Below are positions 1 to 64,000 of a stretch of DNA of 64,000 bases, piece after piece; the stretch's first letter is position 1; the number at the start of each line of letters is the position of its first letter. Source of the DNA: Marinirhabdus gelatinilytica (lineage in GTDB: Bacteria; Bacteroidota; Bacteroidia; Flavobacteriales; Flavobacteriaceae); assembly GCF_003353425.1 (NCBI RefSeq), contig NZ_QRAO01000004.1, positions 1 to 64,000 on the forward strand, read 5' to 3'. Made by a program: the position numbers and the translations under genes. The notes below the pieces were generated by a model. That model did not search any database. It saw only the letters and a list, made by a program, of their open reading frames with translations, and was not told the DNA's origin.

Positions 1-348
1 ACAGACCTCACCCAGGGGGACTATACCTTCAGGAGCAACAAGGCGAACCAGGACCGCAGGTTCACGGTGCTCTTCGAGCGCGACCCACAGCTGGGCACGG
101 GTGATATAGGAGCAGGGGACATAGCGGTATATCCCAACCCCACCAGCGGGACGCTTCACATCGTGGGCACGACCGTTGGCCTGGACTCCATCAGGGTGTA
201 CGATGTGCTGGGCCGTGCAGTGGTGCAGGAGGATCTTGGCGGGGCACTGGGCCACCAGCTGGATATGTCCGGCCTTGGGGCTGCGGTGTACTTCGTGGAG
301 ATAACTACCGAAAGAGGCAAGGTGACCAAGAAAGTGGTCAAGAAATAG
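1..348 (+). CDS. T9SS cargo protein, C-terminal end only (5' truncated by window)
   Basis: The frame is open from base 1 and ends at a TAG at 346-348, so only about the last 115 residues of a larger secreted protein are seen. The last 75 residues form a type A T9SS sorting domain: the YPNPTSG motif, then VYDVLGRAV, then GAAVYFVEI and a lysine-rich end (KKVVKK). Such domains are recognised by the type IX translocon and removed or anchored at the outer membrane. The GTG at 67 is an internal valine codon, not a start. The stretch is far more GC-rich than the rest of the window. The function of the full protein cannot be told from this piece. Confidence 0.85.
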   Translation, partial: TDLTQGDYTFRSNKANQDRRFTVLFERDPQLGTGDIGAGDIAVYPNPTSGTLHIVGTTVGLDSIRVYDVLGRAVVQEDLGGALGHQLDMSGLGAAVYFVEITTERGKVTKKVVKK

Positions 349-372
349 ACCTTATTTTGGAAGAGAAATACA

Positions 373-398
373 AGCGCCCTAGAGATAGGGCGCTTTCT
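373..398 (+). terminator. Rho-independent terminator after the T9SS cargo gene
   Basis: A perfect 8-bp stem AGCGCCCT/AGGGCGCT (373-380 with 387-394) with a 6-base loop is followed by TTCTTATT. It lies 24 bases past the stop codon and separates this gene from the next operon. Confidence 0.8.
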
Positions 399-435
399 TA
401 TTAAAATATCTTTTAAGATTTTGAGTTAGTAAAAG

Positions 436-1302
436 ATGAAACGTTTTGTTTTAGGGGTATTTTTTGTAGGGATTGTTGCTGTATTTTTCTTCACCAAAAA
501 AGGAAAAGTTGTAAAGAATGTAGCGTTAAGTTATGTTGTTGCTCCAGATTATATTCAAAAAGAGGGGGAGACAATTGCTTCGAGGGTTCTTGTTCCGGAA
601 ACTTTCAATAGAGTGCAGTACCTGGAAAAATCTTTTTCTAACTATATTCAGCAGTACGCTTTAAAGCCTTATGGTTCCAAGATTGTGAATTATGATGGCA
701 AAGATTATTTATATCAAAAGGGCCATGTGGGTATTTTGGAGGTTCCTGTTCCTTCAAATGGTCTTCAGCAATGTGCCGATGCACTCATCAGGTTACGTGC
801 GGAGTATCTTTGGGAGCAAAACCGAAAAGATGAGATTGGTTTTAATTTCACTTCGGGTCACTACTGTTCTTGGACTGAATACGCTAATGGGTATCGCCCA
901 AAAGTAAATGGTAACAAGGTTACCTTCAGCAAAACAGCACAAACGAATCATTCCAAAGAGAATTTTTATAAATATCTAAACCTGATATATACCTATTCTG
1001 GAACCCAATCATTGTACGACGAACTTCCAGAGGTCGCTTCGGTAAAAAATCTTGAGGTGGGCGATATGGTGGTGAAGCCTGGGTTTCCAGGACATATTGT
1101 AATGATTGCAGACAAGGCTACCAATGCCAACGGTGAAATTTTGTTTATTTTAGCGCAGGGAAATACACCAGCACAGAGCGTCCATGTACTCAAAAACCTA
1201 AACGATGCAACCATAAGCCCCTGGTACCATATAGAGAAGGACGCCTTTCTGGAAATCCCAACGTATTATTTTGACCAAACTAAATTTTTACGCTTCAAAT
1301 AA
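436..1302 (+). CDS. DUF4846-like secreted protein
   Basis: A 288-residue protein with an N-terminal hydrophobic segment (about residues 4-19) that fits a signal peptide or membrane anchor. The body resembles the DUF4846 family of Bacteroidota: QCADALIRLRAEYLW, FTSGHYCSWTEYA and the late VGDMVVKPGFPGHIVMI, a motif reminiscent of amidase-type or papain-like folds with a PGHIV segment. Its TAA shares one base with the ATG of the next gene (TAATG), so the two are probably translated together. Biochemical role unknown. The family name is from recall of the sequence pattern, not a search. Confidence 0.7.
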   Translation: MKRFVLGVFFVGIVAVFFFTKKGKVVKNVALSYVVAPDYIQKEGETIASRVLVPETFNRVQYLEKSFSNYIQQYALKPYGSKIVNYDGKDYLYQKGHVGILEVPVPSNGLQQCADALIRLRAEYLWEQNRKDEIGFNFTSGHYCSWTEYANGYRPKVNGNKVTFSKTAQTNHSKENFYKYLNLIYTYSGTQSLYDELPEVASVKNLEVGDMVVKPGFPGHIVMIADKATNANGEILFILAQGNTPAQSVHVLKNLNDATISPWYHIEKDAFLEIPTYYFDQTKFLRFK

Positions 1303-1664
1303 TGGCATTACCCCTTACCGAACAAGAACTACATAACCTTGCTATGAACATAGTGGGCAAGGACCTTGAGGATAAAGGATTTGAGTTTTTGGGAGTCAAT
1401 TCAAAATTGAAGAAAGATCCGCAGTTTGTTGCATTGAAAAACAAAGACCTACATTTTGTAATTGTGAGGGCTGTACGGTATCCACAAGATGCTAATGTGT
1501 ACGATCCTGTCCTGATGCAGACTATGAAGGAGCACGCCGATAAATTTGAAGCGAAAACCTATTATGCTGGCGTTGGCCTGGGCCACGGGACAGACTATGC
1601 AAAACCAGTGATAAAGGACGAGGATTACACTATGGTGTATAACGGCTTGCAGGAAATATCCTAA
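1302..1664 (+). CDS. Conserved flavobacterial 120-residue protein upstream of apbE
   Basis: A small soluble protein with no signal peptide or obvious catalytic motif. It starts on the last base of the preceding stop codon and ends 2 bases before apbE, so it belongs to a three-gene operon. In other flavobacteria I recall proteins of this type next to nqrF and apbE, sometimes labelled as an NADH-quinone reductase subunit F fragment. The sequence here shows no ferredoxin cysteines or FAD motif, so I would not call it NqrF. A helper role in flavin transfer or Na+-NQR assembly is inference from position only. Confidence 0.6.
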   Translation: MALPLTEQELHNLAMNIVGKDLEDKGFEFLGVNSKLKKDPQFVALKNKDLHFVIVRAVRYPQDANVYDPVLMQTMKEHADKFEAKTYYAGVGLGHGTDYAKPVIKDEDYTMVYNGLQEIS

Positions 1665-1666
1665 TT

Positions 1667-2707
1667 ATGAAATACTTCTCCATTTTCTTACTTTCGGTTT
1701 TTATGTTGGTCTCTTGTGCCGAAAAAACACCAGAAGCAACAGTGCTTCAGGGTGATGCTTTTGGTACAACCTATACCATTCAATACTTTTCCGAAAGAGG
1801 TTTTGATGCCGAAAGAGGTTTGGATTCTATCTTGGCGATGGTAAACAATTCGGTGAACACCTATATGCCCCAAAGTGATATATCCAAGATTAACCAAGGG
1901 GATACAACGGTTGTGGTAGATGAAATATTTAAAGAAGTGTATAAAATTTCTGAAAGAGTGTACACAAATTCTGAAGGTTATTTTGACCCCACTGTGGGAA
2001 CCTTGCGAAACGCCTATGGCTTTGGCGATATGGCCCCGGTCACCGAGATTGATAGTACGGTTTTAGATTCCCTACGTAGATATGTAGGGTTCAAAAAAGT
2101 AGCTTTATTGGAGAATGGGAAGATTGAAAAGCGGTATCCTGAAATATATTTCGACTTTAATGCGGTGGCAAAAGGCTACGGAATTGATAAAATAGGCCAG
2201 TTCTTGGAAGCTCAGGGAGTATCAAGTTATATTATAGAACTGGGTGGCGAACTACTGGCCAAAGGCAAAAACTTGAAAAAAGATCAATATTGGATAGCCG
2301 GTATAGAGGCAGTAGATTCTCAACTTGAAAACCGGAGCTACCTTGCCACTGTATATCTAAATAATACAGGCATGGCCTCTTCTGGAAATTATAGGAAGTT
2401 CAGGATCAACCCACGGACGGGCCAGAAATATGTGCACACCATAAACCCCCTTACTGGTTTTGCAGAAGAGAGCAACGTAACCAGTGCCACCGTCCTTGCG
2501 CCCACCTGCGCCCTTGCAGACGCCTATGCCACAGCGTTTATGGCGATGGGGCTGGAACGCTCTAAAAAATTATTGGAAGAGATTGAGGGTGTTGAAGCCT
2601 TCCTTACGTATTCTTCAGAAGAACTGGAAGGAGAGGAACAGGGCCAATTTATTACCGATGGTTTTAAAAAACAATTAGTGTCAAACCTTGCGGCAAACGG
2701 GGAGTAG
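1667..2707 (+). CDS. apbE: FAD:protein FMN transferase (ApbE), lipoprotein
   Basis: The 346-residue product starts with a lipoprotein signal (MLVSC, modified Cys about residue 17). ApbE features follow: QGDAFGTTYTIQYF near the N terminus, FDFNAVAKGYGID and IIELGGELLAKG in the centre, TGMASSGNYRKF and HTINPLTG later, and a Thr/Asp metal-site region at ATVLAPTCALADAYATAFMAMG. ApbE moves FMN from FAD onto Thr or Ser of targets such as the NqrC and RnfG subunits, outside the cytoplasmic membrane. No nqr or rnf genes are visible here; they may lie elsewhere. The last 27 bases overlap the convergent methyltransferase gene. Confidence 0.93.
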   Translation: MKYFSIFLLSVFMLVSCAEKTPEATVLQGDAFGTTYTIQYFSERGFDAERGLDSILAMVNNSVNTYMPQSDISKINQGDTTVVVDEIFKEVYKISERVYTNSEGYFDPTVGTLRNAYGFGDMAPVTEIDSTVLDSLRRYVGFKKVALLENGKIEKRYPEIYFDFNAVAKGYGIDKIGQFLEAQGVSSYIIELGGELLAKGKNLKKDQYWIAGIEAVDSQLENRSYLATVYLNNTGMASSGNYRKFRINPRTGQKYVHTINPLTGFAEESNVTSATVLAPTCALADAYATAFMAMGLERSKKLLEEIEGVEAFLTYSSEELEGEEQGQFITDGFKKQLVSNLAANGE

Positions 2708-3448
2708 TTCTCCTTTTGGGAGCCTGTATTTTTCAACTTCTTTTTCTGAAAGTTTTGCAGTGTAATCTACGCTATCTACTTTAAAACCTACGGATTGCAG
2801 CTTGTCAAAATAATCCATTCCGTATACACGTACATGGTCGTACTGTCCAAAAATAGCAGCCCGTTCTCTTGGGTCTGTAATGCTATTGTCCTCAAAAGTA
2901 GTGGTGCGGTTACGGTCGTAGGGAACTTGTACAATTGCAGTGCCATTTGGAGCAAGTACCCTGTACAATTCTTTCATGGCTTTTGTATCGTCCGGGATAT
3001 GCTCCAGCACGTGGTTACAGATCATAAAATCGAAACTATTGTCTTTAAAAGGAAGGTTGCAAATGTCTGCTTTTACATCGGCGATGGGTGAATTAAGATC
3101 TGTTGTGGTATAGGTAATGTTTTTCAATGTTCTGAAACGTTTCAAGAACGCTTGCTCTGGCGCAAAATGGAGCACCCGTAATTTTTCAGAAAAAAAGGAG
3201 GTTTCATTTTTAAGGTAGAGCCAAAAGAGCCTGTGCCGCTCTAGCGATAATGTGCCAGGCGCCAATACATTTTCACGCACTTTTTCGTAGCCATACGGCA
3301 GAAATTTCCGGTAGGAGTTGCCATCAATGGGATCGGTATATTTGTTGCCTCTAAGGAAAAAAGCAACAAAAGGACGTGCGAGGTAGCTTAACCTAATGAG
3401 CAACGGTCGTGGAATAGTGTTCAATGCCTTTTTAAAAATTTTGCTCAA
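2681..3448 (-). CDS. Class I SAM-dependent methyltransferase
   Basis: A 255-residue protein with a Methyltransf_11-type Rossmann core: VLHFAPEQAFLKRF stands for motif I, then ADICNLPFKDNSFDFMICNHVLEHIPDD (motifs II to post II) and ELYRVLAPNGTAIVQVPYD. The N-terminal 60 residues (IPRPLLIRLSYLARPF, RKFLPYGYEKVRENVL) match a flavobacterial subgroup of unknown substrate. It runs convergent to apbE and overlaps its 3' end. The methyl acceptor cannot be inferred. Confidence 0.8.
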   Translation of the reverse strand: MSKIFKKALNTIPRPLLIRLSYLARPFVAFFLRGNKYTDPIDGNSYRKFLPYGYEKVRENVLAPGTLSLERHRLFWLYLKNETSFFSEKLRVLHFAPEQAFLKRFRTLKNITYTTTDLNSPIADVKADICNLPFKDNSFDFMICNHVLEHIPDDTKAMKELYRVLAPNGTAIVQVPYDRNRTTTFEDNSITDPRERAAIFGQYDHVRVYGMDYFDKLQSVGFKVDSVDYTAKLSEKEVEKYRLPKGELLPVCRKV

Positions 3449-3487
3449 ACTGTTGCGGTCTAAATAAGTGTTTAAAGTTACAGAAAG

Positions 3488-4309
3488 TTAACCGTCAAAC
3501 CTAAACGTATCCTCCTCGTCACTCTCAATACCTAGGGCTTCGTATACATAATCGAAGGTAGAAAGCAATTTGGGTTCACCGTGGACTAGTGCTACGTCGT
3601 GTTCAAAATGGGCGCTGGGTTTGCCGTCCCGTGTCACTATAGTCCATCCGTCCTTTAACTGCTTTACACGATGGGTTCCCAGATTGATCATGGGTTCAAT
3701 GGCAATGGTCATCCCTTCCACGAATTTTTTTCCTCTACCGCGCTTCCCATAGTTGGGTATTTCTGGAGCTTCGTGCAATTGGGTCCCCAAGCCGTGGCCT
3801 ACCAACTCACGAACCACACCATACCCGTGGGACTCGCAATAGTTTTGGATGGCATACCCTATATCGCCCACTCGGTTTCCGTGCTTAAATTCTTTGATGC
3901 CCAGGTACAACGAATTTTTGGTTACTTCCAGCAACTTCTTGGTTTCTGGCGCTACTTCTCCCACCTCGAAAGTATAGGCATGATCCCCATAAAAACCTTG
4001 CTTTATGGCACCACAGTCTATGGCAACTATGTCGCCTTCCTGTAAGGGAACATCTGTAGGGAGGCCGTGAACTACGGCCTGGTTTACGCTAGTGAGCAGG
4101 GTAGAGGGACAATCGTACAATCCCAAAAAACCGGGGGTAGCATCTTGCTCCCTTATATAAGCTTCGGCAAGGTCGTTCAGTTTGTTGGTGGTAATGCCCG
4201 GTTTTACTTCCTTGGCAAGCATCCCCAATGTTTTAGATACTACTAGGGCTGCTTCTCGCATTAAGGCTATTTCTTCGGCTGTTTTGGGTATTATCTTTTT
4301 ATTGCTCAC
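3488..4309 (-). CDS. map: Type I methionine aminopeptidase
   Basis: The 273-residue enzyme removes the N-terminal methionine from new proteins. All five metal ligands of the family are visible in order: Asp in AIDCGAIKQG, Asp in GDHAYTF, His in GHGLGTQLHEAP, Glu in AIEPMINLG and Glu in HFEHDVALV. The chosen start is a GTG at 4309-4307, since no in-frame ATG lies just upstream and the family begins close to the KTAEEIALMREA segment. It sits 38 bases downstream of nothing else on its strand except the HAD gene 57 bases upstream. Confidence 0.95.
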   Translation of the reverse strand: MSNKKIIPKTAEEIALMREAALVVSKTLGMLAKEVKPGITTNKLNDLAEAYIREQDATPGFLGLYDCPSTLLTSVNQAVVHGLPTDVPLQEGDIVAIDCGAIKQGFYGDHAYTFEVGEVAPETKKLLEVTKNSLYLGIKEFKHGNRVGDIGYAIQNYCESHGYGVVRELVGHGLGTQLHEAPEIPNYGKRGRGKKFVEGMTIAIEPMINLGTHRVKQLKDGWTIVTRDGKPSAHFEHDVALVHGEPKLLSTFDYVYEALGIESDEEDTFRFDG

Positions 4310-4366
4310 TGTTTCTTTCTTGTGTTTTTGTTTGAAGGGGTCAAAAGGGGAGGGGTTATTAGAATA

Positions 4367-4762
4367 TTAAAACCCGAACCATCCTTTTTTCTTTTTATGG
4401 GTAGAGGGGGCTTCTTCTTTAAGGAGCGTTTGATAAATTTCCCCCCAGCCCATGAGCCCGCCAATATTCCTATCGTCTATAAATATATCTGCGTTTATTT
4501 TACGGCTGTATTTTTCGTCAAATTCTTCTTCCGGAAAGCTTTTGTTCACGGCGTAAAAAGTAATTCCATTTTCCTTGCAGAATGCAACAGCTTCATCCAG
4601 TGTACGCCCATGACGATAAGTCCATAAAATGAGGCGGTGCCCTTGCTGTTGTAATTTTTTAAGGGTATCGAAAGCGAATAACTGAGGCTTCCCGATTTTT
4701 GGGTAGGCGTCTTCCACAATCGTTCCGTCAAAATCTACCGCGATGGTAAGGGTCTCGTTCAT
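4367..4762 (-). CDS. HAD-like hydrolase, BT0820 type
   Basis: A 131-residue protein with the HAD nucleophile motif AVDFDGTIVED near the N terminus, a middle Thr/Arg region (LILWTYRHGRTLDEAV) and a C-terminal DIFIDDRNIGG acidic motif. This fits the small cap-less HAD hydrolases typified by Bacteroides BT0820; the substrate is unknown. I chose the ATG at 4762, which puts MNETLTIAVDFDG at the N terminus; a longer frame to 4792 exists but its extra 10 residues are not family-like. Confidence 0.75.
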   Translation of the reverse strand: MNETLTIAVDFDGTIVEDAYPKIGKPQLFAFDTLKKLQQQGHRLILWTYRHGRTLDEAVAFCKENGITFYAVNKSFPEEEFDEKYSRKINADIFIDDRNIGGLMGWGEIYQTLLKEEAPSTHKKKKGWFGF

Positions 4763-4856
4763 AAACTTTTGAATTGGACGGCAAAAATACAAAGAAAAAT
4801 AAGGATTATCCTTTGTGCCTGTGCGAATAACGGTCTTTCATAAAAATGGCTTGCTG

Positions 4857-5456
4857 TTATTCAGAGTAGGCCGGGGTGTATTCCTTTCCTTGCAAAATAG
4901 TGAGCATATCCTGTTCTAGGGTCTTGTGGGCATATTCAACAATACGGTTCAATGTGTCGCCATTTTTTATGAATAGAATAGTAGGCACATACTCGATATT
5001 GGCTCCTTTTTCCAGCTGGTTAGGGGTGTCTTTGTCGTGAGATACAGCAATGATGCTGAAGTTTTCAAAATTATAATCTGCCGCATCCAAAATTTTGTAC
5101 AGTGCAGGAACCTCACGCTGGCTGTCCTCGCACCAGGTGCCCATAAAAACGCTTACTTTGGTATCATCCAGCAAAGGTTTCAGGCTGTCTACTGCCACCG
5201 TATCCAAGGTGTGGTTGGTCTGGCTCTCGGTAAACCATTCGTTGTAGGGTGCGTTTGTTAATCCGTTTCTGTTTACTTTCCCTAGAAGCATTTTACCTTC
5301 CTCTTCGGGGTCGTCAAACTCGTTGTTCACTTCCTTGGTAAGGGTGTATTCAATTTTTTCTTCGGAACTATTATCAGTTTCTTCTGAAGGCTTTTCAGCA
5401 GCGTTTTTACAGGCTAGTACTGAAATTAAGGTAAAGACAGTCAATAGGTATTTCAT
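4857..5456 (-). CDS. Thioredoxin-fold lipoprotein with single-Cys WCEDS motif
   Basis: A 199-residue exported lipoprotein: the signal ends in VLAC (Cys about 16), followed by a Ser/Glu-rich linker to about residue 40. The thioredoxin core shows VSVFMGTWCEDSQREVPALYKIL, then IIAVSHDKDTP and the cis-Pro segment EYVPTILFIKNGDTLNRIVEY. The usual CxxC is replaced by CEDS, leaving one cysteine, so a standard dithiol-disulfide oxidoreductase is unlikely; a peroxidase-like or monothiol activity is possible. It lies just downstream of gpmI on the same strand. Confidence 0.75.
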   Translation of the reverse strand: MKYLLTVFTLISVLACKNAAEKPSEETDNSSEEKIEYTLTKEVNNEFDDPEEEGKMLLGKVNRNGLTNAPYNEWFTESQTNHTLDTVAVDSLKPLLDDTKVSVFMGTWCEDSQREVPALYKILDAADYNFENFSIIAVSHDKDTPNQLEKGANIEYVPTILFIKNGDTLNRIVEYAHKTLEQDMLTILQGKEYTPAYSE

Positions 5457-5472
5457 AGTCGATTTTTTTTTT

Positions 5473-6987
5473 TTAGAGTAATGAATGTTGTGTCATGGCT
5501 TCGGGTTTTGGGATACCCATTAATTTCAGAATGGTTGGGGCCACATCGCCCAAAACGCCCGATTGGATTTCTTGTATATCCTTATCTACCACAATGAGCG
5601 GGACGGGATTGGTAGTGTGAGCCGTGTTGGGTGAGCCGTCCGGGTTGCGCATGGTCTCACTGTTCCCGTGATCTGCAATAATCAAAGTTGTGTAGTCTTG
5701 CTCCAAAGCGGTTTCCACGATACTTTTTGTGCAACTGTCCACGGTTTCGCAAGCCGTAATGGCTGCCGATAGCACCCCAGTATGCCCTACCATATCTGGA
5801 TTGGCAAAGTTGAGGCAGATAAAATCTGCTGATTTTGCTTTAATCTCTGGAATTATTTTATCCCGTATTTCGTAAGCACTCATCTCTGGTTTTAAATCGT
5901 AGGTAGCTACTTTTGGCGAAGGGCATAAAATTCTCTTCTCGCCCTCAAAGGGAATTTCTCTACCACCGTTAAAGAAAAAGGTAACGTGTGGGTATTTTTC
6001 AGTTTCGGCAATCCTGATTTGTTTTTTTCCGTAGCGCGCAAGTGTCTCGCCCAGGGTATCCTTCACATCTTCTTTGTTGAAAACCACCTGAATATCCTTA
6101 AAGCTTTGGTCGTAATTTGTAAGGGTTACGTAATACAGCGGCAAACGGTGCATGCCAAATTCTTCAAAATTTTCCTGTGAGAGTACCTGTGTGAGCTGTC
6201 GTCCGCGATCTGTCCTAAAATTGAAGAAAATAACAACATCGTCTTTTTCTATCGTGGCGGTGGGCTTGTCGTTTTCAGAAAGAAAGATGGGTTCGATAAA
6301 TTCATCAGTAACTCCATTATCGTAGCTTTCAGTAATACTTTCAATGATATTTGTTGAAGGGCTGCCTTTTCCGTACACCAATAGATCGTATGCTTTTTTT
6401 ACCCGTTCCCAGCGTTTGTCACGGTCCATGGCGTAATAGCGCCCCACTATCGAAGCCAGTTTTCCAGTAGTTGCAACAAGATGTTCCTGTAGTTCTGCAA
6501 TATCTTGTACCGCGCTCTTGGGATCTACATCCCTACCATCGGTAAAAGCGTGCACGTAGACATGTTCCAGTTCATTTTCTGAAGCTGCTGTGAGCAATCC
6601 TTTTAGATGGTTTAGGTGGGAATGTACCCCGCCCTTGCTCACCAAGCCCAAAAAATGAACGTTTTTATGGTTGTTCTTTGCATACTGAAACGCATCTTTT
6701 AAGACAGTTTCGTCACGCAACGTGTTTTCTTGGAGTGCCAAATTTATTTTTGCAAGGTCTTGGTACACAATACGCCCAGCTCCCAAGTTGATGTGCCCCA
6801 CCTCGCTGTTGCCCATTTGGCCTTCTGGCAGCCCCACGTTCATACCGTGGGTTAACAGTTGTGCGGTGGGATACTTTTTGGAGACCGAATCTATAAAAGG
6901 GGTGTTGGCTTGTGCGACAGCTGAAACCTCGGGGTTTTGGGTAATCCCCCAGCCATCGAGGATCATAAGGAGTACTTTTTTTTCCAT
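5473..6987 (-). CDS. gpmI: 2,3-bisphosphoglycerate-independent phosphoglycerate mutase
   Basis: The 504-residue enzyme interconverts 3- and 2-phosphoglycerate in glycolysis with two Mn ions. Visible landmarks are MILDGWG (Asp11 metal ligand), MGNSEVGH with the phosphorylated Ser61, HAFTDGRDVDP, GRYYAMDRDKRW, FFNFRTDRGRQL, NFANPDMVGHTG and IIADHGNSETM with HTTNPVP. Full family length. A near-perfect -7 box (TACCTTTG) ends 4 bases before the ATG, so the leader is very short. An alternative frame covers part of the 5' half but lacks family resemblance. Confidence 0.97.
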   Translation of the reverse strand: MEKKVLLMILDGWGITQNPEVSAVAQANTPFIDSVSKKYPTAQLLTHGMNVGLPEGQMGNSEVGHINLGAGRIVYQDLAKINLALQENTLRDETVLKDAFQYAKNNHKNVHFLGLVSKGGVHSHLNHLKGLLTAASENELEHVYVHAFTDGRDVDPKSAVQDIAELQEHLVATTGKLASIVGRYYAMDRDKRWERVKKAYDLLVYGKGSPSTNIIESITESYDNGVTDEFIEPIFLSENDKPTATIEKDDVVIFFNFRTDRGRQLTQVLSQENFEEFGMHRLPLYYVTLTNYDQSFKDIQVVFNKEDVKDTLGETLARYGKKQIRIAETEKYPHVTFFFNGGREIPFEGEKRILCPSPKVATYDLKPEMSAYEIRDKIIPEIKAKSADFICLNFANPDMVGHTGVLSAAITACETVDSCTKSIVETALEQDYTTLIIADHGNSETMRNPDGSPNTAHTTNPVPLIVVDKDIQEIQSGVLGDVAPTILKLMGIPKPEAMTQHSLL

Positions 6988-6991
6988 GGGG

Positions 6992-6999
6992 CAAAGGTA
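6992..6999 (-). promoter_or_regulatory. Bacteroidota -7 box of gpmI
   Basis: Minus strand reads TACCTTTG, matching TAnnTTTG, four bases before the gpmI ATG. I do not see a well-spaced upstream TTG element. Confidence 0.55.
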
Positions 7000-7022
7000 A
7001 GGAAACTTGCAATGCTATAGAC

Positions 7023-7265
7023 CTAAGTTGTATCTGGATACCGAAAATCCAATAGTGCTTTTGGTTCAAGATCAAGTACTGTTGCAATTTTATGGATACT
7101 CAAGATACCGGTATTAATTTCACCCTTTTCAATTAAGCGCAGTTGTTTTTCGTGAGTGCCAATCTCGTAAGCCAGCTGCACTCTCGAAATATTATGTTGC
7201 TTCCGGACTTTTTTTAGGTGTTTGCCAAAAGCAACTAAAAAATCTATATGGACTTGATTTTTCAA
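7023..7265 (-). CDS. Small XRE-family transcriptional regulator
   Basis: An 80-residue protein made almost wholly of a Cro/C1-type helix-turn-helix: FGKHLKKVRKQHNISRVQLAYEIGTHEKQLRLIEKGEINTGILSIHKIATVLDLEPKALL. Such one-domain regulators bind palindromic operators as dimers. The start is a TTG at 7265, because the frame has no ATG before the upstream stop codon. It is divergent from the secreted metalloprotease gene, and a 12-bp-arm inverted repeat (7290-7323) lies between the two starts, which suggests it controls itself and that neighbour. Confidence 0.8.
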   Translation of the reverse strand: MKNQVHIDFLVAFGKHLKKVRKQHNISRVQLAYEIGTHEKQLRLIEKGEINTGILSIHKIATVLDLEPKALLDFRYPDTT

Positions 7266-7289
7266 GCCATAAAGTTTTTGCTTTGCTTA

Positions 7290-7323
7290 ATTTTAATTCG
7301 GCTATATTTAACCGAATTAAAAT
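7290..7323. promoter_or_regulatory. Candidate operator: perfect 12-bp inverted repeat
   Basis: ATTTTAATTCGG (7290-7301) and CCGAATTAAAAT (7312-7323) are exact reverse complements with a 10-base spacer. The repeat begins 25 bases from the XRE start and ends 43 bases before the metalloprotease start. A -7-like TATATTTA at 7332-7339 follows it, so the repeat would cover the -33 region of the metalloprotease promoter. The spacer also holds CTATATTTA, repeated at 7331-7339. Confidence 0.6.
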
Positions 7324-7366
7324 ATTTCTACTATATTTAGGTACAAACTTTTAAAATTTTATACCA

Positions 7367-8926
7367 ATGAAAAATTTAAATCTTCTGGGGAGAGGATTTA
7401 GAATGTTCTCCCTCTTTTTATGTATTTTTATGGCAAATAGTTTCTCTATGTTTGCACAAACTATTTATGACGAATGCGGAACACTGGACTTCAATAATCC
7501 CAATTTTAATGGTAACTACAGTTATACTGCGGATGTTATAGACACCGCAACCGAAGAACCCTTAGTATTAAATGTCTATTACTGGCAAGTGAAAGCTCCA
7601 GATGGAAGCTATGGAAATGTTACCTTTAGTGAGGATAATTTATTGGAAAGTATTGCGGCATTGAATATGCATTTTAATCAATTCAATATATTCTTAAAAT
7701 ATATAGGATATGGTGAAATAAATACTCCTAGTGATTTGCCTTTGGTTGAGTATGAATATAATTCTTTGTTGGAGCAATGGGAGTGTAATCCATATCCCGG
7801 CCAATTTGATCCAAATGGCTATGGTATTATTGGAAGATGTCAAATAAGCAATTTTTTTAATTGGGCCAATACCCATTTCAAACATCCCAATGCACTAAAC
7901 ATTTATGTGCCATATGCATCAGAATTTGGAGGAGCAGCAAGAGGTGTGGGCAGTAATATGTTGGTAATGAAAATAGATAAGCTCACTACCTTGCATGAAA
8001 TGGGACATGCGTTGGGGCTTCACCATACCCGTGCTAAAGGGAATGGATGTTCCGATATGGAACACACCACAAGGACAAAATATTTGTTAAATGGCTCCTT
8101 AAATCTAGATTTTAATGCAGAGACCGCAGATGATGAGGTGGTGGATACCGCTGCAAATACTTGCTATCGTAAGACGGGACCAAATGGCCAGAGTATATAC
8201 CCGTATATTGATTATGGCACTTCCAGTGGAGATTGTTTGTATACTGGAATGGAAGAAGATGAAATAGGGGTAGAATACGAAATATCGCACGAAGACGTAA
8301 TCAACAACATGAGTGATGCTTACCCCTGTGCGACCGATTACATTACGGCCGGACAGGGACACCGTATGCGCGAGACGATACAGCAGGATCCGGACCTTAC
8401 CAGTGCTATGAATGTTGATGGAATAGCCTCTTTGTTTGAACCTTATGCTGGAGCGTACGATCCTGATGCCAATGATCCAGAGACCTATCCATTACCTTTG
8501 TTTCAACCAGGATTTGATTATATCTTTAGGCCATGCTGCTGCGACTACCCATTGCCATCAGATTATTCCGATATATCCTTTAGTTATAATGGCAATAATG
8601 GGGTAGCTACCGTTATTTCCAAGGACGAGACAGATTATAGTACCATAACCCATCCCAACCACAAAGCAATAGAGATAGCCCAGTTGGCTCCCTATATGAA
8701 CAATCCCGTGCGCAAATGCTGGGATAGGCAGGGTATAGCTACCAGCGGTAGTGTGACCGAATTTAACGATGGGGTCTTTAATGGTAATTATACTACGACA
8801 GCGCAAGATTCTACGCAGATAAACAACCCACTCTTAATAGACAATCTTAGCCCAGGGCTCTATACCATAGATAAAACATACGACGATGGTACTACAGACC
8901 AGACAGTTGTACAAAAACATAATTGA
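7367..8926 (+). CDS. Secreted zincin metalloprotease, pappalysin/M43-like
   Basis: A 519-residue exported protein with a signal peptide ending near SMFAQT (about residue 31). The extended zinc motif HExxHxxGxxH is complete: His210, Glu211, His214, Gly217 and His220 in TLHEMGHALGLHHT, typical of metzincin-like secreted peptidases. A Cys-rich stretch (RPCCCDYP) lies near residue 390. The C terminus (LSPGLYTIDKTYDDG then QKHN) resembles the last two strands of a T9SS sorting domain but has no YPNP motif. It is divergent from the XRE gene and followed by a VCBS-repeat protein. Substrate unknown; predation, defence or nutrient use are all possible. Confidence 0.75.
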   Translation: MKNLNLLGRGFRMFSLFLCIFMANSFSMFAQTIYDECGTLDFNNPNFNGNYSYTADVIDTATEEPLVLNVYYWQVKAPDGSYGNVTFSEDNLLESIAALNMHFNQFNIFLKYIGYGEINTPSDLPLVEYEYNSLLEQWECNPYPGQFDPNGYGIIGRCQISNFFNWANTHFKHPNALNIYVPYASEFGGAARGVGSNMLVMKIDKLTTLHEMGHALGLHHTRAKGNGCSDMEHTTRTKYLLNGSLNLDFNAETADDEVVDTAANTCYRKTGPNGQSIYPYIDYGTSSGDCLYTGMEEDEIGVEYEISHEDVINNMSDAYPCATDYITAGQGHRMRETIQQDPDLTSAMNVDGIASLFEPYAGAYDPDANDPETYPLPLFQPGFDYIFRPCCCDYPLPSDYSDISFSYNGNNGVATVISKDETDYSTITHPNHKAIEIAQLAPYMNNPVRKCWDRQGIATSGSVTEFNDGVFNGNYTTTAQDSTQINNPLLIDNLSPGLYTIDKTYDDGTTDQTVVQKHN

Positions 8927-8941
8927 TTTATTAATAAGCAA

Positions 8942-8962
8942 GCGGGAGTCCACGGCTCCCGC
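8942..8962 (+). terminator. Hairpin after metalloprotease gene, weak terminator
   Basis: Stem GCGGGAG/CTCCCGC (8942-8948 with 8956-8962), 7-base loop, 16 bases past the stop. The following bases are AT-rich without a clear T run, so it may attenuate rather than end transcription into the next gene, which starts 17 bases later. Confidence 0.5.
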
Positions 8963-8979
8963 AATTATATTCTATTGCA

Positions 8980-10365
8980 ATGGACTACTTAAAATTATTT
9001 TTTTTTCTTTTCGCTATTCCAATGTTTTCCCAGTTTGGACCAGAACAGTTAATCAGTAAAGATACAGGACTACCTGTGTCTATTATAATTGCAGATTTGG
9101 ATGGAGATGGTTTTTTAGATGCACTTACTGGCGCACGCTCTTCCAACGAAGTTGCTTGGTTTAAGAATGAAGATGGCTTGGGTACTTTTGGTTCTGTTAA
9201 TCCTATAACACCTTCGGATGAAGTTAGAAGAATACACGCTGGAGACCTGGATGGAGATGGTGACAATGATATTGTCGTGGCACAGATTTTTGAAGATACA
9301 TTTTACTGGCAGGAGAATTTAGATGGTGAAGGAAATTTTGGCCCCCAACAAATTATAGATGACAATGCAGATAATGCATATGAGGCAATACCCGCAGACC
9401 TTGATGGTGATGGCGATCTGGATCTTGTTGCAGCCATATCTGATGACTCTAGGGCTGTATGGTACGAGAATCTAGATGGTCAGGGCAATTTTGGATCTTT
9501 ACGAGTAATCTCCAACGTACAATTGGCTTGTCGCTCTGTTTTTCCAGCAGATATTGATGGTGATGGTGATTTGGATGTTGTAGCAAATTCTGGAGGAGAC
9601 GTAACTATTTCTTGGTTTGAGAATGAGGATGGATTAGGGAATTTTGGTCCCAAAAAAATAGTTGCTGGGGAGGCATTATATGTAGCCGATGTGTTTTGTG
9701 CAGATATGGATGGTGATGGGGATTTGGATATAGTGGGTACTACAAATGCTGAGGATAGGGTAGCTTGGCACGAAAACCTTGATGGTCTTGGTGCATTTGG
9801 CCCACAACAAATAATCACTAATGAAGCATTAAGTTGTACTTCTATTTTTTGTGGAGATTTAGATAATGATGGAGATATAGATGTTTTGTACAGTTCAACA
9901 CCAAATAGTACTATTGAAAACTCACAAATTGCGTGGAGTGAAAATTTGGACGGCCAAGGTACTTTTGGGGGTAAGTTGATCATTGGCGATGAACTACAGT
10001 TAACTCGCGAAGTCTATGCCGCCGATATAGACAGTGACGGCGATCTGGATGTTTTTGCTGCTTCCCAGAACAACAACAAGGTGGTTTGGTACGAGAACCA
10101 GACCATTCTTGGAGTAGGAGAACAACGGGTTCAGGGCGGTGTCACATTATATCCCAATCCCACACAGACCGAGCTTTTCATTGAACATGCAAGCTATACA
10201 ACTTTTAACAACGTAACAATCTACAGTGTACAGGGAAAGATTGTATTACAACAGGACTATCACAGTAAAGCAATAGATATATCCCAGTTATCCAGTGGAG
10301 TATATTTTGTAAGCTTAACAGATACACAGGCTAAAAAGACAGTCAGGAAGTTTATTAAAAAATAA
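8980..10365 (+). CDS. FG-GAP/VCBS-repeat protein with T9SS sorting domain
   Basis: A 461-residue exported protein: short signal peptide (IPMFSQ), then seven Asp-rich calcium-binding repeats of the form ADxDGDGDLD near residues 35, 88, 139, 190, 243, 295 and 348, each followed by a WxENLDGxGxFG strand. This spacing of about 52 residues is typical of a seven-bladed beta-propeller. The C-terminal 80 residues form a type A T9SS sorting tail (LYPNPTQTELFIEH, GVYFVSL, VRKFIKK). Likely a cell-surface adhesin or binding protein. It is probably cotranscribed with, or follows, the metalloprotease. Confidence 0.85.
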   Translation: MDYLKLFFFLFAIPMFSQFGPEQLISKDTGLPVSIIIADLDGDGFLDALTGARSSNEVAWFKNEDGLGTFGSVNPITPSDEVRRIHAGDLDGDGDNDIVVAQIFEDTFYWQENLDGEGNFGPQQIIDDNADNAYEAIPADLDGDGDLDLVAAISDDSRAVWYENLDGQGNFGSLRVISNVQLACRSVFPADIDGDGDLDVVANSGGDVTISWFENEDGLGNFGPKKIVAGEALYVADVFCADMDGDGDLDIVGTTNAEDRVAWHENLDGLGAFGPQQIITNEALSCTSIFCGDLDNDGDIDVLYSSTPNSTIENSQIAWSENLDGQGTFGGKLIIGDELQLTREVYAADIDSDGDLDVFAASQNNNKVVWYENQTILGVGEQRVQGGVTLYPNPTQTELFIEHASYTTFNNVTIYSVQGKIVLQQDYHSKAIDISQLSSGVYFVSLTDTQAKKTVRKFIKK

Positions 10366-10417
10366 AATTGCTCTAATTTATAGATACTTAGGATCTTCAA
10401 TTTTATGCTACATTAAA

Positions 10418-11188
10418 CTATTCTACCACCCCACCATATTTCCTGATACTTTCCTTAATTTGTTCCATGCGGTTTTCAGGGTCTGGGTGGGTACTTTGAA
10501 ATTCTGGGACACGGCTTGGTCCAGCGGCTGCTTTTAATATTTGCATCACGCCAATCATCTCGTTGGGATTGTAACCTGCTTTGATCATAAACCGAACGCC
10601 CAGGTCGTCACTTTCCAGCTCGTCGTCACGGCCGTTGGAGAGTAGGGTGGTCATCCCAATTTGTGAAACAGCACTTCCTGCGCCCACGCCCACTTCGGCT
10701 CCTTGCGCTACGGTTTGCCAAACTTGTGTGTTCGCAATACGTTCGCTACTGTGGCGGCCTATTACATGACCTATTTCGTGGCCCAGTACACCTGCCAGTT
10801 GGTCTTCGTTCTGTAATTTACTATAAAGTGCATAGGTGATAAAAATTTGCCCTCCCGGCAGTGCAAACGCGTTGATGGTCTGCGGATCTGCCAGTAAGTG
10901 GAATTCATATTGATAGGGAGTTTGTGTGGCAACGGTATTTTCGACCAATTTTTGACCTACCATATCTACATAGTTCTGCAAGCGTTGGTCCTGATACATA
11001 CCTCCGTATTCCTCGATCATCTTGGGGGCGTTGGCAAGCCCAATGGCAATCTCTTCCTTGGGGTCCATGGAGATGGCCTGGGTAGTGCCCGTATAAGGAT
11101 TTTCCTCCATAGAAGAGCAATAGCGCACCAAACCAAAACCGGCAATGAGTACGCCAATCAATATCCTGAGTTTCCAACTTCCTCTCAT
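10418..11188 (-). CDS. M48-family metalloprotease, envelope-anchored
   Basis: A 256-residue peptidase with an N-terminal hydrophobic anchor (about residues 8-22, with RYC just after that could be a weak lipobox). The M48 core has HEIGH at residues 137-141 and the third zinc ligand in DELESDDLG about 60 residues later; LPGGQIFITYALY precedes it as in BepA/LoiP-type proteins. Such enzymes degrade or help mature outer-membrane proteins in the periplasm. It is last of three minus-strand peptidase genes. Confidence 0.88.
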   Translation of the reverse strand: MRGSWKLRILIGVLIAGFGLVRYCSSMEENPYTGTTQAISMDPKEEIAIGLANAPKMIEEYGGMYQDQRLQNYVDMVGQKLVENTVATQTPYQYEFHLLADPQTINAFALPGGQIFITYALYSKLQNEDQLAGVLGHEIGHVIGRHSSERIANTQVWQTVAQGAEVGVGAGSAVSQIGMTTLLSNGRDDELESDDLGVRFMIKAGYNPNEMIGVMQILKAAAGPSRVPEFQSTHPDPENRMEQIKESIRKYGGVVE

Positions 11189-11246
11189 AGGTTGACTTTT
11201 AAGAATCTAAGATACGAAATGTTCTGCTTAGTGTATGGAGTGTTTG

Positions 11247-11993
11247 CTAAAGTAATTTTGGGTTGATGTCCAAGATGTTTTCAGTACGGTATTTTTCAAT
11301 AAAAGCATCGCTAAAATGATTGGCTCCCTTTATTTTTTCTTCCAAGAGGATTTGCTTTACGTCCAGTTTTCTGTACTCTTGGAGCATGGGGACAGAGACC
11401 GGTGCATAGCTAAAGTGCCATGGTTCGTATTTAAAACCCTTCCGGTTGGCATTGTCTGTATATACTTCAAAGAAACCAAAGCTTTTGGCATTTTTATCCA
11501 ACCATTCCTTCAATTTACAAAAAGGACCTTTCCCATGGAACAGCTCGGGTTGTAGTACACTCTTGGGGCGTGGGGAGGCACCGCCGTCAATAATGTCAAT
11601 ATCGGTGCCCCAGTGGTGGCGGGAAGTCCCGGGGATAGTGGAGTATTCAATAATCTTTTCGATGGCTTGGGTGGGCGAGAGGCCCTGTTTGGTAAAGCGG
11701 TTGTACTTGCCCTCAAAAATTTCTTTCTGGCGCTGAAAGCTTCGGTAGGCAGAAACTACCTCAATGGAGATACCGGCTTCGGCAGCGGCAGCTTTCATTT
11801 TTTTGAAAGCTTCTTTGGCGTCCTTGTGCATTTTGCTGGTGTAGCTACCCCCCACAATATCCGGATTGCCTTTACCAATGAGTTGGGAGCGGGTAAATGT
11901 TTGTATAATTTCAGAAGAAAAACCCAGCGAGGGAATTAAAGTTAAACCTAGGGTTGCAACCAAGCTCTGTTGAATGAATTCTTTTCGTTTCAT
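11247..11993 (-). CDS. M15-family D,D-carboxypeptidase, VanY-like
   Basis: A 248-residue exported enzyme with an N-terminal signal (MKRKEFIQQ then a hydrophobic run to about 25). The VanY signature is present: SAYRSFQRQKEIF, PGTSRHHWGTDIDI with the zinc His and Asp, and EPWHFSYAP with the catalytic Glu and last His. These enzymes trim the terminal D-Ala of peptidoglycan stem peptides. The start lies 3 bases past the stop of pepE, and the M48 gene follows downstream, giving a peptidase operon. Confidence 0.88.
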   Translation of the reverse strand: MKRKEFIQQSLVATLGLTLIPSLGFSSEIIQTFTRSQLIGKGNPDIVGGSYTSKMHKDAKEAFKKMKAAAAEAGISIEVVSAYRSFQRQKEIFEGKYNRFTKQGLSPTQAIEKIIEYSTIPGTSRHHWGTDIDIIDGGASPRPKSVLQPELFHGKGPFCKLKEWLDKNAKSFGFFEVYTDNANRKGFKYEPWHFSYAPVSVPMLQEYRKLDVKQILLEEKIKGANHFSDAFIEKYRTENILDINPKLL

Positions 11994-11996
11994 GGC

Positions 11997-12701
11997 CTAA
12001 AAATAATCAATTTGGGTGCCACTTTCTATCTCATAGGCTGTTTTATCTTTTTCAAAAACCCTGGCCGAAAGTACGCCCTGCAACACAATTTTTTCAGCTC
12101 GTACCCGTAGCCAACTTCCTTCCCGCAGTCCAATTACGGGTACGGTGTTCTGGGTATGGAACTCCTTGATGCGCGTCTCCCGTGTCTCGCCCATATGCTT
12201 GCTATTGGGGTCTGGATCGAGATAATGTGGATTGACGTTAAACGGTAGCACGCCCAAGGTCTTAAAACTTGGGGGATACACTATGGGCATATCGTTGGTC
12301 GTCATCATGCTAGGGCCGCAAATATTACTTCCGGCGCTCGTCCCCAAATATGGGGTGCCCTTAAAAATAGCCTCCCGTAGCACTTGCATCAGCCCTAATT
12401 GATGCAGCGCATTTACAAGTACAAAAGTATTGCCGCCACCCGTGAAGATCGCTTGGGCATTTTTAATGGCTTCCCCGGGATCATCAAACGTGTGGACACC
12501 TACAACCTTTTTGTTAATTTTCTTGAATACATCGGCTGCCTTCGCAGTATATTGGTCATGCGAAATACCACCGGGTCTTGCATAGGGCATAAACAGTATT
12601 TCCTCCGATTGGGAAAATAGGTGTTCCAATTCGGGTAATAAGTAGTCCAAATAGCTACCTTGATGTAGGGTTGAGGTACTAGCAACAATAAGGTTTTTCA
12701 T
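11997..12701 (-). CDS. pepE: Dipeptidase E (peptidase family S51)
   Basis: A 234-residue cytoplasmic enzyme that cleaves Asp-Xaa dipeptides. The GGGNTFVLVNAL segment and the nucleophile elbow YLGTSAGSNICGPSM (catalytic Ser) are clear, and NVNPHYLDPDPNSKHMGETR carries the family His region. Length and order match PepE. It is the first gene of the minus-strand peptidase operon. Confidence 0.92.
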   Translation of the reverse strand: MKNLIVASTSTLHQGSYLDYLLPELEHLFSQSEEILFMPYARPGGISHDQYTAKAADVFKKINKKVVGVHTFDDPGEAIKNAQAIFTGGGNTFVLVNALHQLGLMQVLREAIFKGTPYLGTSAGSNICGPSMMTTNDMPIVYPPSFKTLGVLPFNVNPHYLDPDPNSKHMGETRETRIKEFHTQNTVPVIGLREGSWLRVRAEKIVLQGVLSARVFEKDKTAYEIESGTQIDYF

Positions 12702-12787
12702 GCTGTTGAAATGTGCTGGGTTTTATTTCGTCTCTATACTAACTGTACAAAGCTTGCGATTATTTTCGACTTTTAAAAAAACTGCCG

Positions 12788-12795
12788 TATCTTTA
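12788..12795 (+). promoter_or_regulatory. Candidate -7 box (TATCTTTA) of the 12800 operon
   Basis: TATCTTTA differs by one base from TAnnTTTG and ends four bases before the ATG at 12800. If used, the transcript would be nearly leaderless. Confidence 0.4.
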
Positions 12796-12799
12796 GTAT

Positions 12800-13621
12800 A
12801 TGAAAAACTTGTTTCTTTTTTGTGGGATCTTTTTCACTATTGCAGCATTTTCACAACAAACTGAACGTGTTGAAGTACAAGGTGAAATTATTGTACCTGT
12901 GGGAGATGAAAAGGAACAGATAAGCGTTTACAATACATCTTCACAAAAAGGAACCACTACAGATGCTGAGGGTAAATTTACCCTGAAAGTCGCCGCAAAT
13001 GATAGGGTGTTAATCACCGCATTGCAGTTTCAACCCTTTACGGTGGTAGTGGACCAAGGCGTTGTGGATAAAAAAACAATGCGCATTCTTATGAACCCTG
13101 CCATCAACCAGTTGGAAGAGGTTGTCGTGAGGCCATACGATCTTTCCGGAAATGTAGAAGTGGACGTAAAAAGGCTTCCGGTATTTGAGGTGCCCAATTA
13201 CGATCTTTCCTATGAAACCATAACTTTCGATTATACATTTACGCCAGATAAGCTCTCCAAAGTAGAAGGGAATGCGGCCCAAGATGCCTTGGGTACGGGC
13301 GGTTTGCAGTACGGTGCCAATTTTGGTAATATCATTGCCGGCATTGCGGGTTTGTTGCTGAAAAATAAAGATAAAAACACTCCCGCTGAAAAGTTGAACA
13401 ACGGCCAAGTATTGGTAACCGCTTTACAACAACGGTTCAGTACTACTTATTATACTGAAACATTAGGCATCCCCACCGAAAAAGTGGACGACTTTATCTA
13501 TTTTGCACAAGACAATGCCATACAGCCTTACTTACTAAAACCTGAAAATGAAATAGAACTCATGGAGGTGCTGTTGGAGCAAAGTGTATTGTACAAAGAG
13601 CGATCACAACATGAAGACTAA
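12800..13621 (+). CDS. Exported protein with carboxypeptidase-regulatory-like domain
   Basis: A 273-residue protein with a signal peptide (to about AAFSQQ). Residues 20-110 form a CarboxypepD_reg-like (CNA-B type) beta-sandwich: VQGEIIVPVGDEKEQISVYNTSSQKGTTTDAEGKF, then ITALQFQPFTVVV and the linker NQLEEVVVRPYDLSGNVEVD as found before the plug of SusC/TonB receptors. No beta-barrel follows. The C-terminal half is specific and unrecognised. It is a paralogue of the next gene, whose ATG lies inside its last codons. Confidence 0.75.
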   Translation: MKNLFLFCGIFFTIAAFSQQTERVEVQGEIIVPVGDEKEQISVYNTSSQKGTTTDAEGKFTLKVAANDRVLITALQFQPFTVVVDQGVVDKKTMRILMNPAINQLEEVVVRPYDLSGNVEVDVKRLPVFEVPNYDLSYETITFDYTFTPDKLSKVEGNAAQDALGTGGLQYGANFGNIIAGIAGLLLKNKDKNTPAEKLNNGQVLVTALQQRFSTTYYTETLGIPTEKVDDFIYFAQDNAIQPYLLKPENEIELMEVLLEQSVLYKERSQHED

Positions 13622-14390
13622 TCTCACCATTGTCTTTTGTGTTTTTTTTATTGCTGCAAAAATTGCCGCACAAACTACTACATTACAGGGAAAGGTTACC
13701 AATCTTGAAGATATTGAAGGCATCCATGTACTCAACAACAATTCCCGTAACAATAGCGTTACCGATGCCTTCGGGAATTTCTCGATACGTGCAAAGGTAA
13801 GTGATACATTGGTGTTTTCTTCGGTACATTATCTACCTCAAAAGGTTGAGGTTACACAGGCCATTGTAGAGAGTGGCATTGTAGTGGTAACGCTGGAGAA
13901 ACTCGTAAATCAATTGGATGAGGTGTTCTTAGGGTCAAATCTTTCGGGAGATCTCACCAAGGATACAGAGGGTATAAAAGTGGAACGCCCCATAAATTTT
14001 TTCGATTTGGGTATTCCCGGCTTTCAAGGAGAACCCGAAGAAAAAATACCCACTGTTTTGGGACAGACTATTGGCCCCACTCATGTGGATTTTGAGGCAC
14101 TGTACAAGCACTTGTCCGGCTACTATAAAAAACTCAAGATAAAGCGGAAATGGGAAGCCCAAAACAATACGGTAGCACGTATTCTATATGCGTTTGACGA
14201 AGATTTTTTAGAAGAAGCTTATGAAATTCCTAAAGATAGAACATACGATTTCATATTGTTCTGTATAGAAACTACAAGCCTTCAGAAAGATTTTAACAAC
14301 GAAAACAACGGCATTGTGCAGGATATCTTTAAAGAACAAGCGCCTATTTACGTTTCCAGACTACAAACAGAAACAACAAAAAGGGAATAA
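13611..14390 (+). CDS. Second exported carboxypeptidase-regulatory-like protein (paralogue)
   Basis: A 259-residue protein sharing the plan of its upstream neighbour: signal peptide, LQGKVTNLEDIEGIHVLNN, TDAFGNFSIRA, then NQLDEVFLGSNLSGDL. The C-terminal half has diverged. I chose ATG 13611 (MKTNLTIVF), which overlaps the preceding TAA by 11 bases; the longer frame from 13584 adds residues that do not look like a signal peptide. Probably translationally coupled. Function unknown. Confidence 0.75.
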   Translation: MKTNLTIVFCVFFIAAKIAAQTTTLQGKVTNLEDIEGIHVLNNNSRNNSVTDAFGNFSIRAKVSDTLVFSSVHYLPQKVEVTQAIVESGIVVVTLEKLVNQLDEVFLGSNLSGDLTKDTEGIKVERPINFFDLGIPGFQGEPEEKIPTVLGQTIGPTHVDFEALYKHLSGYYKKLKIKRKWEAQNNTVARILYAFDEDFLEEAYEIPKDRTYDFILFCIETTSLQKDFNNENNGIVQDIFKEQAPIYVSRLQTETTKRE

Positions 14391-14441
14391 TTCTTGTAAC
14401 AATTTGGCCTAAACTACGTCACATATCAGTTAAAAATAGCG

Positions 14442-14948
14442 ATGAAATTTCTTAAAACTGCCTTAGTTCTTTTTTTAGTTCCCCTGCTCACCTCTTCAGT
14501 AGACCATAAATTTTATGTGAGCATTACCAGTATTGAGCATGCGCCCAAAGAGGAGAGCTTGCAAATCATTACAAAAATTTTCTTGGATGATATTGAAGAT
14601 GCCCTGGAGAAACGATATAACAGGAAATTCAAGTTCAACTCCCAAAAAGAAAAAGAAGAGGACGAATTGATACTAAAGGATTACGTGTTTCAAAAATTAA
14701 AAGTCAAAGCGAACGGAACCCCGGCAACGCTTAACTATATTGGTAGGGAGTACGATATTGACGTGGTAAAGATCTATATAGAAATACCCAATGTCCCAAC
14801 CCTGAAAACTATAGAGATAGAGAACCAAGTATTGTTCGATATGTTTACCGATCAGCAAAATATAGTGCACATAAGAAATGGCGACACACGCCGAAGTTTG
14901 ATTTTGGAAAACCAAAACCCTAAAGGATTGTTAAATTTCAATCAATAG
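14442..14948 (+). CDS. DUF6702-like exported protein
   Basis: A 168-residue protein with a short signal (LVPLLTSS) and the sequence DHKFYVSITSIEHAPKEESLQIITKIFLDDIEDALEKRY, which I associate with the DUF6702 family often found beside M1 peptidases in flavobacteria. The remainder is rich in beta strands. It sits 51 bases after the paralogue pair and 59 bases before the M1 gene. Role unknown. Confidence 0.7.
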   Translation: MKFLKTALVLFLVPLLTSSVDHKFYVSITSIEHAPKEESLQIITKIFLDDIEDALEKRYNRKFKFNSQKEKEEDELILKDYVFQKLKVKANGTPATLNYIGREYDIDVVKIYIEIPNVPTLKTIEIENQVLFDMFTDQQNIVHIRNGDTRRSLILENQNPKGLLNFNQ

Positions 14949-15007
14949 TACGCCTAAACCCTTTATAACAAGTATTTTTAAACCTTTCAAAAAATAAACA
15001 ATAACAC

Positions 15008-17323
15008 ATGAAATTAGTTAAATACCTTTCCTTGATCGCTTTGTTCCTAACAGCGGGAATGGCCTATGCACAAGATGGTGATGTTGAAAAAGACGAGGCC
15101 CGCAAGCCTGGACATTATAACAATAATCGCTTTAAGCAATTGTACGAAGAGTTTTCCACGCCCAATGTGTATCGCTCTCCTAACGGTGCCCCTGGACCAC
15201 AATATTACCAACAACGGGCAGATTATGAGATGGACCTTATCCTGGACGATAAAACGTCAAGACTTTACGGGACCGAAACAATTACTTATACCAATAATTC
15301 TCCAGATGAGTTGGAATACCTTTGGGTGCAGTTGGACCAGAACGTTCGTGCGCGAGATTCAAAATCGCCACTTATCGAGCCCAGTGGAGCAACCCCTGCT
15401 GAGCTTGCCAGTAGTTTTGTAGGCAAGTATATGGGAGCAGGCTTTGATGGTGGTTTTAAGATAGACTACGTAAAAGACAAGTCTGGAAACCCCTTGCCCC
15501 ATACCATTAACCGTACGATGATGCGCATAGATTTGCCTGAAGCAATGGAAACAGGAGATAAGTTTACCTTTTCTATAAAATGGTGGTACAACATTCCAGA
15601 CCACACTGTAGACCGTGCCAGAAGTGGATACGAAGTATTTGAAGATGGAAACAAAGGGTATGTTATTGCCCAGTTCTACCCACGTATGGCTGTGTACAGC
15701 GATGTAGAGGGGTGGCAGAACAGTCAGTTTTGGGGACGTGATGAATTTGCGCTTCCTTTTGGCGACTTTGAAGTAAATATTACCGTACCCGCAGACCATG
15801 TTTTGGATGCAACTGGTGAACTGTTGAACAGAAAGGAAGTCTTCAGCTCAACAATGATGAACCGTTACGAAAAGGCCAAAAAAGAATACAAAGAACCCGT
15901 ACAGATAGTAACCGAAGCAGAAGCAGAAACAGCCTCTAAGGGTTTTGCGTCCGGGACAAAAACTTGGAAGTTCAAGGCCGAAATGGTTCGCGATTATGGT
16001 TTTGCAACCTCACGAAGATACATGTGGGATATGATGGCCGTAAAAATTGGCAATCGTGATGTCATGGCAGTTTCTGTATACCCTCCAGAAGGAAACCCAT
16101 TGTGGGAAGATTGGTCTACAAAAGTAGTGGCCAGTACCCTGGAGACGTATTCTAGAATGGCTTTCGACTATCCTTACCATAAGGCAATTTCGGTACACGC
16201 AAAAAACCAAGGGATGGAATATCCTATGATATGCTGGAACTATGGCCGTCCCGACAAAGATGGAAACTATAGCGAAAGAACCAAATATGGAATGTTCGGA
16301 GTAGTTATCCACGAGGTAGGACACAACTATTACCCAATGATCGTGAACAGTGACGAGCGCCAGTGGACGTGGATGGACGAAGGTATCAACACCTTTGTAC
16401 AGTATGTGGCAGAACAGGATTTTGGCGAGAAATATCCAGAGGCAATCGCTCCCAACACAAAGTATCCTTCCCGTAGAGGTCCGGCAAAAAACATTGTGGG
16501 CTATATGGCGGGTGACCAAGACTACATCATGCCCATCATGACCAAAGGTTTGAATACCTATAGTTTTGGTGCCAATGCATATTCTAAACCGGCTACGGGA
16601 TTGAACATCCTTCGCGAAACCATTATGGGGCGTGAGTTGTTCGATTATGCATTTAAGACCTACTCACAACGATGGATGTTCAAGCACCCTACCCCAGAGG
16701 ATTTCTTCCGTACGATGGAAGATGCCTCAGCAGTTGACTTGGATTGGTTCTGGAGAGCATGGTTCTACACAACAGATTATACCGATATAGGCGTAAAAGA
16801 AGTGAAGAAATTCTATGTAACCAGTAAAATGAACAAGGAAGTTAGAGAAATGATGGAAGCCCGTGGTATGAAAGAGAGCGACCTGCCTCCATTGGTATAT
16901 TTGGTGGAAGAGGGAAGTGAGGATTTTGACCCCTCGATGAAAAACGCAACCCTCGATGAGGTTACAACTTTACAGGAATATATAATGGACAATGTTCCTG
17001 CTGAAGATAGAGCGGCAATGAAAAATCCTAAATATTTCTACGAGGTGGTTTTTGAGAAGCCAGGAGGAATTCCAATGCCTATCATAGCTGAGATCACCTA
17101 TGCCGATGGAAGTACAGAGCGCATTACCTATCCAGCTCAAATTTGGAGAAAGAACGATGCCGAAGTAGGAAAAGTAATTGCTTCTGAAAAGGAGATCACC
17201 AAAATTATGGTAGATCCGGACGAAGAAACAGCCGATATAGATACATCGAACAACGCTTGGCCAAAGCGCAAGAAGCTGGGAGAGTTCAATAAGTTTAAAA
17301 ACGAAGTGAAGGGTGAAGAGTAA
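15008..17323 (+). CDS. Exported M1-family aminopeptidase
   Basis: A 771-residue exported metalloprotease with a signal peptide ending near AYAQDG. The catalytic zinc site is HEVGH at residues 435-439 with the third ligand Glu458 in WMDEGINTF. The N-terminal region has the M1 saddle-domain sequence (YEMDLILDDKTSRLYGTETITYTNNS) and the C-terminal part is helical with WFWRAWFYTTDYTDIGV. No sorting tail, so probably periplasmic. It closes a four-gene plus-strand operon and is followed by a strong terminator. Confidence 0.9.
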   Translation: MKLVKYLSLIALFLTAGMAYAQDGDVEKDEARKPGHYNNNRFKQLYEEFSTPNVYRSPNGAPGPQYYQQRADYEMDLILDDKTSRLYGTETITYTNNSPDELEYLWVQLDQNVRARDSKSPLIEPSGATPAELASSFVGKYMGAGFDGGFKIDYVKDKSGNPLPHTINRTMMRIDLPEAMETGDKFTFSIKWWYNIPDHTVDRARSGYEVFEDGNKGYVIAQFYPRMAVYSDVEGWQNSQFWGRDEFALPFGDFEVNITVPADHVLDATGELLNRKEVFSSTMMNRYEKAKKEYKEPVQIVTEAEAETASKGFASGTKTWKFKAEMVRDYGFATSRRYMWDMMAVKIGNRDVMAVSVYPPEGNPLWEDWSTKVVASTLETYSRMAFDYPYHKAISVHAKNQGMEYPMICWNYGRPDKDGNYSERTKYGMFGVVIHEVGHNYYPMIVNSDERQWTWMDEGINTFVQYVAEQDFGEKYPEAIAPNTKYPSRRGPAKNIVGYMAGDQDYIMPIMTKGLNTYSFGANAYSKPATGLNILRETIMGRELFDYAFKTYSQRWMFKHPTPEDFFRTMEDASAVDLDWFWRAWFYTTDYTDIGVKEVKKFYVTSKMNKEVREMMEARGMKESDLPPLVYLVEEGSEDFDPSMKNATLDEVTTLQEYIMDNVPAEDRAAMKNPKYFYEVVFEKPGGIPMPIIAEITYADGSTERITYPAQIWRKNDAEVGKVIASEKEITKIMVDPDEETADIDTSNNAWPKRKKLGEFNKFKNEVKGEE

Positions 17324-17343
17324 TCCTTTTACTGAAACCAAAT

Positions 17344-17379
17344 AAAAGCCTCTTTCAAATTTTGGAAGGGGCTTTTTTT
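17344..17379 (+). terminator. Rho-independent terminator after the M1 peptidase
   Basis: Imperfect stem: AAAAGCC plus CTTTC (from 17344) pairs with GGAAG plus GGCTTTT (to about 17376), followed by a run of seven T and more T-rich sequence. It begins 21 bases past the stop. Confidence 0.75.
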
Positions 17380-17416
17380 GTTTCTCGTAATATCAGAATT
17401 GGAAATTAAGAATTTG

Positions 17417-17424
17417 TATCTTTG
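17417..17424 (+). promoter_or_regulatory. -7 box (TATCTTTG) of tatA
   Basis: An exact TAnnTTTG match lies six bases before the ATG at 17431. A longer frame would start at the TTG inside this box, so the box argues for the ATG start. Confidence 0.6.
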
Positions 17425-17430
17425 CACCCT

Positions 17431-17718
17431 ATGTTTACAGTAACTTTTCCTTTATTCATAAGCGGTGCCGAAATAGCTTTTATACTATTTATCGTGCTCA
17501 TGGTCTTTGGTGCCGATAAGATGCCCGAAATAGCTCGAGGACTGGGAAAAGGAATGCGCCAAATTAAGGACGCCACCAACGACATCAAATCTGAAATCAC
17601 CAAGAGCGCCGAAAAACAGGGCTTGGATATAGACATCACTAAAGATGTTCGGCAAGAGATCGATAAGGTAAAAGAAGATGTTGAAGAGATCTCTGGTCCC
17701 ATAAAACGAAAATTCTAA
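17431..17718 (+). CDS. tatA: TatA/TatE-type twin-arginine translocase subunit
   Basis: A 95-residue membrane protein: one N-terminal transmembrane helix (FISGAEIAFILFIVLMVFGADKMPEIARGLGKGM) directly followed by the amphipathic helix of the TatA family (RQIKDATNDIKSEI), then an acidic/basic tail (EIDKVKEDVEEI). Forms the pore-like part of the Tat pathway for folded proteins. The ATG at 17431 is chosen over an upstream TTG. Its TAA overlaps the ATG of the PAP2 gene by one base. Confidence 0.88.
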   Translation: MFTVTFPLFISGAEIAFILFIVLMVFGADKMPEIARGLGKGMRQIKDATNDIKSEITKSAEKQGLDIDITKDVRQEIDKVKEDVEEISGPIKRKF

Positions 17719-18278
17719 TGCTCCAAACCCTAAAAGAATGGGACAGGGAACTTTTTATCTGGCTAAATAGTTTGGGTATCGAGCGTTTTGATGGTTTTTG
17801 GGTGTTTGTAACCCAAATTGAAACCTGGTTGCCACTGTTCATCTTTTTTTTCGGGATTATATTTTACTACCAAGGCTTCAAAAAGGGGCTACTGGTAATA
17901 CTCTTCACTATAATCACATTTGTTGTTACCATAACATTCACCAATCTGGTAAAAGACTATGTGGCTAGGCTGCGCCCAAATAATGTAGAAGAATTGTCTA
18001 CGTTAATCCGTATTCTTCAAAAGCCTACCAATTACAGTTTCTTTTCAGGACACGCGTCCTCCAGTTTTGCTGTTACTACATTTGTGGTGCTTACCATACG
18101 GAAGTACTCGAAATGGATTTTCCTGGCATATCTCTGGCCCTTCATTTTTATTATGAGCCGTATTTATGTAGGCGTTCATTACCCAAGCGATCTTTTCGTG
18201 GGGGCTTTAGTAGGAACAATCATTGCAATTGTTTTTTATTATATCCTCAAAAAAATTATAAAAAAAATACCAAATTAA
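17718..18278 (+). CDS. PAP2-family membrane phosphatase
   Basis: A 186-residue protein with about five transmembrane segments and the three PAP2 signatures: KDYVARLRP, FFSGHASSSFA and SRIYVGVHYPSD. This fits undecaprenyl-diphosphate or lipid phosphatases at the inner membrane (BacA/PgpB-like). It begins on the last base of the tatA stop codon (TAATG), so the two are translated together. Confidence 0.9.
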   Translation: MLQTLKEWDRELFIWLNSLGIERFDGFWVFVTQIETWLPLFIFFFGIIFYYQGFKKGLLVILFTIITFVVTITFTNLVKDYVARLRPNNVEELSTLIRILQKPTNYSFFSGHASSSFAVTTFVVLTIRKYSKWIFLAYLWPFIFIMSRIYVGVHYPSDLFVGALVGTIIAIVFYYILKKIIKKIPN

Positions 18279-18313
18279 TAGTATATTGTTTGTCTAACAA
18301 AACAAACCATATC

Positions 18314-19834
18314 ATGAAAAACTATTCCCTTTTACTATGCATGGGCATCTTACTAGTTGCAAGTTGTTCCCAAGACCCCATTTCAGAAACCATTGACGAA
18401 GAAGTAAATCTAGAAACAAATATTCAAGATGGCCTATTGTCTATAGAACAAATTAACGAGATCATTGAAGCCCAACTGGACGCAACAGGAAATTTTAGCT
18501 GGGCTTTGGTTGATGATAATGTGTTGTGGAGTGCCACGGTACACGGTAATTCCTTGCTCACCATAGGCTATGGCCAGCAAGGTGAGAGTTTCAGGACAAG
18601 TGATTCACAACGATTGAGCCAGTCCAAAAATACAATCATAGACCAAGTGTCCGCAATAGAAAAAACCAGCAGAAGATCTATTGTTGTTGAAGATGATCCC
18701 GTACTCAACGTAATAGACCTAGAGGTGAATGCTATTGAAACCATTAGCGAGTTGCGCAAACGAAACGACATTAGGTACTTGGAACCGAACGGATACTCCT
18801 ATTTTGTTCCCAATGTACAACAACCACAAAACCAACAACGGTCTTCCAGCGGTTGCAGCAAAAGCGGAAGCACATTGAATACTAACGATTACCGAACCGT
18901 AGCACCCGGAAGTTTGGTGAGCTGGACGTACGATTACCATAATATTGAACAAGCTTGGACATATAGCACCGGGGCAGGTGTAACCGTTGGACTTATTGAT
19001 ACTGGGGTATCTCCCAATCAACCATTACTGGGTGCTAATTTTAATGATGGGTGGAGCTCAGGAAGAACCATCCAGAAATACGGAACTTTTATAGATAGTC
19101 CTTGGTGGTGGAGCAGTAATTATGATGGTCCACACGATAAATGTGGGCACGGGACCAGTATGGGCGGGACCATAGCGGCTCCAAGAAACAACGATAATTT
19201 GCCCGTTGGTGTTGCCTACAATAGTAATTTGGTATCCTATAGAGCTACGGAAGATGTGGTGCTTAACGATTACCACGAACGTAAAGGGGTAAAAAATGCG
19301 TTGATTCAACTTGGAAATAGGAATGATGTGAAGATCATTTCAATGAGCATTGGGTACCCTTGGTCCATTGGGAATGTTAGGGATGCTGTTCGTTACGCGA
19401 ATGATAGGGGTAAATTGATATTTGCCGCTGGAGGAACCTCATTGGATTTTACAAATTGGTACCCCGTTATTTTCCCAGCGAGTATGAGTGAAACCGTTGC
19501 CGTTACTGGAATAACCGATAGCGGTACGTACCAGCAATGTGATACCTGTCACGACGGGAGTGAGATTGAATTTACCATAGTAATGGAGCGCGATAATAAC
19601 AATAATAGGACGGGGACTACGGTTGGTTTTTATAATGGAGACAGCAAATATGTTGGCGGTAGTAGCGTAGCAACGGCCACAACAGCTGGAATAGCTGCCT
19701 TGGTATGGGCGAAGAACCCGGGTTGGTCCAAAAATCAGGTTTTAACAAAGTTAAGACAGAGCTCTGAGTTTTACCCTAATAAGGACAGTACAAAGGGCTA
19801 CGGAAATATTGATGCTCTGCAAGCAGTACAATAG
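18314..19834 (+). CDS. Subtilisin-like (S8) lipoprotein protease
   Basis: A 506-residue protease starting at ATG 18314 with a lipoprotein signal (LLVASCSQ). Residues 30-190 look like an inhibitor-type propeptide. The catalytic triad is complete: Asp229 in GLIDTGVSP, His279 in CGHGTSMGG and Ser451 in GSSVATATTAGIAALVWA. Cysteines in QQCDTCHDG may form a disulfide. No T9SS tail, so it is probably anchored to the outer membrane by lipid. A longer open frame upstream overlaps the PAP2 gene and is not coding. A 12-bp terminator follows. Confidence 0.9.
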   Translation: MKNYSLLLCMGILLVASCSQDPISETIDEEVNLETNIQDGLLSIEQINEIIEAQLDATGNFSWALVDDNVLWSATVHGNSLLTIGYGQQGESFRTSDSQRLSQSKNTIIDQVSAIEKTSRRSIVVEDDPVLNVIDLEVNAIETISELRKRNDIRYLEPNGYSYFVPNVQQPQNQQRSSSGCSKSGSTLNTNDYRTVAPGSLVSWTYDYHNIEQAWTYSTGAGVTVGLIDTGVSPNQPLLGANFNDGWSSGRTIQKYGTFIDSPWWWSSNYDGPHDKCGHGTSMGGTIAAPRNNDNLPVGVAYNSNLVSYRATEDVVLNDYHERKGVKNALIQLGNRNDVKIISMSIGYPWSIGNVRDAVRYANDRGKLIFAAGGTSLDFTNWYPVIFPASMSETVAVTGITDSGTYQQCDTCHDGSEIEFTIVMERDNNNNRTGTTVGFYNGDSKYVGGSSVATATTAGIAALVWAKNPGWSKNQVLTKLRQSSEFYPNKDSTKGYGNIDALQAVQ

Positions 19835-19855
19835 AATACAGTTCTGAAAATTTGT

Positions 19856-19890
19856 AAAAGCCCAAGAAAATTATCTTGGGCTTTTTATTT
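19856..19890 (+). terminator. Rho-independent terminator after the S8 protease
   Basis: Perfect 12-bp stem AAAAGCCCAAGA (19856-19867) with TCTTGGGCTTTT (19874-19885), 6-base loop, followed by TATTT. It starts 21 bases past the stop. Confidence 0.85.
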
Positions 19891-19904
19891 CTGAGAAGTT
19901 GCTG

Positions 19905-19991
19905 AAAAAAATAAAACAGAAGACCCTCCCCAAAGCGCTTACGTCTTGAAGAGGGCCGTTCTTTATATGATAGGTATTTTTCCCTTTGTTT
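19905..19991 (-). ncRNA. Candidate small RNA, intergenic
   Basis: The minus strand carries a -7-like box (CATCTTTG at 20005-19998) with a TTG 18 bases upstream (20026-20024). About 85 bases later comes a hairpin, GGCCCTC (19957-19951) with GAGGGTC (19928-19922), including one G-U pair that pairs only on the minus-strand RNA, then TTCTGTTTTATTTTTTT. No plausible protein is encoded. The nearest minus-strand gene ends 60 bases upstream of the promoter. It could instead be the terminator of that methyltransferase operon. The Rfam Flavo-1 motif is one family to compare. Confidence 0.35.
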
Positions 19992-19997
19992 ACAATA

Positions 19998-20026
19998 CAA
20001 AGATGATAGTAATTTAAAGAAAACAA
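19998..20026 (-). promoter_or_regulatory. Candidate promoter of the small RNA (TTG-N18-CATCTTTG)
   Basis: TTG at 20026-20024 and CATCTTTG at 20005-19998 on the minus strand, spacer 18. The box differs from TAnnTTTG only in its first base. Confidence 0.35.
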
Positions 20027-20084
20027 CACAGGTGCATACCTATTTGTACAAAGTGAAAAACCCCTTTTTGTTAGGACGATATGA

Positions 20085-20726
20085 TTATTTTACCCTTGAA
20101 ATGGTAAGCCCATCCCTAATAGGTAGTAAGACGGTTTCCAGGCCAGGATGCTCCTTGAGCATTTTATTGTATTTTAAAAGTACTTTTGTATCCATATCGT
20201 CTTCTTTCAAGGGCTCAACAACTTTGCCGCTCCAAAGCACGTTATCACTTAAGATAATAGCTCCAGATCCCAACTTCGGAATGAGTAGCTCGAGATAATT
20301 TACATAGTTGTGCTTATCGGCATCTATAAAAACAAGGTCGAAATTTTCTTCCAGCTTCGGAATAATTTCCAATGCATTCCCCGTATGCTGAAAGATGTTG
20401 TCCTTGTACGCTGAAACATCAAAATATTTTTGTGCAAAATCGAACAACTCTTCATTAATATCAATAGTGTGCAACTGCCCATTTTGTTGAAGCCCTTCAG
20501 CCAAACACAGTGCCGAATACCCTGTGTAGGTTCCAATTTCCAAAATTCTTTTCGGGCGAATCAACTTGGAGAGCATACTCAGTACCCGTCCTTGTAAATG
20601 GCCACTCAACATTCTAGGAGCCAATACCTTTTGCCACGTCTCGCGAGATAATTTTTGCAATAATTCAGGTTCGGGTTGCGAGTGCTTTACTACGTAGTTT
20701 TCAATTTTTTCTGGCAGAAAATCCAT
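20085..20726 (-). CDS. Class I SAM-dependent O-methyltransferase
   Basis: A 213-residue enzyme of the catechol-O-methyltransferase-like family (Methyltransf_3): PKRILEIGTYTGYSALCLAEGL is motif I, followed by LHTIDINEELFDFAQKYF, FDLVFIDADKHNYVNYLELLIPKL with the metal-binding Asp, and ILSDNVLWSGKVV. Its ATG shares one base with the stop of the ACMS decarboxylase gene, so it is the last gene of the kynurenine operon. A role in methylating a catechol-like intermediate such as 3-hydroxykynurenine products is possible but not shown. Confidence 0.88.
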   Translation of the reverse strand: MDFLPEKIENYVVKHSQPEPELLQKLSRETWQKVLAPRMLSGHLQGRVLSMLSKLIRPKRILEIGTYTGYSALCLAEGLQQNGQLHTIDINEELFDFAQKYFDVSAYKDNIFQHTGNALEIIPKLEENFDLVFIDADKHNYVNYLELLIPKLGSGAIILSDNVLWSGKVVEPLKEDDMDTKVLLKYNKMLKEHPGLETVLLPIRDGLTISRVK

Positions 20727-21811
20727 TAAGCAGTTATTCTATCGATCAATTTTTTCTTGGCTTTTTCATCATCGCCACAGAGCCATTGCAACACATTATC
20801 TTCCCACATTTGGTCTGCATCGTCTTCAGTAATAATTTTACGGTCTTTTGCAAGGTCGAGTATTTTCCCTGGGTAGGAAGATTGTACAATGCTTTCCATC
20901 TCACCAAGCGGATATGGATCGTCCAGTCCCACCAAAACTTGTTTCACGCCTTGGTTTTTTACCAAAAGTTCCAACGAGCCTGTATCGTGAACCAAAGTGT
21001 CAAAAAATATGTTTTTGTGCCCAACAGACTTACGTGGGTGTGTTTTACCTTCAAAGAGATCTGGGCGGCCATCAAAACCTTGTATTCTTCTTCCCAGGTT
21101 CATTTGCGCCAATTGCCCGCCGTGGGCAAAGCAGGTACGCATTCCGGGATATTTGTCTGCATAACCGTTTAAGGTTAAAAAGTGGTAGGCATCGGCACAT
21201 TGTGCGAGCATCCAGATTAGGTGGAAACGCCAGGCCGTATTTTCAAGTTTTATAAATTTTTCGCCATCGTAGGGGTGTATCTCTACCGCTAGGTTGTATT
21301 TGCTGGCAAGTTCAAAAATGGGTTCGTTCTCTTCGTCAAAAATACAACGCCACGTACCTATGGTGTCCATATAGTGGGTTGGCAGGCACAACAATTGCAT
21401 ACCCAAAACTTCCACACAACGTTCAATCTCCCAAAGTGCCCCACGAATAAAGCCAGGGTGTATTACAAACCCACAGGTAAATTTTGATGGGTTTTCCTTC
21501 TGCACTTTCGCGTTAAAATCGTTTTGAAAGCGCAACGCCTGTTTCATCTCTTCCAGGCGGAGTCCATTTCCGTAGAGTTGGGACAGGTTCAGTACAACTG
21601 CGTGGTCAATCTTATATTTTTCCATCCATGCCAACTTTTCGTCAAGAAAAAAGCTGGAGTCTGTAACAGGACGGCTCCAGTCTTTCTGAAGCATATACTT
21701 TCTATCCTTGTCAACCCAAAAAATACCCTTATCCTGCATAAACTGTGGGATTTGCTCAGGATAGGGCAAGAGGTGCGAATGGCCGTTAATGCGGAGTTTT
21801 CTTTTTGTCAT
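20726..21811 (-). CDS. 2-amino-3-carboxymuconate-6-semialdehyde decarboxylase (amidohydrolase fold)
   Basis: A 361-residue zinc amidohydrolase. The metal-binding pattern NGHSHLLPYPEQ near the N terminus, AVEIHPYDGEKF and FAHGGQLAQ in the middle and VLVGLDDPYPLGEM near residue 300 fit the ACMSD/gamma-resorcylate decarboxylase group. Placed among kynurenine genes, it most likely decarboxylates ACMS to 2-aminomuconate semialdehyde and diverts flux from NAD synthesis to full degradation. An interspersed repeat (21825-21887) separates it from the SDR gene upstream; the O-methyltransferase overlaps its end. Confidence 0.88.
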   Translation of the reverse strand: MTKRKLRINGHSHLLPYPEQIPQFMQDKGIFWVDKDRKYMLQKDWSRPVTDSSFFLDEKLAWMEKYKIDHAVVLNLSQLYGNGLRLEEMKQALRFQNDFNAKVQKENPSKFTCGFVIHPGFIRGALWEIERCVEVLGMQLLCLPTHYMDTIGTWRCIFDEENEPIFELASKYNLAVEIHPYDGEKFIKLENTAWRFHLIWMLAQCADAYHFLTLNGYADKYPGMRTCFAHGGQLAQMNLGRRIQGFDGRPDLFEGKTHPRKSVGHKNIFFDTLVHDTGSLELLVKNQGVKQVLVGLDDPYPLGEMESIVQSSYPGKILDLAKDRKIITEDDADQMWEDNVLQWLCGDDEKAKKKLIDRITA

Positions 21812-21824
21812 GAGTTAGTGATTT

Positions 21825-21887
21825 GGGCGTGTCCCTAATCGGGTCGGGCTTTCGTGGCTACATGGTAGCCTACTCTATCCCTCACGC
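21825..21887. repeat. Interspersed palindromic repeat (REP-like, GGGCGTG...CACGC)
   Basis: GGGCGTGTCCCTAATCGGG opens the element and ATCCCTCACGC closes it, with GCGTG/CACGC ends complementary. The centre holds a perfect hairpin GGCTAC-ATG-GTAGCC (21856-21870). I recall elements starting GGGCGTGCCCC and ending CCCTCACGC as common intergenic repeats in flavobacteria. It fills the gap between the SDR and ACMSD genes. Confidence 0.6.
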
Positions 21888-21898
21888 AAAAGCTAAAG

Positions 21899-22684
21899 TT
21901 ACAAACTTTTTGTCCTTCCACCATCTACCGGGAGGTTAATTCCATTGATATAGCTGGCAGCTTCCGTAGCCAGAAAGGCAACGGCATTGGCAACCTCACC
22001 AGGTTGTGCAAAACGTTTTGCGGGTACCAAGGATTGCATCCATTTGGAAGCTTCGTCTTTCGATTTTCCTGTGCGTTCAGCGGCTTTGTCAATAATGTTT
22101 TCCAATCTGTCTGTAGCGGTAAAGCCTGGCAGTACATTATTAACCGTAATTCCATATTGTCCTAATTCGTTGGCAAGGGTCTTGCTCCAGTTGGCCACGG
22201 CACCGCGAATGGTATTGCTCACTCCCAACCCGTCGATAGGCTGTTTTACCGATGTTGAAATAATATTGATGATCCTCCCGTAATCGGCTTCTTTCATTCC
22301 GGGCACCAATGCCTGTACCAAGATCTGGTTGCATACCAAGTGTTGTGAAAAAGCTTTTGTGAATTCTTCGGTATCGGCTTCAAAGATAGGGCCGCCCTTT
22401 GGACCACCTGTATTGTTTACCAAGATGTGCCATGTTTTTCGCTCCTTGGCAATGGCTACTTTTTCCTTCACTTCTTTGGGGTTGCTAAAATCTGCTACAA
22501 AATAGTTGTGTTTCTGTCCCTTGTCATGGTGTAGTTCAATTAAGGTCTCTTTCAGCTTTGCTTCATTTCTAGCCACTAGGGTAACGGTGGCTCCCATCTT
22601 TGCCAGTTGCTTTGCAACGGCTTTTCCAATGCCCGCGGTACTTCCGCAGACCAGTGCATTTTTGTTCGTTAAATCTATATTCAT
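21899..22684 (-). CDS. SDR-family protein without the YxxxK catalytic pair
   Basis: A 261-residue short-chain dehydrogenase/reductase fold. The dinucleotide motif is modified (VCGSTAGIG), then ILVNNTGGPKGG, RIINIISTSVKQPIDG and the C-terminal INLPVDGGRTKSL. Where classical SDRs have YSASK, this protein has GVSNTIRGAV, so both the catalytic Tyr and Lys are missing. A conserved SDR subgroup of this kind (BKR-like, imperfect motif and tetrad) is known, so this is probably not random decay. Its position between the ALDH and ACMSD genes suggests a role in aminomuconate breakdown. Confidence 0.8.
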   Translation of the reverse strand: MNIDLTNKNALVCGSTAGIGKAVAKQLAKMGATVTLVARNEAKLKETLIELHHDKGQKHNYFVADFSNPKEVKEKVAIAKERKTWHILVNNTGGPKGGPIFEADTEEFTKAFSQHLVCNQILVQALVPGMKEADYGRIINIISTSVKQPIDGLGVSNTIRGAVANWSKTLANELGQYGITVNNVLPGFTATDRLENIIDKAAERTGKSKDEASKWMQSLVPAKRFAQPGEVANAVAFLATEAASYINGINLPVDGGRTKSL

Positions 22685-22696
22685 AGGTGTTTTTCC

Positions 22697-22708
22697 GCTC
22701 AGGCGGGT
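22697..22708. repeat. Short hairpin just upstream of the SDR start
   Basis: CCGC-TCAG-GCGG forms a 4-bp GC-only hairpin 13 bases before the SDR ATG, within ACACCCGCCTGAGCGGAA on the minus strand. It resembles cores of short REP units. The rest of the 144-base gap to the dehydrogenase gene (22829) shows nothing I can identify. Confidence 0.35.
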
Positions 22709-22828
22709 GTCTCTTTGGTTAATAATCTGTTTAATCTAATGATATAATTGAAATGACCAAAAGTTTAGGATTAGTTTAATATTTCCAACAGTCTAACTAG
22801 GAAATTCATCAAATTGCCGGTTAGGGTT

Positions 22829-24277
22829 TTAACCCTCATAAGTAATGCATACATTCTTCGGTTCCGTAAAAAACCGAAGTGCCTCAAAACCACCCTCACG
22901 ACCCACGCCACTGTCTTTCATGCCACCAAAAGGAGTTCGAAGGTCACGGTTTAGCCACGTGTTCACCCAAACAATTCCTGCCTCCAACTGTTTTGAAAGT
23001 AGCATGGTACGGTTAAGGTTATTGGTCCAGACGGTTGCAGAAAGTCCGTACTTTACATTATTGGCAAGTTGGAGGGCTTCTGCTTCATCCCTAAAAGTCA
23101 TTATGGTCACCACGGGCCCGAATACCTCTTCTTGCTGAATGCGACAGTTGTTGTCCTCAACTTCAATCACGGTGGGTTGCAGGTAGTAGCCGTTCTCAAA
23201 ATTTTTCACTGAAACCCTTTTGCCACCAAATAGTACTGTACCGCCTTCATTTTTGGCGATTTCAATATAATTCTCCACCTTTTCAAGGTGTTCTTTTGAA
23301 ACCAAGGCACCCAGGTTTGTGTCCTCATCAAACGGATTGCCAATCTTCAATTTCGAAACTTTTTCGACAAAGTCTTTTTTAAATCTGGATGCAATAGCTT
23401 CTTCAACATAAATCCTACTTCCGCAGAGACAAATCTGTCCCTGATTGGCAAAGGAGCTTTTTACCGTTGTAGCCAGCATTTTTTCATAATTGCAGTCTGC
23501 AAAGATAAGGTTGGGGTTTTTCCCGCCCAGTTCCAACGATAGCTTCTTGAACATTGGAGCGGCTGTGCGGGCAATGTGTTCGCCTGTTGTGGTACCACCG
23601 GTAAAACTTATGGCCTTTATGTGCTGATGGGCGACGATGGCCTGTCCTGTTTCGGGACCCGTACCGTGTACGATGTTGAGGACGCCTTTTGGCAGTCCAG
23701 CTTCGGTTAAAATTTCGCCCAATAGATAAGCTGTCATTGGGGTTACCTCACTGGGTTTTGCAACCACGCAGTTTCCAGCGGCAATGGCCGGAGCCACCTT
23801 CCAGGTGAAGAGATACAGTGGAAGATTCCAGGGCGAGATACAGCCTACAACACCTATGGGGCTGCGCATGGTGAAATTCATAGTATTTAACCCAACACTT
23901 TCGTGGGCTTCACTGGCAAATTGGGTAATGGCATTCCCAAAAAACCGAAAGTTTGCCGATGCCCTTGGGATATCTACTGCTCTTGCCAAACTAAAGGGTT
24001 TCCCATTATCCTTGGCTTCTGCTTCTGCAAGTTTGTCTAAGTTAGCTTCAATTAGATCGGCTATTCTCAGTAACATCTTACTCCGTTTCTCTAGGGTTGT
24101 ATTGCTCCAGCTGGGAAATGCTTCTTTAGCAGCTTGGTAAGCGTTTTCGACATCTTCCTGGGTGCTCTTTGCAATTTTTGAATATACCTCACCCGTACTG
24201 GGATTATAGTTGTCCAGCCATTCATCAGAGGAAGGTTCTTTACTTTCGCCGTCTATGTAATTTTTTATTTTTGTCAT
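22829..24277 (-). CDS. 2-aminomuconic semialdehyde dehydrogenase (ALDH family)
   Basis: A 482-residue NAD-dependent aldehyde dehydrogenase. Key regions are ISPWNLPLYLFTWKVAPAIAAGN, SFTGGTTTGEHIA, LELGGKNPNLIFADC with the general-base Glu, NQGQICLCGSRIYVEE with the catalytic Cys283, and EVFGPVVTIM. The family and context point to oxidation of 2-aminomuconate semialdehyde to 2-aminomuconate. The start ATG (24277-24275) overlaps the TGA of the Abi-alpha-like gene in an ATGA, so translation is coupled to that unrelated gene. Confidence 0.9.
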   Translation of the reverse strand: MTKIKNYIDGESKEPSSDEWLDNYNPSTGEVYSKIAKSTQEDVENAYQAAKEAFPSWSNTTLEKRSKMLLRIADLIEANLDKLAEAEAKDNGKPFSLARAVDIPRASANFRFFGNAITQFASEAHESVGLNTMNFTMRSPIGVVGCISPWNLPLYLFTWKVAPAIAAGNCVVAKPSEVTPMTAYLLGEILTEAGLPKGVLNIVHGTGPETGQAIVAHQHIKAISFTGGTTTGEHIARTAAPMFKKLSLELGGKNPNLIFADCNYEKMLATTVKSSFANQGQICLCGSRIYVEEAIASRFKKDFVEKVSKLKIGNPFDEDTNLGALVSKEHLEKVENYIEIAKNEGGTVLFGGKRVSVKNFENGYYLQPTVIEVEDNNCRIQQEEVFGPVVTIMTFRDEAEALQLANNVKYGLSATVWTNNLNRTMLLSKQLEAGIVWVNTWLNRDLRTPFGGMKDSGVGREGGFEALRFFTEPKNVCITYEG

Positions 24278-24954
24278 CTTGTATAACAGGCTTTAATAAA
24301 TTTCTCTCCAAATTCAGTCAACACAATCGTATCATCAGTGATCACTTCTTCTTGGGGTTCTAGTCTTCCACTGCTAAGAATTATAAATGCGGAATGATTA
24401 AATTGAATTATTTCTTTTAAAATATTTAACCTAATTAAATTACTTAATTCTTCAATATTAAAAGGTCTATCGAGTGAATAACCACTAATGTTAGACGTAG
24501 GTATTTTTATGTGGTTTTTATTGCCAACCGATATAAGGGTGTTGCAAAATTTTCTTATTTTTTTTAGTACAATAACATCCTCCGTTGATAGTTGGCTTAG
24601 AATTTTTGGAAATATAATTGAATTTAGATTTTTAGATGAATCAATATAATTTATTAAAAGATTTTCCCACATTTCATTTAAAAGAGGTTCTTCCTCTAAA
24701 GAAGCATTTTCTAATAGAGGTAACAATATTTTTAAAGGAACCTTTTTTGGCTTTATTTTTTTCTTTTTAATGTATTTTTCAACATTATTTAATAATCTAA
24801 TTTGATTTTTAAATCGCCAAACTCTAATATTGTCCGAAACTAAAAGCCCAACTTCTTCAACTGAAGGACCCATAAGTTTGTTCAAGAACTCTTTGGCTAA
24901 ATCTAGACCTTTTTCAAGAGTGGAAGATTTTAAATTTAACTGATTTTCTGACAT
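24274..24954 (-). CDS. Abi-alpha (DUF4393)-like protein inside the kynurenine operon
   Basis: A 226-residue protein very rich in Lys, Ile and Asn, encoded by DNA clearly more AT-rich than its neighbours. It matches my recall of the DUF4393/Abi-alpha pattern: an N-terminal helix, VGLLVSDNIRVWRFKNQIRLL, then KPKKVPLKILLPLLENASLEEEPLLNEMWENLLINYID. Later parts read as helix-turn-helix-like (IEELSNLIRLNIL and VLTEFGEKFIKACY). Abi-alpha proteins are linked to abortive infection against phage. It begins 14 bases after the deaminase stop and ends in an ATGA overlap with the dehydrogenase start. Signs of horizontal gain: composition and unrelated function. Confidence 0.75.
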   Translation of the reverse strand: MSENQLNLKSSTLEKGLDLAKEFLNKLMGPSVEEVGLLVSDNIRVWRFKNQIRLLNNVEKYIKKKKIKPKKVPLKILLPLLENASLEEEPLLNEMWENLLINYIDSSKNLNSIIFPKILSQLSTEDVIVLKKIRKFCNTLISVGNKNHIKIPTSNISGYSLDRPFNIEELSNLIRLNILKEIIQFNHSAFIILSSGRLEPQEEVITDDTIVLTEFGEKFIKACYTR

Positions 24955-24968
24955 ATATAAACTGATTA

Positions 24969-25400
24969 TTACTTACTGTTTACCGGTTTATAGGCCGTTA
25001 CCTTAATCTCGATCACCAGATGTGGGTGTGGCAATTGATGTACGGCAACGGTAGTACGAGCGGGTCCCGTTTCTTTACTGAAAAACTCACCGTACACTTG
25101 GTTGTACCCTCCAAAATCGTTCATATTTACCAAAAATGTAGATACCTCTACTACATCTTCCAGGGTTGCGTTTTCGGTAGCCAAGACATCTTTTATGTTG
25201 TTGAGAACGGCACGGGTCTGTTCTTTTATGTCCAGAAAAATAGTACCCATTTCGTCAATTTTATTGGCCCCGGCAATAGTATTGTCTGGCAATCGGGAGC
25301 TGGTACCGCTCAAGAACAGGAAATCTCCGGCTCTTTTTATATGCGGATATGCGCCCCGAGGCGTTGCTTTTCCTTTTACTACGTTGCTTTTTGTTTTCAT
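24969..25400 (-). CDS. RidA-family 2-aminomuconate deaminase
   Basis: A 143-residue YjgF/RidA/UK114 protein: [73 protein letters not shown] and the terminal [26 protein letters not shown] with the family Arg and Glu. In this operon it most likely removes ammonia from 2-aminomuconate, as in nitrobenzoate and tryptophan pathways. A long hairpin (25417-25478) lies directly upstream of its ATG. Confidence 0.88.
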
Positions 25401-25416
25401 GAGTTTTTATTTACTG

Positions 25417-25478
25417 TTCCCTGAGGGACTTTAGGGGTGATTGTGTATGCGTAAGCATTCCCCAAGCCCTGGAGGGAA
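25417..25478. repeat. 62-base near-perfect hairpin with a GTAA tip, kmo to ridA gap
   Basis: TTCCCT pairs with AGGGAA at the base, then AGGG/CCCT, CTT/AAG, GGGG/CCCC and ATGC/GCAT closing a GTAA loop at 25451-25454; only short bulges interrupt it. It fills most of the gap between the kmo stop and the deaminase start. GTAA is a GNRA-type stable tetraloop in RNA. Confidence 0.75.
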
Positions 25479-25491
25479 AATTATTGTTTTG

Positions 25492-26901
25492 CTACAAATT
25501 GCTAATCACATCATCATCGTGCAGAACTTCTATTGTTTCACGTTTCACGATGTCCAGCTTTTTACTGAGGTCCATGGATTCTGTTATTTTACCGTCGGCT
25601 ATCAGGTTTAGGATTGCCTTGTCCTGTGCGCGCCCTTTTTTCAAAGCTTCGGAATAGGTAATGTCCTCGTTAAAGGTAACCAAAGAATATTTACTGAAAT
25701 ATTCCTGTGGGAATTCTGCTTCAAAAGCGGTCTCTAGTTTACGTTTCTGCTGAAACAGAGGACTTGCGGTGTGCTCTTTCATTTCGTGGAAATTATCCAC
25801 AGCCAGATCGGCAATGGCATCGGTATCCTTTTTTCGGGTTTTTCCATATTCCTGAAATATGGTTTCCCAACTAGAATTCTCTTCGGAAGAAAAGCGATCC
25901 AAAACTTCATCAAATACTACCACATCTTCAAAACTGGCGTTCATTCCCTGCCCGTAAAAAGGAACTATCGCATGGGCTGCATCACCCATTAACAGGGTCT
26001 TTCCGTAAGCACTCCAAGGACTGCATTTAATGGTGCCGAGGGGTCCCGTTGGGTTGTTGAAAAACTCCTCTACGAGATTGGGCATCAGGGACACGGCATC
26101 GGGATATTCTTTCTTGAAATATTCCATGACCATTTTGGGTGTGGTCAAAGTATCAAAACAATAGTCACTGTTTGAGTAAGGGAGGAACAAGGTCACGGTA
26201 AAACTACCGTCTAAGTTAGGGAGCGCAATGAGCATATCTTCGCCACGTGGCCAGATGTGCAATGCGCCCTTTTCAGTTCGGTAGCCACCATCTTCGGCCT
26301 TGGGAATGGTAATTTCCTTGTAGCCATGTGTGAGCCATTCCTGTGAAAAACTGAACAGAAATTTTTTATGGTTGAACATACTCTTACGAACCACGGAGCC
26401 AGCACCATCCGTCCCCAAAATCACATCGCCTTCATAGCTTACCTCACCGCCGGACACATAATCTTTAAACGTGGCCGAGGCTTTTTGTAGATCCACACTT
26501 TTACATCCCTTGTTGAAGACTAGCTCAACATTTGGCATTTTCTCGGCTTCGTCCAACAATAACATATTGAGTCCCGGCCGAGAAATAGAATTGATGTATT
26601 CGTTTTCTCTACCGCTGTATTTGCTCAAAAATGTATTGCCTTCTTTGTCATGGATCATGCGTCCCAACATGGGGATGCACAGTTGGAGCGCTTTTTCTTC
26701 AACACCTGCTAAGCGTAACCCTTTCAATCCCCGATCGCTGAGAGCCAAGTTGATGGAACGCCCTGCGTCTTGTTCTTCTTTTCGTAAATCTGGCCGCTTT
26801 TCTACAAGCTTTACGGCATAGCCTCTTTGTGCCATTCGCAATGCGAGCAGGCTTCCGCAGAGTCCTGCGCCTATAATAAGTATGTTTTGGTTTTTATTCA
26901 A
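25492..26901 (-). CDS. kmo: Kynurenine 3-monooxygenase
   Basis: An FAD-dependent aromatic hydroxylase of about 469 residues converting kynurenine to 3-hydroxykynurenine. The FAD dinucleotide motif is NILIIGAGLCGSLLALRMAQRG, followed by AGRSINLALSDRGLKGLRLAG, the DG motif VILGTDGAGSVVRKSMF and LLMGDAAHAIVPFYGQGMNASFEDV. I favour the TTG at 26901 (protein NKNQNILIIGAG), as related proteins begin there; the ATG at 26937 and GTG at 26976 would translate the inverted-repeat hairpin at 26918-26967. It follows kynU in the operon. Confidence 0.92.
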   Translation of the reverse strand: MNKNQNILIIGAGLCGSLLALRMAQRGYAVKLVEKRPDLRKEEQDAGRSINLALSDRGLKGLRLAGVEEKALQLCIPMLGRMIHDKEGNTFLSKYSGRENEYINSISRPGLNMLLLDEAEKMPNVELVFNKGCKSVDLQKASATFKDYVSGGEVSYEGDVILGTDGAGSVVRKSMFNHKKFLFSFSQEWLTHGYKEITIPKAEDGGYRTEKGALHIWPRGEDMLIALPNLDGSFTVTLFLPYSNSDYCFDTLTTPKMVMEYFKKEYPDAVSLMPNLVEEFFNNPTGPLGTIKCSPWSAYGKTLLMGDAAHAIVPFYGQGMNASFEDVVVFDEVLDRFSSEENSSWETIFQEYGKTRKKDTDAIADLAVDNFHEMKEHTASPLFQQKRKLETAFEAEFPQEYFSKYSLVTFNEDITYSEALKKGRAQDKAILNLIADGKITESMDLSKKLDIVKRETIEVLHDDDVISNL

Positions 26902-26917
26902 AAGATATATATGGTCT

Positions 26918-26967
26918 AGCGCAGTCGAGACCTGCATTTTGATTAATATGAACCTCTCGACTGCGCT
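26918..26967. repeat. 13-bp inverted pair of REP-like units, kynU to kmo gap
   Basis: AGCGCAGTCGAGA (26918-26930) and TCTCGACTGCGCT (26955-26967) are exact reverse complements separated by 24 bases. Each copy is also a small palindrome of its own (GGTCTCGACTGCGCTAGACC on the minus strand at 26915-26934; CTCGActgcgcTCGAG at 26956-26971). A related unit lies at 37305-37332. Confidence 0.65.
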
Positions 26968-26983
26968 CGAGGGCACATGTTTA

Positions 26984-28246
26984 TTACAGTATTTTTTTTA
27001 ACCGCTGTACAAACTCCCAAACATCTTCAAAATTATTGTACAATGGTGCAGGGGCGACCCGTATTACATCTGGTTCGCGCCAATCACTTATTACACCAGC
27101 TTGGGTTAGTTTTGTGTGTAATGCTTTATCAGCATTTTTAACTTGTATGCTCAATTGGCAACCACGGTCCTCTTTGTTTCTGGGGGTGATGATGTTTATG
27201 TTCTCGTTGTTCAGTCCGTCCAGTAGATATTCTAAATAGCCTGTCAGTTTTTCAGATTTGCTCCTTACGTTCTCGAAACCTGCTTCCGCAAAAACATCAA
27301 GGCTTGCGCGTATGGCAGCCATGCTCAAAATTGGGGGGTTGCTAAGCTGCCATCCCTCAGCACCTTCGAGTGGGTCAAATTCATGGCGCATATTAAAACG
27401 CGTTTGTTTGTTATGTCCCCACCAGCCTGCGAAACGAGGTAAATCATTATTTTTTTCGTGCCTTTCATGTACAAAACAACCGCCCAAACTCCCTGGACCG
27501 CTATTTAAATACTTGTAGCTGCACCACACAGCAAAATCTGCGCCTGTATCATGCAGATTGGGTTGTATATTTCCAGCACCGTGCGCTAGGTCGAAACCAA
27601 CCATGGCTCCGTGTTTATGGCCTAGTTGAGTTATTTTTTTAAGCGGAAACGATTGTCCCGTGTAATAATTTGTACTTCCAATCATCAACAAGGCAACTTC
27701 GTCGCCTTGGGTTGCCATGATTCTTTCTAGGTCCTCAAAACGGCAAAGCTCTTCTCCCTGTCTGGGTTTCCAAAGGATCAATCCATCTTTTGGGTCGAGA
27801 CCGTGAAATTTTAGCTGGCTTTCCACCGCATACTTATCGCTTGGGAAAGCATCACTCTCTACAATAATTTTGTACCTGGTCTTTGTGGGTTTATAAAAAC
27901 TCACCATCATTAAATGGAGGTTGGTGGTGAGGGTATTCATTATTACCACTTCACTGGGTTTTGCGCCAACGATCACGGCCATGTTTTGTGTAAGGAACTC
28001 GTGGTAGGGAAGCCAAGGATTTTCGGCATCGGTATGGCCTTCTACACCGTGTTTTGCCCAATCATTCAATTCTTGCTGAATATACTCTTGTGTACGCTTG
28101 GGTTGTAACCCCAAGGAATTTCCGCAGAGATAGATTAATTGTTCACCTGCTGAATTTTTCGGGAATAAAAACTTGTCTCTAAAATGCTTTAAGGAATCCT
28201 TGGCATCACAGGATTGCGCATATTGTAAAGAGTTTTGATATTGCAT
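26984..28246 (-). CDS. kynU: Kynureninase
   Basis: A 420-residue PLP enzyme (fold type I) that cleaves kynurenine or 3-hydroxykynurenine to anthranilate or 3-hydroxyanthranilate plus alanine. Family sequence is clear: LIYLCGNSLGLQPKRT, MNTLTTNLHLMMVSFY, VGFDLAHGAGNIQPNLHDTGADFAVWCSYKYLNSGPGSLGG with the PLP Lys at about residue 245, and GWWGHNKQTRFNM. First gene of the minus-strand operon; a TATTTTTG box lies at 28280-28273 and two ATTCnGAAT palindromes lie further upstream. Confidence 0.97.
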   Translation of the reverse strand: MQYQNSLQYAQSCDAKDSLKHFRDKFLFPKNSAGEQLIYLCGNSLGLQPKRTQEYIQQELNDWAKHGVEGHTDAENPWLPYHEFLTQNMAVIVGAKPSEVVIMNTLTTNLHLMMVSFYKPTKTRYKIIVESDAFPSDKYAVESQLKFHGLDPKDGLILWKPRQGEELCRFEDLERIMATQGDEVALLMIGSTNYYTGQSFPLKKITQLGHKHGAMVGFDLAHGAGNIQPNLHDTGADFAVWCSYKYLNSGPGSLGGCFVHERHEKNNDLPRFAGWWGHNKQTRFNMRHEFDPLEGAEGWQLSNPPILSMAAIRASLDVFAEAGFENVRSKSEKLTGYLEYLLDGLNNENINIITPRNKEDRGCQLSIQVKNADKALHTKLTQAGVISDWREPDVIRVAPAPLYNNFEDVWEFVQRLKKIL

Positions 28247-28272
28247 AGTGCGGTTTGATTATGAAAGGCTAA

Positions 28273-28280
28273 CAAAAATA
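28273..28280 (-). promoter_or_regulatory. -7 box (TATTTTTG) of the kynurenine operon
   Basis: Exact match to TAnnTTTG on the minus strand, 26 bases ahead of the kynU ATG. Confidence 0.5.
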
Positions 28281-28298
28281 ACAATTTAAAATGTTTTA

Positions 28299-28338
28299 TA
28301 TTCTGAATGTTTAACGGGTTTTTATTTTATTCAGAATA
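28299..28338. promoter_or_regulatory. Paired ATTCnGAAT palindromes, candidate operator
   Basis: TATTCTGAAT (28299-28308) and ATTCAGAATA (28329-28338) are exact reverse complements, and each holds the palindrome ATTCnGAAT; their centres are 29 bases apart, near three helical turns. They lie between the divergent kynU and haloperoxidase genes. The first copy falls at the expected -33 region of the kynU promoter. A Lrp/AsnC-type regulator is one candidate, since such proteins control kynurenine genes in proteobacteria. Confidence 0.5.
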
Positions 28339-28368
28339 AGTATATTAGCCCCATTATAAGTTAATGAA

Positions 28369-30531
28369 ATGAAAAAGAACGCCCTACTACTTATAGGATT
28401 ACTGTGTATAACGCCATTGTTCTCACAATCTGTTGCAAGGCATTGGAACGAGGAAGTGCTGCACGCTATACGGAACGATTTTGCTAGACCTACTGTACAT
28501 GCACGAAACCTTTTCCATACATCTGCTGCAATGTATGATGCCTGGGCAGTTTTTGATACCGAAGCGGCTCCGTACTTTTTAGGTAACACAATAGAGGGGT
28601 TTACATTTAAGTTTAATGGTTTTACACCCAGTGAAGCAGTGTCCAATTCACGTGATAAAGCTATAAGCTATGCCGTATACAGGCTCATTGAGCACAGATT
28701 TGTTAATTCCCCGGGTACTGAAGACATCATGACATCCACACAGCACTTAATGGACTCCTTGGGGTATGACATTTCAATAAGAACTGAAGATTACACAAGT
28801 GGAGATGGTGCTGCGCTGGGCAATTACATTGCTGCAAAAATTATTGAATACGGGTTACAGGATGGTTCTAATGAAGCAAACGACTATGCCAATAGATTTT
28901 ACGAGCCAGTAAATGAAACCTTGAATATGGACATATCCGGTAATGCTACCTTAACACACCCAAACCGCTGGCAACCTTTGAAGCTCTCAAATTATGTAGA
29001 CCAGAGTGGTAATAGCATTCCAGGTGGCGAACCAGAATTTTTGAGTCCAGAATGGGGTGCCGTGATACCCTTTTCGTTACAAGAGGAAGATAAAACAACG
29101 TATACCCGTGATGGTTTTGACTATAATTGTTATTACGATCCCGGACCGCCAGCATATATTCAAGATGGAATGGCACTTGCAGATCCTTATAAATGGAATT
29201 TCTCTCTCGTAGCTGTTTGGGGTGCGCATTTAGATCCCAATGAGGAAACCAGTATAGACATTTCACCCCGTGTTATTGGAAACCTGGATTCTGAACTATT
29301 TCCTGAAACATTTGACGAGTATACCCAATTTTACGATTACTTTGAGGGTGGCGACCCTAGTACGGGACGAACCACGAACCCTACAACTGGTGAGGCCTAT
29401 GAACCACAAATAGTGAAACGTGGAGATTATGCAAGGGTTTTGGCAGAATTCTGGGCAGACGGACCCGATAGTGAAACGCCGCCAGGGCACTGGTTCACTA
29501 TTTTAAATTATGTGAACGATAATCCTTTGCTCGAGAAAAAATTTGAAGGGCAGGGGGAAACACTCTCCAATCTTGAGTGGGATGTAAAATCCTACTTTAT
29601 CCTTGGAGGTGCTATGCATGATGTAGCCATTACGGCTTGGGGTTTAAAGGGATATTATGATTATATACGTCCCGTGAGTGCCATACGGTATATGAGTGAA
29701 AAAGGCCAATCTAAAGATACAACGTTACCAAGATACCACCCACATGGAATACCCTTGATCCCTGGGTATATTGAGTTGGTTGAAGAAGGCGATCCATTGG
29801 CAGGATCGTTCAATGAAAATTTACATAAGATAAAACTGTATACCTGGAAAGGCCCTAGCAATATTATAGACCCGTTGTACGATATTGCAGGAGTAGGGTG
29901 GATACTGGCCGAGGAATGGTTTCCCTATCAAAGACCATCTTTTGTTACGCCACCTTTTGCAGGTTATGTTTCTGGACATTCTACCTATTCCCGAACTGCT
30001 GCAGAAATACTTACCCAGCTAACGGGAGATGAGTTTTTCCCGGGCGGGATGGGCGTTTTTGATATTCCCGCAAACGATTTCCTGGTCTTTGAAAGAGGAC
30101 CTTCAGAAGATATGCAATTGCAATGGGCTACCTATAGAGATGCATCCGACCAGTGTAGCTTGTCGCGGATCTGGGGAGGCATACACCCACCCATAGACGA
30201 TATTCCAGGAAGAAAGATTGGTGAGGCATTGGGGAGTAACACTTTTTCATTCGCCAAAAAGTATTTTACCAAAAGAATTGCTGAAGAAGGTGTTCTGTAC
30301 CCCAATCCCGCTGAAGACAAGGTAACCATTGGTTATGCAACCCAGGACGAAAACACGACCGTTCGAGTAATGGATGTTCGAGGAAGGGAGTTGTTTGCCC
30401 AGCAAGCAGACTTTTCAGGAAGTTTTAATGTCGAGATAGATATTTCAACATTGGGCAGCGGTATCTATTTTGTCCAACTTGTGAGTAGCAACAAGGTGCG
30501 CCTCTTTACAAAAAAAATACTCAAGCAGTAA
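28369..30531 (+). CDS. Vanadium-haloperoxidase/PAP2-like protein with T9SS sorting domain
   Basis: A 720-residue secreted protein with signal peptide (CITPLFSQSV). The vanadate/phosphate pocket motifs of the haloperoxidase-PAP2 superfamily are in place: KGYYDYIRP (K-x6-RP), GYVSGHSTYSRTAAE and SRIWGGIHPPIDDIPG (SRxxxxxH). The last 80 residues are a T9SS tail (YPNPAEDKVTIGY, RVMDVRGRELF, GIYFVQL, TKKILKQ). It is therefore probably exported to the surface, as a haloperoxidase or a phosphatase; the sequence does not decide which. Divergent from kynU. Its stop lies one base from the convergent next gene. Confidence 0.85.
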   Translation: MKKNALLLIGLLCITPLFSQSVARHWNEEVLHAIRNDFARPTVHARNLFHTSAAMYDAWAVFDTEAAPYFLGNTIEGFTFKFNGFTPSEAVSNSRDKAISYAVYRLIEHRFVNSPGTEDIMTSTQHLMDSLGYDISIRTEDYTSGDGAALGNYIAAKIIEYGLQDGSNEANDYANRFYEPVNETLNMDISGNATLTHPNRWQPLKLSNYVDQSGNSIPGGEPEFLSPEWGAVIPFSLQEEDKTTYTRDGFDYNCYYDPGPPAYIQDGMALADPYKWNFSLVAVWGAHLDPNEETSIDISPRVIGNLDSELFPETFDEYTQFYDYFEGGDPSTGRTTNPTTGEAYEPQIVKRGDYARVLAEFWADGPDSETPPGHWFTILNYVNDNPLLEKKFEGQGETLSNLEWDVKSYFILGGAMHDVAITAWGLKGYYDYIRPVSAIRYMSEKGQSKDTTLPRYHPHGIPLIPGYIELVEEGDPLAGSFNENLHKIKLYTWKGPSNIIDPLYDIAGVGWILAEEWFPYQRPSFVTPPFAGYVSGHSTYSRTAAEILTQLTGDEFFPGGMGVFDIPANDFLVFERGPSEDMQLQWATYRDASDQCSLSRIWGGIHPPIDDIPGRKIGEALGSNTFSFAKKYFTKRIAEEGVLYPNPAEDKVTIGYATQDENTTVRVMDVRGRELFAQQADFSGSFNVEIDISTLGSGIYFVQLVSSNKVRLFTKKILKQ

Positions 30532-30532
30532 C

Positions 30533-31225
30533 TTATTTCTTTACCGAAATATCCGTAAAATACAATTTGAAACCTCCCGTACTGTCCTGGTGCATCTTGG
30601 AGAGAGTGAGGCCATTGTAGTCTTTATAATCTTCCCAAGTTGTCATCATGGATGGAGTGCTATCATTTCCTTTTCTGAAAATCCACTCTTTTACTCTAAA
30701 ATTGGTATCGAAATAAAAATCATAAGCATCGCCAGGGGTATAACCGCCTTTATTTCCGTAGGTAATGGTGAGTTTGTTAAGGGTATCCTTAGAAATGGGT
30801 GCAATTGCTGTTGTAGTTTTAGAAAGGGTAGTCCCTTGGTCCCAAACCAATTTATAGGGGGCGAGCAACCAGTAGGAATCGTTCACGAAACCAGCATCGG
30901 TCTTCATTATAAGGCTGTCCATTTCTTTTCGGTTGTATGTAACTGTGTCATTTTCTGAAATCAATGTCACGTCATCGGTCTTGGGTTTCCACCTCCACGA
31001 GCGTTCGTAATGTTTTCCGCCTCTATCTACATTGAAGGTGAAACGTAATTCTGAAACCTTATTCCAATGTGCTAAACCGTTGTTATAGGCGATGCTCTGG
31101 GCATCGGTGAGGTCTGGGTTTTCTTCGGGGTCTGGGATAAGCTCCAGCCGGGTATTATTGGTTTTTGTTTCTTGACAGCCAACAAGGGCAAGCAGAAGCA
31201 CTACGATAGGAAGGATGTTTTTCAT
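30533..31225 (-). CDS. Lipoprotein of unknown function (possibly DUF6503)
   Basis: A 230-residue lipoprotein: signal ends LALVGCQ (Cys about 17). The body is beta-rich and full of aromatic residues (ERSWRWKPKTDDVTLISENDTVTYNRKEMDSL, LLAPYKLVWD, AYDFYFDTNFRVKEWIFRKG), which suggests a LolA/outer-membrane lipoprotein-like half-barrel. The DUF6503 label is a guess from memory. Convergent with the haloperoxidase gene with no room for a terminator. Confidence 0.6.
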   Translation of the reverse strand: MKNILPIVVLLLALVGCQETKTNNTRLELIPDPEENPDLTDAQSIAYNNGLAHWNKVSELRFTFNVDRGGKHYERSWRWKPKTDDVTLISENDTVTYNRKEMDSLIMKTDAGFVNDSYWLLAPYKLVWDQGTTLSKTTTAIAPISKDTLNKLTITYGNKGGYTPGDAYDFYFDTNFRVKEWIFRKGNDSTPSMMTTWEDYKDYNGLTLSKMHQDSTGGFKLYFTDISVKK

Positions 31226-31298
31226 GGTATTTATTTAAAAGGTATTCAGTAAAAATAGTGAAAGTATATTTGGGAATTATTTTTTGTAACTTTAAGAG

Positions 31299-31715
31299 AT
31301 GGAAAAAGTAAAAGAATATACCAATGGTAAAGTGACCGTGGTGTGGAAGCCGGAGCTTTGTATACATTCCGCAAAGTGTGTACACGACCTGCCCGAGGTC
31401 TTTAAACCAAAGGATAAACCTTGGGTGCAAGTTGAGAATGCAACAACAAGCGATATTGTAGCTACGGTAAAGGGGTGTCCCAGTGGTGCGTTGAGCTATT
31501 TTATGAACGAAATAGGACCTGCTGAAATAGATACGGAAATGAAGAAAGAAACTACAAAAATCGAGGTTATGAAAAACGGGCCCCTAATGGTTTTAGGTTC
31601 CGTAGCAATTACCCACGATGATGGCAGGGAAGAGCTCAAGGAAAAACGAACTGCCTTCTGCCGTTGCGGGCATAGTAATAACCAACCCTTCTGTGATGGG
31701 AGTCATAACGCATAG
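31299..31715 (+). CDS. Fe-S protein with YjdI-type and CDGSH domains
   Basis: A 138-residue protein with two iron-sulfur modules. Residues 1-70 match the YjdI/Fer4_19 type (PELCIHSAKCVHDLPEVF, then VKGCPSGALSYF). Residues 85-138 carry the CDGSH zinc-finger-like 2Fe-2S motif CRCGHSNNQPFCDGSH (C-x-C...C-x3-H). Electron transfer or Fe-S handling is likely; partners are unknown. It starts divergently from the lipoprotein gene and ends 2 bases before the GNAT gene, forming an operon. Confidence 0.88.
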   Translation: MEKVKEYTNGKVTVVWKPELCIHSAKCVHDLPEVFKPKDKPWVQVENATTSDIVATVKGCPSGALSYFMNEIGPAEIDTEMKKETTKIEVMKNGPLMVLGSVAITHDDGREELKEKRTAFCRCGHSNNQPFCDGSHNA

Positions 31716-31717
31716 CA

Positions 31718-32029
31718 ATGGATATATCAATTTCAGAAAATCAAGAAAAAAAGCGCTTTGAGACCCAAGTGGAAAACAAATGGGCTTTTATCGAATACAT
31801 CCGCACCCAAGAGAAAATGTACTTGACCCATACCGAGGTGCCCACTTCACTTGAAGGCAACGGCATAGGCTCTACATTGGTAAAACACGCATTGAAGCAC
31901 ATAGAGAAAGAATCGCTCAAGTTGGTCCCGCTCTGTCCCTTCGTTGCAGGTTACATTAAAAGACATCCTGAATATAAAGAACTGCTCGCAGAAGGATATA
32001 CCATAAAAGAAGAAGACCCCACTAACTAG
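31718..32029 (+). CDS. Small GNAT-like N-acetyltransferase (YidJ type)
   Basis: A 103-residue protein of the short GCN5-related group that keeps only the acetyl-CoA core: AFIEYIRTQEKMYLTHTEVPTSLEGNGIGSTLVKHALKHIEKESLKLVPLCPFVAGYIKRHPEY. The EGNGIGS segment is the pyrophosphate loop. Such mini-GNATs often sit with a YjdI-type Fe-S protein, as here. The acceptor is unknown. Confidence 0.85.
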   Translation: MDISISENQEKKRFETQVENKWAFIEYIRTQEKMYLTHTEVPTSLEGNGIGSTLVKHALKHIEKESLKLVPLCPFVAGYIKRHPEYKELLAEGYTIKEEDPTN

Positions 32030-32065
32030 GTTAATAGGGTCTTATCAATTTTTTGGTTTAAACGA

Positions 32066-32209
32066 TTAATCTACTGCGTCCTCAACGTCGTCTGCTACGT
32101 CCTCGATAGCGTCTCCTGCATCACTTTCAGTTTCTCTACAGCTTACAAATGAAGTTGCTGTTGCGGTGAATAATCCTGCTGCCAGTAAAAATGTAAATAG
32201 TTTTTTCAT
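32066..32209 (-). CDS. Small acidic lipoprotein (47 residues)
   Basis: A short frame from ATG 32209 to TAA 32066: a lipoprotein signal (MKKLFTFLLAAGLFTATATS, then FVSC) followed by only 23 mature residues, of which almost half are Asp or Glu (RETESDAGDAIEDVADDVED). The signal, stop placement and the gap it fills support a real gene. Small acidic lipoproteins of this design are frequent in flavobacteria. It is 57 bases downstream of the DUF5670-like gene on the same strand. Function unknown. Confidence 0.7.
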   Translation of the reverse strand: MKKLFTFLLAAGLFTATATSFVSCRETESDAGDAIEDVADDVEDAVD

Positions 32210-32265
32210 CGGTTTGGTTTTAAGGTTTAATTAAAAATAAAGATTTTTTCTGAAACTTTCAGAAA

Positions 32266-32424
32266 TTAAGGTTTACGGCCTGTTGCTAATCTGTATAGTA
32301 TCGCTATTACGGCCAGTACCAGCAAAATATGGATTAGACTACCCACGGCTTCCCCAAAGGCGAAAAAGCCTACGAGCCAACCTATAATCAAGATTACAAC
32401 AATTAGCCAGATAATATCTTTCAT
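32266..32424 (-). CDS. DUF5670/Lmo0937-like two-helix membrane protein (52 residues)
   Basis: A 52-residue protein from ATG 32424: two transmembrane helices (IIWLIVVILIIGWLVGFFAF and LIHILLVLAVIAILYRL) joined by GEAVGS, ending ATGRKP. The pattern matches the Lmo0937 family of stress-linked small membrane proteins, which always end in a short basic tail. It probably shares transcription with the acidic lipoprotein downstream. Confidence 0.75.
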   Translation of the reverse strand: MKDIIWLIVVILIIGWLVGFFAFGEAVGSLIHILLVLAVIAILYRLATGRKP

Positions 32425-32521
32425 AGTTCTATTTTTTGGTTCGTATTAAAGATACTAGGAAAATATAGTTTTACGGTGGAGTTTAACGGCGGTTTAACCT
32501 GCATTGTTAAAGTGCTCCCAA

Positions 32522-34057
32522 CTAGAAATTGTCGGGATTTTCGATAATTTTTGCAGCTCTTTCCTTTAACGCTGAAAGCTTTTCTGGAGACATTTTGTCC
32601 AGTAAACCCATCATCATGTTCATACGCTGGTTGTCCTTAAAATGTTCCCTCTTATCATCCAGAAAATTCCAATACAGACTGTTGAACGGGCAGGCGTCAT
32701 CCTCGGTCTTTTTGGAAACGTTGTAGTGGCAATCTTTACAGTAATTACTCATTTTGTTGATGTAGCTTCCGCTGGATACGTAGGGTTTTGTGGCCACGAT
32801 ACCGCCATCGGCAAACTGGCTCATCCCTCTGGTATTGGTAATTTCAACCCACTCAATAGCATCGATGTAAATACCCAGATACCAGGCGTCTACCTCGTCC
32901 GGGTGGCATTGGGTGAGCAAAGCAAAATTACCTGTTATCATTAACCGTTGTATATGGTGTGCGTAAGCGTGGTTTAAACTTTGGTCTATAGCGTGGTGCA
33001 AGCAGTTCATGTTTGTGTCCGCCGTCCAATAAAAATCGGGGAGTTTGTTCTGGTTGTCCAATTTGTTGCTTCGTCGGTACCCTGGCATCTCTTTCCAGTA
33101 AATACCTCGCATATACTCACGCCATCCCAAAATTTGCCGAACAAAACCTTCTACCTGTGAGATATGAATGTTGTCTTTATGCTCCCTCCAATAACCTATC
33201 ACTGTATCAATCACTTCTTTGGGGTGCAGTAGCTTGCTGTTCATGGCGAATGAAATCCTAGAGTGGAAAAGAAACACCTCCTCGGTGTGCATGGTATCTT
33301 GGTAATCGCCAAAATGTACCAACAGATTTTTGCAAAAATAGTTCAATACCGAAAGACAATCCTCCCTGCTAGTAGGCCAGCTAAAACTGCTTTTTTTTAT
33401 AGATCCCATGGTTTTCACCCCAGCATCCTCGATACGTTTTACAGTTGCCGAAACGTCTTTCCTAAACCCTCGCTCGTGTGGAATTTCTGCATTGCCATTC
33501 CATTTTTTTCGGTTGCTTTTGTCGAAGTTCCATTTACCGCCTTCGGGATTTTTTCCGTTTACCATCAAGATGTCATATTTCTTCCGCATATCACGGTAAA
33601 AATATTCCATGGTCATTTCCTTTTTCCCTTTGTAGAATTCGGATAGATCGCTTCTTGAGGTTAGAAAATGTTCGGTATCATAAGCTTCGGAACCTATACT
33701 TAGATCCTTACAAAAATCATGTAGCTGTTTATCAAGGCGATATTCGTCGGGGAGTTGGTATTCAAGCTTTTCAATGTTGTGTTTTTTGATTAGTTTTTCA
33801 AGGTTCTTCACCAAGCGCTGTTCGTTGTTCCCATCGTCCAGCTTGTAGTATGTTACTTCGTGACCACGTTCTTGTAACCACTCTGAAAAGTGTTGCATCG
33901 CCTCAAAAAAAGCAACCACTTTTTGGATGTGGTGCACGGTATAGTCGGTTTCCTGGCGCATTTCGGCTATAAAATAGAGAACATCCTCGTTGGGATCGTT
34001 GTACCAAGAATGTTTATGATTCAGTTGATCGCCTAAGATGAGTCGGAGCGTTTTCAT
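32522..34057 (-). CDS. FeS-type bacterial cryptochrome/photolyase (PhrB-like)
   Basis: A 511-residue FAD protein of the prokaryotic (6-4) photolyase / FeS-BCP class. The N terminus (LRLILGDQLNHKHSWY) fits this class. The 4Fe-4S ligands are visible: Cys in LLTQCHPDEVDAWY, then CKDCHYNVSKKTEDDAC (C-x2-C-x12-C). FAD-site segments include RQILGWREYMRGIYW and HAIDQSLNHAYAHHIQRLMITGNF. It repairs UV (6-4) photoproducts or senses blue light. It lies 65 bases downstream of the DASH cryptochrome gene on the same strand. Confidence 0.93.
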   Translation of the reverse strand: MKTLRLILGDQLNHKHSWYNDPNEDVLYFIAEMRQETDYTVHHIQKVVAFFEAMQHFSEWLQERGHEVTYYKLDDGNNEQRLVKNLEKLIKKHNIEKLEYQLPDEYRLDKQLHDFCKDLSIGSEAYDTEHFLTSRSDLSEFYKGKKEMTMEYFYRDMRKKYDILMVNGKNPEGGKWNFDKSNRKKWNGNAEIPHERGFRKDVSATVKRIEDAGVKTMGSIKKSSFSWPTSREDCLSVLNYFCKNLLVHFGDYQDTMHTEEVFLFHSRISFAMNSKLLHPKEVIDTVIGYWREHKDNIHISQVEGFVRQILGWREYMRGIYWKEMPGYRRSNKLDNQNKLPDFYWTADTNMNCLHHAIDQSLNHAYAHHIQRLMITGNFALLTQCHPDEVDAWYLGIYIDAIEWVEITNTRGMSQFADGGIVATKPYVSSGSYINKMSNYCKDCHYNVSKKTEDDACPFNSLYWNFLDDKREHFKDNQRMNMMMGLLDKMSPEKLSALKERAAKIIENPDNF

Positions 34058-34122
34058 TTTTTGGTTGAATGATTTATTAATTGTTTGTTGTGATAGTGTT
34101 GTTTTTTAAGACCGGTACAGTG

Positions 34123-35424
34123 CTATTGAAGCCATAACTTTATAAATGCATCATCGGGGTCATAGCGTTCGGACTGTTTCTCGATATTGAACTTTCGGTC
34201 TCGTGGGTCGTTACCCACACCAGAGACGTACTGCCAATTGCCCCAATTACTGTGCACGTCGTAATCTATCAACTGGCTCTCAAAGTAACTGGCACCCACG
34301 CGCCAATCTTGCTGAAGTTCCTTGGCCCAAAAGCTGCCCACGTTTTGGCGGCCCCGATTGCTCATCCACCCCGTAGCGGCTATTTCCTTCATATTGGCGT
34401 TTACAAAATCGTACTTTGTGTTGCCTTTTATCCATTGCTGTTTTTTTACTTCGGAAGTTCCCCAATCGTAATTTTTCCCAAGAATTCCCCCAATATTAAA
34501 TAGCTTGTCCCCGTGTTTTAACGATATGTATTTAAAGAAATCACGCCATATCAATTCAAATATCATCCAGTAGGTATCCTGGTTTTTCTTTACTTCAGTT
34601 TCAAAATTTTTAACTTCCCAATATACCATGCGAGGTGATAAGCTGCCATTGGCCAGCCAGGCCGAAAATTTTGAGCTGTAGTCCTTACCTATCAAACCGT
34701 TGCGGGTTTGCTTGTAGGTTGCTATGTTTTGTGTGTTCCAAATGTAATCTTCCATACGTTTTTTTCCTTCGGTTTCTCCTCCTTTAAAAGAAAACGCTGT
34801 GCGAGAGTCCAGCTTTGGTTCCTGCAGTCCCAGGTCTTGAAGTGCCGGAACGGTCTGGGAATAGTTTACGTTTTTTGGAAAACCCCTGTTATCTTGTTCA
34901 AGTGGAAGGGAGCTATTGATGATGTTCTGAACCGAACCGTATTTCTCAAATTTTTTTCTGAAGTCGGTAAAGACCCTCGGAATGTTGTTCCAATGCTCGA
35001 AGGGAATATCTTCGGGATGAAAAAGGAACTGATCGTAGTATTCTTTTAACTGTATATCTTCAGGAAGTGCTTTTTTTACATTTGTGGTAACCGTAGCCTC
35101 CTCGCTGGTCCATTCCTTTTGGGTGAATATTTCTGAAACGTGTATTTTTTTTACCAAATCGGGAAGGCTCTCCTCGGGTTTTTTTGTCGAAATATATAGT
35201 GGGATATTTACTTTTTTCAGGGTTTCCTGCAAATCTAAAATGGTTTCCAACAAAAACTTTGCTCTAAAAGCCCCGGTTTTGGGAAACCCATAGAGGGTCT
35301 CACCGTAATGCCGTGGATCAAAACAATAGATGCCAGCTACGGCTCCCTTGCGTTTGCAAGCTTCCGTAAGGGCTTTATTGTCGATGCTTCTTAGGTTGTT
35401 CCTAAACCAGACCAGTTGTGTCAT
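34123..35424 (-). CDS. DASH-type cryptochrome/photolyase
   Basis: A 433-residue flavoprotein starting [16 protein letters not shown], with the antenna-domain and FAD-domain pattern of cry-[112 protein letters not shown]. Cry-DASH repairs CPD lesions mainly in single-stranded DNA. Its ATG overlaps the stop of the DUF2256 mini-gene (ATGA). Confidence 0.94.
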
Positions 35425-35561
35425 GAGTTTTTATTTCTTTGGCAACGTTCACTGCAATACACTACGGTGTCCCAATTGTTCTCCCACTTTTTCCGCCAAC
35501 TGAAGGGTCGCACGCAAACTGGGCAGGTTTTAGAAGGTAGATTGGTTTTCTTGTGAGCCAT
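35421..35561 (-). CDS. DUF2256 zinc-ribbon-like mini-protein (46 residues)
   Basis: A 46-residue frame from ATG 35561 to TGA 35421. It carries the DUF2256 pattern: [16 protein letters not shown], then [14 protein letters not shown], two CxxC-type pairs that should bind one zinc. The stop codon overlaps the DASH cryptochrome start as ATGA, so the two are translated together. DUF2256 is often found beside or fused to cryptochromes, so a helper role in DNA or flavoprotein function is a fair inference. Confidence 0.85.
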
Positions 35562-35645
35562 GTTTAAAAGTATCAATTGTTAGATAAATTTTAAAAAAGA
35601 TTAAACAAAATTTAACTTACTATCTTTCAGGAATAATTTTGTACT

Positions 35646-36446
35646 ATGGATTTACAGAAAGCATTCAATACCAATCGTGAAACGTGGAATAAAAAAGTAG
35701 CTGTACACGCTGCAAGTGATTTCTATTTTCTGGAGGAGTTCAAAAAAGGAAAATCATCATTGAACCATTACGAATTGGAAGCGCTTGGAGATGTTACGGG
35801 CAAAAACCTGTTGCATTTACAGTGTCATTTTGGGCAGGATACGCTCAGTTGGAGTAGGATGGGAGCCAAGTGTACAGGGGTAGATATTTCTGAAGAAGCT
35901 ATAAGGTTGGCTGGAAACCTAAATGACGAGTTGGAACAAGACGCCCATTTTGTGTGCTGCAATGTGCTGGATACTTCAGCACATATTTCAGAAAAATTCG
36001 ATATTGTCTTTACAAGCTACGGTACCATAGGTTGGCTACCAGACCTGCAACCTTGGGCACGAATGATTGCTGAACGGTTAAAGCCTGGCGGAATATTTTA
36101 TATCGTAGAGTTCCACCCCATAGCCTGGATGTTCGATTACACCGTGGCGCCACCAGAAATGAAATACGCCTACCATCTAAAAGAAGCTATTTATGAAGAA
36201 TACGAAGGCTCCTATACCGAAAATGGAAAAGACAAAATAACAAGTAAGGAATATGGCTGGAACCATAGCCTTAGCGATGTGGTGGGAAGTTTATTGAGAG
36301 CAGGGTTAACTATTGAAAGCTTTAACGAATACGATGGTTCTCCTTATGATGTGTTTCCAGATTTGGTTAAAAACGAAGCTGGATTGTTTGAGTTAAAGGA
36401 TAACATGTATCCACTTTTATTTGAAGTAATGGCAAAGAAAGTCTAA
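35646..36446 (+). CDS. Class I SAM-dependent methyltransferase
   Basis: A 266-residue enzyme: NLLHLQCHFGQDTLSWSRMGAKCTGVDISEEAIRLA is motif I plus the acidic loop, FDIVFTSYGTIGWLPDLQPWARMIAERLKPGGIFYIVEFHP covers motifs II and III. The N terminus (FNTNRETWNKKVAVHAASDFY) is typical of a Bacteroidota small-molecule methyltransferase group. It is divergent from the photolyase cluster and ends at a strong bidirectional terminator. Substrate unknown. Confidence 0.85.
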   Translation: MDLQKAFNTNRETWNKKVAVHAASDFYFLEEFKKGKSSLNHYELEALGDVTGKNLLHLQCHFGQDTLSWSRMGAKCTGVDISEEAIRLAGNLNDELEQDAHFVCCNVLDTSAHISEKFDIVFTSYGTIGWLPDLQPWARMIAERLKPGGIFYIVEFHPIAWMFDYTVAPPEMKYAYHLKEAIYEEYEGSYTENGKDKITSKEYGWNHSLSDVVGSLLRAGLTIESFNEYDGSPYDVFPDLVKNEAGLFELKDNMYPLLFEVMAKKV

Positions 36447-36453
36447 AAACAAA

Positions 36454-36486
36454 AAACCACATAGACTTTTGATATCTATGTGGTTT
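36454..36486. terminator. Bidirectional terminator between methyltransferase and msrA
   Basis: Perfect 12-bp stem AAACCACATAGA (36454-36465) with TCTATGTGGTTT (36475-36486), 9-base loop. The minus-strand side runs into a T-rich tract, so it ends msrA strongly, and it also lies just past the methyltransferase stop. Confidence 0.85.
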
Positions 36487-36501
36487 GAGTTGTTGTTTAT
36501 A

Positions 36502-37182
36502 TTAATGTGCATCTTCTTTCAATAATTCCGGAAATTTTTTCTGAAATTTTTTCAGCCTTGGTATCGATACATTTTGAATGTATGGGTTGTTGGGGTTATT
36601 GCGCTCATAATTTTGATGGTATGCTTCAGCAATCCAGAATTTCTGGAAAGGTAGTACTTGCGCTGCCACTTTTCCTTCCCCCAACTCCTTTTCAAGCTCG
36701 GCGATTTTGTTGTCGATTATTTTTTTCTGCGCATCATTTTGATAAAAAATAATGGAACGATATTGAGAGCCCATATCTGGTCCTTGTCCGTTTACCTGGG
36801 TTATATTTTGTGAACCAAAATACACATCTACCAGTTGCTTAAAACTTACAGTTTCTGGATTGTAAATAACTTCTACTGCTTCGGCATGTCCAGTTCTTCC
36901 TGTGTTACTGGACTCATAGGTTGGATTTTTGGTGTGACCGCCACTGTAACCGGAAATAGACTCTTTAACACCTTTCACGCTTTCGTAAATAGCTTCTACA
37001 CACCAAAAGCAACCGCTAGCAAAATAGGCTTTTTCCAAACCGTTTTCAGTAGGTACTTCAACAGGGGTCTGTGTTTTTTGTGCTTCTACTTCAGCTTTTT
37101 TGTTGCTTTCGTTGCTGGATTGGCAAGAGGCCTGTACAGTTAATAGTACGGAGGCGAATAGTATTGGGATTATTTTTTTCAT
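36502..37182 (-). CDS. msrA: Peptide methionine sulfoxide reductase MsrA, exported lipoprotein
   Basis: A 226-residue protein from ATG 37182: signal peptide with VQASC as probable lipid-attachment site, a linker, then the MsrA domain. The catalytic motif is YFASGCFWCVEAIYESVKGV, followed by ISGYSGGHTKNPTYESSNTGRTGHAEAVEVIYNP and DMGSQYRSIIFY. It reduces S-methionine sulfoxide; the signal places it in the periplasm or on the outer membrane. A longer frame to 37233 lacks a signal at its N terminus. The Cys near the C terminus seen in many MsrA is not obvious. Confidence 0.93.
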   Translation of the reverse strand: MKKIIPILFASVLLTVQASCQSSNESNKKAEVEAQKTQTPVEVPTENGLEKAYFASGCFWCVEAIYESVKGVKESISGYSGGHTKNPTYESSNTGRTGHAEAVEVIYNPETVSFKQLVDVYFGSQNITQVNGQGPDMGSQYRSIIFYQNDAQKKIIDNKIAELEKELGEGKVAAQVLPFQKFWIAEAYHQNYERNNPNNPYIQNVSIPRLKKFQKKFPELLKEDAH

Positions 37183-37245
37183 AACAATTTTTTTATTTTT
37201 TGGATTGGTCGGGGTTTTAGCTTTTCCTTTCATTTTAATATAACA

Positions 37246-37276
37246 AAAAAAGCCCCCACATACTGTGAAGGCTTTG
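37246..37276 (-). terminator. Terminator after the zinc-ribbon-like gene
   Basis: On the minus strand AAAGCC (37275-37270) pairs with GGCTTT (37254-37249), with CACA/TGTG inside and a TAC-type loop, followed by a run of seven T. Confidence 0.7.
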
Positions 37277-37288
37277 TTATATTCTTAG

Positions 37289-37332
37289 CTTTCGTTAACG
37301 AAAGTGAAAGCACGCTGAGTGGCGTCGAAGGG
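37289..37332. repeat. REP-like element with 16-bp palindrome
   Basis: CTTTCGTTAACGAAAG (37289-37304) is a perfect palindrome, followed by GAAAGCACGCTGAGTGGCGTCGAAGGG. The second part read on the minus strand, CTTCGACGCCACTCAGCGTG, has the CTTCGAC...CTCAG pattern of short flavobacterial repeats and resembles the units at 26915-26971. It lies between the zinc-ribbon-like gene and its terminator. Confidence 0.5.
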
Positions 37333-38115
37333 TTATTTCATTTTTGCGAACATCGCTTGCATTTTTTCCTGCTCTTCGGTAGCCAGTTCTGGATCTACCA
37401 AAATACGGCCACTATGCTCATCTGTAATGATTTTTTTACGCGCAGCGATTTCCATTTGTACCTGTGGTGGGATAGTGAAGAATGATCCTCCTGAGGCCCC
37501 ACGCTCTACGGGTACAACCGCAAGGCCGTTCTTGACATTGGAGCGTATTCTTTTATAGGCTTTTACCAAGCGGTCTTCGATTTTCTTCTCAAATTTCTCG
37601 GATTCCTTGATAAGGGCTTTTTCCTCCTTTTCGGTTTCTGCCAAAATTTCGTTGAGTTCTCCTTGCTTGTGCTTTAGGTGTTCCTCCCTTTCAGAAAGAC
37701 GAGATTTTGTCTCATCTATCACTGCATTTTTTTGCTCTATCTGTGCCTTATATTCTTTTATATGCTTTTCAGAGAGTTGTATCTCCAATTCCTGGAACTC
37801 AATCTCCTTGCTCAAGGAATTGTATTCACGGTTGTTGCGAACGTTGTCCTGCTGTGCAGTATATTTTTTTATAAGTGCCTTGGACTCTTCAATCCCGTTC
37901 TTTTTGTCCTTTATGTTTTCCTCAATAAGCTCCAGCTCATTTTGCAGTTTTTCTAAACGGGTGTTCATACCGGCAACTTCATCTTCAAGATCTTCAACTT
38001 CCAAAGGCAATTCCCCTCGTACGTTACGAATTTCATCTACACGGGAATCTATTAATTGTAAGTCGTAAAGTGCTCTTAACTTCTCTTCTACAGTGGTTTC
38101 TGTTTTTGTGGCCAT
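37333..38115 (-). CDS. Coiled-coil protein with degenerate C4 zinc-ribbon
   Basis: A 260-residue protein: residues 20-190 are a long antiparallel coiled coil rich in Glu, Lys and Leu, as in CT398/FlgZ-like nucleic-acid-binding proteins. The C-terminal domain lines up with the C4 zinc ribbon (ASGGSFFTIPPQVQMEIAARKKIITDEHSGRILVDPEL), but all four ligand positions are non-Cys (A, G, E and S), so it cannot bind zinc in the usual way. It sits 3 bases downstream of the Nif3-like gene, a pairing known in Bacteroidota and other phyla. Confidence 0.8.
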   Translation of the reverse strand: MATKTETTVEEKLRALYDLQLIDSRVDEIRNVRGELPLEVEDLEDEVAGMNTRLEKLQNELELIEENIKDKKNGIEESKALIKKYTAQQDNVRNNREYNSLSKEIEFQELEIQLSEKHIKEYKAQIEQKNAVIDETKSRLSEREEHLKHKQGELNEILAETEKEEKALIKESEKFEKKIEDRLVKAYKRIRSNVKNGLAVVPVERGASGGSFFTIPPQVQMEIAARKKIITDEHSGRILVDPELATEEQEKMQAMFAKMK

Positions 38116-38118
38116 AAA

Positions 38119-39213
38119 TTAAAAATAGCTAATAGGATTGGTGTTTGTTTGTGATAAAACGACTGCAAAATTAGTGATTTTTTTTGTAAGGACATCAACT
38201 AAAAGCTCTTTTGTGTATTGTTCGCTCTCGTAATGGCCTACATCACACAAAAGAATCTTGTCTTCGGCTTGGAAAAAGTCATGGTATTTAAAATCTGAAG
38301 ATACAAAAGCATCGGCTCCTTGGGCCTTTGCTGCTTTTATAGCGAAACTACCGCTGCCTCCCAATACAGCTACTCTTTTAATCATTTTGCTGTTTAAGCC
38401 CGAATGTCGCACACAACCAGTCTTAAAAGTACTTTTGACTAGGGCGAGGAAATCTTTTTCTGGAACTTCCTCCTCCAGTTCCCCCAACATCCCCATTCCC
38501 AAATGTTGATTGGTATTCTCAAGGGTTGTAATCTCGTGGGCCACTTCTTCGTAGGGATGTGCCGCAAATAGAGCTTTTAATACCTTGGATCTTAAATGTT
38601 TGGAAAAAGTGATGCCTATTTGGGTCTCAACCTCAAACCGAAGCTCGCCTTTCTGGCCTAGCGTTGGTTCGCTTCCTTCCTCCCCCTTAAAGCTACCCTT
38701 GCCCTCTATACTGAAACTGCAATGGCTGTAATTACCTATGTTTCCTGCCCCTGTTTTAAAAAGGGCATTTCTTACTTTATCCACGCTCCCAGAGGGCACA
38801 AACGTGGTGAGTTTTTGTATTACTTGTGTTTTTGGTAGTAAGATATTCCGGTTTTTAAGGCCCAGCACGTCACACATTTTTGCATTTACCCCGTTCCAAG
38901 AGTTGTCCAGCGCTGTGTGAATGGCAAAGATGGAAATATCGTTTTTTATGGCTTTTTGGACCGTACGTTCTACATAGGTTTTACCTGTAAGTTTTTTAAG
39001 CCCAGAAAATATTATGGGATGAAAGCTCACAATAAGATTACAGTTGTTCTCAATAGCTTCGTCCACCACGGTCTCTAGGGTGTCCAACGTTACCAAAACT
39101 CCTGTTAGCACGCTACTGGTGTCTCCAACGAGTAGTCCCGTGTTATCAAAATCCTCGGCATAGGGGAGAGGGGCGTATTCGTTTAAAATAGTAATTACAT
39201 CTTGTACAATCAT
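38119..39213 (-). CDS. Nif3-like dinuclear metal centre protein
   Basis: A 364-residue protein from ATG 39213 (MIVQDVITILNEYAPLPYAEDFDNTGLLVG). Metal-site segments of the Nif3/YbgI/GTP cyclohydrolase I type 2 family include LIVSFHPIIFSGLKKLTG, FAIHTALDN near the N terminus and DVGHYESEQYTKELL near the C terminus. A PII-like insert of about 100 residues in the middle gives the typical longer Bacteroidota form. Exact reaction unknown. A longer frame to 39336 overlaps the divergent lpxK region and is not used. Confidence 0.9.
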   Translation of the reverse strand: MIVQDVITILNEYAPLPYAEDFDNTGLLVGDTSSVLTGVLVTLDTLETVVDEAIENNCNLIVSFHPIIFSGLKKLTGKTYVERTVQKAIKNDISIFAIHTALDNSWNGVNAKMCDVLGLKNRNILLPKTQVIQKLTTFVPSGSVDKVRNALFKTGAGNIGNYSHCSFSIEGKGSFKGEEGSEPTLGQKGELRFEVETQIGITFSKHLRSKVLKALFAAHPYEEVAHEITTLENTNQHLGMGMLGELEEEVPEKDFLALVKSTFKTGCVRHSGLNSKMIKRVAVLGGSGSFAIKAAKAQGADAFVSSDFKYHDFFQAEDKILLCDVGHYESEQYTKELLVDVLTKKITNFAVVLSQTNTNPISYF

Positions 39214-39278
39214 TCCGAAACTAATTTTGAGTAAAGATAAGAGTTTGTCAAATTTCAGCATATTTACAGCGACAAACT

Positions 39279-39286
39279 TATCTTTA
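39279..39286 (+). promoter_or_regulatory. Candidate -7 box (TATCTTTA) of lpxK
   Basis: One base away from TAnnTTTG and ten bases before the lpxK ATG. Confidence 0.4.
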
Positions 39287-39295
39287 CATTTTACT

Positions 39296-40312
39296 ATGGT
39301 ACAAATTCTCCGAAAGTTATTGTTCCCATTCGCCATTCTCTATGGCTGGATAACGGGTTTTCGCAATTTTTTGTTCAACAAGGGTGTGCTGGAAAGTAGG
39401 GAGTATAAAACACCGTTGGTTTGTGTGGGGAACCTTTCGGTAGGAGGTACGGGAAAATCGCCTATGATAGAGTACCTTATTTCTTTCCTGAAAGAAGATT
39501 ACAGCATTGCGGTCTTGAGCCGTGGTTACAAACGTGAAACCAGTGGTTTTTTGGAAGTGACCGAAATTCACAATGCAGCCCAAGTAGGTGACGAGCCACT
39601 TCAGTTCAAAAAAAAATATCCCGATATAACAGTTGCTGTATGTGCAGACAGACGCACAGGTATTGCAAAACTTGAGGAAAAAGCAGATGTTATCCTACTG
39701 GATGATGCTTTTCAGCATAGAAAAGTGAGCCCCGCCGTAACTATCTTGCTCACCCCTTTCCACGATTTGTTTATTGAGGATTATATGCTGCCCACAGGGA
39801 ATTTACGCGAACCTAGAAGCGGGTCTAAACGCGCACATTGCTTGGTGGTTACCAAATGTCCGCCTCGTGTGCCTTACGCTAAGTTGCAGGAAATAGAGTT
39901 GCGAATGCCCATATATAACCACCAGAAGCTCTATTTTTCAAGTATTGGGTATAGTAGAGAGATTTTTAATAAAACCGAAAGCTTGCCATTGGAATACCTT
40001 CAAAATAAAAATTTTACATTGGTTACCGGTATAGCAGATCCCTCGCCTCTAGTAAATTTTTTAACTGAAAAAGAATTCAGGTTTACGCATAAAGCGTTTC
40101 CAGACCACCATATGTATTCTTCAGCTGAAATTGAGCAACTGAAAGAAAAGGAGATTATTCTAACTACCGAAAAAGATTATATGCGCCTTCATGATAAGAT
40201 TGACAAATTTGCACTGTTCTATTTACCAATACAGACTGAGGTATTGAAAGAACAGGCAGAGTTCTTTGAAGATTTCATTATAAAATCCATCGATAAAAAG
40301 CGCTTGGGTTAA
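39296..40312 (+). CDS. lpxK: Tetraacyldisaccharide 4'-kinase
   Basis: A 338-residue enzyme of lipid A synthesis at the inner membrane; it phosphorylates the 4' position of the disaccharide. The P-loop is VCVGNLSVGGTGKSPMIEYL, then VLSRGYKRETSGF, AQVGDEPLQF, VILLDDAFQHRKVSP and PTGNLREPRSGSKRAHCLVVTK. ATG 39296 is chosen (MVQILRKLLFPFAILYG) over a longer upstream frame. Its TAA overlaps the TAA of the convergent histidine kinase gene within TTAA. Confidence 0.93.
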   Translation: MVQILRKLLFPFAILYGWITGFRNFLFNKGVLESREYKTPLVCVGNLSVGGTGKSPMIEYLISFLKEDYSIAVLSRGYKRETSGFLEVTEIHNAAQVGDEPLQFKKKYPDITVAVCADRRTGIAKLEEKADVILLDDAFQHRKVSPAVTILLTPFHDLFIEDYMLPTGNLREPRSGSKRAHCLVVTKCPPRVPYAKLQEIELRMPIYNHQKLYFSSIGYSREIFNKTESLPLEYLQNKNFTLVTGIADPSPLVNFLTEKEFRFTHKAFPDHHMYSSAEIEQLKEKEIILTTEKDYMRLHDKIDKFALFYLPIQTEVLKEQAEFFEDFIIKSIDKKRLG

Positions 40313-42564
40313 CTTGGAGTTGGGAGCTTTTTGTTCTCTAGTGTTTTGTAAATCTTTTCAAAGAATTCTTCGGTCTTAAAAGGTTTAGGGATAATTTCAT
40401 TAAAACCTGCTCTGTAAAAATCGTCGAGATTTTCGTCTATGGTTACGGCCGTAAGGGCTATAATGGGTATTGATTTGTTGAACTCCCTAATTTTTTGTGT
40501 TGCCTCTATACCGCTAATACCGGGCATGTGTATGTCCATTAAAATAACATCGAAAGTCAGTTCCTCTACTTTTTTCACAGCATCCATTCCATTGTCTGCC
40601 ACGTCACAAACCATATTGTTTTTTTCGAGGATCTTCTTTGTGATCATTTGGTTTATCTTGTTGTCCTCTACCACCAATACTTTTTTGTTTTCCAGTGCGG
40701 AATAATCTGTTTCTTTTACAATAGCTGGGGTTGCTGCGCTATCATCGTTTAACCCTTCTGGTATGCTAAAGTTTATGTTGAACCAAAACTTTGAGCCCTT
40801 GCCCAACTGGCTCTCTAGGTGTATTTTACTTCCCATAAGTTCCAATAGGTTCTTGACAATGGAAAGACCCAGTCCCGTACCGCCAAACTTTCGGTTAATC
40901 TGAAGGGAGGCTTGGGAAAAAGTTTCAAAAATACTTTTCTGTTTCTTTTTTGAGATCCCTACCCCGTTGTCCTCGACCTCTACGTGCAGTTTTACTTTCG
41001 AGGCGCCCTGGTCCATTTTTGTGACCCGTATGACCACTTCGCCATTCTGGGTGAACTTTACTGAATTTCCAATAAGATTGATCAATACTTGCGACAACTT
41101 CAAAGGATCGCCGTTTAGCTTGCTGGGTATGTTGTCATCATATTCCAGACGTAAGGTATTCTTGCGGTCGTCTGCAGATTTTTTTAAGGCGATGAGTACA
41201 TCGTTGATACGTTTCTTTAGTGAAAATGTGGTTTTTTCAAGCTCTACCTTGTTTGCCTCCAGCTTGTTCAGGTCCAGAATATTGTTGATGAGCGATAACA
41301 GATATTCTCCAGAAAACTTCAAGGAGTTTAAGTGTTCTCTTTGATGCTCCTTGGGGTCTTCTTCCAAAAGTAGGTGTGTGAGCCCCGTAACAGCGTATAA
41401 TGGGGTTCGTAACTCGTGTGTAATGGTGCTTAAAAACTGCGCCTTGGCGAGAGAGGCTTTCTCGGCTTTTTCCTTGGCGCTTTGCATTTCTACATTTTTA
41501 TCCTGTAGGAGGTTGTTAGCCTTCGCACGCAGATTGTTGTTTTTGTACAAAGAAAGCGTAAGCAATGATAATATGATTATAAGTGCAATACTCAAGGCCG
41601 TGGTCATCTTGTTAAGGTTAAGGCTGCGTGCTTGGGCCTCGATTTCAGATTGCTTACTTTCTATGATTTCGGTAAGGTCTCCAACGCTGCTCTCGGCATC
41701 TACCCCTTTTGAAATGGCTTGTTTGTATACAGCATTTATAGAGTCGTTCAGTATGATGTACTGCTGGAATACCTTTTCGGCTTCAGCACTATTTCCTTGA
41801 CGTAATGCAATTTGCGCCTTTACCTTGTAAATTTCAGAATTTAGCTTGGAGTATCCACGGGCTTTTACAATACGCTCAGCATTTTCTATGGAGCTCACTG
41901 CTTTGCCCAAGGCATCTTTTATCTCATTGTTGGATACGTGGAGTAGTGCCTGCGACTTGTTTATTTCTGCAAATGCTTCTTGATATTTTAAGTCTTCTAT
42001 CCTAAAAGTGGGTAAGCAGGCATTAAAGTAATTAATGGCTTTTTTATAGTTGTTCAATTTTAGTTCAAGGATACCAAAGCCAAGAATAGTATTGGCTTGC
42101 CCTGCCTCATCATTTTGTTCGGCATACAGTTTGTCCGCTCTTTTTAGGTAGTCTTCAGCCAAAGCATATTCTTCATTTCTTGTAAGTATGAGACCATATA
42201 GGGTATAGGTGTATGCTTTGGTCTTTGCGCGTGTAAAGTTGTCAATTTGTTTTAGGGCAAGTTCTACCTCGGTTTTTGCCTTGCCATAGTTTTGGATGTA
42301 GTAATTTAGTTCTGCAATGTGCAGTTTGGAATCCAGTTTCAATTCCTTGAAGCCGCCCTCGTTTATCTGCTTGTCTGCGTCGATCAGTTTTACAATGGCA
42401 TCTTCAAACTGTTGGTTTGAAATTGCATTGGAAGCTTCTTTTTGTAGTTGTTTAATTGCGGCAATAGAATCTTGACGGTTTTCTTGTGAGATCACAACGA
42501 AAACCGAAAAAAAGCAAATAGCAGTAAGCAGTAGCTTAATTTTTATGTGGCGCAAGCTTCGCAT
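40309..42564 (-). CDS. Hybrid histidine kinase with periplasmic TPR sensor and receiver
   Basis: A 751-residue membrane sensor. Order: signal/anchor (to about residue 27), TPR-type helical repeats to about 300, one transmembrane helix near 320-340 (TTALSIALIIILSLLTLSLY), short coiled coil, HisKA with the phospho-acceptor in STITHELRTPLYA (about His382), HATPase with LIGNSVKFTQNG and GTGLGLSIVKNLLELMG, then a receiver (VLVVEDNKINQ, LMDIHMPG with Asp near 676, IALTA, PKPFK). No separate response regulator adjoins it; output must pass through a histidine phosphotransfer protein or be unlinked here. Confidence 0.92.
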   Translation of the reverse strand: MRSLRHIKIKLLLTAICFFSVFVVISQENRQDSIAAIKQLQKEASNAISNQQFEDAIVKLIDADKQINEGGFKELKLDSKLHIAELNYYIQNYGKAKTEVELALKQIDNFTRAKTKAYTYTLYGLILTRNEEYALAEDYLKRADKLYAEQNDEAGQANTILGFGILELKLNNYKKAINYFNACLPTFRIEDLKYQEAFAEINKSQALLHVSNNEIKDALGKAVSSIENAERIVKARGYSKLNSEIYKVKAQIALRQGNSAEAEKVFQQYIILNDSINAVYKQAISKGVDAESSVGDLTEIIESKQSEIEAQARSLNLNKMTTALSIALIIILSLLTLSLYKNNNLRAKANNLLQDKNVEMQSAKEKAEKASLAKAQFLSTITHELRTPLYAVTGLTHLLLEEDPKEHQREHLNSLKFSGEYLLSLINNILDLNKLEANKVELEKTTFSLKKRINDVLIALKKSADDRKNTLRLEYDDNIPSKLNGDPLKLSQVLINLIGNSVKFTQNGEVVIRVTKMDQGASKVKLHVEVEDNGVGISKKKQKSIFETFSQASLQINRKFGGTGLGLSIVKNLLELMGSKIHLESQLGKGSKFWFNINFSIPEGLNDDSAATPAIVKETDYSALENKKVLVVEDNKINQMITKKILEKNNMVCDVADNGMDAVKKVEELTFDVILMDIHMPGISGIEATQKIREFNKSIPIIALTAVTIDENLDDFYRAGFNEIIPKPFKTEEFFEKIYKTLENKKLPTPS

Positions 42565-42594
42565 TAAGTAGGCAAACTTAGGGATTAAATATAC

Positions 42595-43593
42595 TTATTT
42601 CCTTGAAATATGAAGTATTAAATCCACAATTCTTGAAGAATAGCCCACTTCGTTGTCATACCAGCCAATAATTTTTACCATTGTGCCTATCACCGAAGTC
42701 ATTCCAGCGTCGAAAATACAGGAGTGGGTGTTGCCCACGATATCTATGGAAACTATGGGGTCTTCAGTATATTGTAATATACCTTTCAGTTCATTCTCTG
42801 AAGTTTCTTTGAACCGTTTGTTTATGGTGTTGATTGAAACCTCTTTATTTACGTTCAAGGTAATATCGCACAGCGAGCCATTGGGTACGGGCACCCGTAT
42901 CCCGCAACCACCAATTACGTTGGACAAATGGGGAAATATCTTTGTGAGTGCCTTGGCTGCACCGGTTGTAGTGGGAACAATAGATTGTCCTGCGGCACGA
43001 GCCCTACGGAGATCTCTATGGGGTTGGTCGTGCAAGCTTTGGTCCGTTGTATAACTGTGCACTGTAGTAATGTATGCCTGTTTTATGCCGCATAGCTCAT
43101 CTATTACCTTGAGCATGGGAGCAGCATTGTTCGTGGTGCAAGAAGCATTGGAGATAATGGTGTCTTTTGCTGCAATTTCACTTTCGTTGACTCCTAGTAC
43201 CACAGTTTTTATAGCATCGTCCACTGGGGGGACAGAGAGGATCACTTTTTTAACAGCACCACCTATATGCTGCTGCAGTTGCTTTTTTTCTTTGAATTTT
43301 CCCGTGGCTTCTACAATTATTTGGGCATCTTTCCAGTCTATCTCCCCAATTTCTATGTTGTTGGAGAAAATTACTTGCTTGTTGCCTATGGCTATCCCCT
43401 GGTTGTTGGTTTTTATTTCCTCTTTCAACACGCCGTGAATGCTGTCGTATTTTAGGAGATGTGCAAGAGTTGCTGTGTTGGCAATGTCGTTTACCCTTAC
43501 AACTTCTATGTGTGGATGATGCAACAAGCTGCGGAAGAGGGTACGGCCTATACGTCCAAAACCGTTAATTCCAACTTTGATTTTTCCCGCCAT
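42595..43593 (-). CDS. gap: Glyceraldehyde-3-phosphate dehydrogenase, type I
   Basis: A 332-residue enzyme: KVGINGFGRIGRTLFRS for NAD binding, RVNDIANTATLAHLLKYDS with the Asp that selects NAD, SNASCTTNNAAPMLKVI with the catalytic Cys152, and HSYTTDQSLHDQPHRDLRRARAAGQSIVPTTTGAAKA with the catalytic His and phosphate sites. C-terminal WYDNEVGYSSRIVDL. Works in glycolysis or gluconeogenesis. It lies 12 bases upstream of nothing on its strand but directly follows lipA. Confidence 0.96.
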   Translation of the reverse strand: MAGKIKVGINGFGRIGRTLFRSLLHHPHIEVVRVNDIANTATLAHLLKYDSIHGVLKEEIKTNNQGIAIGNKQVIFSNNIEIGEIDWKDAQIIVEATGKFKEKKQLQQHIGGAVKKVILSVPPVDDAIKTVVLGVNESEIAAKDTIISNASCTTNNAAPMLKVIDELCGIKQAYITTVHSYTTDQSLHDQPHRDLRRARAAGQSIVPTTTGAAKALTKIFPHLSNVIGGCGIRVPVPNGSLCDITLNVNKEVSINTINKRFKETSENELKGILQYTEDPIVSIDIVGNTHSCIFDAGMTSVIGTMVKIIGWYDNEVGYSSRIVDLILHISRK

Positions 43594-43605
43594 TGTTGTG
43601 CAGAA

Positions 43606-44478
43606 TTAGGTTAAATGCTTTTGCGCTTTGTAGGAAGATCGTACCAGTGCGCCACTCTCTACGTGACGGAAGCCCATTTCCAATCCAATGGTCTCATACT
43701 TTTTGAACTGCTCCGGTGTAATAAACTCCTTTACTGGTAAATGTTTTTTTGAAGGTTGGAGGTACTGTCCAATGGTAACAATGTCCAAGTCTACACCTCG
43801 TAGGTCTTCCATTGTTTGGATCACTTCTGCTTCTGTTTCTCCCAACCCGAGCATAATTCCGCTTTTGGTGCGGTTAATGCCTTCAGATTTTAGGTAACGG
43901 AGTACTTCAAGGCTACGCTCGTATTTTGCTTGTATGCGCACCTCACGGGTAAGACGTTTTACTGTTTCCATATTGTGGGAAACTACTTCGGGAGCTACTT
44001 CCACGATGCGGTCAATATGTCTGGTTACCCCTTGAAAATCTGGAATAAGTGTTTCCAGTGTGGTTTTTGGGTTCATACGGCGTATTGCCTTAACGGTCTC
44101 TGCCCATATAATAGATCCCATGTCCTTTAGGTCGTCACGATCTACCGATGTGATGACCGCATGCTTGATTTCCATGAGCTTGATAGAGCGGGCCACCTTT
44201 TCGGGTTCGTCCCAATCTACTGTTTCTGGTCTTCCGGTCTTTACACCGCAAAAACCACAGGAACGGGTGCAGATGTTCCCCAATATCATAAATGTTGCGG
44301 TTCCCTCTGTCCAGCATTCGCCCATGTTTGGGCAGCTTCCCGAGGTACAAATGGTGTGCAAATCGTATTTATCTACCAATCCCCTGAGCTCTGTATATTT
44401 TTTACCAGTGGGTAATTTTACACGAAGCCATTTTGGCTTTGCGGTAGGTCTTGTGGGAGTTGCTGTTTGTGTGCTCAT
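43606..44478 (-). CDS. lipA: Lipoyl synthase
   Basis: A 290-residue radical SAM enzyme that inserts two sulfurs into octanoyl groups. It has the auxiliary cluster [12 protein letters not shown] (C-x4-C-x5-C) and the radical SAM cluster CTRSCGFC (C-x3-C-x2-C), then [38 protein letters not shown] and [18 protein letters not shown] 44478 is chosen because an exact -7 box lies ten bases upstream; the longer frame would start within it. Confidence 0.96.
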
Positions 44479-44487
44479 AGGTTGCCG

Positions 44488-44495
44488 CAAAGATA
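44488..44495 (-). promoter_or_regulatory. -7 box (TATCTTTG) of lipA
   Basis: Exact TAnnTTTG on the minus strand, nine bases before the ATG at 44478. Confidence 0.6.
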
Positions 44496-44587
44496 CAATA
44501 TTATACACGGAATGTATAACGAAACCCCTTCAAGATTATCTATGGTCGCATAGCTTCCGAACATTAAATGTAGCTAAAGTTTTTCAC

Positions 44588-45793
44588 CTAGAGCGTAGTG
44601 AGGTACCATATACTGAAAGCTACAAGTACACCAATGCTGAGCAAGGCATACATTTTGAAACCTTTTGAAGGCCTTGCGTTTTGGGGCATTTCGGTACTTG
44701 TTACTACTTTGTAATTTAAGATGGCATAAAAAGGTGCGGTAAGAAATGAAAGTATTGTCGCTATTTTTATGAGTAATCCCATTTCAGCTAAAAAGAAAAA
44801 GAAAATAATAAGGGTGCCCACTGCCAATATGGCCAGCCAAAATAAATATCCTCTTTTATAGTGTCTTTTGGTTAAAATTTCAGAAGTTACCTTCATCACC
44901 CTTGGTGAGCCATCCAATGTAGTAAGCGTGGTACTGAACATAGTGGTTAGCGCCACTATGGCTATGATCCATTTTGCCCCCTCTCCCAAACTGAACGCAT
45001 ACATATCTATAAGCTGGTTGGCAAATGTTCCTGCATTTGTGGAAAAGGAACTCCCACTGCCAAACATTACATGTGCCCCAAGTGCCAAAAAACCTATTGC
45101 CAAAATGGTGGTGGCAAGGTAGCCTACGTTATAATCAAACAAAGATTGCTTTTGGTTTAGGCTGGGTTCCAGTTTTTTCTTCTCTACCGTCCACATACTT
45201 TGCCAGATGGAAATGTCCAAAGGGGCTGGCATCCACCCCATAAAAGCAATCAAGAAAGCAATAGAGGCTGCATTGTTGGGCAGGGTTTGGGAAAAAGAGA
45301 GACTGGTTGAAGCTTCACTTGCCATGACAACGGCAACGATCGTAGTGAGTGTAAGACATAGCACGATAACCTTCATTAGGGTGTCCAGCACTTTGTATCT
45401 TCCCAAAATAAGTATCCCGAAACATAGGGTAGTGATTATGGCTGTCCAAACAATTTCGGAGCCACCAAACAATGAGACTGCAATGCCCGCTGTAACAATT
45501 GTCACTGCTGTTTGTATGGTGAACATGGTAGCAAAAGTGAGCAAAAAATAGGCGATCAATGCTCCTTTTCCTAGCCTTTTGTAACCATACAATAAGCTTT
45601 TTCCTGTGGCGGCAGCATACCGTGTTCCAAACTCAAAAAAAGGATACTTAATTGCATTGATGAGCAATAACGCCCACAGGAGGCCAAAGCCAAAATCTGC
45701 ACCGGCTCTAGTAGATTGCACCAAGTGCGAAACACCAATAGCGGCACCAGCAAATACGAATCCTGGCCCCAATTTTTTAAGGAAACCTTTCAA
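44588..45793 (-). CDS. NRAMP-like transporter lacking the DPGN metal motif
   Basis: A 401-residue protein with about 11 transmembrane helices and overall NRAMP pattern. In helix 1 the usual DPGN reads GVSH (residues 20-23 in GPGFVFAGAAIGVSHLVQS), and in helix 6 MPH reads MPA (GWMPAPLDISIW). True Mn/Fe NRAMPs need these residues, so the substrate is probably different; NRAMP-related proteins of this type include magnesium carriers. The start is a TTG at 45793 that overlaps the TGA of the sigma-factor gene; no ATG is available before the upstream stop. Confidence 0.8.
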   Translation of the reverse strand: MKGFLKKLGPGFVFAGAAIGVSHLVQSTRAGADFGFGLLWALLLINAIKYPFFEFGTRYAAATGKSLLYGYKRLGKGALIAYFLLTFATMFTIQTAVTIVTAGIAVSLFGGSEIVWTAIITTLCFGILILGRYKVLDTLMKVIVLCLTLTTIVAVVMASEASTSLSFSQTLPNNAASIAFLIAFMGWMPAPLDISIWQSMWTVEKKKLEPSLNQKQSLFDYNVGYLATTILAIGFLALGAHVMFGSGSSFSTNAGTFANQLIDMYAFSLGEGAKWIIAIVALTTMFSTTLTTLDGSPRVMKVTSEILTKRHYKRGYLFWLAILAVGTLIIFFFFLAEMGLLIKIATILSFLTAPFYAILNYKVVTSTEMPQNARPSKGFKMYALLSIGVLVAFSIWYLTTL

Positions 45794-46362
45794 AGCAAAC
45801 TATGGGATTTAATAATTTCGGCCAGTAGTTTTCTGGCGCGGAGCAAGCGTACTTTTACATTGCTCAAAGGTTCTTTCAGTGTATCCGAAATTTCATTATA
45901 GGACATTTCCTGAAAATACCGAAGATTTATAACATCTTGATAATGCGGTTTAAGCTGTTTGATAAAGCGAAGTAGTTGTGCCAGATTTTGCTCGCGTATC
46001 AACCTGTCTTCGGCTGTAGGACTTTGGTCAGGGATTTTGTTTATATGCTCCTCGCTGGTGTCTGCAGTTTGGTTGATGATAGATTTTTTCCGCTTTCTAT
46101 ATTTATCTATCTGTATATTCTTGGAGATGGTTAGTAGCCAAGTCCCAAAAGTGTATTCTGGGTCAAAGGTGTCCAGCTTGTCGAACGCTTTACTGAAAGT
46201 TTCTATGGTTATATCTTCGGCTTCGTGTTCGTTATTTACTCTTTTGAGCTGAAATCCGTACACCTGGTTCCAGTAGTGATCCAATAAAAAACTGAAGGAA
46301 CCCTGTTTGCCTTCAATGGCGCTTTTTATCTTTTTTTGAATGTGTGCTTCGGTTATTTCCAA
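45790..46362 (-). CDS. ECF-type RNA polymerase sigma factor
   Basis: A 190-residue sigma-70 family protein with only regions 2 and 4: FSFLLDHYWNQVYGFQLKRVNNEHEAEDITIETFSKAFDKLD (2.1-2.2), TFGTWLLTISKNIQIDKYRKRKK (2.3-2.4), a charged linker, then DVINLRYFQEMSYNEISDTLKEPLSNVKVRLLRARKLL (4.1-4.2). No anti-sigma gene adjoins; instead the NRAMP-like transporter is translationally coupled downstream and a glycosyltransferase gene overlaps its 5' end by 10 bases. Confidence 0.92.
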   Translation of the reverse strand: MEITEAHIQKKIKSAIEGKQGSFSFLLDHYWNQVYGFQLKRVNNEHEAEDITIETFSKAFDKLDTFDPEYTFGTWLLTISKNIQIDKYRKRKKSIINQTADTSEEHINKIPDQSPTAEDRLIREQNLAQLLRFIKQLKPHYQDVINLRYFQEMSYNEISDTLKEPLSNVKVRLLRARKLLAEIIKSHSLL

Positions 46363-47447
46363 CGGGAAGGTTTTGTGTGGCTATTAAAAATAAAGATACT
46401 TAATTGCACCCAAAGTAAAAATAATTCCAATATCGGGATAAACGGGATGAGGTTGTTTTCTTTCAGTTTTCTAGCAGCGAGCCCAAGGATGCTGTACTGT
46501 GATAGAAGTCTTGCCGCAACGATACCTAGCGTGATCTCCCAACTGCTTGCAATTAAGCAAAGGATAGCCAATACCCAAAAAAGAATGTTTGCGGTGAAAT
46601 ACAGCCCTAGTAAAAATTTATGCTTGGGTTTGTACAACTTTGCAGTGGTAATATGCCTTCTCTTTTGGTGTATCCAACTTTTAAAGGTGGTTTTGGGCTT
46701 GGAAACGGTCATGCTTTCTTCAGCATAACATATAGCCGTATTTGTTGAAGTGGCCGCTTCGTTTACAAAAAGATCATCGTCGCCAGAAGGTAATTGTATG
46801 TGACTCATAAACCCGTTATTGTCGTAATAGAGTTTTGCTGTATAGGACAGGTTTCTGCCTACACCCATATAAGGAACGCCCGCTTTGGCGTATGAAAAAT
46901 ATTGGGTAGCGGTCATTAGGGTTTCAAACCGTATCAAGCTGTTCAAAAAACCTTTTTGTTTTTCGTAGGCTCCGTACCCTAATACAATCTGTATGTCCTC
47001 GTTGAGGGGGGCGGTCATCTTACGTATCCATTGGTTGGAGGTTGGTTTGCAATCGGCATCGGTAAAAAGTAAGCGCTGGTTCACTGCTTTTTTCAGACCC
47101 AGTGTAAGTGCGTACTTTTTATTGCCCCAAAAGGCTTCGTTGTTTTTTACGTTTACCAACTTTACGCGCGGATCCTTTTCGGCAAAATGCTCCATAACCT
47201 CTAAGGTGTTGTCGCTAGAAGCATCATTTACCAAAATAAGTTCAAAGTTGGGATAGTCCTGTGCCAATATGTGCGGAATGTTCTGGGATAGATTTTTGGC
47301 TTCGTTCTTGGCGCAAACTATAACCGAAATGGGATAGGTGTGTCTCGGTGTTTTGAGGTAGGGATTGGCAAATGCAAATTTTGAAAAAAGCGCATAATAG
47401 CCACAGTTAACTACTACTGTTGCTGCCAATAGGTATAAAAGAACCAT
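46353..47447 (-). CDS. Family 2 glycosyltransferase, membrane-associated
   Basis: A 364-residue protein: an N-terminal hydrophobic helix (LLYLLAATVVVNCGYYALF), a GT-A domain starting TYPISVIVCAKNEAKNLSQNIPHIL and ILVNDASSDNTLEVM, the DxD-type LLFTDADCKP, a QxxRW-like PSGDDDLFVNEAA...HQKRRHITTAK stretch, then two or three transmembrane helices. It is likely a processive or lipid-linked sugar transferase for cell-surface polysaccharide. It overlaps the sigma-factor gene by 10 bases. Confidence 0.88.
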   Translation of the reverse strand: MVLLYLLAATVVVNCGYYALFSKFAFANPYLKTPRHTYPISVIVCAKNEAKNLSQNIPHILAQDYPNFELILVNDASSDNTLEVMEHFAEKDPRVKLVNVKNNEAFWGNKKYALTLGLKKAVNQRLLFTDADCKPTSNQWIRKMTAPLNEDIQIVLGYGAYEKQKGFLNSLIRFETLMTATQYFSYAKAGVPYMGVGRNLSYTAKLYYDNNGFMSHIQLPSGDDDLFVNEAATSTNTAICYAEESMTVSKPKTTFKSWIHQKRRHITTAKLYKPKHKFLLGLYFTANILFWVLAILCLIASSWEITLGIVAARLLSQYSILGLAARKLKENNLIPFIPILELFLLWVQLSIFIFNSHTKPSRWK

Positions 47448-47472
47448 AAATTACTACAGAAAATAGGGTGTG

Positions 47473-47679
47473 CTATGAGGTGTGTATTTCTTCCTTGCAA
47501 TCTTCAAACTGGTCCGGTGTCTTTCCGCAAAAACCACAAGCCTCACCCTCTTTGTTCAAAAAAGGATTTTGGCTGGCGCATGTCCCGGCAAATTTGCCGT
47601 CTTTCTTTCCCCAAATCTTAATGGCGATTCCAGCAACAGCTAACAGAAGGAGCGTTATGGTAATCAATAAAATTTTCAT
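47473..47679 (-). CDS. Small membrane or secreted protein, 68 residues
   Basis: An N-terminal hydrophobic helix (LLITITLLLLAVAGIAIKIWG) followed by a short soluble tail with four Cys (TCASQNPFLN, EACGFCGKTPDQFEDC). The CxxC plus an extra Cys could bind a metal. Short proteins of this design occur next to glycosyltransferase genes in flavobacteria; function unknown. It lies 25 bases upstream of the glycosyltransferase gene on the same strand. The 175-base gap upstream (47680-47854) holds promoter-like AT-rich DNA only. Confidence 0.65.
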   Translation of the reverse strand: MKILLITITLLLLAVAGIAIKIWGKKDGKFAGTCASQNPFLNKEGEACGFCGKTPDQFEDCKEEIHTS

Positions 47680-47854
47680 CCGTATAAAATATTTGATAAA
47701 GTGGAGGATGGAATGCCCAAAAGTACCTCTCCAGCAGGTTGCAAAATTATGGTGGGCATTTTCTGCCTTGAAATTTTATCGCAAAAATACAATCTTTCTT
47801 GGGGATGGCTTAGAATTTTGGTTATTTTTAGCCTTTAAATCCTAAAAACCAGAG

Positions 47855-48487
47855 ATGAAACCAATCCATATTCTTTCAGTAGCATTACTTAGTGGCATTA
47901 CCTTGTTTTCATGTAAGAACGATGTTGAAGCTACTAAAGAAAGCACTATTGAGACTACTAAAGAGACCACTACTGAAACTTCTGTCGAGACCCAAATAAA
48001 TAAAAAGGAAGTTACTCCCAAAAAAAACCTCACCGAAAAGGAAATAGCCCTTAAAAACAGTCTGATGGCAAAGGTGATGATGAATAGCGAAATAAAAAAC
48101 TTCACACGCGCTATGGTCTCTGCGGGATTGATAGATGGACTGTCCAATGCAGAAAAGGAGTACACCATATTTGCCCCAGTTGACCCTGCTTTTAATGTAT
48201 TCGGAAAAGGCCAGAATATAATGACAGATCCCACAAGAAAAGAAGAATTGACCAATATGCTTAACAACCATATTGTAGTAGGAACTATAGATAGTGCTAC
48301 ACTGTTGCAAAATATAAAGCAGAACGGCAGCCAACAACTTACTTCCAGAAGCGGAAAAAAAATCAAGGCGACACTCGTAAACAACGATATTGTACTTACG
48401 TTCGGGGAGACAAAAGCTACTTTAGGGAAAAGCGATTACAAGGGTAGCAATGGCGTGCTTCACTTAATCGATACTGTGCTGCAATAG
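47855..48487 (+). CDS. Fasciclin-domain lipoprotein
   Basis: A 210-residue lipoprotein: signal ends TLFSC (Cys about 20), then a low-complexity Thr/Glu linker (ESTIETTKETTTETSVET) and one fasciclin (FAS1) domain from about residue 75, with YTIFAPVDPAFNVFGKG (H1 motif), LNNHIVVGTIDSATL and the closing NGVLHLIDTVL (H2 motif). FAS1 domains mediate adhesion. It is on its own between minus-strand genes. Confidence 0.88.
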   Translation: MKPIHILSVALLSGITLFSCKNDVEATKESTIETTKETTTETSVETQINKKEVTPKKNLTEKEIALKNSLMAKVMMNSEIKNFTRAMVSAGLIDGLSNAEKEYTIFAPVDPAFNVFGKGQNIMTDPTRKEELTNMLNNHIVVGTIDSATLLQNIKQNGSQQLTSRSGKKIKATLVNNDIVLTFGETKATLGKSDYKGSNGVLHLIDTVLQ

Positions 48488-48512
48488 TTTTACTGAAAAT
48501 TAAAATAACTTT

Positions 48513-49526
48513 TTAAAAAACATTTACTTCGGGCTCGATGTAGATTCCAAAAAGTTCTTTTACTTTTTTCTGGATCTTGATGGCAAGTTCCCAAATTTCG
48601 GCTCCGCTTGCATTTCCATGATTTACCAAGACCAATGCTTGGTTTTTGTGTATGCCCGCATCACCAAAACGCTTGCCCTTAAAGCCAGCCTGCTCAATGA
48701 GCCATCCCGCAGGAATCTTGAACTGTGTAGGAGAAACTTCGTAAAAGGGTGCTTCTGGATGTTGGGTCCTGAACTGTTGGAAGTCTTCAGCCGAAATGAC
48801 CGGATTTTTAAAAAAACTGCCGCTGTTTCCCAATGTTTTGGGGTCTGGAAGCTTGGATTGCCGAATTGCGATCACTGCTTCTGAAATATCCTTGATGGTA
48901 GGCTTGTCTATATCTTTTGAGGCCAATTGATCTTTTATGGCGCCGTACGAGGTCTGTAGCTTGTGGTTTTTTTTGGTAAGCTGGAATGCAACGCTCGTGA
49001 TGATGTATTTGCCTTTGAGCTCATTCTTAAATACCGAGTTTCGGTAGGCAAACTTACAATCCTCCTTACTGAATGTTTTTAGCTCGCCAGTTACAATATG
49101 TACTGCCTCGCAGGATACAAACACGTCCTTTAACTCTACACCGTAAGCTCCAATGTTTTGTATGGGAGCGGTTCCTGTATTCCCTGGGATTAAAGATAAG
49201 TTTTCAATGCCTCCGTAGTTATTTTCAATGCAATAGGTTACAAAATTGTGCCAATTTTCGCCCGCCATTACCTTTAGATGAACAGTGTCTTCATTTTCTC
49301 CAACAATAGAAATTCCTTTTAGGTTCAAATGGATTACGAGGGATTGCACATCTTTGGTCAGCAGCATATTGCTACCGCCACCCAATAAAAATAAAGGTTC
49401 TTCGGGATTGCTGGCCAGTACGTCCTTTAATTCGGCAATTGAGGAAACCGATACAAATTTCCGAGCCTCTACATCTATGCCGAAGGTGTTATATTTCTTA
49501 AGGGATTTATGGTTTTCTACAAACAT
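48513..49526 (-). CDS. murB: UDP-N-acetylenolpyruvoylglucosamine reductase
   Basis: A 337-residue FAD enzyme of peptidoglycan precursor synthesis. FAD-site segments FLLGGGSNMLLTKD and NYGGIENLSLIPGNTGTAPIQNIGAYGVELKD, KFAYRNSVFKNELKGKYIITSV, and the catalytic Ser in LGNSGSFFKNPVIS, followed by AGWLIEQAGFKGKRFGDAGIHKNQALVLVN and the closing EPEVNVF. This is the E. coli-like type I MurB. Its ATG shares one base with the TAA of the aminotransferase gene upstream. Confidence 0.96.
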   Translation of the reverse strand: MFVENHKSLKKYNTFGIDVEARKFVSVSSIAELKDVLASNPEEPLFLLGGGSNMLLTKDVQSLVIHLNLKGISIVGENEDTVHLKVMAGENWHNFVTYCIENNYGGIENLSLIPGNTGTAPIQNIGAYGVELKDVFVSCEAVHIVTGELKTFSKEDCKFAYRNSVFKNELKGKYIITSVAFQLTKKNHKLQTSYGAIKDQLASKDIDKPTIKDISEAVIAIRQSKLPDPKTLGNSGSFFKNPVISAEDFQQFRTQHPEAPFYEVSPTQFKIPAGWLIEQAGFKGKRFGDAGIHKNQALVLVNHGNASGAEIWELAIKIQKKVKELFGIYIEPEVNVF

Positions 49527-50716
49527 TAATCGCGGTATTCTTTCAAAGCAGCTTTTAAGATATTCACTGCTTTAATAAGGCTCTCCTTTTGTAGGACATA
49601 GGCTATACGTATTTGGTTTTTACCTACGCCTTCACTGGAATAAAAACCAGCGGCGGGCGCTACCATAACGGTTTGTCCATCTACATCGAACTTTTCCAGC
49701 AACCATTGGGCAAACAGGTCGCTATCCTTTACTGGGAGCTCTACAATACAGTAGAATGCCCCTTTAGGGTGGCCAACCTTTACTCCTGGAATTTCTTCCA
49801 GTAATTTTATTAGGGTGTCTCTTCTATCCTTGTATTCGGAAATCACCTCGTCAAAATAACTTTGTGGGGTGTTTAATGCTGCTTCACTGGCTATCTGGGC
49901 AAATGTGGGAGGGCTCAACCGTGCCTGCGCAAATTTTAAGGCGGTTTGTATCACCTTATTGTTCTGTGAAACTAAGCACCCAATACGCGCACCACACATA
50001 CTGTATCTTTTTGAAACGGAATCTATTATAATCCCATTTTGGGACATGCCCTCTATCTCTAGAATGGAGGTGTGCTTTTCACCATCATAGGTGAACTCTC
50101 TATATACCTCGTCTGCTACGAGAAATAGATCGTGTTTATTTACAATTTTCACCAGCGTCTCTATTTCTTCTCTTGAATATAGATAACCCGTGGGATTTCC
50201 CGGGTTGCAAATAAGTATAGCTTTGGTCTTGGGGGTAATGAGCTTTTCAAACTCGGAGATAGGAGGCAGGGCAAAATTATCCTCAATCTTGGAGATTACA
50301 GGTACAATCTTTACACCGCTTGCCGTGGCAAAGCCATTATAATTGGCATAAAAGGGTTCGGGTATAATAATTTCGTCACCTTGGTCAGCAATGGTACCCA
50401 TGGCAAAGAGTAATGCCTCGCTACCTCCCGTTGTAACAATAATATCTTGCGCGTTTACAGGAATGTTATTACGATTGTAGTACGCTGCGATTTTGGTACG
50501 GTATGGCTCAGAACCTTCAGAGCGAGTATAAGCTAAAATATCGAGATGGTGATGTGCAACAGCATCCATCGCTATTTGGGGGCTCTTTATGTCTGGTTGG
50601 CCTATGTTTAAATGAAATACGGTTTTGTTGTTTTTATAGGCTATCTCGGCATAAGGCACCAATTTTCTGATGGGCGACTCTGGCATTCTAGCTCCTTTGG
50701 AAGATACTGTGGGCAT
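49526..50716 (-). CDS. PLP-dependent aminotransferase, class I/II
   Basis: A 396-residue fold type I enzyme: NIGQPDIKSPQIAMDAVAHHHLDILAYTRSEGSEPYRTKIAAYY, IVTTGGSEALLFAMGTIADQGDEIIIPEPFYANYNGFA, ICNPGNPTGYLYSREEIE, ADEVYREFTYDG, and the PLP Lys in IIDSVSKRYSMCGARIGCLVS. It looks like an aspartate- or aromatic-type aminotransferase; substrate not certain. ATG 50716 (MPTVSSKGARMPES) is preferred to the upstream TTG at 50737. It is coupled to murB by a TAATG overlap. Confidence 0.93.
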   Translation of the reverse strand: MPTVSSKGARMPESPIRKLVPYAEIAYKNNKTVFHLNIGQPDIKSPQIAMDAVAHHHLDILAYTRSEGSEPYRTKIAAYYNRNNIPVNAQDIIVTTGGSEALLFAMGTIADQGDEIIIPEPFYANYNGFATASGVKIVPVISKIEDNFALPPISEFEKLITPKTKAILICNPGNPTGYLYSREEIETLVKIVNKHDLFLVADEVYREFTYDGEKHTSILEIEGMSQNGIIIDSVSKRYSMCGARIGCLVSQNNKVIQTALKFAQARLSPPTFAQIASEAALNTPQSYFDEVISEYKDRRDTLIKLLEEIPGVKVGHPKGAFYCIVELPVKDSDLFAQWLLEKFDVDGQTVMVAPAAGFYSSEGVGKNQIRIAYVLQKESLIKAVNILKAALKEYRD

Positions 50717-50808
50717 AGGTTTTTTATTAGTAAACAAATTTGCGAAATATATTCCATAAATACACGTAGTTATAGGTAGAGATGGGTTATTTTTTTATCT
50801 TGAGGATT

Positions 50809-52161
50809 ATGCGTTTTTCTTTTGTACTTAGGTTTTCGGTTATTTTTAGTGTTTTGCTGTTTTTCAGTATGCAACTATCGTACGGGCAAGAGGGATTTAC
50901 ACTGCCTGAAAATGTGAAGCGCGACAAGGTTTCTTTTGAGCTAGTAAACAATCTGGTCATTATTCCAGTAGAACTCAACGGCACAAAACTTTCTTTCTTA
51001 CTGGATACTGGTGTTAGCACTACATTGCTGTTCAGTATAGCACAAAACGATTCGTTACAGCTTAAAAATGCGGTTCCTGCATCTATTAGGGGCTTGGGGG
51101 ATGGCGGAAGCATAGATGCACTAAAGAGCCAAAACAATATATTGAGGGTAGGAAAGGCAGTGGATAAAAGCCATTCATTGTATGTGATTTTTGACCAATC
51201 CCTAAACTTTTCACCTCGAATGGGAGTGCCCATCCATGGTATTTTGGGTTACGATTTCTTCAAGAAGTTCTTGGTCAAGACAGATTATACTTCAAAAAAA
51301 CTCACGGTATACAACCCTAAATTCAGCAAAAAAAATCCTTGTAGATCATGTGAAGTCGTTCCTCTGGAGTTTCATTCCAACAAACCATTTGCAAGAATGA
51401 AAGTTTCGGTACGTAATGGATTTGAGGATAAATTATTTTTACTGGACACAGGCTCTAGCGATGCCCTGTGGTTGTTTGATGAGACAGATTATATTTCAGA
51501 ACTCCCAAAAAATTATTTTGAAGATTATCTGGGTTTGGGGTTGAGTGGTAGCATATACGGAAAACGTTCAAAAATAGAGAGTCTGTCTATTGGCTCGTAC
51601 GATTTAAAGGAAATCGGCACCTCTTTCCCGGATGGGGAGAGTCTTCGGAATATTGTTTTTTTTAATCATAGGGAAGGAACTATTGGCGCAGGGATATTAA
51701 AGCGGTTTACGGTATTTATGGATTATTCCCAACAAAAAATGTATTTGAGGAAGAATAGCAACTTTAAGAAACCGTTTTATTATAACATGGCAGGGGTTAC
51801 CCTTCAGCACGATGGTACCGTTACCGTGAAGGAGGTTCAGGAATACAGGACGGGCTCCTTGAATATGGCCAAGAGCGATGCCAATAATGGCTCTATAACT
51901 ATACCGGTTGTACAGAGTTACTCTTTATTTTTGGCTCCAAGGATTGTTGTGGCGGAGCTGCGTGAAAATTCTCCTGCGGCGGAGGCAGGGTTGCAAATAG
52001 GCGACGAGGTAGTAACCGTAAACAACAAGCCAGCGTATAAATATAAATTATACGAGTTGTCTGCCTTGTTCAGTTCAAAAGCCGGTCGAACCATTCGCCT
52101 TACCATCTCGAGGAACGGAGAGGAACAAAAAATAAAATTCGTTCTAAAAAAACTATTATAA
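50809..52161 (+). CDS. Exported double aspartyl protease-like protein with PDZ domain
   Basis: About 450 residues with a signal peptide ending QLSYGQ (start ATG 50809; ATG 50782 is possible). Two retropepsin-like domains follow, each with a DTG triad: LSFLLDTGVSTTLLF near residue 60 and KLFLLDTGSSDALWLFDE near residue 225, so the pair could form one active site inside one chain. A C-terminal PDZ domain (VVAELRENSPAAEAGLQIGDEVVTVNNKPAY) closes it. Such proteins occur widely in Bacteroidota; substrate unknown. Ends at a long palindromic terminator. Confidence 0.88.
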   Translation: MRFSFVLRFSVIFSVLLFFSMQLSYGQEGFTLPENVKRDKVSFELVNNLVIIPVELNGTKLSFLLDTGVSTTLLFSIAQNDSLQLKNAVPASIRGLGDGGSIDALKSQNNILRVGKAVDKSHSLYVIFDQSLNFSPRMGVPIHGILGYDFFKKFLVKTDYTSKKLTVYNPKFSKKNPCRSCEVVPLEFHSNKPFARMKVSVRNGFEDKLFLLDTGSSDALWLFDETDYISELPKNYFEDYLGLGLSGSIYGKRSKIESLSIGSYDLKEIGTSFPDGESLRNIVFFNHREGTIGAGILKRFTVFMDYSQQKMYLRKNSNFKKPFYYNMAGVTLQHDGTVTVKEVQEYRTGSLNMAKSDANNGSITIPVVQSYSLFLAPRIVVAELRENSPAAEAGLQIGDEVVTVNNKPAYKYKLYELSALFSSKAGRTIRLTISRNGEEQKIKFVLKKLL

Positions 52162-52165
52162 ATAA

Positions 52166-52203
52166 AAGAGCCGATTTTCAATTGAAAACCGGCTCTTACT
52201 ATA
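52166..52203. terminator. Bidirectional terminator between aspartyl protease and DUF1573 genes
   Basis: AAGAGCCG (52166-52173) pairs with CGGCTCTT (52190-52197) and TTTTCAA with TTGAAAA inside, with a single mismatch. The minus-strand side reads into TTTTATTT, and the stems sit 4 bases past the plus-strand stop and 22 bases past the minus-strand stop. Confidence 0.75.
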
Positions 52204-52218
52204 TCTAAAAGTAAAAGT

Positions 52219-52608
52219 TTATTGCATAACACTCTTACCTTCGGCTAGAACTTCGCCTTTAATCTTTAACGCTTTTACAGGCTCAGACGCATTGGAGTAC
52301 ACTGTAATAGTCTTTCTTATAGGTCCTACCTTATTTTGCGTATCGTATTTTACCTCTATTTGTCCTGTTTCTCCAGGATTAACAGCTCCTTTGGGTTTTT
52401 TTGGAATTGTACAGCCACAGCTAGATTTCACGTCGGTCACTACAATGGGTTGGTCCCCTACGTTGGTGAACTCAAAAACGCGAACTCCGTCGCTTCCTTT
52501 GGCTACTTTACCGTAGTCAATCGTTTCTGTCTTAAATTCAAATTTTCCCTGTGCGTTCATTGCCAATCCAGCAAAAAGTATCACAGCTAATAAGAGTAAT
52601 TTTTTCAT
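52219..52608 (-). CDS. DUF1573 exported protein
   Basis: A 129-residue protein with signal peptide (LFAGLAMNAQ) and an Ig-like/ASPM-type fold: FEFKTETIDYGKVAKGSDGVRVFEFTNVGDQPIVVTDVKSSCGCTIPKKPKGAVNPGETGQIEVKYDTQNK. The SSCGC motif is the mark of the DUF1573 family, common in Bacteroidota. Role in the periplasm unknown. Convergent with the aspartyl protease gene. Confidence 0.9.
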   Translation of the reverse strand: MKKLLLLAVILFAGLAMNAQGKFEFKTETIDYGKVAKGSDGVRVFEFTNVGDQPIVVTDVKSSCGCTIPKKPKGAVNPGETGQIEVKYDTQNKVGPIRKTITVYSNASEPVKALKIKGEVLAEGKSVMQ

Positions 52609-52706
52609 GATTTCTAAAATTTTGGTCAGGCTAATGTACTTAACTTTTACACAACCTGCAAACCAAGTTATTCACTTTAATAATTTTATAATAGTACAGT
52701 AAGTAC

Positions 52707-52714
52707 TACTTTTG
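52707..52714 (+). promoter_or_regulatory. -7 box (TACTTTTG) of valS
   Basis: Exact TAnnTTTG match, 27 bases before the valS ATG at 52742. Confidence 0.55.
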
Positions 52715-52741
52715 TACTTAGTTCAAAAATTAGACCAAACT

Positions 52742-55372
52742 ATGGCACTTACCGCAAAATATAATGCACAAACGGTTGAAGAAAAATGGTATAGCTACTG
52801 GATGGAGCAGGGATTTTTTCATTCTGAAGTAAATGATAAAGAGCCTTACACCATTGTAATCCCACCTCCCAATGTTACGGGAGTACTGCACATGGGCCAT
52901 ATGTTGAACAACACCCTGCAGGATGTGTTGATACGTCGTGCTAGACTAAAAGGGTATAACGCTTGTTGGGTACCGGGTACAGATCACGCTTCTATCGCAA
53001 CCGAGGCAAAAGTTGTGGCAAAGCTTAAAGAAGAAGGTATTGAAAAGGACAGTCTTACCCGAGAAGAGTTTTTGGAACACGCCTGGAAATGGACCCACAA
53101 ACATGGTGGGATTATCCTGGAACAACTCAAAAAATTAGGGGCTTCCTGCGATTGGGAGCGAACCAAGTTTACCATGGATGAGGATTTGTCCAAATCTGTC
53201 ATCAAGGTGTTTGTAGACTTGCACAACAAAGGCAAAGTGTATCGAGGTTATCGTATGGTAAACTGGGATCCACAGGCCAAGACCACTTTGAGTGACGAAG
53301 AGGTGATCTATGTTGAAAAACAAGGGAATCTGTACTACTTAAACTATAAAATTGAAGGTTCCGAAGATACATTGACCATAGCTACAACAAGGCCTGAAAC
53401 CATCATGGGAGATACCGCAATATGCATTAATCCCAATGACGGGCGTTTTGCGCACTTAAAGGGGAAAAAAGCTATTGTTCCAATTAGTAACCGTGTAGTC
53501 CCTATTATTGAAGATGAATATGTAGATGTAGAATTTGGTACTGGTTGCCTAAAAGTTACCCCAGCGCACGACGAAAACGATAAGATGTTGGGCGATAAGC
53601 ACAATCTGGAGGTTGTTGATATTTTTAACGACGATGCCACACTGAACAGTTTCGGGATGCACTACGAAGGGAAAGATCGTTTCGTGGTGAGAAGGGAAAT
53701 AGTGAAAGAACTTGAAGAGCTGGGTGCTCTCGTAAAAACCGAGCAGCACACCAATAAAATAGGAACTTCCGAAAGAACCGGTGCTGTAATAGAACCAAAA
53801 TTGAGCGACCAGTGGTTCCTGAACATGAAAGAACTGGCACAACCCGCCCTAGATGCCGTTTTGGAGAAAGAAGTGAACTTAGTACCCGAAAAGTTTGTGA
53901 ATACCTATCGTCACTGGATGGAGAACGTTCGCGATTGGAACATCTCACGCCAATTGTGGTGGGGACACCAAATCCCAGCGTTTTATTATGGAGATGGTAA
54001 GGAAGAGTACGTAGTTGCTGAAACAATGGAAGAAGCGCTAGCCATAGCACAGGAGAAATCTGGCAATAACCAACTACAGCTAACCGATTTAAAACAGGAC
54101 CCAGATGCACTGGACACTTGGTTCTCGTCGTGGCTATGGCCCATAAGCGTCTTTAACGGTATCTTGGAACCGGACAATGAAGAAATAAACTATTATTATC
54201 CCACAAACGACCTTGTTACCGCACCCGAGATTCTTTTCTTTTGGGTGGCTCGTATGATTATTGCCGGATACGAATACCGTGGCGAAAAACCCTTTAACAA
54301 TGTGTATCTAACAGGTATCGTTAGAGACAAGCAACGCAGGAAGATGAGTAAATCCCTAGGGAACTCGCCAGATCCTATCGAGTTGATCAACAACTATGGT
54401 GCAGATGGCGTGCGTGTGGGAATGTTGTTGAGCTCGCCTGCAGGGAACGATCTTATGTTCGACGAGGACCTGTGCAAGCAGGGGAGTGGCTTTGTAAATA
54501 AAATATGGAATGCCTATCGCTTGATAGACGGTTGGGAAGTTTCAAAAACAGAAAAAGCTACCGAAGCCTCTACCATTGCAATAACTTGGTATAAAAGTAA
54601 ATTCCAGAAAGTGTTGGCGACCATCGAGGACCATTATAGCAAATACCGAATAAGTGACGCACTGATGTCCACATACAAATTGGTCTGGGACGATTTCTGT
54701 TCCTGGTTATTGGAAATGGTAAAACCTGCGTACGGAAAGCCCATTGCTGCTGAAACCTATAACGAAGTGATTGGTATATTGGAGAACAACTTGAAAATAC
54801 TACACCCCTTTGTACCTTTTGTTTCGGAAGAAATTTGGCAACACATTGCTGAAAGAACCCCCGAGGAAGCCTTGATCGTTTCAGAATGGCCTAAAACCGA
54901 AACTATTGACGAACAGTTGATAAAGGATTTCGACTTTGCAGCAGAAGTAATCTCAGGCATCAGGACCATCAGGAAACAGAAGAATATTTCTTTTAAGGAT
55001 GCTATCTCCCTTTCGGTCATCAATAACGAGAACTCCAGTACCCAATTTAATGCAGTTATTGAAAAGATGGGTAACGTTTCAGCCCTAAACAACGTGGATA
55101 CCGCTGTGGATGGCGCATTGACTTTCCGTGTAAAGTCCAACGAATATTTTATCCCTATTGAAGGTGCCATAGATGTTGAACAAGAAATAGCAAAACTCAC
55201 CGAAGAGCTTAGCTATACCCAAGGTTTCCTAAAGAGCGTACAAAAAAAACTGAGCAACGAGCGTTTTGTCTCCGGAGCTCCTGAAAAAGTGGTAGCGATG
55301 GAAAAACAAAAAGAGGCAGACGCCCTTGCCAAGATCGAGACCATTAAAGCTAGTTTGGCCGGATTGCAGTAG
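52742..55372 (+). CDS. valS: Valine--tRNA ligase
   Basis: An 876-residue class Ia synthetase. HIGH box in [17 protein letters not shown], editing domain with [20 protein letters not shown] and [21 protein letters not shown] box in [18 protein letters not shown], anticodon-binding domain after about 640 and the C-terminal coiled coil ([34 protein letters not shown]). ATG 52742 chosen ([17 protein letters not shown]). Longest gene in the window. Confidence 0.97.
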
Positions 55373-55468
55373 CACAACCCGTTAAAAAGTTCTAAATTGT
55401 TCTAAAACAGCGTTAAAAGTGCGTTTTTGAGCTGTTTCTCTATGTATATTGGTTTAAAACTTAATATC

Positions 55469-55711
55469 ATGGAACAGGCAAAGTATGAACAGATGCAAAC
55501 GATGCTCAACAAACTGGAAGATGTAAAGAACAGCCAGGAGAGTATTATCGACAAGATTAACCACATTATTACCGATCTTTTTCAAAACCCGGACAAAGAC
55601 CTTGAAAAGGTGATGGAAGAGGCCCACCAGAGAGCTTCGGACAATGTTGATAACATTCGTGAGGCGATGGAAGAGTACGAGATAAAGTTCAACAAGGCGC
55701 AGCAGGCGTAA
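55469..55711 (+). CDS. Small coiled-coil protein, 80 residues
   Basis: A helical protein (MEQAKYEQMQTMLNKLEDVKNSQ, then VMEEAHQRASDNVDNIREAMEEYEIKFNKA) with heptad-like spacing and no signal peptide. The ATG at 55469 gives the compact helical form; a longer frame from 55427 starts with non-helical residues. It stands alone after valS. Function unknown, not recognised. Confidence 0.55.
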   Translation: MEQAKYEQMQTMLNKLEDVKNSQESIIDKINHIITDLFQNPDKDLEKVMEEAHQRASDNVDNIREAMEEYEIKFNKAQQA

Positions 55712-55768
55712 ATACTTTTCAAACACTTACACTAAAATGGCAGTCTACATAATTAGGTTGCCATTTTT

Positions 55769-56035
55769 TTATTTCCTATACAAAAAATACTGCCGTACGG
55801 CGTCTATATACGCTTGCTTGGCTTGGTCCATGGTCATTTCCTTTGTTTGGAATAGTGCGTTGGTTTTAAAAGCGCTTATCAATGGGTTGCTGCCACTGGG
55901 GCGGTCATCGCTATTGGTTGCTTTTTTATAGTAGGCGTAGAGGCGTAGCAGGACATCTGCCGGAAAAGGTTCGGTATGCTCGTTGATGCTCTTTACAGCT
56001 TTTTTAAAGGCGATATCTAGCTCTTCGGATGTCAT
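55769..56035 (-). CDS. Acyl-CoA-binding protein (ACBP)
   Basis: An 88-residue protein with the ACBP pattern: LDIAFKKAVKSINEHTEPFPADVLLRLYAYYKKAT and the C-terminal MTMDQAKQAYIDAVRQYF. It binds long-chain acyl-CoA. It starts directly next to the stop of the phosphatidylserine decarboxylase gene, so it is the end of the lipid operon. Confidence 0.88.
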   Translation of the reverse strand: MTSEELDIAFKKAVKSINEHTEPFPADVLLRLYAYYKKATNSDDRPSGSNPLISAFKTNALFQTKEMTMDQAKQAYIDAVRQYFLYRK

Positions 56036-56686
56036 TTATTTTTCTGCTAAAACCGTAATGCCCCCTTTTACTTTTTGGTTTAGGGACACGTTTATTTTTG
56101 TGTCCACGGGCAAGTAGATGTCTACCCGAGACCCAAATTTTATAAAACCGCTATCGCTGGCCTGTGCTACGGTTTCCCCTTCCTTGGCGTAATTTACAAT
56201 GCGCTTTGCCAGTGCGCCCGCAATTTGCCTGTGCAATACGTCGCCAAAAATTTCAGACTTTACTACCACGGTGGTACGCTCGTTCTCTTCACTGGATTTT
56301 GGGTGCCACGCTACTAAATATTTGCCGGGGTGATATTTACTGTACATTACATTTCCACCCACGGGATAGCGCGTAACGTGAACATTAATAGGGGACATAA
56401 ATACTGAAACCTGTAAGCGCTTGTCCTTAAAGTATTCTTTTTCGAACACTTCTTCAATTACTACAACCTTACCATCTACCGGTGATAGTATATGGTTCTC
56501 GTTCAGGGGAAAATGTCTCTTTGGGTTTCTGAAAAATTGAAGGATCAAAATCAAGAACACAACCAGTGCTAGTATAATACCGCCGCGATACAATTGGTCA
56601 CCAACAAAATAATTGGCCGTTACACTTAAAACGATCACTATTATTAGTGTGATTAAAATTATTTTATGACCTTCTCTATGAAACAT
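56036..56686 (-). CDS. Phosphatidylserine decarboxylase family protein
   Basis: A 216-residue inner-membrane-associated enzyme. Two N-terminal transmembrane helices, then HILSPVDGKVVVIEEV, VSVFMSPINVHVTRYPVGGNV, HPKSSEENERTTVVVKSE and the self-cleavage region DSGFIKFGSRVDIYLP, where the FGS triplet would give a pyruvoyl group. This short form is common in Bacteroidota. It makes phosphatidylethanolamine. Overlaps the end of cdsA by 11 bases. Confidence 0.92.
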   Translation of the reverse strand: MFHREGHKIILITLIIVIVLSVTANYFVGDQLYRGGIILALVVFLILILQFFRNPKRHFPLNENHILSPVDGKVVVIEEVFEKEYFKDKRLQVSVFMSPINVHVTRYPVGGNVMYSKYHPGKYLVAWHPKSSEENERTTVVVKSEIFGDVLHRQIAGALAKRIVNYAKEGETVAQASDSGFIKFGSRVDIYLPVDTKINVSLNQKVKGGITVLAEK

Positions 56687-57479
56687 AATCTACAATTAAT
56701 AAAAACGCATATAAAAATGGGCTGGCATACATAATGCTGTCCAGCCTGTCGTACAAACCGCCGTGTCCGGGCATTAAGGTGCCACTGTCCTTCACGCCTG
56801 CCTGGCGCTTAAACTTGGACTGTATAAGATCTCCAATTGTGCCAAATAACGATGCCAGTATGCCAAGACAAATCCAGACCCAGAGGTCGTAAATTTCAGA
56901 ATAATTAAAGATAATAAATGCAGCCAACATAGACCCAGCGATACCTCCCAAAAATCCTTCAACAGTTTTCTTGGGGGAAATACGTTCCAGCAGTTTGCGC
57001 TTTCCAAAATTTTTCCCCACCAAGTAGGCTGCACTGTCGTTACCCCAAATCAATAAAAATACGCCTATAATGAGCTTGGGATAAAATTCATTTTGTTGAA
57101 AAGGGATGAGGGTAAGGAATACAAAACCACTTATTACATAAAATATCACCGTGATGTATTTCTTTTTCTCGAACATTGGGATCTTAGTTGTCCAGAGAAC
57201 GTCCTTCAGCAAGAATAGGTTTACAAAACAGGTTAGGATGAGGTAGAGGTAAATGGCGTTTTGGTCAAACACGTCGTAGCTAAAAAAGTACATGAACACC
57301 AACAATAAGGCATAAGAAATGTAGCTTTTAAGATGTACCAGACGTAAAAATTCGGTAAGGGTAATGCCAGCGAGTATGAGGAAGAGTGCCATTAACCATT
57401 CGTGCGTAGTGTACATCGAGAAAATAATGATGGCGGCATATAGCAATCCCGAAATGGTTCGAACAATAAGTTCTTTCAT
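56676..57479 (-). CDS. cdsA: Phosphatidate cytidylyltransferase
   Basis: A 267-residue membrane enzyme with about seven transmembrane helices that makes CDP-diacylglycerol. The C-terminal signature is present: TIGDLIQSKFKRQAGVKDSGTLMPGHGGLYDRLDSIMYASP. It follows the LUD gene (3 bases gap) and precedes the decarboxylase gene that uses the next lipid. Confidence 0.95.
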   Translation of the reverse strand: MKELIVRTISGLLYAAIIIFSMYTTHEWLMALFLILAGITLTEFLRLVHLKSYISYALLLVFMYFFSYDVFDQNAIYLYLILTCFVNLFLLKDVLWTTKIPMFEKKKYITVIFYVISGFVFLTLIPFQQNEFYPKLIIGVFLLIWGNDSAAYLVGKNFGKRKLLERISPKKTVEGFLGGIAGSMLAAFIIFNYSEIYDLWVWICLGILASLFGTIGDLIQSKFKRQAGVKDSGTLMPGHGGLYDRLDSIMYASPFLYAFLLIVDYVS

Positions 57480-57482
57480 AAA

Positions 57483-58079
57483 TTATAGGTCTTCCAGTAG
57501 CAACAAATATAGGTTTTTTGTGCTACTTCCATAACTCATAAAGTCCTTTTCTTTTTTGCTCTCAAAGTCCTGAATGGTAGTAATATTGCTGGGTATCTTT
57601 CCTTTCTGTTGCATTTTTATAATGCGCAACCCCTCGCTAATAGTGTCAACAAGTTGGCTGGTCGTGGCAAAGATCACGATGTTGTCCGGGAGTTCATTAA
57701 GTTTTTTCTCCTTCATTTGGTTGGAGGAAAGGAGGATGGATCCATTATTGGCCACTAAGCTCTCACAAGTTGATAGGAAAAAAGTTGCTTTCCCCTTTTT
57801 GCTGAAATTTAAATTGAAACCATCGAATCGAGAAGTGAGCTGCTCGTTGATGCAAAAAACATCCTTTTCATACCAATCGTTCTCCATCAGGATATTATCA
57901 AAGGCCTCGAGAATTTCCTCAAGGTTTTCGCAATACAGAAATTTCCCACCGTTCTTGTTGAAGTTGTATGTAAACTTTTCGTCTATGGGAAGTTTCTCCT
58001 CTGGGTAATATTTTCCTCTTGCTTCTTTTTCTGAAGCCTTATTCTTCTTGGGGTTTAAAAGTCTTTTAAATAGACTCAT
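57483..58079 (-). CDS. LUD-domain protein (lactate utilisation-like)
   Basis: A 198-residue soluble protein: KYYPEEKLPIDEKFTYNFNKNGGKFLYCENLEEILEAFDNILMENDWYEKDVFC at the N terminus and IVIFATTSQLVDTISEGLRIIKMQQKG in the second half fit the LUD/LutC fold seen in this operon in flavobacteria. No Fe-S cysteines, so it would be the non-iron LutC-like member. Partner proteins LutA and LutB are not here; a role in the ftsH-cdsA cluster is unknown. Confidence 0.75.
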   Translation of the reverse strand: MSLFKRLLNPKKNKASEKEARGKYYPEEKLPIDEKFTYNFNKNGGKFLYCENLEEILEAFDNILMENDWYEKDVFCINEQLTSRFDGFNLNFSKKGKATFFLSTCESLVANNGSILLSSNQMKEKKLNELPDNIVIFATTSQLVDTISEGLRIIKMQQKGKIPSNITTIQDFESKKEKDFMSYGSSTKNLYLLLLEDL

Positions 58080-58178
58080 GGGGTTTTAAATTGAGGAGTA
58101 TGCATAACCTAATTATGTAAAGATAAAAAATCTTGACTAAGTATAAGTTGAAGCCAGCAAAACTTTGAAATTACAATA

Positions 58179-60188
58179 CTATTTCTCTTCGGGAATGGTA
58201 TTGTTTTCAGTTTCGGTCTCTTCAGGGTTGGTTTCGTTAGGAGTACTTTTTTCGGTAAGTGGTACCTCCTTTGCCTTTTTAAATGGGCGTTCCCCAAAGA
58301 TACGTTCGAGACTTTCCTTGAAAATCACTTCTTTTTCCAAAAGCTCTTCTGCCAGCAATGTAAGTTTGTCCTTGTTGTCTTCCAAGAGTTTAATGGCACG
58401 TTGGTATTGGGCTTCAATGATTTTTGAAATTTCCTTGTCTATAGACTCGGCAGTCTTTTCACTATAGGGCTTGTTGAAATTATAGTCTGTCTGCCCAGAA
58501 GAATCGTAATAAGTCAAGTTTCCAATTGTTTCATTTAGGCCATAAATAGTTACCATGGCTCTGGCTTGCTTGGTCACTTTTTCAAGATCGCTCAAGGCAC
58601 CCGTAGATATTTTGTTGAAAATCACTTTTTCGGCAGCACGTCCACCCATGGTAGCGCACATTTCGTCCAGCATTTGTTCTGGGCGAACAATAAGGCGTTC
58701 TTCCGGCAAGTACCAAGCAGCTCCCAAAGACTGCCCACGTGGCACAATGGTTACTTTTACCAAAGGCGCAGCGTGTTCCAGCATCCAGCTTACTGTAGCG
58801 TGACCTGCTTCGTGGAATGCAATTGCTTTTTTCTCGTCCGGTGTAATTATCTTGTTTTTCTTTTCTAGACCGCCTACAATCCTGTCCACAGCATCCAAGA
58901 AGTCCTGTTTTGTAACAGCTTTCTTTTCTTTTCTGGCTGCAATGAGGGCTGCTTCATTACAAACATTGGCAATATCTGCTCCCGAAAACCCAGGGGTTTG
59001 CTTCGCCAAGAAATCTGTGTCCAGCGAGTCGTCTTGTTTTAGAGGCCTAAGGTGAACTTCAAAAATTTCTTTACGTTCACGAACGTCCGGCAGGTCTACA
59101 TATATCTGTCTGTCAAAACGTCCAGCACGCATTAGGGCTTTGTCCAGTACATCGGCACGGTTGGTAGCAGCCACAACGATCACGTTGGTATTGGTGCCAA
59201 ATCCGTCCATTTCGGTCAATAACTGGTTTAATGTATTTTCTCTTTCGTCGTTAGATCCAGAGAAATTACTTTTTCCCCTAGCACGACCAATGGCATCAAT
59301 TTCATCGATAAAGATGATTGACGGCGATTTTTCCTTTGCTTGTTTGAAAAGGTCACGTACACGGGAAGCTCCCACACCCACGAACATTTCAACAAAGTCT
59401 GATCCCGAAAGTGAGAAAAACGGTACTTGTGCCTCGCCCGCAACGGCTTTTGCCAATAGGGTTTTACCGGTTCCGGGAGGTCCTACCAATAGTGCTCCTT
59501 TGGGGATTTTTCCTCCTAGGGAAGTATATTTTTCAGGGTTTTTCAGGAAATCTACAATTTCCTGAACCTCTTCTTTAGCGCCCTCTAGTCCTGCAACATC
59601 TTTAAAGGATGTTTTAACATCGGTTTTTTCGTCAAATAGTTTTGCTTTGGACTTTCCAATATTAAATATCTGCCCACCGGCACCTCCACCGGCACCAGCA
59701 CTCATACGGCGCATGATAAATATCCAAATACCAATGATTACGGCAAAGAAAATTATGGAGGGTAGGAACTCGGCCAATAGGTTGGTCTCGGTATCCCAAA
59801 CCACTTTCGTGTTCAGGTCGTTCTCTGCTTTTATGGTATTGATACTGTTCTCAAAATTCTGTAGATCCCCAAACTCAAATTGATAGGTAGCTTCGTTCGC
59901 ACCTGGAGATAGGAAGGAATTGTCTGTTTTTTTCGAGTGGATTTCCTTCTGTTTCGCTTCTGGGGTCAAATAGATCTTTGCAACTTTCTTGTTTACAATT
60001 TCAACCTTTTCAATATCCCCGTCGCGAAGAAACTTCTGGAAATCTGCCTGTGTAGTCTTAGCTGGTTGGGATAAGCCACCTCCAAAAAACTGACTGAACA
60101 GGATTACAATTACAAAGATGATGGCATATACCCAATAGTAGTTAAACTTGGGTTTGCGCATTTCAGGTTTTTTATTCTCGTTAGCCAT
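58179..60188 (-). CDS. ftsH: ATP-dependent zinc metalloprotease FtsH
   Basis: A 669-residue membrane-bound AAA protease. One N-terminal transmembrane helix (YYWVYAIIFVIVILFSQFF), a periplasmic domain, a second helix near residue 135-155 (LLAEFLPSIIFFAVIIGIWIF), then Walker A GPPGTGKT (236-243), Walker B SIIFIDEIDAIG, the second region of homology (ATNRADVLDKALMRAGRFDRQIYV) and the zinc motif HEAGH (459-463). The C-terminal 40 residues are Glu-rich. Degrades membrane proteins. Confidence 0.97.
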   Translation of the reverse strand: MANENKKPEMRKPKFNYYWVYAIIFVIVILFSQFFGGGLSQPAKTTQADFQKFLRDGDIEKVEIVNKKVAKIYLTPEAKQKEIHSKKTDNSFLSPGANEATYQFEFGDLQNFENSINTIKAENDLNTKVVWDTETNLLAEFLPSIIFFAVIIGIWIFIMRRMSAGAGGGAGGQIFNIGKSKAKLFDEKTDVKTSFKDVAGLEGAKEEVQEIVDFLKNPEKYTSLGGKIPKGALLVGPPGTGKTLLAKAVAGEAQVPFFSLSGSDFVEMFVGVGASRVRDLFKQAKEKSPSIIFIDEIDAIGRARGKSNFSGSNDERENTLNQLLTEMDGFGTNTNVIVVAATNRADVLDKALMRAGRFDRQIYVDLPDVRERKEIFEVHLRPLKQDDSLDTDFLAKQTPGFSGADIANVCNEAALIAARKEKKAVTKQDFLDAVDRIVGGLEKKNKIITPDEKKAIAFHEAGHATVSWMLEHAAPLVKVTIVPRGQSLGAAWYLPEERLIVRPEQMLDEMCATMGGRAAEKVIFNKISTGALSDLEKVTKQARAMVTIYGLNETIGNLTYYDSSGQTDYNFNKPYSEKTAESIDKEISKIIEAQYQRAIKLLEDNKDKLTLLAEELLEKEVIFKESLERIFGERPFKKAKEVPLTEKSTPNETNPEETETENNTIPEEK

Positions 60189-60203
60189 GCGGCGTAGGTT
60201 TTT

Positions 60204-60575
60204 TTAGTAAGTGGTTTCTATTTTAACAGTTTTGGCGTCTCCCCAAAGGCCTTCAATATCATAAAATTCCCTGATGTGTTTCTGGAACACGTGTACTACA
60301 ATATGCACGTAATCCATCAAGACCCATTCGGCATTTTCGGTACCTTCAATGTGCCAAGCTTTTTCCTGCAAGCTCTTGCTAACTGTTTTTTGTATGGAGT
60401 TTACAATGGCATTTACTTGTGTATTCGAGGTACCATCGCAAATTATGAAGTAGTCGCAAACTGTATTTTCCAACTCCCTAAGATCCAATATTTCAATATT
60501 TTGACCTTTCACTTCTTCAATACCCTTTATAATGTGGGCTACCAGTATGTCGTTGTCGTTTTCTTTTTTTGGCAT
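60204..60575 (-). CDS. rsfS: Ribosome silencing factor
   Basis: A 123-residue RsfS/Iojap protein: IIKGIEEVKGQNIEILDLRELENTVCDYFIICDGTSNTQVNAIVNSIQKTV, and VLMDYVHIVVHVFQKHIREFYDIEGLWGDAK at the C terminus. It binds uL14 and blocks subunit joining in starvation. An exact -7 box lies 18 bases before the ATG; ftsH follows 15 bases downstream. Confidence 0.95.
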   Translation of the reverse strand: MPKKENDNDILVAHIIKGIEEVKGQNIEILDLRELENTVCDYFIICDGTSNTQVNAIVNSIQKTVSKSLQEKAWHIEGTENAEWVLMDYVHIVVHVFQKHIREFYDIEGLWGDAKTVKIETTY

Positions 60576-60593
60576 TCAAAAAATTTATTTGTG

Positions 60594-60601
60594 CAAAGTT
60601 A
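60594..60601 (-). promoter_or_regulatory. -7 box (TAACTTTG) of the rsfS-ftsH operon
   Basis: Exact TAnnTTTG on the minus strand, 18 bases before the rsfS ATG. Confidence 0.6.
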
Positions 60602-60658
60602 TCACTTTTTTGTTTCTTTAACGCCGTTCTACGACGCAAGTAATTTTAAATATTTCCT

Positions 60659-61390
60659 TTGGATATAATCAAACTTAATGCCATCCCTTCCACCAATAGC
60701 TACTTGCGGGAACTTGTTGCACGAGGCCAGGTTGGAGATGAGCTTGTGGTCACGGCAACAACGCAACAGGAGGGCAGGGGACAACACGGCTCTGTATGGC
60801 AAAGCCAAGCAGGGAAAAGTCTTGCCTGTAGCCTGTTTAAGCGGTTTTCGGGACTTCGGGCCACAGAGCAGTTTTTACTGAATATGCTGGTTTCGCAAGG
60901 AGTTGTGGATGCCCTGAAAGTACTAGAGATACCCAAGGTTGCTATAAAATGGCCTAACGACATAATGTCACAAGGTAAAAAAGTGGCAGGCATTTTAATT
61001 GAAAACCAACTAAAAGGAAGTGAAATTTCCTCTGGCATTATCGGTATTGGGCTCAATGTAAATGAAACATTTTTTGAAGGACTTCCACAAGCGAGTTCGC
61101 TTAAATTGATAACCGGAAAAACCTTTACTATCGATGAAGTGGTTCATACCGTAGCGACACTTGTGTTTGAAAGATTAAAAGGAATGCCTTGTGCCACATT
61201 TGGAACAGTACAACAAGACTATCACGACCTTTTGTTCAAAAGAAATGTGGTCTCAACTTTTCAGACTGAAGCTGGGCTTAAGATTAATGGGATCATCTTA
61301 GGTGTTTCTCCACTTGGGAAACTGCGGGTTTCCCATGAAGACGACACGATCGTGGAGTATGGCTTAAAGGAAATTAAGCTATTGTTCTAA
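60659..61390 (+). CDS. birA: Biotin--[acetyl-CoA-carboxylase] ligase, one-domain
   Basis: A 243-residue biotin ligase without the DNA-binding domain of E. coli BirA. Signature: NAIPSTNSYLRELVARGQVG, QEGRGQHGSVWQSQAGKSL (biotin-loop), AIKWPNDIMSQGKKVAGILIENQ and IGIGLNVNE. The start is a TTG at 60659; the frame has no ATG between it and an upstream stop, and related proteins begin at the same point. Divergent from rsfS. Confidence 0.93.
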   Translation: MDIIKLNAIPSTNSYLRELVARGQVGDELVVTATTQQEGRGQHGSVWQSQAGKSLACSLFKRFSGLRATEQFLLNMLVSQGVVDALKVLEIPKVAIKWPNDIMSQGKKVAGILIENQLKGSEISSGIIGIGLNVNETFFEGLPQASSLKLITGKTFTIDEVVHTVATLVFERLKGMPCATFGTVQQDYHDLLFKRNVVSTFQTEAGLKINGIILGVSPLGKLRVSHEDDTIVEYGLKEIKLLF

Positions 61391-61392
61391 AA

Positions 61393-61785
61393 CTATACAG
61401 TCTCTAGGTTGGTTGCCAAAGTCTCCAAGAACTTGGTAATAGGCCCTTTAATCATCATCTTCATCATAGGGTTGAAATCACCTTCGAACAATAGTTGGGC
61501 TTGCGATGTCTCCTCAGCTACTTGTGTGACATTTCCGGTTAGGGTAAAAGGCAACTTGTCGCTCATAGCGCCCAATATAACTTGGTTGGGAGGGTTCACT
61601 TCCTTTACTTCCAGTGCTATTTCTGGCATTCCTTTAAGGGCAAATACAAAGGCTTTTTCGTTGATCACCTCAAACTTGCTCGTGTTCTCTGGCATGAGCT
61701 GTTCAAAATTCTTTACGTCACTTAAGTAGTTGCACAACTCTGTTGCAGATTTTTGAACGGTCACTTTCTTGCTTTCAATTTTCAT
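61393..61785 (-). CDS. SRPBCC/START-like protein
   Basis: A 130-residue helix-grip protein: KIESKKVTVQKSATELCNYLSDVKNFEQLMPENTSKFEVINEKAFVFALKGMPEIALEV and FEGDFNPMMKMMIKGPITKFLETLATNLE fit the SRPBCC superfamily, which binds hydrophobic ligands. Just downstream of pyrE on the same strand, as is usual in flavobacteria. It ends 2 bases from the convergent birA stop. Confidence 0.82.
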   Translation of the reverse strand: MKIESKKVTVQKSATELCNYLSDVKNFEQLMPENTSKFEVINEKAFVFALKGMPEIALEVKEVNPPNQVILGAMSDKLPFTLTGNVTQVAEETSQAQLLFEGDFNPMMKMMIKGPITKFLETLATNLETV

Positions 61786-61807
61786 AGTATATGTTTGGGG
61801 TGTTGCG

Positions 61808-62461
61808 TTATAGTTTTACGGTTGGGTTCCAATTGGCTGGGTCTTTTCTCCACTGTGAGAGTATGGCAGCTTCTTCCGTATTTATATAATGTGATCTTTC
61901 TGCCTGTACCAGTAAGTGTTCGTAATCGCTCAAGGTGTGCAGGGTAATGTCCTCTTTTTTGAAATTTTCTGAAGCAACATCAAAACCATAGGTAAATATG
62001 GCTACCATACCCTTTACGTTCACGCCTGCTTCGTTAAGTGCTTTTACTGCAAGGAGGCTGCTCTTGCCGGTGCTTATAAGGTCTTCTACGACGACAACAT
62101 TTGCACCCTTTTCCACAAAACCTTCAATCTTGTTCTGCCGGCCGTGCTTTTTTGCCTCGGGGCGGACATAGCAAAAGGGAACGTTCAGGTAGTCCGCAAC
62201 AAGCATGCCAATGCCAATGGCACCCGTTGCCACACCTGCTATGGCGTCTGGTTTTCCGTAGAGTTCCTCAATTTGTTTTGCAAGTTGCTCTCGTAAATAG
62301 GTCCTGATGATTGGATAGGAGAGCGTAATGCGGTTGTCGCAATAAATTGGAGATTGCCAACCGGAAGCCCATGTAAAAGGTTTTTGTGGTTGCAATTTTA
62401 TTGCATTAATTTGCAGCAATAATTCAGCTGTTTTATGCGCTGTTTCTTTATGTAAAATCAT
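61808..62461 (-). CDS. pyrE: Orotate phosphoribosyltransferase
   Basis: A 217-residue enzyme that adds PRPP ribose-phosphate to orotate in pyrimidine synthesis. Motifs: FTWASGWQSPIYCDNR, GVATGAIGIGMLVADYLNVPFCYVRPEAKKHGRQNKIEG, and the PRPP loop VVVVEDLISTGKSSLLAVKAL. ATG 62461 chosen; a longer frame would run into the divergent NUDIX gene. The two start codons are only 7 bases apart. Confidence 0.95.
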   Translation of the reverse strand: MILHKETAHKTAELLLQINAIKLQPQKPFTWASGWQSPIYCDNRITLSYPIIRTYLREQLAKQIEELYGKPDAIAGVATGAIGIGMLVADYLNVPFCYVRPEAKKHGRQNKIEGFVEKGANVVVVEDLISTGKSSLLAVKALNEAGVNVKGMVAIFTYGFDVASENFKKEDITLHTLSDYEHLLVQAERSHYINTEEAAILSQWRKDPANWNPTVKL

Positions 62462-62465
62462 ACTG

Positions 62466-62473
62466 CAAATGTA
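62466..62473 (-). promoter_or_regulatory. -7 box (TACATTTG) of pyrE, overlapping the NUDIX start codon
   Basis: Exact TAnnTTTG on the minus strand four bases before the pyrE ATG; it covers the plus-strand NUDIX ATG at 62469-62471. Confidence 0.5.
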
Positions 62474-63092
62474 TAAAGTTTTTGTCAAAGACATCCCTAT
62501 AATACTTTCTACCGAAAAAAAAATAGGCAGCAATTATAAGTCCATTCCCATAAAGTTGGCGCGTTTCAAAAAAATCATCAAGAAGATTAACAATGGCGAG
62601 TTACTGTATGTGAATCTATACCACAAAAACCCGGAGAAGCTGGAAAAGTTCCTTCGTAAGAAACTTAAAGTAGTGGAAGCCGGGGGAGGCATGGTTTTTA
62701 ATCCAAAAAAGGAAATTCTATTTATTCGCAGAAACGGGAAATGGGACCTCCCAAAGGGTAAGATGGAAAAGGGGGAAAGCTTTGAAGAAGCCGCAGTACG
62801 CGAAACCATGGAGGAAACAGGGGTGAAGGACCTGAAGGTGAAGCGTTTTATAACAAAAACGTACCACGTTTTTAAACGTAACGATAAATTTAAGCTGAAG
62901 ATAACCTACTGGTACGAAATGTACACAGACTATGACGGGGAACTCATCCCAGAGGCCAATGAAGGCATTAAAAAAGTGCGCTGGAAAAATTTTGAAAAAG
63001 CACAGAAAGCCCTCCAAGACTCCTACGAGAATATAAAATTGCTCTTTCCCAAGGAATATTTAACCACCCACCCTAACGATAGGGTATCTTAA
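62469..63092 (+). CDS. NUDIX hydrolase
   Basis: A 207-residue protein with an N-terminal extension of about 65 residues and then the NUDIX fold: VVEAGGGMVFNPKKEILFIRRNGKWDLPKGKMEKGESFEEAAVRETMEETGVKDL contains the full box G-x5-E-x7-REUxEExGU. Substrate unknown. Convergent overlap of 33 bases with the downstream minus-strand gene. Confidence 0.93.
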   Translation: MYKVFVKDIPIILSTEKKIGSNYKSIPIKLARFKKIIKKINNGELLYVNLYHKNPEKLEKFLRKKLKVVEAGGGMVFNPKKEILFIRRNGKWDLPKGKMEKGESFEEAAVRETMEETGVKDLKVKRFITKTYHVFKRNDKFKLKITYWYEMYTDYDGELIPEANEGIKKVRWKNFEKAQKALQDSYENIKLLFPKEYLTTHPNDRVS

Positions 63093-64000
63093 ATGAGCTT
63101 TCTCGTAATTGGGGGTTTGCTTATGTATCCAGTCCAATTGCAAGAACCAGTTGGCCTCAAAACTGGGGTCCTGCCTTTTTTTGGCTTCAAACTGTTTTTG
63201 AATCTCTGGATTTTCGTTTAGGAATTCCATGGCCTTATCTTCCCATACATAGGGCGAAAACCCTTCTTTTTGCTGAAGGATGGCATCGAAAAAATTCCAG
63301 TTAAAGAATGAATCTGGGGCGGACGGCTCCAGCGTTTCAATTAAATACCTCACCCCGTCCTGATCTGTGCTGAACCAGTAGTCGCCTTTTTTTACCTCAA
63401 CATTTTCAGTGGTGGCCTCCACTTGGGTGCTGTAGTGGGGATAGTGGCCCTCGTAAGGGTTTTGAAAGGTTTTATAATCTTTTATGTGGTAAACTTGCGC
63501 TTTAATAATGGTATCGCGTTGTATTGTTTCATAATGTATTTTGTTCTGTTTTAGTAAGTCCAGTACGTTCCAATATCCCTTTGGGACAATGTAGGCTTCA
63601 GGAATCGTAATACTTGCCAATGGTGCAAAAGTGTTGTAATAGGTAACATCTCGCGTAAAAGGTTTGTCGCGGTCAAATTTCAGTCTTTGTTGGCCCGTTA
63701 CTTCGCTGGGTATTTGTGATGCTTCATATCCTTTAAACTGAAGTGTGGCTGTTTTACTGCTGTCCACTTTCCATTGGATAGGGTACTTGTCTCCCGGTTT
63801 GTAGAGGTCACGGTCTATTTTTTTTAGATTCTGTACCAATTCTGAATCTTCATCGGCTATTTTTATAAATTGTTCCATTAATTTATAAGTGCCCTCCACT
63901 CTTTGTCTGTAGGGCTTTAGCATATGGGTCTCTACCATCATGCCAACGGTGCCAAACAATGTTGTATACCCGGTTGAGTAGCGTGGGGAATCCATAAACT
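63060..64000 (-). CDS. M14-like metallocarboxypeptidase, C-terminal part (runs off window)
   Basis: The frame stays open through the right edge; the ATG at 63995 is internal because the preceding codons continue the protein. About 313 residues are visible. The start of the visible part, DSPRYSTGYTTLFGTVGMMVETHMLKPYRQRVEGTYKLMEQFI, corresponds to the region after the zinc site in flavobacterial M14 carboxypeptidases, where MLKPY and VETH follow the catalytic domain. The HxxE zinc motif lies outside the window, so function rests on family likeness. Its 3' end overlaps the NUDIX gene. Confidence 0.7.
   Translation of the reverse strand, partial: FMDSPRYSTGYTTLFGTVGMMVETHMLKPYRQRVEGTYKLMEQFIKIADEDSELVQNLKKIDRDLYKPGDKYPIQWKVDSSKTATLQFKGYEASQIPSEVTGQQRLKFDRDKPFTRDVTYYNTFAPLASITIPEAYIVPKGYWNVLDLLKQNKIHYETIQRDTIIKAQVYHIKDYKTFQNPYEGHYPHYSTQVEATTENVEVKKGDYWFSTDQDGVRYLIETLEPSAPDSFFNWNFFDAILQQKEGFSPYVWEDKAMEFLNENPEIQKQFEAKKRQDPSFEANWFLQLDWIHKQTPNYEKAHLRYPIVRVGG

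Follow-up and report, generated by a model that had tools for sequence, protein, structure and literature searches.

How does a gene of an abortive-infection family come to lie between two enzyme genes of tryptophan catabolism, and does its position there mean anything for defence? The question is raised by a locus of the marine bacterium Marinirhabdus gelatinilytica (Flavobacteriaceae) that we have analyzed in a window of 64,000 nucleotides, that is, the whole stretch of DNA under study. The gene is found within an operon that is read on the minus strand and has the following features; apart from kynureninase, the pathway names were assigned from protein family and gene order.

26984..28246, minus strand, kynureninase (KYNU_C, 97 bits)
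25492..26976, minus strand, FAD monooxygenase, probable kynurenine 3-monooxygenase (KMO), start codon uncertain
24969..25400, minus strand, RidA-family protein (Ribonuc_L-PSP, 92.5 bits), probable 2-aminomuconate deaminase
24955..24968, minus strand, 14-nt spacer from the RidA stop to the Abi_alpha start
24274..24954, minus strand, Abi_alpha (PF14337/DUF4393) gene, 226 aa, intact, ATG start, GC 0.274
24274..24277, minus strand, ATGA in which the TGA stop of Abi_alpha overlaps the ATG start of ALDH, read from the sequence
22829..24277, minus strand, aldehyde dehydrogenase (ALDH, 578.7 bits), probable 2-aminomuconic semialdehyde dehydrogenase
21899..22684, minus strand, short-chain dehydrogenase (SDR) of the operon (Pfam; gene order)
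20726..21811, minus strand, amidohydrolase, probable aminocarboxymuconate semialdehyde decarboxylase (Pfam; gene order)
20085..20726, minus strand, O-methyltransferase, end of the operon (Pfam; gene order)

The gene order of this operon is largely conserved across 40 other genomes of the family.

Identity and composition of the inserted gene

The first-pass annotation of this DNA had described a gene of 226 residues, AT-rich and on the same strand as its neighbours, placed 14 nt after the deaminase gene and sharing an ATGA with the dehydrogenase, and both the coordinates and the GC values agree with that description. Of the 60 mechanically called ORFs of the window (at least 100 aa), none has a lower GC, the next value being 0.359, and the third-position GC (GC3) of the gene is 0.199, compared with a median of 0.437 for the window ORFs. 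Measured in 500-base windows, the GC is about 0.27 in the gene versus 0.42-0.51 in the enzyme-coding flanks. By its composition the gene is foreign. The naming as an Abi-alpha (DUF4393)-like gene was also right, the Pfam family PF14337 matching the protein at 1.3e-25, scoring 91 bits where the cut-off is 29 and covering positions 3-196 of the 196 of the profile. Two models of the PADLOC candidate group PDC-S47 match it modestly (5.6e-10 and 6.6e-05, 37 and 21 bits), a group for which we know of no tested mechanism, and a scan of NCBIfam gave no family at 1e-5. In the core of the protein (SLEE...LQxxWA) the residues E87 and W96 are invariant across alignments of 12 and 15 sequences, and the window protein reads LNEMWEN at the position of the consensus LQDxWAN. 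Matches to sigma-70-like promoters at the gene were near chance (6 found, 4.3 expected), and one Bacteroidota-type pattern, allowing no mismatches, had no match anywhere near it; the gene may have a promoter of its own.

Absence from close relatives

None of the four other genomes of the genus has the gene; the best match in one of them (G004) has an E value of 0.009 and contains internal stop codons. Since all four congeners lack it, its presence in the operon would most simply reflect a recent acquisition of a single gene. The expectation that related operons would be free of the gene was therefore borne out, as was the adjacency of the deaminase and dehydrogenase genes in G003 (a junction of 41 nt) and G002 (38 nt), but not in G004 and G001, where an esterase gene lies between them. 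We considered the scenario of an esterase that was lost, in a single event, before the Abi_alpha gene was inserted. The esterase orthologue is absent from the genome of the window (G000), from G002 and from G003 (81% complete); the genus tree does not fix the branching, and the scenario was discarded.

The 99 other RidA-ALDH junctions measured in the family also lack the gene. With its foreign composition and the four congeners, this upholds the earlier claim of a captured gene. An ordinary, conserved member of the kynurenine pathway, which was also considered, would not be missing from all these places. The nearest records by RidA identity were a Flavobacteriaceae MAG (94%), uncultured Ulvibacter (91-93%) and other MAGs (91-92%), and there was no Abi match at the 80 RidA loci kept from such records, a set outside which the window's own record possibly falls. 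In Patiriisocius marinistellae, with a RidA 86% identical, the RidA-ALDH junction is 848 nt long and has an esterase match.

An integron-type gene cassette was tried as the form of the insert and rejected. The flanks of 14 nt and -4 nt leave no room for an attC-like repeat; direct repeats of at least 10 nt were not found across the insert, a length that leaves shorter target-site duplications possible.

A recent arrival might also be there by chance, bringing no benefit and being already on its way out. Such a neutral insertion would suit the absence from the four congeners and the strong compositional contrast, which speaks for little amelioration. The reading frame and both ends of the domain are intact, however, and both neighbouring genes were spared, and we consider this explanation unlikely.

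A porous operon

The RidA-ALDH gap was surveyed at 104 loci, including that of the window; one genome (G102) enters twice, once among the four loci that had no ALDH match on the strand, and 100 gaps were measured. Sixty-nine were of 150 nt or less and 31 were longer, the latter with an esterase match in 14 cases, other content in 16 and Abi_alpha in one, the window's own. Composition and spacing were analyzed in 98 of the 100 junctions (L108 was excluded, and one was dropped that had no start codon near the ALDH start), with the ALDH starts placed at the nearest in-frame start codon. Each of the 29 long gaps, that of the window among them, had a lower GC than the sequence on either side. For same-strand cargo, 22 of 26 ORFs had their stop at 15 nt or less from the ALDH start, again with the window among them, the exceptions being L072, L080, L096 and L120. 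Tight coupling is therefore usual at this junction, because unrelated cargo abuts the ALDH start in a similar way. RidA overlaps ALDH without any insert in 18 of the 69 short junctions. The first-pass annotation had taken the coupling to the pathway as meaningful for defence, a view that loses its footing when unrelated AT-rich genes share both the junction and the tight spacing. Many single, unrelated genes are accommodated by one operon of the family, and tight coupling alone should therefore be taken as no sign of a functional link.

The cargo at RidA-ALDH included the Pfam families esterase, GIY-YIG, DUF6090, phytanoyl-CoA dioxygenase and SdpI; among nine cargo proteins from this junction that were scanned, three had no family at E<=0.01 and one had a match only below its cut-off. 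A tenth, from the KMO-RidA junction, belongs to DUF1697. Two further kinds of cargo, IclR type (G122 and G303) and TPR, were assigned by visual inspection alone. The commonest resident is the putative esterase, assigned to PF00756 on the gene of G310 (L139) and found at L007, L008, L023, L026, L027, L030, L031, L032, L038, L047, L072, L074, L076 and L108, the copy in L108 being more distant and with a second gene before it. A GIY-YIG-type gene is present in the operon of 5 of 40 genomes of a sample that leans to cargo (L147, L151, L162, L168 and L175), located between RidA and ALDH in three and between KMO and RidA in two, with the Pfam assignment made on the L147 copy only. In G335 (L172:5030-7303) the RidA-ALDH junction is filled by three consecutive paralogues resembling the DUF6090 protein of L164.

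We also considered RidA-ALDH as a site-specific hotspot. Gaps larger than 250 nt, window included, were present in 15 of 41 cases at RidA-ALDH, 4 of 39 at kynureninase-KMO (where the gap in L138 is an alignment artefact, its ORF being the kynureninase end), 5 of 39 at KMO-RidA and 10 of 39 at ALDH-SDR. Further along, they were found in 3 of 29 at amidohydrolase-O-methyltransferase and in 25 of 37 at SDR-amidohydrolase, the latter mostly with a resident dioxygenase gene. The second batch, of 20 genomes, was skewed to cargo loci (5 of 6 taken from one locus set had gaps above 150 nt). In the first batch alone the values were 5/20 at RidA-ALDH, 2/19 at kynureninase-KMO, 1/19 at KMO-RidA and 5/18 at ALDH-SDR, and the comparison of RidA-ALDH with kynureninase-KMO and KMO-RidA pooled (3/38) gave p=0.11. 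A paired test was made over 59 of 60 loci, L108 being left out as deliberately chosen; the places had been taken mostly in list order with skips and, with the exception of L108, blind to their content. Of 57 RidA-ALDH junctions, 15 exceeded 250 nt. For KMO-RidA the count was 13 among 59, made up of gaps above 250 nt and of 10 loci with KMO unseen, which were counted as a large gap. The discordant cases were 11 versus 9 (p=0.82). Since neighbouring junctions take genes too and the paired test gave no difference, we do not regard RidA-ALDH as a hotspot. Porosity is a property of the whole operon, which takes up genes at several junctions.

Enrichment of defence genes in this cargo was considered as well, and it was not found. 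The 66 ORFs in gaps larger than 240 nt included the resident dioxygenase (23 copies) and probable artefacts (4), which were removed. PADLOC was applied to 38 of the remaining 39 and to the window Abi_alpha protein, and PDC-S47 was detected in the window protein alone. Weak matches to CARF3 and Csa3 (best 2.8e-4) were present in 2 and 1 members of the scanned set.

Predicted structure

The AlphaFold model of the Abi_alpha protein (15 sequences; pLDDT 78.8, pTM 0.70) predicts long N-terminal helices, a conserved core and a C-terminal part that resembles a winged helix. The best matches to solved structures by VIA-align reached a Z of 6.4 over 78 residues, a level that the tool rates as common, and many of them are DNA-binding regulators by title. 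Among the matches was 3h35 (Z 4.8, 83 residues, 4.4 A), a structure also mentioned in the Abi-alpha paper (PMC6356687). Searches of the PDB by sequence profile gave nothing at E<=1, and Foldseek with the model gave nothing at E<=0.001. A search of viral structures found one match at 1e-4, A0A291AUV8, an unnamed protein. No transmembrane stretch is suggested (the highest 19-residue hydropathy was 1.13). Our guess is that a protein with a helical N-terminal half and a C-terminal half of winged-helix type could act as a sensor or regulator.

The protein could accordingly have been recruited to regulate the operon locally, with no role in defence, as the modelled C-terminal half and the IclR-type proteins at the same junction in G122 and G303 might suggest. 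By the tool's own rating, however, a fold similarity of this level often arises by chance, and relatives on viral contigs that reach that far align over the same C-terminal part, making this highly improbable.

Relatives of the gene and their settings

Abi_alpha was found above the cut-off in 9 of 397 genomes of the family, among them the window's own genome with two copies, and in 8 of 395 genomes of the phylum, the window's own included. Its distribution is rare and patchy. The closest relatives found for the window protein are 36-47% identical, the top values holding over a partial length only. In a tree that left out G124, G507 and G587, the nearest were G340, of another genus of the same family, and G644, of another family, in a group with support that is not strong (89/87). 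Relatives were also found on 15 IMG/VR contigs and in 3 Vibrio phage records; PQ189339.1, the one of these that was examined, is a filamentous phage. A plasmid search gave no match, and of 109 pattern stretches in genome contigs none proved to be a relative.

The surroundings of the gene were scanned at 34 other places. The cellular ones were nine family loci (up to ~5 kb on each side; the gene of G124 is below the Pfam cut-off), the second copy of the window's genome and eight phylum loci (~1.5 kb); the viral ones were one phage and the 15 IMG/VR contigs (up to 3 kb; L197 and L198 are much alike). At a threshold of 1e-5 the seven operon proteins had no match in any of them, and the G340 gene, the near one in the tree, has no operon protein within ~5 kb. 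The sole match of the scan was to the esterase query, in G407 (L065:4759-6824), where Abi_alpha is located 86 nt upstream of an esterase with 32% identity to that of the RidA-ALDH slot; this is probably a coincidence. In the nine other loci above the cut-off (L059-L067), no same-strand gap is smaller than 86 nt, and the window copy is packed more tightly.

These data bear on the idea, advanced in the first-pass annotation, of a link between catabolism and immunity, in which the gene would be kept because its co-expression, or a change in tryptophan or kynurenine, serves the response to phage. The shared strand, the 14 nt and ATGA spacing, the intact ORF and the full-length domain would be expected from such a link. 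Abi_alpha occupies a single junction of the 100 measured, however, similarly spaced cargo is unrelated to it, and no match to the operon proteins was found at any of the 34 other places scanned. Tryptophan depletion as part of the response fares no better. In the kynurenine pathway the tryptophan-depleting step is that of tryptophan 2,3-dioxygenase, and the only match to this family in the genome is on another contig (C1:659446, 81.9 bits against a cut-off of 34.9); the operon bearing Abi_alpha therefore begins after that step. The only 3-hydroxyanthranilate dioxygenase match is likewise outside the operon (C1:546027). We regard the link as very unlikely. A stronger form, in which residence in the operon places the protein under the control of tryptophan catabolism, immunity rises with kynurenine breakdown and the output of ALDH needs ribosomes finishing Abi_alpha, is hardly credible. 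In 23 of the 40 relatives a putative gene for 3-hydroxyanthranilate dioxygenase, read by eye, is located between the SDR and the amidohydrolase.

Proposed origin and role

Building on the observed identity, foreign composition and spacing of the gene, its absence in relatives and the generality of the slot, we propose, with a probability of about 0.75, the capture of a solitary foreign Abi_alpha gene between two genes of the kynurenine operon, recent on the scale of the genus. Its transcription would probably come by read-through from the operon. The packing by 14 nt and an ATGA would be what extra genes commonly show in this porous operon and not a tie between defence and catabolism. The protein would most likely work alone, like the studied Abi_alpha protein, harming the infected cell and so limiting the spread of phage, a role that we infer by analogy. 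A possible promoter of its own, and a packing tighter than at the other Abi_alpha loci, speak against this proposal. Chance hitchhiking is favoured because unrelated genes so often occupy the same operon in relatives. The case is best explained as a known defence family that reached a new location by horizontal gain and operon hitchhiking. In the open-access literature, covered by titles and the starts of abstracts and with most subscription journals outside it, we found no link between kynurenine or tryptophan and phage defence. A defence-family gene that is directly flanked on either side by the enzyme genes of a housekeeping operon is the kind of case that surveys of defence islands would miss if they require clustered defence genes.

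The nearest studied system is the Abi-alpha of Enterococcus faecalis V583 prophage 6 (EF2833), which like the window gene is a single gene of DUF4393 (PF14337, full profile). It is carried by a prophage, whereas the window gene is part of an operon of metabolism whose enzyme genes are not interspersed with genes of a prophage. According to PMC6356687, EF2833 has 272 aa (226 in the window protein) and aborts infection with premature lysis. The DUF4393 proteins of the Vibrio phages (PQ189339.1 and two more records) show 26.3% identity over 92% of the query, the PQ189339.1 protein being phage-borne and the window gene being in a bacterial operon. The insertion of single foreign or orphan genes into operons is a general evolutionary pattern. 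The window gene is like such genes in being AT-rich, on the same strand and tightly packed, and differs in belonging to a defence family.

The second copy and repeat arrays

The second Abi_alpha gene of the window's genome is on a contig of 8.1 kb (L059, G000:C12) at 1336-2142 (189 bits), within a cassette-like array of AT-rich genes that have long repeats between them. The same repeats (97% over 415 nt) are also found at L209 (G000:C9), 1-3353, beside a tyrosine recombinase of 387 aa. The recombinase gave 208 bits with the integron-integrase model (cut-off 265) and 218 with NF040815 (cut-off 220), and since the model gives matches below the cut-off in 14 of 14 control genomes, the name integron integrase is unsure. 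In PMC9024848, few integrons are reported in Bacteroidetes. No repeats of the array type were seen around the Abi_alpha gene of L065. Within the family, Abi_alpha is among repeat-separated genes also in L061 (G346), in L068 (G124), where the gene is below the Pfam cut-off, and in L062 (G035), which has two copies of the repeat only. One spacer of L059 does not fold better than its shuffles (z 0.7) and two of L061 fold far better (z -5.7 and -4.2). Finally, in G437 (C11:256690-257807) two Abi_alpha paralogues are found as a tandem pair.
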